The translations under genes and the position numbers were made by a program. A stretch of DNA of 15,701 nt from an uncultured Rhodopirellula sp. (GTDB taxonomy: Bacteria; Planctomycetota; Planctomycetia; Pirellulales; Pirellulaceae). The notes under the pieces were generated by a model, which did no database searches, was not told the DNA's origin, and was given only the letters and a program-made list of their open reading frames with translations. Shown here piece after piece: positions 1 through 15,701 of the stretch (its first letter is position 1; each line of letters opens with the position of its first letter). Where the stretch lies: positions 1-15,701 of the forward strand of contig CAJXTM010000012.1 of assembly GCA_913061385.1 (NCBI GenBank). The letters run 5' to 3'.

Positions 1-47
1 GAGATCAGCCTCGGTCTCGTGGGCTCGGAGATGTGTATAAGAGACAG
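1..47. other. Illumina Nextera adapter and i7 index (artefact)
   Basis: Bases 14-47 match the Nextera transposase adapter of the i7 side, and bases 29-47 are the 19-base Tn5 mosaic end. Bases 1-5 match the end of the P7 primer, and bases 6-13 (CAGCCTCG) match the i7 index I know as N710. The exact reverse complement, with the same index, closes the window at 15656-15701. These bases are not genomic and must be excluded from gene models. Confidence 0.98.
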
Positions 48-386
48 CCCTTGTTGCACGAGGGCCATTTGTATTGGTTTGATGATAAAGGCATGGCGTT
101 TTGTACAAGAGCGTCCGATGGTGAGGTTGTTTATCGAGAACGAATCGATGGGCTCACAAGAGGTGGTCGACCTGTCTATGCCTCACCCGTGTTGGCTGGT
201 GATCGTATCTATGTTGTCAGTCGGTATGACGGAACTTTTGTTCTGCCAGCCCGGCCGGAATATAAAATATTGGCACAGAATAAATTCAGTGGCGATGATT
301 CCGATGCCAGTGCCACACCGGCGATCAGCGGAGATGAACTGTTTTTAAGGACCGGCAAATTTCTCTACTGCGTTGGCACGCCCTGA
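48..386 (+). CDS. PQQ-like beta-propeller repeat protein, C-terminal fragment
   Basis: Only the last 112 residues are present; the 5' part lies beyond the window. The protein shows propeller-type beta-strand repeats: [20 protein letters not shown], then [12 protein letters not shown], then [13 protein letters not shown]. The alternation of a readable aromatic strand, a short turn and a 'D/G' hairpin is typical of PQQ-like (BamB/quinoprotein dehydrogenase-like) blades. Planctomycetes encode many such exported proteins, often of unknown substrate. The frame stays open to the left only through the adapter; the peptide MYKRQ that an ORF caller would place at its start is adapter-derived. The stop is TGA at 384-386. 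No catalytic residues can be judged from this fragment. The family call is fairly safe, the function unknown. Confidence 0.75.
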
Positions 387-618
387 AGGGTGATGCGTAA
401 TTCGCTGATGTCTCTCTCGGCCCAGGTCGGTGCGTGTCTGTTTGTTTACCAACCAACCGATAATTTGCATGAAAAAAAGCTTTTTCCGTTTCAAAATGCT
501 GTTGTGGGAATGAGGGGGAACCGCCGTGTTGGATATACTTCAACTGCAAATGTGTTTTTGAATGGCTGGTTGAACGCATTTGATTCGGGTGCAAATTCAA
601 ACATAGGGGTACAGGCGA
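387..618. other. Intergenic region, no gene seen
   Basis: This 232-base gap lies between two plus-strand genes. It contains an A/T-rich self-complementary run at 474-485 (AAAAAGCTTTTT). A Shine-Dalgarno-like AGGGG at 605-609 sits 9 bases before the next ATG. No convincing promoter or gene was found. Confidence 0.5.
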
Positions 619-1350
619 ATGCGTCATACATTTCCACTAACGGTGTTGATGCTTGCGTGTGTGATCACTGGGGTTGCCAATGGTCACGAACGTGATCAGC
701 CACGGAGTCAAGAACGTGACCAGCAACGGAGTCAAGAACGTGACCAGCCACGGGGTCAAGAACGTGATCAGCCACGGGGTCAAGAACGTGATCAGCCACG
801 GGGTCAAGAACGTGATCAACCACGTGAAGGGCAGACGACTGATCGTGATGTTCGCTTTCAGCCTCAAAATGATCGAGAGCGTGTGCTTTGGAATATGATT
901 CAGCAATTGCGGTCAGAAGTTGCACAATTGAGACAGCAGATTGGCAATCGTGACCGTCGAGGTGCGGCAAGTGACAAACCTGCTCGAAACACCACCGACA
1001 GGGTGCCCCGTGAAAGGGATAGCGCGTCGCAGACGAGGACTTCAAATGATCCATTGTTGAGGCAGGCAACACGTATTTTTGCAGCCTACGACAAGAACCG
1101 CGACCAGCGAGTTTCGTTTGATGAGTGGTTGGCGATGCGAGAGGGTGAGATGACATCCGAACGCCGCGCTCGTGAAATGAGATTCTTTTCACAGCAAGCG
1201 GGTGATGACCGGATGATTACCCTGGAAGAGTTTCATCGCGGGATGGTGGCACGACAACGCGGATCTGCTCCGCGCGAGGGAGGCAAACGCGATGGCGAGG
1301 CTCGATCCGGTGAAACGCGTGATCAGGATTCTCGTGAGAGCGTAAAATGA
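619..1350 (+). CDS. Secreted repeat-rich EF-hand protein with probable premature TGA
   Basis: The start is set by ATG 619 with AGGGG 9 bases upstream. Residues 1-22 form a signal peptide (MRHTFPLTVLMLACVITGVA then NG). Residues 25-72 are six copies of an eight-residue unit of type RDQPRGQE, charged and probably disordered. Residues 84-108 form a short heptad-like coiled coil. At 158-169 lies a canonical EF-hand loop DKNRDQRVSFDE, with Asp/Asn/Asp at positions 1, 3 and 5 and Glu at position 12. A second, degenerate loop follows at about 193-204 (QAGDDRMITLEE, lacking the first Asp). The tail is again Arg/Glu/Asp-rich. The reading frame ends at TGA 1348-1350, but the same composition continues in frame for 15 codons to TAG 1396-1398, so the original gene probably ended at 1398. 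Planctomycetes have many exported EF-hand proteins; the role of this one, perhaps calcium binding in the envelope, is inferred. Confidence 0.8.
   Translation: MRHTFPLTVLMLACVITGVANGHERDQPRSQERDQQRSQERDQPRGQERDQPRGQERDQPRGQERDQPREGQTTDRDVRFQPQNDRERVLWNMIQQLRSEVAQLRQQIGNRDRRGAASDKPARNTTDRVPRERDSASQTRTSNDPLLRQATRIFAAYDKNRDQRVSFDEWLAMREGEMTSERRAREMRFFSQQAGDDRMITLEEFHRGMVARQRGSAPREGGKRDGEARSGETRDQDSRESVK
691..834 (+). repeat. 24-bp coding tandem repeat, about six copies
   Basis: Five well-matched 24-base units start at 691, 715, 739, 763 and 787, with consensus CGTGATCAGCCACGGGGTCAAGAA. A sixth, degenerate unit starts at 811. The unit is exactly eight codons, so copy-number change keeps the frame. 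Units 3-5 are almost identical, while units 1-2 carry AGTCAA in place of GGTCAA and unit 2 has CAA for CCA, suggesting recent expansion at the 3' side. Confidence 0.95.
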
Positions 1351-1398
1351 GATACGGGTGCACGCGAGAGTGCGAAGCGTGATCGCGACGACGAATAG

Positions 1399-1675
1399 TT
1401 GGCCTTAAGCATTCAGACCAAGCATACAGTCGGGCGTGCATGCGTCGTGCTCCAAAATACTCAGTTTCCAGATCTGGATGTCGGGCTTGTCTGGCAGAGA
1501 TTCGTTCTAAAACCAGCCGAATTCATGATTTGGTTTCGGTTGATACTGTGGACTGAGTACCGAGAATCTCGATGGAGTGCCTCGTATTCATTTGCTGTTG
1601 CCCCGAAGTGTCTTTCGAAAAAAATCCGGAATTAGCGCGCCGGAGGTGGTTCTTGAACCACTAGATTGAATAGTT
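1399..1675. other. Intergenic region upstream of the sigma gene
   Basis: This 277-base stretch has no convincing gene; the plus-strand open frame across most of it has no domain-like content. It ends in a dyad symmetry (1646-1661). A GGAGG at 1642-1646 is about 29 bases from the next ATG, too far to be its ribosome-binding site. Confidence 0.5.
1646..1661. promoter_or_regulatory. Perfect 7+7 dyad upstream of the ECF sigma gene
   Basis: GTGGTTC TT GAACCAC is a perfect inverted repeat with a 2-base centre, 14 bases before ATG 1676. It could be an operator for a dimeric regulator. Alternatively its GAACC half could be part of an ECF-type -35 element for autoregulation. Function is inferred only from position and symmetry. 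Confidence 0.35.
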
Positions 1676-3697
1676 ATGGGCAACTTTTCTAAAACGATTG
1701 TGGCAGTTCCTGCTGATGAAGCTAATCAAGAATGGCTTTGTGATTTGTCGGATGCTGACCTGCTCGATGCATGGGCGCGAGATCAGTTGCGGCCGGCGCT
1801 CGCTGAATTGATTACGCGATATAGCGTGATGGTATTGTCGGTCTGCCGACGAGGTTGTGCACGAGAAGTTGATGTTGAGGATGCTTTTCAGACAACGTTT
1901 TTATATTTGGCTCGCAATGCTGCATCGATTCGGCATCCCGAACGACTCCCTGGGTGGTTGCAGCGTGTGGCTCAGCGATCAGCCGTTGCTACGTGGAAAA
2001 AAAATCGTCTTCGATTTAAGCCACTTGGTGATCGACCCGCCGCTGTCGAAGATCCACTTGATCAACTGACTCATCGGCACGAGTCAGTTGTGTTGGATGA
2101 AGAGTTGTCTGATCTGCCCGAAAAATATCGTGCGGTTATTGTATTGCACCATTACGAGTCGCTGACGGTACCGGACTTGGCAGTTCACTTTGATACGACC
2201 GTGGGTGCGATCCGTGGGCGTCTGCAGCGTGGCAGGAAAATGCTTGCGGCACGCCTCAGGCAACGAGGTCTGATGCCGGCGGTTGCTTACGCCAGTGTGA
2301 CAGCAGGAAGTGTACAAAACGTCGACGCAGCGGAAGCCGTATCGAGACTACTCACAACGATGGAAGGCGGGGAATTGCCGGATCCACCCATCGACTCTTT
2401 TCTTCTCAAGCCTCTTCTCTCTGAAGGAATTTCAAAGATGCTATTTCTATCCAAAAGTATGTTGGTTGGTGGAGGTCTCACACTTCTGTTGTGCATCGTT
2501 TCCGGTGATGGTCATCAAGCAATTTTGACCGATGATGAAAACCGACCTCGCACAATCCAGTTAATGCCGCAGACCTTGGGTCAAGACAGCGGTGATTCCG
2601 ATGTAGCGCTCGAAATTGGTAGCGGTGCCTCACCCAAAGACCCAGCTGGGAAGAGCAGCGGAAACAGGATGGAAGGTAGGCCTGACGTGGGTATGGGTGG
2701 CGGCGGTATGGGTGATGGCAGGTATTCGGGAACACTTCAGAAAAACCTGCTTGATGCTTGGAAATTGGACAGCAAGACGGCAGAAAGTGTTCGGGAGGCT
2801 TTGGATAGCAGCTACACATTCGAAATTGATGTGCCGCTTTCAGGTTTGAGCAAAACTCTTAGTGACTTGACTGGTCAGCCCATCTTGTTGAATCAGCGTG
2901 CCGTCAAACAAGCGAATCAGGATTTGGACATACCAATCAAATACTCGAGGGAAATGACACCTCTTCGGACTGCCATGCGGCAAATGTTGCGACCTCTGTA
3001 TCTGCGGGCGAGTATCGAGAACGATGGTATCGTGATTACGGCTGACCATGCTGCGCTTGCCAAGGAAGGAATTGGAACTGATGCATGGCTCAACGTCGAT
3101 GACGAGATGGAGCGAGATTTGTCAGCGAAGCTTCAGCAGAAAGGCGTTTTTGAATTCAATGATCTACCTTTAAGCGAGTGCATAAGCAGTTTAGCGGCCA
3201 AATTCGATCTCAAAATGATCATTCGTGAACTTGACTTGGAGGACATTGGATTGACGGCCAACGAGCCCATTACCTTGTCGCTTGTCGACATCACGCTGGG
3301 AGATGCGTTAAACGAACTCCTTTCATCTCTGGATTTAACCTATACGTTGACGGGTGGTCTCGTAGCCATTACGTCGCAAGAGGCAGCAGAAGAGCGATTG
3401 CCTAGCCGGATTTACTGGCTGGATGGTACGGGACTCACGCACCAACAAGCCAGTGCGATCATTCAAGCGACCGTGAAGCCAGACCTTTGGCAAAGCGTAG
3501 GTGGCCCCTCAAGTATTTCGGAATTCATCAACCCTCGCGCTGGGTTAGTGATTTCAACGACTTACGCCTGTCACAAAGAAATTGAGCGGATCATGGATAC
3601 TGTACGGCAGTCTCAGTTCCGTTCGGATCCGAATTTGGAGTTCTTTGTACCGTTAGTGCCGAGTAATCACATGGGCATGGGTAGCTTGCACTTCTGA
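1676..3697 (+). CDS. ECF sigma factor fused to membrane anchor and STN/secretin-type domains
   Basis: Residues 40-110 are sigma region 2; DVEDAFQTTFLYLARNAASI at 66-85 is close to the AEDAFQATF signature of planctomycetal ECF factors. Residues 140-198 are region 4, with the helix-turn-helix around 163-190 (LTVPDLAVHF...GAIRGRLQRGRKML). After a linker comes one hydrophobic segment at about 256-276 and a Gly/Met-rich linker (339-350). Two similar STN-like modules follow at about 381-456 and 491-566. A secretin-type module at 578-645 contains the typical PDLWQSVGG and ends LVISTTYACHKEIERIMDTV. The natural topology is a cytoplasmic sigma domain, one membrane span and a periplasmic sensor region. 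Family knowledge: STN domains of TonB-dependent transducers control ECF factors through anti-sigma proteins; here sensor and sigma are one chain, so release by proteolysis or tethered action is inferred. There is no clear Shine-Dalgarno. The stop is TGA. Confidence 0.9.
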   Translation: MGNFSKTIVAVPADEANQEWLCDLSDADLLDAWARDQLRPALAELITRYSVMVLSVCRRGCAREVDVEDAFQTTFLYLARNAASIRHPERLPGWLQRVAQRSAVATWKKNRLRFKPLGDRPAAVEDPLDQLTHRHESVVLDEELSDLPEKYRAVIVLHHYESLTVPDLAVHFDTTVGAIRGRLQRGRKMLAARLRQRGLMPAVAYASVTAGSVQNVDAAEAVSRLLTTMEGGELPDPPIDSFLLKPLLSEGISKMLFLSKSMLVGGGLTLLLCIVSGDGHQAILTDDENRPRTIQLMPQTLGQDSGDSDVALEIGSGASPKDPAGKSSGNRMEGRPDVGMGGGGMGDGRYSGTLQKNLLDAWKLDSKTAESVREALDSSYTFEIDVPLSGLSKTLSDLTGQPILLNQRAVKQANQDLDIPIKYSREMTPLRTAMRQMLRPLYLRASIENDGIVITADHAALAKEGIGTDAWLNVDDEMERDLSAKLQQKGVFEFNDLPLSECISSLAAKFDLKMIIRELDLEDIGLTANEPITLSLVDITLGDALNELLSSLDLTYTLTGGLVAITSQEAAEERLPSRIYWLDGTGLTHQQASAIIQATVKPDLWQSVGGPSSISEFINPRAGLVISTTYACHKEIERIMDTVRQSQFRSDPNLEFFVPLVPSNHMGMGSLHF

Positions 3698-3749
3698 GCT
3701 AGTTGTTACGACTACCGACTTTTAAGTTGAACGCTCTGAGTGTGTCGCA

Positions 3750-3787
3750 GCGATGATGGTGACCATCGCATTCGTCTGTTTTCAGAC
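3750..3787. terminator. Tandem small hairpins between convergent genes
   Basis: GCGATG/CATCGC pairs at 3750-3755 with 3764-3769. It is followed by GTCTG TTTT CAGAC at 3774-3787, a perfect 5-bp stem with a 4-base loop. They lie between the convergent genes ending at 3697 and 3896 and may help end transcription. There is no clear U-tract, so the call is weak. The rest of 3698-3895 shows nothing else. Confidence 0.3.
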
Positions 3788-3895
3788 ACAGTGGGGACAT
3801 GCTATCAGCAAGAATATTCCATGCTGGTTCAGGTTGTTTTCGCCTGCTAAAGCTCCCGGCAAATTTGGCAAATTAATTTCGTGTAAGTTCAATGA

Positions 3896-4414
3896 TCAGG
3901 AACTTCCTTTTTTTTCGGCAGATAGTGATCCAAGTTGCGAGATCGCAGTCGCGATAAGAACCCCCAAACCGCAAGTTGCCGAGAAAGTGGGGATAGTGAT
4001 TGGAGGTGGCAAAACATCACCGTTCAGTTGGCCATTGATGAGCCACAAAAAATTTGCCAGAAAGAACGAGAGTAAGAATCCTGCCAGCACCATGAAGGAA
4101 AGCGTGCGACTGTGCATGATGGGGACACCTGTCTTGCCCAGAACGGCGCCGAGGATGGCACCCAGACCCGCGCATAACAGCGCGGGAGTGATGTATCCCG
4201 CCAAGAAAAATAGCAGGAAAGCCCCGGGGGTTTCGAGGACACCAGTGAGACCGTGATACAGCCAGTACAGTGTTAAGAATATCGGTCCTATCATGGAGGA
4301 TAGCCAACCCACGATCAGTGAATGGGTAAGCTTGTTTTTTCCATTACTGCAGCAGGTGTCGCATGACTCGGCGCCGGAAATCTCTGCTGTTTTGTAAGGG
4401 TTGATCTCTGTCAT
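3896..4414 (-). CDS. Small four-helix membrane protein with N-terminal NPY motif, hypothetical
   Basis: This is a 172-residue protein with a short cytoplasmic-looking N-terminus (MTEINPYKTAEI) and a Cys cluster at 18-22 (CDTCC). About four hydrophobic helices lie at roughly 33-55, 65-93, 105-127 and 142-162. The NPY motif near the start recurs in many small planctomycetal membrane proteins, including the one at 5355-5771. I do not recognise a functional family. Its ATG overlaps the stop of the upstream ORF as ATGA (4411-4414), which suggests translational coupling if that ORF is real. The Cys cluster could bind metal or form disulfides, but this is only inference. It ends in TGA. Confidence 0.7.
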   Translation of the reverse strand: MTEINPYKTAEISGAESCDTCCSNGKNKLTHSLIVGWLSSMIGPIFLTLYWLYHGLTGVLETPGAFLLFFLAGYITPALLCAGLGAILGAVLGKTGVPIMHSRTLSFMVLAGFLLSFFLANFLWLINGQLNGDVLPPPITIPTFSATCGLGVLIATAISQLGSLSAEKKGSS

Positions 4415-4620
4415 TCGTGGTCACACTCTTCCGAGTGTGTTGCGAGATTACTTTCGGTGTTTGATTTATCGATTGGACTGTTAAGATAAGTTCGCAGTAT
4501 CGCAGATTGGGACAAGTCCCGATCGTGCACGGGAGCAAATTGAATGAACAGTAACTGATCCGGTGGGGTATCTGGTGTAGTGAAGGTTCCTGCGATCTCC
4601 CAAAGCTGATTTCTGTCCAT
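4411..4620 (-). CDS. Small hypothetical ORF coupled to the next gene
   Basis: This 69-residue ORF fills the gap between the thioredoxin gene and the membrane protein gene and shares ATGA with the latter (4411-4414). The sequence is mixed and soluble-looking (MDRNQLWEIAGTFTTPDTPP...LLFIQFAPVHDRDLSQ) with an acidic tail (HSEECDHE). It is not recognised. An earlier in-frame ATG at 4701 would overlap the end of the thioredoxin gene; ATG 4620 is preferred because it avoids that overlap. No clear ribosome-binding site is seen. It may be a true coupled gene or a chance open frame. Confidence 0.45.
   Translation of the reverse strand: MDRNQLWEIAGTFTTPDTPPDQLLFIQFAPVHDRDLSQSAILRTYLNSPIDKSNTESNLATHSEECDHE
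4422..4439 (-). other. Perfect 7-bp hairpin with GGAA loop before the membrane-protein start
   Basis: Read on the minus strand, CACACTC GGAA GAGTGTG forms a 7-bp stem closed by a GNRA-type tetraloop, 7 bases from ATG 4414. The GGAAGAG that could serve as a ribosome-binding site lies in the loop and 3' arm. Folding could therefore limit initiation unless the upstream ORF is translated. The structure is seen in the sequence; its role is inferred. Confidence 0.4.
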
Positions 4621-4663
4621 CGATTTGACACTTGCCTTGTTGCAGGTCGACTGCCTTTTGGGA

Positions 4664-5278
4664 TCAGTTATCTCCGCGTCGCTTCGGTGCAACGTATGCA
4701 TCGAGTGCAGTGGCTAAATCGGTCGTCTGCTGTTTGGTTAAGCGTTGTTTGGATTGTTCAATCATGGTGATGAAGTAGCCACATTCCTTTTCGGTAATCG
4801 GGCAACCAATATTGCCTTGCGGGCTATCTGAGTTGATGATTTCATCACCAGCACTATCAAGAATCGTTATCCAAGGCAGTCCAGAATTGGCACCGTGCCC
4901 CAGCTTGGTTGCGGCTTGCTTGCCATTTTGCATGTCTTCAACATCAATTTTGAGAATAATGAAGTCCTTCTCAATCAGCTCTGAATTCTTTTCGAGGAAC
5001 TCCTCGAGGACTTTGCACCAGCCTCACCATGTGGCACCTAGATGAACCAGAACTCGCTTATTATCGATTTTTGAAGTGGCAATAGTTTCATTCAATAACT
5101 CAATTGCGTTGACTGCGGATAAGGTGTTTTCGATGCTCGAATTATCGGGAGTGACTGGTTGCTGTGTTGGTACTTGGGCTTCGGGTAAGTCGGATTCTGG
5201 TGCCATTGCCAGCTGCGGTGCGGGGGTGCACCCAGCGAGAATCAGCAGGGCGGTGGCAGCGTGAAGTGGCATCTTCAT
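4664..5278 (-). CDS. Candidate selenoprotein: thioredoxin-like lipoprotein with UGA at the active site
   Basis: A continuous frame with one internal TGA (5024-5026) encodes 204 residues. Residues 1-17 are a lipoprotein signal ending in the lipobox LAGC, so Cys17 would be lipidated. Residues 18-56 are a Pro/Gln-rich linker. The thioredoxin fold follows: VLVHLGATW at 76-84, then UGA at position 85, then GWC (Cys88) KVLEEFLEKN, strand FIILKIDVED at 106-115, a cis-Pro-type loop SGLPWITIL at 132-140, and NIGCP...KEC with two further Cys (159, 166). Cys-containing relatives have WCGWC at this point, so UGA replaces exactly the nucleophilic Cys. A SECIS-like stem-loop lies just downstream. The expected role is thiol-disulfide or peroxide reduction in the periplasm, tethered to a membrane. 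ATG 5278 is preferred over TTG 5326 because it gives the lipoprotein signal; no Shine-Dalgarno is seen. Alternative: a TGC/TGT to TGA error or a nonsense mutation. Confidence 0.7.
4992..5007 (-). promoter_or_regulatory. SECIS-like stem-loop after the in-frame UGA
   Basis: On the mRNA strand UCGAGG AGUU CCUCGA forms a perfect 6-bp stem with a 4-base loop. The loop starts 22 bases after the UGA, and its second base is G. Known bacterial SECIS elements sit directly 3' of the UGA inside the coding region, with a small apical loop carrying an early G at about this distance. A possible outer helix pairs AAGUCC (5008-5013) with GGACUU (4962-4967). No folding program was run. Confidence 0.5.
5024..5026 (-). 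other. In-frame UGA at the thioredoxin active site (candidate Sec codon)
   Basis: On the minus strand the codons read GCC ACA TGG TGA GGC TGG TGC, giving A-T-W-UGA-G-W-C. Coding potential continues without a shift for 119 codons to TGA at 4664-4666. It is the only stop inside the frame. Confidence 0.75.
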
Positions 5279-5354
5279 GGGGCTGTTTCGGGTTGTTAGA
5301 AAGAGGGATTGTTTTCGGCCGAGCAAAAATTCGACCGCTGTCTGGGGTCGTCGA

Positions 5355-5771
5355 CTATCGGAATGCGTCTCTTACATGGGGTTTGCTAAGCACCACTACT
5401 GCCCAAATGCCAAACGGGATGCCGAGTAGGCAACAGGGACCGACAAATGGGATTATGGCTACGATTGCTGCAGCTTTTGCGACGCCATAGTTTGTCATGT
5501 TCTTCATTTTGATGGCACCAATCAAAATGAACGTCGAGCTGATTACCAGTATCACTCCCCAGATGCTCCTCACAATGAGTTGCAGCGAAACATCGCCCAG
5601 CCTTGTCAAAAAAAACACGTCAGCAATCAGTCCCAAGGTTCCAAGGCTCAATCCAATGATAGACACCACCATTAGTGCGACGGCGGGTGCCTTGATCTCA
5701 TTAGGGTGCTTCGCTTGACCGAATGTCTTCGTGGGAGAAATGTGCGAGGGGGCGACGTATGGGTTCGACAT
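5355..5771 (-). CDS. Small planctomycetal membrane protein, NPY and GIPFGIW motifs
   Basis: This 138-residue protein starts with MSNPYVAP, has a soluble linker to about residue 28, and then three hydrophobic regions (about 31-54, 66-88, 97-128). The C-terminus reads GPCCLLGIPFGIWAVVVLSK with PHVRDAF. The combination of an NPYxxP start and a GIPxGIWAL-like end is common in small planctomycetal membrane proteins of unknown function. It lies 76 bases after the thioredoxin gene start and 103 bases before the end of the next gene, on the same strand. No Shine-Dalgarno is apparent. It ends in TAG. Confidence 0.8.
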   Translation of the reverse strand: MSNPYVAPSHISPTKTFGQAKHPNEIKAPAVALMVVSIIGLSLGTLGLIADVFFLTRLGDVSLQLIVRSIWGVILVISSTFILIGAIKMKNMTNYGVAKAAAIVAIIPFVGPCCLLGIPFGIWAVVVLSKPHVRDAFR

Positions 5772-5874
5772 GGGCTATTTTGATATCGAGATACGGGAGC
5801 GAAAGCGTAGAGAGAAGTGTGTGGGTTTTTCTGAGTTCGATTTGTTTCATTGCCGGACAGGCAAGTTCACTTTT

Positions 5875-6285
5875 TTAAAATGGAGTGAGTTTGCGCCGAG
5901 CCAAATGGCTTCCAATGATTCTCATCGGTATGCATGCAAGTATAAGGTTCAGAAGAATGAACCACAGCGGGCCTCCCCCGATGGCCCCACCAGTAAGAAA
6001 AAATACAACGATGATCAGGGAAAAGCTCATCGGGTGGCTTACGATGAGCCGAGCGTCAATCGCAGCACCGGCGAGTGTGACGAGAGCGTGAGCAAGAAAT
6101 GGAAAAATGAAGGTTGCAGGTGTCAGTGAGTTGATGTTCTTCTGAAGATTGTCGACATCTGACGTGCCCACTTCGATTGGATTCGCAATGACATAGGCTC
6201 CGACGGTGATAAGACCATTGCTCACAAGACTTTCAGCGAAAAATCATGCGATGTCGGCGAGCGTGTTCAGTGCAAATATTTTCAT
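5875..6285 (-). CDS. Small membrane protein with in-frame TGA at codon 14, hypothetical
   Basis: ATG 6285 has a strong ribosome-binding site (GGAGAG at 6294-6299, 8-base spacing) and reads MKIFALNTLADIA, then TGA at 6244-6246, then FFAESLVSNGLITVGAYVI. Without the TGA it is a 136-residue protein with about four helices: the N-terminal one, then FIFPFLAHALVTLAGAAI, SFSLIIVVFFLTGGAI and PLWFILLNLILACIPM. I recall similar uncharacterised bacterial proteins that share the pattern of an N-terminal helix, a short loop, FPFLAHALGTLVGA and a YIPMGWLGG-like end; in them a small residue such as Gly sits where the TGA is, so GGA to TGA is plausible. Translation could restart at GTG 6225, giving 116 residues without most of helix 1. 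The gene may be a recent pseudogene, an assembly error or a readthrough case. Confidence 0.6.
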
Positions 6286-6353
6286 GCTTGTTGCTCTCCA
6301 GCCCAGAACAATGCCTGTTGCGAACCAATGTACCGTGTTGATGGAACTGGTGT

Positions 6354-7208
6354 TTAAAAGCCAACAATGGATTTGTGGGCGGACGTCACGACTTCTTTCA
6401 TATGATCAAAACTTAGCGTGCCAATGTCGTCGCTCATTTGATGATAGTGAGGGTTGCGCAGGAAGGATGTATCGTTGATCATCAATGCTGGGATGTCGAA
6501 TTCCCAGTAACTTCGTTGGTCCGACATTCCAGCGAGGCTTTCAATCATGGGGTGATCGATGATCTGCACGTCGATCCCAGTGTTGGTTTTCATGAGTTCA
6601 AAAACCCTTTGGTTGAATTCATGATATTTCTGTTTGCCAACAACGGCGATGAAGTTCGCTTTTTGTGGGTAGGCTGCCTTCAAGCGTGGGTCGGGATAAG
6701 GTTGATCGTCATCATTGAAAAACCCGATCATCTCAAAATTGATCATGCCAATCAAATCATCTTTTTGATCCTTGACCGATTTCGCGTGTACATAGGATCC
6801 CATTTCATGAGTGCCATAATAGGGCGGTTCTTCGAGACTGAACGCGACAAAGTCGATACGGTAGTCAATTGTTGGCTGTCCCTCAGCAACAAGTCTCGCT
6901 GATTCCAGCAGCCCTGCGACAGCACTGCCATTGTCATCTGCACCTGGCTGGTCCCCAAATACATCGTAGTGAGCACCCACGATGAGACGACGTCTCTTGC
7001 CCGAGTTGTAAGACGCAATCACATTACGATAGTTCAGATCACCGGCCTCGAATGGCTGCTCACTCACTTGCAAGCCATAGCTCGAAAATTCCTGCTTCAT
7101 GTAGTCACAGACACGATCCAACGATGCGGTATTAAGATGATTTCGAAAGGGCCTAAGGCTGGTCAGAAAATCGACGTGCTGGTAGAGCAATGTTTGATCA
7201 GCTTTCAT
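6354..7208 (-). CDS. M28-family zinc peptidase
   Basis: This 284-residue single-domain metallopeptidase hydrolyses N-terminal residues of peptides or similar amide substrates. The metal site is complete: GAHYD with His80, GADDNGS with bridging Asp91, LEEPP with catalytic Glu126 and ligand Glu127, NFEMIG with Glu159 in the Asp/Glu ligand position, and NPHYHQMSDD with His256 near the end. The length fits the minimal M28 fold without PA or C-terminal domains. No signal peptide is visible, so it is probably cytoplasmic unless the true start lies upstream; ATG 7208 has no clear Shine-Dalgarno. The downstream gene begins 68 bases after it. Substrate unknown; aminopeptidase or glutaminyl-cyclase-like activity cannot be separated here. 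It ends in TAA. Confidence 0.9.
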   Translation of the reverse strand: MKADQTLLYQHVDFLTSLRPFRNHLNTASLDRVCDYMKQEFSSYGLQVSEQPFEAGDLNYRNVIASYNSGKRRRLIVGAHYDVFGDQPGADDNGSAVAGLLESARLVAEGQPTIDYRIDFVAFSLEEPPYYGTHEMGSYVHAKSVKDQKDDLIGMINFEMIGFFNDDDQPYPDPRLKAAYPQKANFIAVVGKQKYHEFNQRVFELMKTNTGIDVQIIDHPMIESLAGMSDQRSYWEFDIPALMINDTSFLRNPHYHQMSDDIGTLSFDHMKEVVTSAHKSIVGF

Positions 7209-7348
7209 GGAAAAATGAGTGTCTGATGCTGCTGTAAATGGTAACGCGGTTGGAAGTGGGAATGGGATTGTACATCTGGCTGTTTAACCATCTGTTTCAA
7301 TTACTTGTAAGTGCTGTGCTTGTGAGTCTGCTATTTCGTGGGTTGGAC

Positions 7349-8569
7349 TCAATCTGGGAGTGCGTCATTAAGGTTTCTGAGTGCTGAATAAATCGCGGTC
7401 GTTATTTTGGCGGGTTGGCTACCTTGTGTGTTGCACATGACGACGATTCCATGCCTGCCGTTTGGATAAACGACCATTCGTGTGCGGGTTTCATCCTGAG
7501 ATCCATTATGCGAAATCTTGAGCGAGTTGCCGCTGTTGGATACCACGACTCCCAGGCCATAACTTGATTCTTTTCCATCAGTGGTGGTTTGGCGAGTCCA
7601 CATTGCCGTGGACATCGCCTGGTCAATGAGCGTTGAGTTCGCAAGTGCGGTGGCGAATTTGGCAAAGTCTTTAACATTCGATTTGTAGCCCCCCGCACCA
7701 TGTTTCCAGAAGTGGGGAGAATCGGGTACTTCTGCAGGTTTCCCATCTAGGATTTCGTAAGCCCGTGTCCAGTTGGCTTGCTGGTTTGCATGAAGATCAA
7801 GTTGAAAAGAGGTTAGGTTGAGTGGATTGATGATCCTGTCTTCCAGTTGCGCACTGATGGGTTCATTGCCCGCTGCTTGAACAACCGCGCTAAGCAACAC
7901 ATAAGCGTAGGATGAATATCCGGTCTGCGATCCGGGTTCAAAACGAAGAGGTGACAGGGTGAATCGACTGATGCTTTCAATCGGATCGAGTTCGTCCAGC
8001 AGGTAGGATTTCCCTGCCTTATTAGCTGCTTCTCTTGAAGAGATCACTGTACCGTTGGAATAGTGTGGAATTCCGCTTTGATGACACAGCAGTTGCCGGG
8101 TGGTGATTGGCTGAAGTTGATCTGGTAGGTTCGGGCAGTATGACACAATTGCTTTATCGAGATTCAGGTCGCCATTTTGGACTAGTTGCAGAGCAGCGAT
8201 TGACATCAGCGGTTTAGAATTTGAGGCCCAATTGAAAATCGTGTCATCAGTCACTGGCGTGTGCGATTTTATGTCGGAACACCCATAGCCTTTGGTGTAG
8301 ATGACCTGTGCATCCTGAATGATGCCAATTGCGATGCCGACAATATTTTGTCTCTTCATTTCAGCATTCACAGCCGCATCAACCATCTCACCTTGGATGA
8401 AACGACCTTGGCAAATACCCTGTTGCGGGACTGTCATCAGTATCAGGAGCAAGAACATGCCATGAATCACACGATGTGGACCATCGTGGTGAAATGACAA
8501 TCGTTGGTGAGCCGTTAGAGGCTTGGGCTGTGATGTGTTGGGTTGGTAGGTCACTCTAACTTTACCCAT
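7349..8569 (-). CDS. Serine hydrolase, class C beta-lactamase/esterase family
   Basis: The protein has the serine beta-lactamase-like (Pfam Beta-lactamase) fold. The SxxK motif is Ser116-Asn-Ser-Lys119 in NWASNSKPL, the second motif is Tyr218-Ser-Ser220 (usual form YxN, here Ser), and the third is His354-Asn-Gly356. Such proteins are exported esterases, D-amino-acid peptidases or penicillin-binding-protein-like enzymes; resistance function should not be assumed. A hydrophobic stretch at 38-54 (MFLLLILMTVPQQGICQG) is a signal peptide. Translation may therefore begin at ATG 8458 rather than ATG 8569; the longer form overlaps the upstream gene by 19 bases and has an unusual polar 37-residue lead. 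Neither start has a clear Shine-Dalgarno. It ends in TGA. Confidence 0.9.
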   Translation of the reverse strand: MGKVRVTYQPNTSQPKPLTAHQRLSFHHDGPHRVIHGMFLLLILMTVPQQGICQGRFIQGEMVDAAVNAEMKRQNIVGIAIGIIQDAQVIYTKGYGCSDIKSHTPVTDDTIFNWASNSKPLMSIAALQLVQNGDLNLDKAIVSYCPNLPDQLQPITTRQLLCHQSGIPHYSNGTVISSREAANKAGKSYLLDELDPIESISRFTLSPLRFEPGSQTGYSSYAYVLLSAVVQAAGNEPISAQLEDRIINPLNLTSFQLDLHANQQANWTRAYEILDGKPAEVPDSPHFWKHGAGGYKSNVKDFAKFATALANSTLIDQAMSTAMWTRQTTTDGKESSYGLGVVVSNSGNSLKISHNGSQDETRTRMVVYPNGRHGIVVMCNTQGSQPAKITTAIYSALRNLNDALPD

Positions 8570-9045
8570 TCGGCATCGTCGTTGAGTTGGGCAAATGAGT
8601 TGGCATATTCGGCACGACGAAATTCATAGTCAACGCTATCACCATACGCTGTAATATCAAAGGCAGGGGGTCGAAAGATTGAGAGGATGAAAACAGGCAG
8701 TGCGGCAACGAGAATCAGTCCTGCTGCCACCCATTTACCAAGGGGTTCTGGCGCAAAGTTGGCAACTTGCGGCCACACGAAGGTCATGATTAATCCTGCC
8801 ACCGCGATGCTTGCCAAAATACTGTAGATCTTGCGCTTGCGGATTTGAGCGGTGCAACGTTGACAACAGGGAACGTGAACGGTGAAAACTTTCCCAAACA
8901 CCATCAGGATAGAAGTCAGCAGCCCAATTGTGTGGGTGCGCACTTGAATCGTGTTGCCATTTGTGCTGAGATCACACTGGACACAACGCGTGGGAAACTG
9001 AGCGTCGTGATTGCGTGGCAGATTTACATCAATGCTCAGGGGCAT
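8551..9045 (-). CDS. Cys-pair (zinc-ribbon-like) two-helix membrane protein, hypothetical
   Basis: The 164-residue protein begins with an N-terminal CxxC (Cys21, Cys24) and a second Cys group PCCQRC (Cys60, Cys61, Cys64), spaced as in a four-Cys zinc ribbon. Two helices follow at about 74-94 and 104-124. The conserved-looking C-terminus FDITAYGDSVDYEFRRAEYA then leads to FAQLN. I recall uncharacterised planctomycetal proteins with this order, in which the C-terminal piece probably forms a small beta structure. Function unknown; zinc binding is inferred from Cys spacing. Its stop TGA lies inside the start of the long form of the next gene. An AGGA is present about 11 bases before ATG 9045. Confidence 0.75.
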   Translation of the reverse strand: MPLSIDVNLPRNHDAQFPTRCVQCDLSTNGNTIQVRTHTIGLLTSILMVFGKVFTVHVPCCQRCTAQIRKRKIYSILASIAVAGLIMTFVWPQVANFAPEPLGKWVAAGLILVAALPVFILSIFRPPAFDITAYGDSVDYEFRRAEYANSFAQLNDDAEWVKLE

Positions 9046-9096
9046 GACGCGAGGTTTCCTGATCTGTTGGAATCATTGTTGAGAATCTGTGCTGCG

Positions 9097-9594
9097 TTAT
9101 TCAGTTTCAGTTTTAAATAACTGAAAGCCACGTTTGAGGTAGTTTTCAAGTGCATGCTTGTGGTCGTTACTGCAGGTGTGTACCCAAACTCGTCGTGTGT
9201 CGGGATTGAGCCAAGCAGATTCGATTGCGGCTGTGAGCATGATGCTACCTAGTCCTTGACCAATGAATTCGGGCAGGAGTCCGAAATACATGATTTCAAC
9301 ATTACCATCGTGTTGTGAGTCCAATTCAAAATATCCTGCACGTTCTCCTTTCCAGAACCCGAGCCAAGTATTCATTGTGGTACTACCAACATATTGGCTC
9401 CACTGGCTATCGTCCCACATTAAACGGTCTGTCCAATGCCACGCGGACCCAACATCCCGATAGAGTTGCCGATTCAGTGCTGGGTCTGCTGGTTGCACCA
9501 TAACGATGTTGAAATCGGCTGAATGCTGTTTGTGTACCAACGCATGTCGATCGAGCATCTCCAAGTGGAATATCTTTATCACATCTTCCGACAT
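9097..9594 (-). CDS. GNAT-family N-acetyltransferase
   Basis: This 165-residue protein has GNAT motif A at about 98-120 (NVEIMYFGLLPEFIGQGLGS), where GQGLG is the pyrophosphate-binding turn for acetyl-CoA. It is followed by a helix (MLTAAIESAW), a strand RRVWVHTCSNDHKHALENY and the typical end YLKRGFQLFKTE. Residue 75 onward (NTWLGFWKGERAGYFEL) matches the strand before motif A. The acceptor substrate cannot be told. ATG 9594 (MSEDVIKIFHLEM) is preferred over ATG 9639 because it starts just before the fold; both are possible and neither has a clear Shine-Dalgarno. It lies 56 bases after the bPH2 gene and 51 bases before the next gene, so co-transcription is likely. Confidence 0.88.
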   Translation of the reverse strand: MSEDVIKIFHLEMLDRHALVHKQHSADFNIVMVQPADPALNRQLYRDVGSAWHWTDRLMWDDSQWSQYVGSTTMNTWLGFWKGERAGYFELDSQHDGNVEIMYFGLLPEFIGQGLGSIMLTAAIESAWLNPDTRRVWVHTCSNDHKHALENYLKRGFQLFKTETE

Positions 9595-9650
9595 TGATAC
9601 TTCATTTTTTGTTGGAAAGGTTGCTGACAACGAAAGCATTCCATCGTGTT

Positions 9651-10214
9651 TCAGCTATTCGGTCGTTCGCTTGTTTCTTCAAGAATTGACTCGATACGAA
9701 CAAGAGAGTCTCGTATCTCTGTCAGCAGCGAGTTGCTGTCAGAAAAACCAATTTCATCGAGGGATTGCGATGGGCTGACTGAAGACTTCGCTGCTGCCTG
9801 CGCTTCCCGCTGGTTTAAGACAGCTTCTCGAAATCCCGGTGCATTAACGATTCCTGTCAGCGAAACAAGTGATCCGTCTCCCGATTGTCCGGCAGTCTCG
9901 ACAGTTAGGGTGTGCAGTTCGAAAAATCGCATGATCGGTCCCTGAACCATTCCCATGTCGGTGATCTTTTCAAGTGGGATCGTCTTTTCAACCCGGATGA
10001 AAATTCCTTTCCGGACCTTCAGAGCTTTGTCGGTCAAGATGCATTCCATGCGGTCCAAATAGCGTTTTGTCATTGCAGTGCCAATTGGGAACCACAGCAG
10101 CAATAGTGGGATGCCAACGACCGTGACCGTCAGTAAAATGGCACCGCCAAGAAGCCAATAGACACAGACTTTGGGATTGAATTCCGCTTCGCGAATATCT
10201 TGTTCTGATGACAT
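9651..10214 (-). CDS. Bacterial PH domain (bPH2, YdbS-like) membrane protein
   Basis: The 187-residue protein has two close hydrophobic segments (about 16-46: VCVYWLLGGAILLTVTVVGI with PLLLLWFPIG). A bPH2 domain follows, spanning about 50-135: RYLDRMECILTDKALKVRKG, then IFIRVEKTIPLEKITDMGMV, then a strand ELHTLTVETAG and LTGIVNAPGFREAVL. The C-terminal tail (140-187) is polar with a short amphipathic helix ending LVRIESILEE. This order is normal for the YdbS/DUF304 group, whose role is not well defined. It is the first gene of the minus-strand series and faces the 655-base non-coding region, so the series promoter is expected there. It ends in TAG. Confidence 0.9.
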   Translation of the reverse strand: MSSEQDIREAEFNPKVCVYWLLGGAILLTVTVVGIPLLLLWFPIGTAMTKRYLDRMECILTDKALKVRKGIFIRVEKTIPLEKITDMGMVQGPIMRFFELHTLTVETAGQSGDGSLVSLTGIVNAPGFREAVLNQREAQAAAKSSVSPSQSLDEIGFSDSNSLLTEIRDSLVRIESILEETSERPNS

Positions 10215-10869
10215 GAGTTCCGACTCGATCGATGTTTGGGAGTACGTTTGGCTACAGGAGATGCAGGTTGTGAATAGTATGACGGATCAATGAAAAAGTT
10301 GTGTCTCGAAGTCGAACAGCAGTCTAGCATTTGCAGACTGGTCGGCGTGGCTTGATGCGAGCGTCTAGAAACAGGATGATTTGTGATTCATTCAGCAGGT
10401 GCGAATCGCGAGAGCGTGCAATTTTATGTGAGAGATAGTCGCTCGTGGTTGAGAAAAAGTCGTGCGATATTCAAGTTCGATGTTTGCCGGCGAGCGATTC
10501 GATGATGCCAAGGTGTACCAGATGCTAGCAATCGCCGTTGCAAATTAGGACACCATTGCTCCTGCACGAATCGTGCAGGTCGCAGATCATTTTGGTGCTT
10601 GGATTAGCCGGTTTTCAGTGATCTTGTAGTTCGAATCAGGAGTCTGTTTCTTGGTGGTTTGAGTACGACTTCAGATGATTTAAAGCGATTTGATCTGGAC
10701 TGTGGAATGCGGCATTATCTATTTAGGTAAGTAATCACGGCATTTTGTATGCTTGTTCGACATACATGATTTTCCGGCATTTTCCATATCGCTCTGAAGA
10801 AATTCTCGACGATTCGGCGCCAACAGTTCAACGATCACCAGTTTTCCACTTGTCACCGAGAATCGTGTA
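10215..10869. other. Long divergent intergenic region
   Basis: These 655 bases lie between the minus-strand series and the plus-strand glycosyltransferase gene, so both promoters should lie here. I found no credible gene on either strand. It holds a perfect 19-base palindrome at 10561-10579 and a weaker inverted repeat TGTATG (10746-10751)/CATACA (10761-10766) with a 9-base spacer about 100 bases before the glycosyltransferase ATG. No tRNA-like or other known RNA was recognised. Confidence 0.6.
10561..10579. promoter_or_regulatory. Perfect 9+1+9 palindrome, candidate operator
   Basis: CCTGCACGA A TCGTGCAGG is a perfect inverted repeat with a single central base, in the non-coding region between divergent genes. 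The size and compact centre suit a DNA site for a dimeric regulator. As RNA it could fold as an 8-bp stem with a 3-base loop, but no U-tract follows on either strand, so a terminator is less likely. Confidence 0.45.
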
Positions 10870-11826
10870 ATGGGACGCATCGTTAGCAGATCTTCGCTCA
10901 AGACTCCTGTGGCGATGTTCATCTTCAATCGACGTGATGTAACGGCTCGAGTTTTTGCAGAAGTACGGCGTGCCCAACCAGAGCAGTTATTTCTTATCAG
11001 TGATGGCGCGCGATCTGACCGACCCGGTGAGGAACGTCAGGTTTCGTTGACCCGCGAGATCGTGACCGACATTGATTGGGAATGCGATGTAAAAACTTTA
11101 TTTGCTGATCGAAACATGGGCTGTAAAACGCGAGTTTCGAGTGGATTGGCGTGGGTGTTTGAGCAGGTAGAAGACGCAATCATTCTTGAGGATGACTGCC
11201 TACCACACCCTAGTTTTTTCGGTTATTGCCAAGAACTGCTTGATCGCTATCGTGATGATGAGCGGATTGGTGCGATTAGCGGCAACAACTTTCAAGAAGG
11301 GGTGAGTCGCACGCCTCACAGTTACTACTTTTCGAAGTATTTCCACTGTTGGGGTTGGGCCTCTTGGCGGCGGACGTGGCAAAACTTTGATTTGAATTTT
11401 CAAACATGGCCATCCTTTCGAGATCAAGGTGGATTGTTGACCGTTGCCGATTCACCCACGGAGTCTTGGTACTGGACACGTCTTTTTAACGAACAATACT
11501 CAGGTGATACGAAAGTCAGTAGTTGGGCTTATCCGTGGCTCTACAGTGCGTGGGCTCAGAATGCACTCACGATTTTGCCAGACGTCAATCTGATCAGTAA
11601 TATCGGATTTTCAGGTGAAGGAACTCATTGTACAGATTCGGATTCCGAGTTTGCCAATATGGATGTTTATGATATTGGGACTCTGCAGCATCCTGAGACT
11701 GTTTTTCGTAGCGTTGAAGCTGACAAAGTTTCATTTGGACGCAAGTACTACCGCGATTCTATTTCTCGTCGAGCACGCCGGTTGTGCCACCAAGTGTTTG
11801 CAGGTGGCGGGAAAGCAGCGGCCTAA
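10870..11826 (+). CDS. Glycosyltransferase, GT2/GT-A-like (HlpA-type)
   Basis: This 318-residue protein resembles the sugar-nucleotide transferases often labelled hemolytic protein HlpA-like. The N-terminal strand is TPVAMFIFNRRDVTARVFAE (12-31), then LFLISDGARSDRPGE. The metal/sugar-nucleotide site is AIILEDDCLPHPSFF, with Glu107-Asp-Asp109 in the DxD position. The acceptor-side region is YFHCWGWASWRRTW (157-170) and WAYPWLYSAWAQNALTILPD (219-238), followed by NIGFSGEGTH. The substrate is probably a surface polysaccharide or glycan, but the exact sugar is unknown. It has no membrane segment, and no partner polysaccharide genes lie nearby, which is unusual for such enzymes. ATG 10870 is the first ATG of the frame; Shine-Dalgarno is weak (GAG 10 bases upstream). 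It ends in TAA and converges on the kinase gene. Confidence 0.85.
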   Translation: MGRIVSRSSLKTPVAMFIFNRRDVTARVFAEVRRAQPEQLFLISDGARSDRPGEERQVSLTREIVTDIDWECDVKTLFADRNMGCKTRVSSGLAWVFEQVEDAIILEDDCLPHPSFFGYCQELLDRYRDDERIGAISGNNFQEGVSRTPHSYYFSKYFHCWGWASWRRTWQNFDLNFQTWPSFRDQGGLLTVADSPTESWYWTRLFNEQYSGDTKVSSWAYPWLYSAWAQNALTILPDVNLISNIGFSGEGTHCTDSDSEFANMDVYDIGTLQHPETVFRSVEADKVSFGRKYYRDSISRRARRLCHQVFAGGGKAAA

Positions 11827-11962
11827 TGAGATGATTTTCTTCGTCAAGAGACCTGCGGTTGAGCGTTTCGTATCTTGAAGAATGGTTCAGAAGTGAATGA
11901 ACTAATGATGTGTTGAAAATTACGTCAGCTGTGGATCATAACAGGCCAACGCATGCGTAAGG
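11827..11962. other. Convergent intergenic region
   Basis: These 136 bases separate the 3' ends of the glycosyltransferase and kinase genes. A long interrupted inverted repeat (11837-11849 with 11873-11882, 3-base bulge and 23-base loop) might end transcription from either side, but it has no U-tract. Nothing else is seen. Confidence 0.3.
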
Positions 11963-14900
11963 CTAGTTACCCTGAAAGGCCTCGTTATCGAGCCACTGAG
12001 TCATGGTATTGAATACTTCGTGTGCGTTGATGATGTGATGAGCAGAAAAAAGGATGCGTTTCTTTTGTGGGCTACCCAAGTCTGTGAACATGGGATTCTG
12101 AGAAGTTTCGACTGGAAACACTTGATCTGATGTTCCATTCATCATCAGGATGGGTTGTTTCACTTCGGGGGTAAAGTGAAAGGCCTGAATTTCGGGACGG
12201 CTTTTGTGGTGTGGAATGTAGCCTCCCGAAAGCAGTACAGCTGCGCGATAACGGGTATCAGTCGCCAGAGCCATGGGTCCGCGAAGAGCGCCCTGGCTCA
12301 AACCAAAATAGACGAGTCGCTTGGGGTCGACATCATTGCGTGTCAGCAGATAGTCGACCACTCGTGAGCCATCTTTAGTCACTGCAATGTAGTTATCTCT
12401 CGCTCGAATGGGTGTGTTTTCAAATTGTTGACCCAAGGTACTGCCCGACCATCGTTCATAAGTTCCTTGATAGACGGGGAAGCAGACGATCCTGCCGCTG
12501 TCTGCCAATCGCTTCAGTAAACTGACATGAGGCTCGTTTTCCAGCTTGAGTTCCCGACCATTTTCCCATGCAGTGACTCCCGGAACGAAGATGATGGTCT
12601 CCATTTGACCCGCGGCATCATTGGGTATCAGAAGATGTACCTTGAAACGTTCGTTGTTGTAGGGGGCGGTAATCTCAGCCACATCATGACGAACCTGATT
12701 ATTTGCACCTGCAATGATATTCGCCGACCCAATGATGGGGCGCAGTGGTAAATCGTGGTCATAAAGATACATTGCACGAAGGCTTTGAAATGGTTCACGC
12801 TCTGGCCCCAATTCAAGACTTTTGGGTTTCGCTATACTTGCCAGCCCCTCCGCCGAAGGCTCAGATCCCTCCGGGTATCGAACGCATCGGAACCCATTTT
12901 CCAAGCTGCGGTCCCACGGGGAAAGGCTCATCCTCATGCTGAACGAGTAGTGGGGTGAGTTCCAGTCGCCACCGAGGATGTATCGTTTGCCTTCGTCGTC
13001 GGCGGTCTGACACCATTCTCTGGCATTGCCTGCTAGATCCAACGCGTCGAAACGTCCGACACCGGTCATCGTTCCGCAAGGTCTGGGACCAGCACTGAGA
13101 AAATTGCCAGCTGCTGCCATGATGCCTGGTTGGTCTGAGTCGGCAGCCCATTTCCAGTGATGCAGGGTTGGCAAGTGCTTGGAGCGGTACTTGGCGTACG
13201 CACATGCTTCAAACCAGCTGATACCTCCTACTGGGGATGTGGAGTTACCTTTGGGGTAGCGACCATTTTTCCAGCCAGCAGGACCGGGTTCCCCAGTCAG
13301 GTCGGTGAATAAACTCATGGCTTGCTGCCATGGAATGGTTTCCCCTTTCTGCTCGAACTGAATTCCCTCCCAGAATGAGGGATTCTGATAGCCACCTGCA
13401 TCGACAAATGTCTGGAAGTCTTCGTTTGAAACTTCGAGTCGGTCGATCCAGAATTCATCGATTGGCACCCCATCTTCTTTTTCGTTGTTGTAGATCCAAA
13501 CCATCCCAGCAAGTTGTGTTTCTTGGGGGACAAGATAGCTACACGAAAAGGTCTCAAACGCTTTTGGTACTTTCAGCTGTATGTCCCGTGAGACGTAGCC
13601 TGATTTTTCAAAACGTATCCGGATTGGCCCTCTTGGTAGTTTGACATTCGTGAGGGGCGTTCTACCAAGAGTCATCCATTGATCTTTTTCAGATGCGGCA
13701 TCACGAATTTTGACACATGTGTCGGCGGGGAGTTTATCGAAGCTGGTTGTCAACATGAGATCATTCATGATTTCTTCGAATAAGGCATCTGCTTTGATCC
13801 GAGGCTCGAGTGCTTGTATCATTTGATACGCGATGACTGTCTGCTGGTCGTTAATCAGTTCTCGGATTTTGGGAGCAACAATCTCCCTTGCTTCTTGAAG
13901 TTGTTTTGCCTGCTCCTGTGATTTATTCAACTCGATTGATGTCTGCGCGAGTTGTAATTTTTGGTGTCTACGTTCGGTACTTTGGATGTAGAAGACGAGT
14001 CCTGTCAGCGATAACACAATGGCCATCGCCAGCGTCACAAGAAATGCAATGACTTGGTACTTGCATCTCCGGACAAACAGTTTGGTCCTCCGAATGATTG
14101 AGGGCGGTTGAGCTTGGATTGGCAGATTGTTCTGCAACCGTTCGATGTCATCCGAAAACGATTTGGCTGTTGCGTATCGATTGTCAGGATCTTTCTCCAG
14201 TGGTTTTGCAACAATCCAATCAAGCTCGTGTTCAAGCTGTTTGCAGAGTGAGTTCGGTGTCGCTTGCCGGTTGTCAGCAATTTGTTGAAGATTTTCGGAA
14301 CTGTGAATAACGCGGCTCAGGCGAGGGGGAACCCTCTCACGTGTCACGGCTAGATGTTCTTCGAGAATTTCAGCGATCTCGAACTCGTGTGCCAGAGGTA
14401 TTTTACCACCCAGCAGCTCATGCAAAATCACTCCCAGGGTGTAGATATCAGATCGGGTGTCTACATTCTGCTGTTTCGCGCCGGCCTGCTCCGGGCTCAT
14501 GTATTGCAGGGTCCCGATGATTTGATCCGCTTGCGTGAGCGGATTTTCAGACTGTGGACCCCAGTCATGCATCTTTGCGACTCCAAAGTCGATGATCTTT
14601 GGAACCGGTTCGTGATTGTATTCAGTGACCAGTATGTTTGAGGGTTTAAGATCACGATGGATGATTCCTCTGTAATGTGCGTGCTGAACCCCGTGGCAGA
14701 CTTGTTGGAAAAGTTCAAGACGCGTTTTAATTGTCAACTGGTGATCATCGCAATATCGCGTGATCGGTATGCCATCAATCCATTCCATGGTTACGAATGG
14801 TTGACCGGTAGTGGTTGAGCCGGCCGAATAGACGGCTGCAATATTCGGGTGGTGAAGTGTTGCCATGTAGCGACGTTCGGATTCGAACCGCTCAACAGCT

Positions 14901-15256
14901 TGCTGATCAAACTGGGCTGTCCGCAGCAATTTTAAGGCGACTTTGCGGCGAATTGGTTCCAACTGCTCTGCCAAATAAACCATGCCCATTCCACCTTCCC
15001 CAATTTTCCGGAGAAAGCTGTAACCGGGAATGTCAGGCAGCGGGGAATCATTTGCAAGCGTCGCCTTGTGGCGTGATTGATCCTGTGCTTTGTCGAGCAG
15101 GGAACAGGGTTCTTGATCGGCGATCAATAGAATCTGTAATCGCGTTCGCAATTCTGTGTCCGTACCGCACACTTGGTCGAGATAAACAGATCGGAGACGT
15201 TCCGATTCTATTTCCGTGGCAATTCGGAAGATTTGATCTTCGTCGACTGTCGACAT
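11963..15256 (-). CDS. Membrane Ser/Thr kinase with PEGA, SUMF1-like and alpha/beta-hydrolase domains
   Basis: The 1097 residues fall into clear blocks. Residues 79-375 are a Hanks-type kinase with P-loop GEGGMG (86-91), Lys109, HRDLKPSN (200-207), DFG (223-225) and SPE (254-256), all catalytic residues intact. One transmembrane helix lies at about 402-425, a coiled coil at 426-466, and a PEGA-like domain at about 509-575. Residues 583-793 are SUMF1/formylglycine-generating-enzyme-like, with GMVWIYNN, SPVGGISWFEACAYAKYRSK, LAGNAREWC and NGFRCVRYP. Residues 860-1092 are an alpha/beta hydrolase of dienelactone-hydrolase type, with nucleophile Ser987 in GLSQG, Asp1044 in GTSDQVFP and a His among 1073-1079. 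Inferred topology: kinase in the cytoplasm, the rest outside. The FGE-type catalytic Cys pair is absent from the ILGGDW region, so oxidase activity is unlikely. GGGAGA 8 bases before ATG 15256 supports the start. The gene lies 115 bases after an ECF sigma gene. Confidence 0.95.
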   Translation of the reverse strand: MSTVDEDQIFRIATEIESERLRSVYLDQVCGTDTELRTRLQILLIADQEPCSLLDKAQDQSRHKATLANDSPLPDIPGYSFLRKIGEGGMGMVYLAEQLEPIRRKVALKLLRTAQFDQQAVERFESERRYMATLHHPNIAAVYSAGSTTTGQPFVTMEWIDGIPITRYCDDHQLTIKTRLELFQQVCHGVQHAHYRGIIHRDLKPSNILVTEYNHEPVPKIIDFGVAKMHDWGPQSENPLTQADQIIGTLQYMSPEQAGAKQQNVDTRSDIYTLGVILHELLGGKIPLAHEFEIAEILEEHLAVTRERVPPRLSRVIHSSENLQQIADNRQATPNSLCKQLEHELDWIVAKPLEKDPDNRYATAKSFSDDIERLQNNLPIQAQPPSIIRRTKLFVRRCKYQVIAFLVTLAMAIVLSLTGLVFYIQSTERRHQKLQLAQTSIELNKSQEQAKQLQEAREIVAPKIRELINDQQTVIAYQMIQALEPRIKADALFEEIMNDLMLTTSFDKLPADTCVKIRDAASEKDQWMTLGRTPLTNVKLPRGPIRIRFEKSGYVSRDIQLKVPKAFETFSCSYLVPQETQLAGMVWIYNNEKEDGVPIDEFWIDRLEVSNEDFQTFVDAGGYQNPSFWEGIQFEQKGETIPWQQAMSLFTDLTGEPGPAGWKNGRYPKGNSTSPVGGISWFEACAYAKYRSKHLPTLHHWKWAADSDQPGIMAAAGNFLSAGPRPCGTMTGVGRFDALDLAGNAREWCQTADDEGKRYILGGDWNSPHYSFSMRMSLSPWDRSLENGFRCVRYPEGSEPSAEGLASIAKPKSLELGPEREPFQSLRAMYLYDHDLPLRPIIGSANIIAGANNQVRHDVAEITAPYNNERFKVHLLIPNDAAGQMETIIFVPGVTAWENGRELKLENEPHVSLLKRLADSGRIVCFPVYQGTYERWSGSTLGQQFENTPIRARDNYIAVTKDGSRVVDYLLTRNDVDPKRLVYFGLSQGALRGPMALATDTRYRAAVLLSGGYIPHHKSRPEIQAFHFTPEVKQPILMMNGTSDQVFPVETSQNPMFTDLGSPQKKRILFSAHHIINAHEVFNTMTQWLDNEAFQGN

Positions 15257-15371
15257 GAATTTATTCTCCCAGCCAGTTCACCGACTTGTTGGTGAAACAG
15301 AAACACATCATGACCAAGAGACAGTGCGATGAATGACAGCGGATCTAACAGTAAAAAACATGATTGAAAGC
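15257..15371 (-). other. Gap between sigma and kinase genes with a small hairpin
   Basis: This 115-base leader lies upstream of the kinase gene. TTCACC (15277-15282) and GGTGAA (15291-15296) form a 6-bp stem with an 8-base loop just before the ribosome-binding site GGGAGA (15265-15270). It might influence kinase translation; no promoter could be assigned. Confidence 0.3.
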
Positions 15372-15655
15372 TCATTTACTGCCCAAAGTCGGTGGATACC
15401 CCTCCATCGCGACCTTCAACCAGGCCCGCGCGTAGCGCCAATCCTGATCAGCGGTTGAGGTAGAAATTGCCAGCACATCGGCAGCTTCACGATTGGTTAG
15501 CCCCACAAAGAAACGTAATTCAACCAATTTGGCTTTTCGCGGATGAGTCTCGGTGAATGCTATTAATGCTTCATTTAGTGTTAGGATTTCTGCTGGGCTC
15601 GAGGTGAATTCCTGCTCAATATCATAGCTGGCAACCCGACTGAATTCTCCACCAC
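15372..15655 (-). CDS. ECF sigma factor, C-terminal region 4 fragment (kinase-linked type)
   Basis: This frame runs from the junction with the adapter at 15655 to TGA at 15372-15374 and gives 93 residues; the N-terminal part with region 2 is missing from the window. The sequence AEILTLNEALIAFTETHPRK leads to AKLVELRFFVGLTNREAADVL and then AISTSTADQDWRYARAWLKV. This is sigma region 4 with its helix-turn-helix, and it closely follows the TIGR02999-type ECF pattern (PRKA.VVELRFFGGLT...W..ARAWL). In planctomycetes this kind of ECF gene commonly sits directly upstream of a Ser/Thr kinase gene, as here (115-base gap, same strand), so the kinase may control sigma activity or share its promoter. The fragment is too short for the absence of an ORF-start codon to matter. 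Confidence 0.9.
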
Positions 15656-15701
15656 CTGTCTCTTATACACATCTCCGAGCCCACGAGACCGAGGCTGATC
15701 T
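15656..15701. other. Illumina Nextera adapter and i7 index (artefact)
   Basis: Bases 15656-15689 are the reverse complement of the adapter at 14-47, and 15690-15697 are the reverse complement of the same index. The sequence is synthetic and marks the end of real data. Confidence 0.98.

Follow-up and report, generated by a model that had tools for sequence, protein, structure and literature searches.

An in-frame TGA in a thioredoxin-like lipoprotein gene

The window, by which we mean the whole 15,701-nt stretch analysed here, carries on its minus strand the gene of a thioredoxin-like lipoprotein that is predicted to contain selenocysteine (Sec; 4664..5278). With one internal TGA read as Sec, the minus-strand frame from 5278 to 4664 encodes 204 residues plus a TGA stop and reads M...LAGC...ATW-TGA-GWC...GDN-TGA; the extent of the gene is based on this frame, on Pfam matches and on homologues along the frame. 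The internal TGA is codon 85 (5024..5026, minus strand) and provides the first position of a UGWC active site, and the terminating TGA lies at 4664..4666 on the same strand. At the N-terminus, a putative signal peptide (5228..5278, minus strand; MKMPLHAATALLILAGC) leads to the lipobox L-A-G-C, which was recognized by inspection as residues 14–17, with the Cys at position 17. In alignment A1, which comprises the window protein and 16 relatives with the TGA (17 rows), a Cys stands at the lipobox place in 15 rows, and the remaining two rows start later. Cys88 (5015..5017, minus strand), the presumed resolving Cys of UGWC, is invariant in all 17 rows. The comparison of Sec-type with Cys-type domains brought out a third conserved Cys, Cys159, within the motif GNIGCP (4802..4804, minus strand).

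When the TGA was read as a residue, two Pfam models spanned the site, namely Thioredoxin_7 (PF13899; 37.3 bits, cut-off 27) and Thioredoxin (34.2 bits, cut-off 23.5). Thioredoxin_7 also matched every member of alignment A1 (17/17, E 0.001 or better), and a confident predicted model of the window protein has a thioredoxin fold. The initial annotation had proposed that a TGA takes the place of the first active-site Cys in a lipoprotein with a thioredoxin fold (WUGWC), and this proposal is borne out by the intact frame and by the models that match across the site. Its further suggestion, a membrane-tethered reductase in the periplasm, would be compatible with the lipobox and the fold.

Conservation of the TGA codon among homologues

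A search of 241 genomes of the same family returned matches to the window protein in 70 of them, the source genome included (E 1e-8 or better), and each of the 16 best-scoring matches contained one TGA. Thirty loci were fetched. TGA formed the first position of W-U-G-W-C in 17 of them (the own locus, L016–L031 and L035; 16 relatives), and the other 13 had TGC or TGT (Cys) at this place. The 17 do not include three single-TGA genomes (G176, G209, and G210) or the lesser TGA matches in G108 and G163. The relatives share 30–73% identity with the window protein and keep the frame on both sides of the TGA. Conservation of the TGA at the codon 85 place in 16 relatives at such identities is far beyond chance, in agreement with the earlier argument that a random stop would be unlikely to fall on this codon.

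A scan of named genomes, of which the best 80 of 112 loci were kept, extended this distribution. The titles of these 80 loci are nearly all of Planctomycetota or its groups, together with one acidobacterium and three entries of uncultured bacterium, and they include Rhodopirellula sp. UBA8648, Rubripirellula sp. ANT-60, and three Mariniblastus. UBA8648, ANT-60, and Plancto7 have site sequences identical to those of the same-genus loci L018, L020, and L019, respectively. The motif W[UC]xxC was present in 78 of the best 80 of 112 loci (missing in L106 and L118), with 27 TGA, 13 TGT, and 77 TGC codons at its second position when a tandem protein is counted twice. Merging of the named-genome loci with the first 30, with sequences required to be distinct over 93 bases, gave 31 Sec sites and 104 Cys sites. 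In a phylum-wide search, 54 of 392 genomes matched at E 1e-15; the loci fetched from it contained 19 TGA sites (7 already known and 12 new) and 7 new Cys sites. Altogether, TGA was found at the codon 85 place in 43 sites across the phylum, the own site included, 41 of which are distinct over 48 bases.

These data bear on the possibility of a sequencing error or a pseudogene, in which a single copy would have changed from TGC or TGT to TGA by a point change. The TGA is indeed one base away from a Cys codon, the source assembly is metagenome-like with 1197 contigs, and a TGA occupies a Gly codon in a further gene of the window. However, TGA stands at the same codon at 43 sites, in other assemblies and lineages as well as in the own one, the frame is maintained on both sides despite the divergence of the relatives, and the downstream hairpin described below is frozen. 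Since the TGA is conserved in independent assemblies, we reject this explanation and consider its probability negligible.

A SECIS-like hairpin downstream of the TGA

In addition to what had been annotated initially, we found a hairpin resembling a bacterial Sec insertion sequence (bSECIS) that lies 22 nt 3' of the TGA (4993..5006, minus strand). It consists of a CGAGG stem, an AGUU loop (4998-5001), and a CCUCG stem, and its assignment is based on frozen synonymous codons, pair counts and the fold of its core. The segment between +18 and +33 (bases after the T of the TGA) is near-identical in the 31 Sec sites, third codon positions included, and the flanks are variable. Codons +6 to +10 of these sites, which mostly encode Leu-Glu-Glu-Phe-Leu, are almost exclusively CTC (61/62), GAG (60/60), and TTC (29/30), and in the rest of those Sec genes all six Leu codons are in use and Glu is encoded by GAA 223 times and by GAG 259 times.

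The inner four pairs occur in 31/31 of the first distinct Sec sites and all five pairs in 30/31. The outer pair is mismatched in L019. Among the Cys sites, all five pairs occur in 3/104; the three that have the inner four pairs include one with a G at loop position 1 or 2. The pairing rule was defined on the first 31 Sec sites and then applied to the later ones, where all five pairs and a G at the second loop position were present in 12/12 TGA sites and in 0/7 new Cys sites. When all 43 sequences were compared (41 of them distinct over 48 bases), pairing was seen in 99.5% of cells, and two pairs have changed on both sides, i.e., compensatory changes (L021 and L203). Judged by shuffles that ignore relatedness, the covariation score over the 43 sequences was matched by 0 of 500 shuffles, and the first 31 sites by themselves gave weak covariation (a score as high in 40 of 500). 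The 21-nt core of the window hairpin folds at -9.0 kcal/mol (z -2.63 vs shuffles); for the whole 48-nt stretch of the window, folding was not better than in shuffled sequences (z -0.59), and four of the five pairs are present in its optimal structure.

The published bSECIS model, as given in the pertinent passages of a 2026 review, has a loop of 3–9 nt, a stem of 4–16 bp, a G in the first two loop positions, a distance of 16–37 nt from the UGA, and a minimum free energy of at most -7.5 kcal/mol, the stretch to which this energy applies being unspecified (PMC13188914). With a loop of 4 nt, 5–6 bp, a G in the second position, a distance of 22 nt, and -9.0 kcal/mol for the 21-nt core, the window hairpin lies within all of these limits. 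A combined pattern of TGA plus hairpin gave 64 matches on both strands of 225 sequences (2.3 million bases), all 64 at the WUxxC site of this gene; the pattern was written after the variants were known, and the 225 sequences are enriched for the thioredoxin-like gene. A scan of the window against Rfam gave no match at the gathering score. Downstream of the terminating TGA the hairpin pattern is absent, and TGA would therefore carry two meanings within one gene. Being so strictly kept, the hairpin could serve directly as a consensus in the search for further planctomycete selenoproteins, and it could also be used to test the recognition of SECIS elements by planctomycete SelB.

Alternatively, the internal TGA might be a true stop, so that two short proteins, or the N-terminal one only, would be made. 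This is how gene callers treat the gene: the 90 matches in the protein collection include many short pieces (82–123 residues), mostly unnamed or labelled 'hypothetical protein', and both N-terminal and C-terminal pieces are found. Five of the pieces were read: two are N-terminal and stop immediately ahead of the TGA place (...ATW and ...ADW), and the other three are C-terminal. However, termination at codon 85 would split both the active-site motif and the thioredoxin domain and would leave the hairpin without a role, and the Cys homologues read as one protein, which makes a true stop highly improbable. The databases thus appear to hold one gene as two broken halves, with relatives in many planctomycete bacteria.

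Sec machinery in relatives and in the source genome

Every one of the 16 TGA relatives has selB and/or tRNA-Sec over the cut-off. The gene selB was found in 15 of these genomes (exception G204) and tRNA-Sec in 14 (exceptions G165 and G162, 83% and 88% complete, respectively). Genome G204, although 98% complete and with the TGA gene, selA, and tRNA-Sec, yielded no selB over the cut-off. In the same-family search, five same-genus genomes without selB and tRNA-Sec (G197–G200 and G215) showed no TGA match. Presence of selB is common without the TGA gene, as it was over the cut-off in 12 of 17 comparison genomes; in a family-wide draw, it was over the cut-off in 55 of 100 genomes.

The presence of this machinery argues against a readthrough of the UGA as Cys or Trp without selenium. 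Relatives do have Cys at this codon, and other systems are known to insert Cys at Sec codons when selenium is low. However, TGA also terminates the gene, the relatives possess Sec machinery, and the hairpin falls within the bSECIS limits, so that we assign readthrough without selenium a very low probability.

A search for the Sec machinery, which had been suggested with the initial annotation, was thus positive in relatives. In the source genome it gave selD (256 bits), but no selA, selB, or tRNA-Sec in an assembly that is incomplete (77.7% complete). The own selD (contig C281; L052/L184) appears by eye to be fused behind an oxidoreductase-like part. A SelA match of 79 bits in the source genome was taken as a paralogue because a similar weak match occurs in genomes without selB and tRNA-Sec, and the tRNA-Sec matches were assigned by ARAGORN to tRNA-Ser (two), tRNA-Cys, tRNA-Leu, tRNA-Gly (two), and tRNA-Asp.

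The congener G202 shows where the missing genes would be expected. In its locus L170, selB (6890-8815), selA (8812-10221), and a fused selD (10218-12371) follow each other with overlapping ends. Contig C392 of the source assembly matches the left side of L170 up to position 4962 and stops there, and contig C281 starts, with adaptor sequence, inside the fused selD at about position 10590. The same arrangement was seen with G203, where the ends of C392 and C281 likewise flank the selB-selA position. The piece absent from the source assembly measures ~5.6 kb in G202 and is wider than selB-selA, as it comprises, besides selB and selA, the beginning of the fused selD and an ORF of 150 residues. In the 10-kb tRNA-Sec region of G202, the source assembly matches no more than the initial 643 bases, where contig C576 ends, and the remaining 9.4 kb around the tRNA-Sec place has no match. 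Because the ends of C392 and C281 enclose the place that selB-selA takes in the congeners, it is likely that selA and selB are missing through an assembly gap. In addition, matches of 150–165 bits in frames of ~400 residues, present in most other genomes, were absent from the source assembly; these would be EF-Tu by our inference, in which case their absence underlines the incompleteness of the assembly.

The lack of detectable selA, selB, and tRNA-Sec could also be taken to mean that this Rhodopirellula species has lost Sec decoding and that the gene is a relic. However, the contigs end at the selB-selA locus, the right-hand one starting inside the adjacent fused selD, the 9.4 kb around the tRNA-Sec place is likewise unmatched, and the TGA gene is free of decay. 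We therefore judge a loss of Sec decoding to be very unlikely.

Domain architecture and history of the Sec domain

The Sec domain occurs in two builds. In genomes of the same family, the Sec protein consists of a single domain, and in several other planctomycetes (e.g., L097, L105, L107, L113, and L166), the UGWC domain is located ~125 residues downstream of an all-Cys domain. A tree was built from 94 domains (31 Sec and 63 Cys; 145 columns), after 41 of the 104 Cys sites, which had no GNxGxP-type motif, had been left out. On this tree, 3 changes of the Sec label are required (shuffled mean 26.3), which is consistent with one gain of Sec followed by two reversions to Cys; the direction of change is an inference from a tree with 145 columns and many weak forks. 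Two Cys rows stand among the Sec rows, L033 (genome G154) and L036 (genome G065), both on long branches. They look like reversions from Sec to Cys because their genomes still have selB and tRNA-Sec over the cut-off. Such apparent reversions in genomes that retain selB and tRNA-Sec would provide a direct test of the benefit of selenium.

The third Cys (residue 159, GNIGCP) is present in 29 of the 31 distinct Sec domains and in 6 of the 63 Cys domains of the tree set, and 10 of the 12 Sec sites found later have it too. GCP also occurs in a Cys clade separate from the Sec group (L129, L137, L138, and L151). As the Sec domains essentially form a single clade and the Fisher value for the association ignores relatedness, we rejected the third Cys as independent support, and its association with Sec may reflect history rather than mechanism. 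Two Sec domains (L145 4088 and L159 4088) have GGP in place of GCP and a Cys ~10 residues later.

Comparison with known selenoproteins

The 2026 review counts 119 selenoprotein families, and in its Table 1 we judged three rows to be nearest to the window protein: thioredoxin (PF00085, UxxC), thiol:disulfide interchange protein (PF13098, UxxC), and Trx7/PDZ (NF041199, CxxU) (PMC13188914). Other thioredoxin-like UxxC rows include SaoT and the HUIPC protein, and no row of Table 1 names a Thioredoxin_7 UxxC lipoprotein (PMC13188914). With the Sec-containing thioredoxins and thioredoxin-like UxxC proteins (PF00085), as characterized there, the window protein shares the thioredoxin fold, Sec in place of the first CxxC Cys, Cys homologues, and a downstream SECIS (PMC13188914), but it differs in being a lipoprotein with Thioredoxin_7 as its best Pfam match and UGWC as its motif.

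The thiol:disulfide interchange selenoprotein (PF13098 in the review rows, PMC13188914; 'Trx-like 2', cd02953, in the pertinent part of PMC2398784) resembles it in having UxxC in a thioredoxin domain. PF13098 matched 13 of the 17 members of alignment A1 (E 0.001), but the window protein itself stayed below the cut-off (21.6 bits of 27); a curator might merge the two families. Trx7/PDZ proteins (NF041199) also have a Thioredoxin_7-type domain with Sec, but they contain CxxU and a PDZ domain, in contrast to the UxxC of the window protein, and the Pfam scans gave no PDZ match; NF041199 matched 3 of the 17 A1 members weakly (best E 0.0028). The thioredoxin-like C-terminal part of the TsoB rhodanese/DsbD fusion (NF045694) matched 17 of 17 A1 members, but the window protein scored 30.8 bits against a cut-off of 805 and differs in length and Sec pattern. 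No NCBIfam model exceeded its cut-off for the window protein. Among solved structures, the disulphide isomerase 3fk8 of Xylella fastidiosa was the best sequence relative (53.1 bits) and ranked first by Foldseek, but it is not a selenoprotein by its title and shares 24% identity over the Foldseek alignment. C-terminal domains of DsbD were also among the structure and sequence matches. Plasmid sequences gave no match, and viral contigs gave 9 weak relatives with 25–52% identity.

The relevant sections of the GOS paper describe broad 'Trx-like 1-3' UxxC groups (PMC2398784), which could contain such sequences. Planctomycete selenoproteins are already reported in the corresponding part of PMC4807772. 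A planctomycete UGWC lipoprotein family does not appear in the accessible portions of PMC5029168, PMC12013277, PMC1242214, and PMC5330540, nor is it described in the titles and abstracts of the matches listed, a comparison outside which the candidate table of PMC4807772 lies; a literature text search for 'UGWC' gave nothing on the subject. Thioredoxin-like proteins with UxxC Sec are a known kind, and the present family is, as far as could be seen in these sources, new as a named family.

Proposed decoding and function

Because several independent lines of sequence evidence, such as the conserved TGA, the hairpin, and the machinery in relatives, point the same way, UGA 85 is very probably decoded as Sec. 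One thioredoxin-fold lipoprotein of 204 residues would then be made. During translation, the hairpin would recruit SelB with Sec-tRNA(Sec) to UGA 85, and the second UGA, having no hairpin, would terminate translation. The product would be exported and then, as its sequence suggests, lipid-modified at Cys17. To judge from sequence and fold, disulfides or other oxidised sulfur in envelope partners are probably the target of the Sec85 selenolate, and the resulting mixed selenenylsulfide may be resolved by Cys88. The usual electron donor for such a protein would be of the DsbD/CcdA type. A role as an envelope disulfide reductase is more likely than not, though assigned with less confidence than the decoding of the UGA. 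These results point to a selenium-dependent, envelope-facing redox protein in a large and environmentally common phylum.

More speculatively, the single-domain lipoprotein and the tandem WCGWC-WUGWC proteins may together form a widespread unannotated planctomycete family with one near-invariant SECIS and a single origin, in which the third Cys and the tandem Cys domain would act as a built-in relay that passes electrons to the envelope Sec; we regard this combined picture as possible but doubtful.

Gene neighbourhood and other features of the window

Neighbouring genes of the Sec gene are common within the genus and within the Mariniblastus-like group but not between the two, and no functional neighbour was found to be common beyond the genus or, in the loci of the Mariniblastus-like group, beyond that group.

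Two other genes in the window had been noted initially to contain an in-frame TGA. One was identified as the gene of a small membrane protein (5875-6303, minus strand), with the TGA at 6244-6246 and Gly at this place in the homologues of L017 and L092; the second was not identified. Because the homologues have no Cys there, the TGA at 6244-6246 is a nonsense change or indicates a later start, and is not Sec-like.

Both ends of the window, positions 1-47 (...AGATGTGTATAAGAGACAG) and about 15656-15701 (CTGTCTCTTATACACATCT...), presumably represent sequencing-adaptor-like sequence, which is also present on both ends of contig C281 and on one end of C392. The peptides predicted at these ends of the window are artefacts.

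The ORF at 1676-3697 (plus strand) has sigma-70 regions 2 and 4 and, further on, a match to STN (secretin/TonB N-terminal) below the cut-off; its homologues lie near the thioredoxin-like gene in L017, L091, and L092. The ORF at 11963-15256 (minus strand, 1097 aa) appears by eye to comprise a Ser/Thr kinase followed by formylglycine-enzyme-like and hydrolase-like parts.
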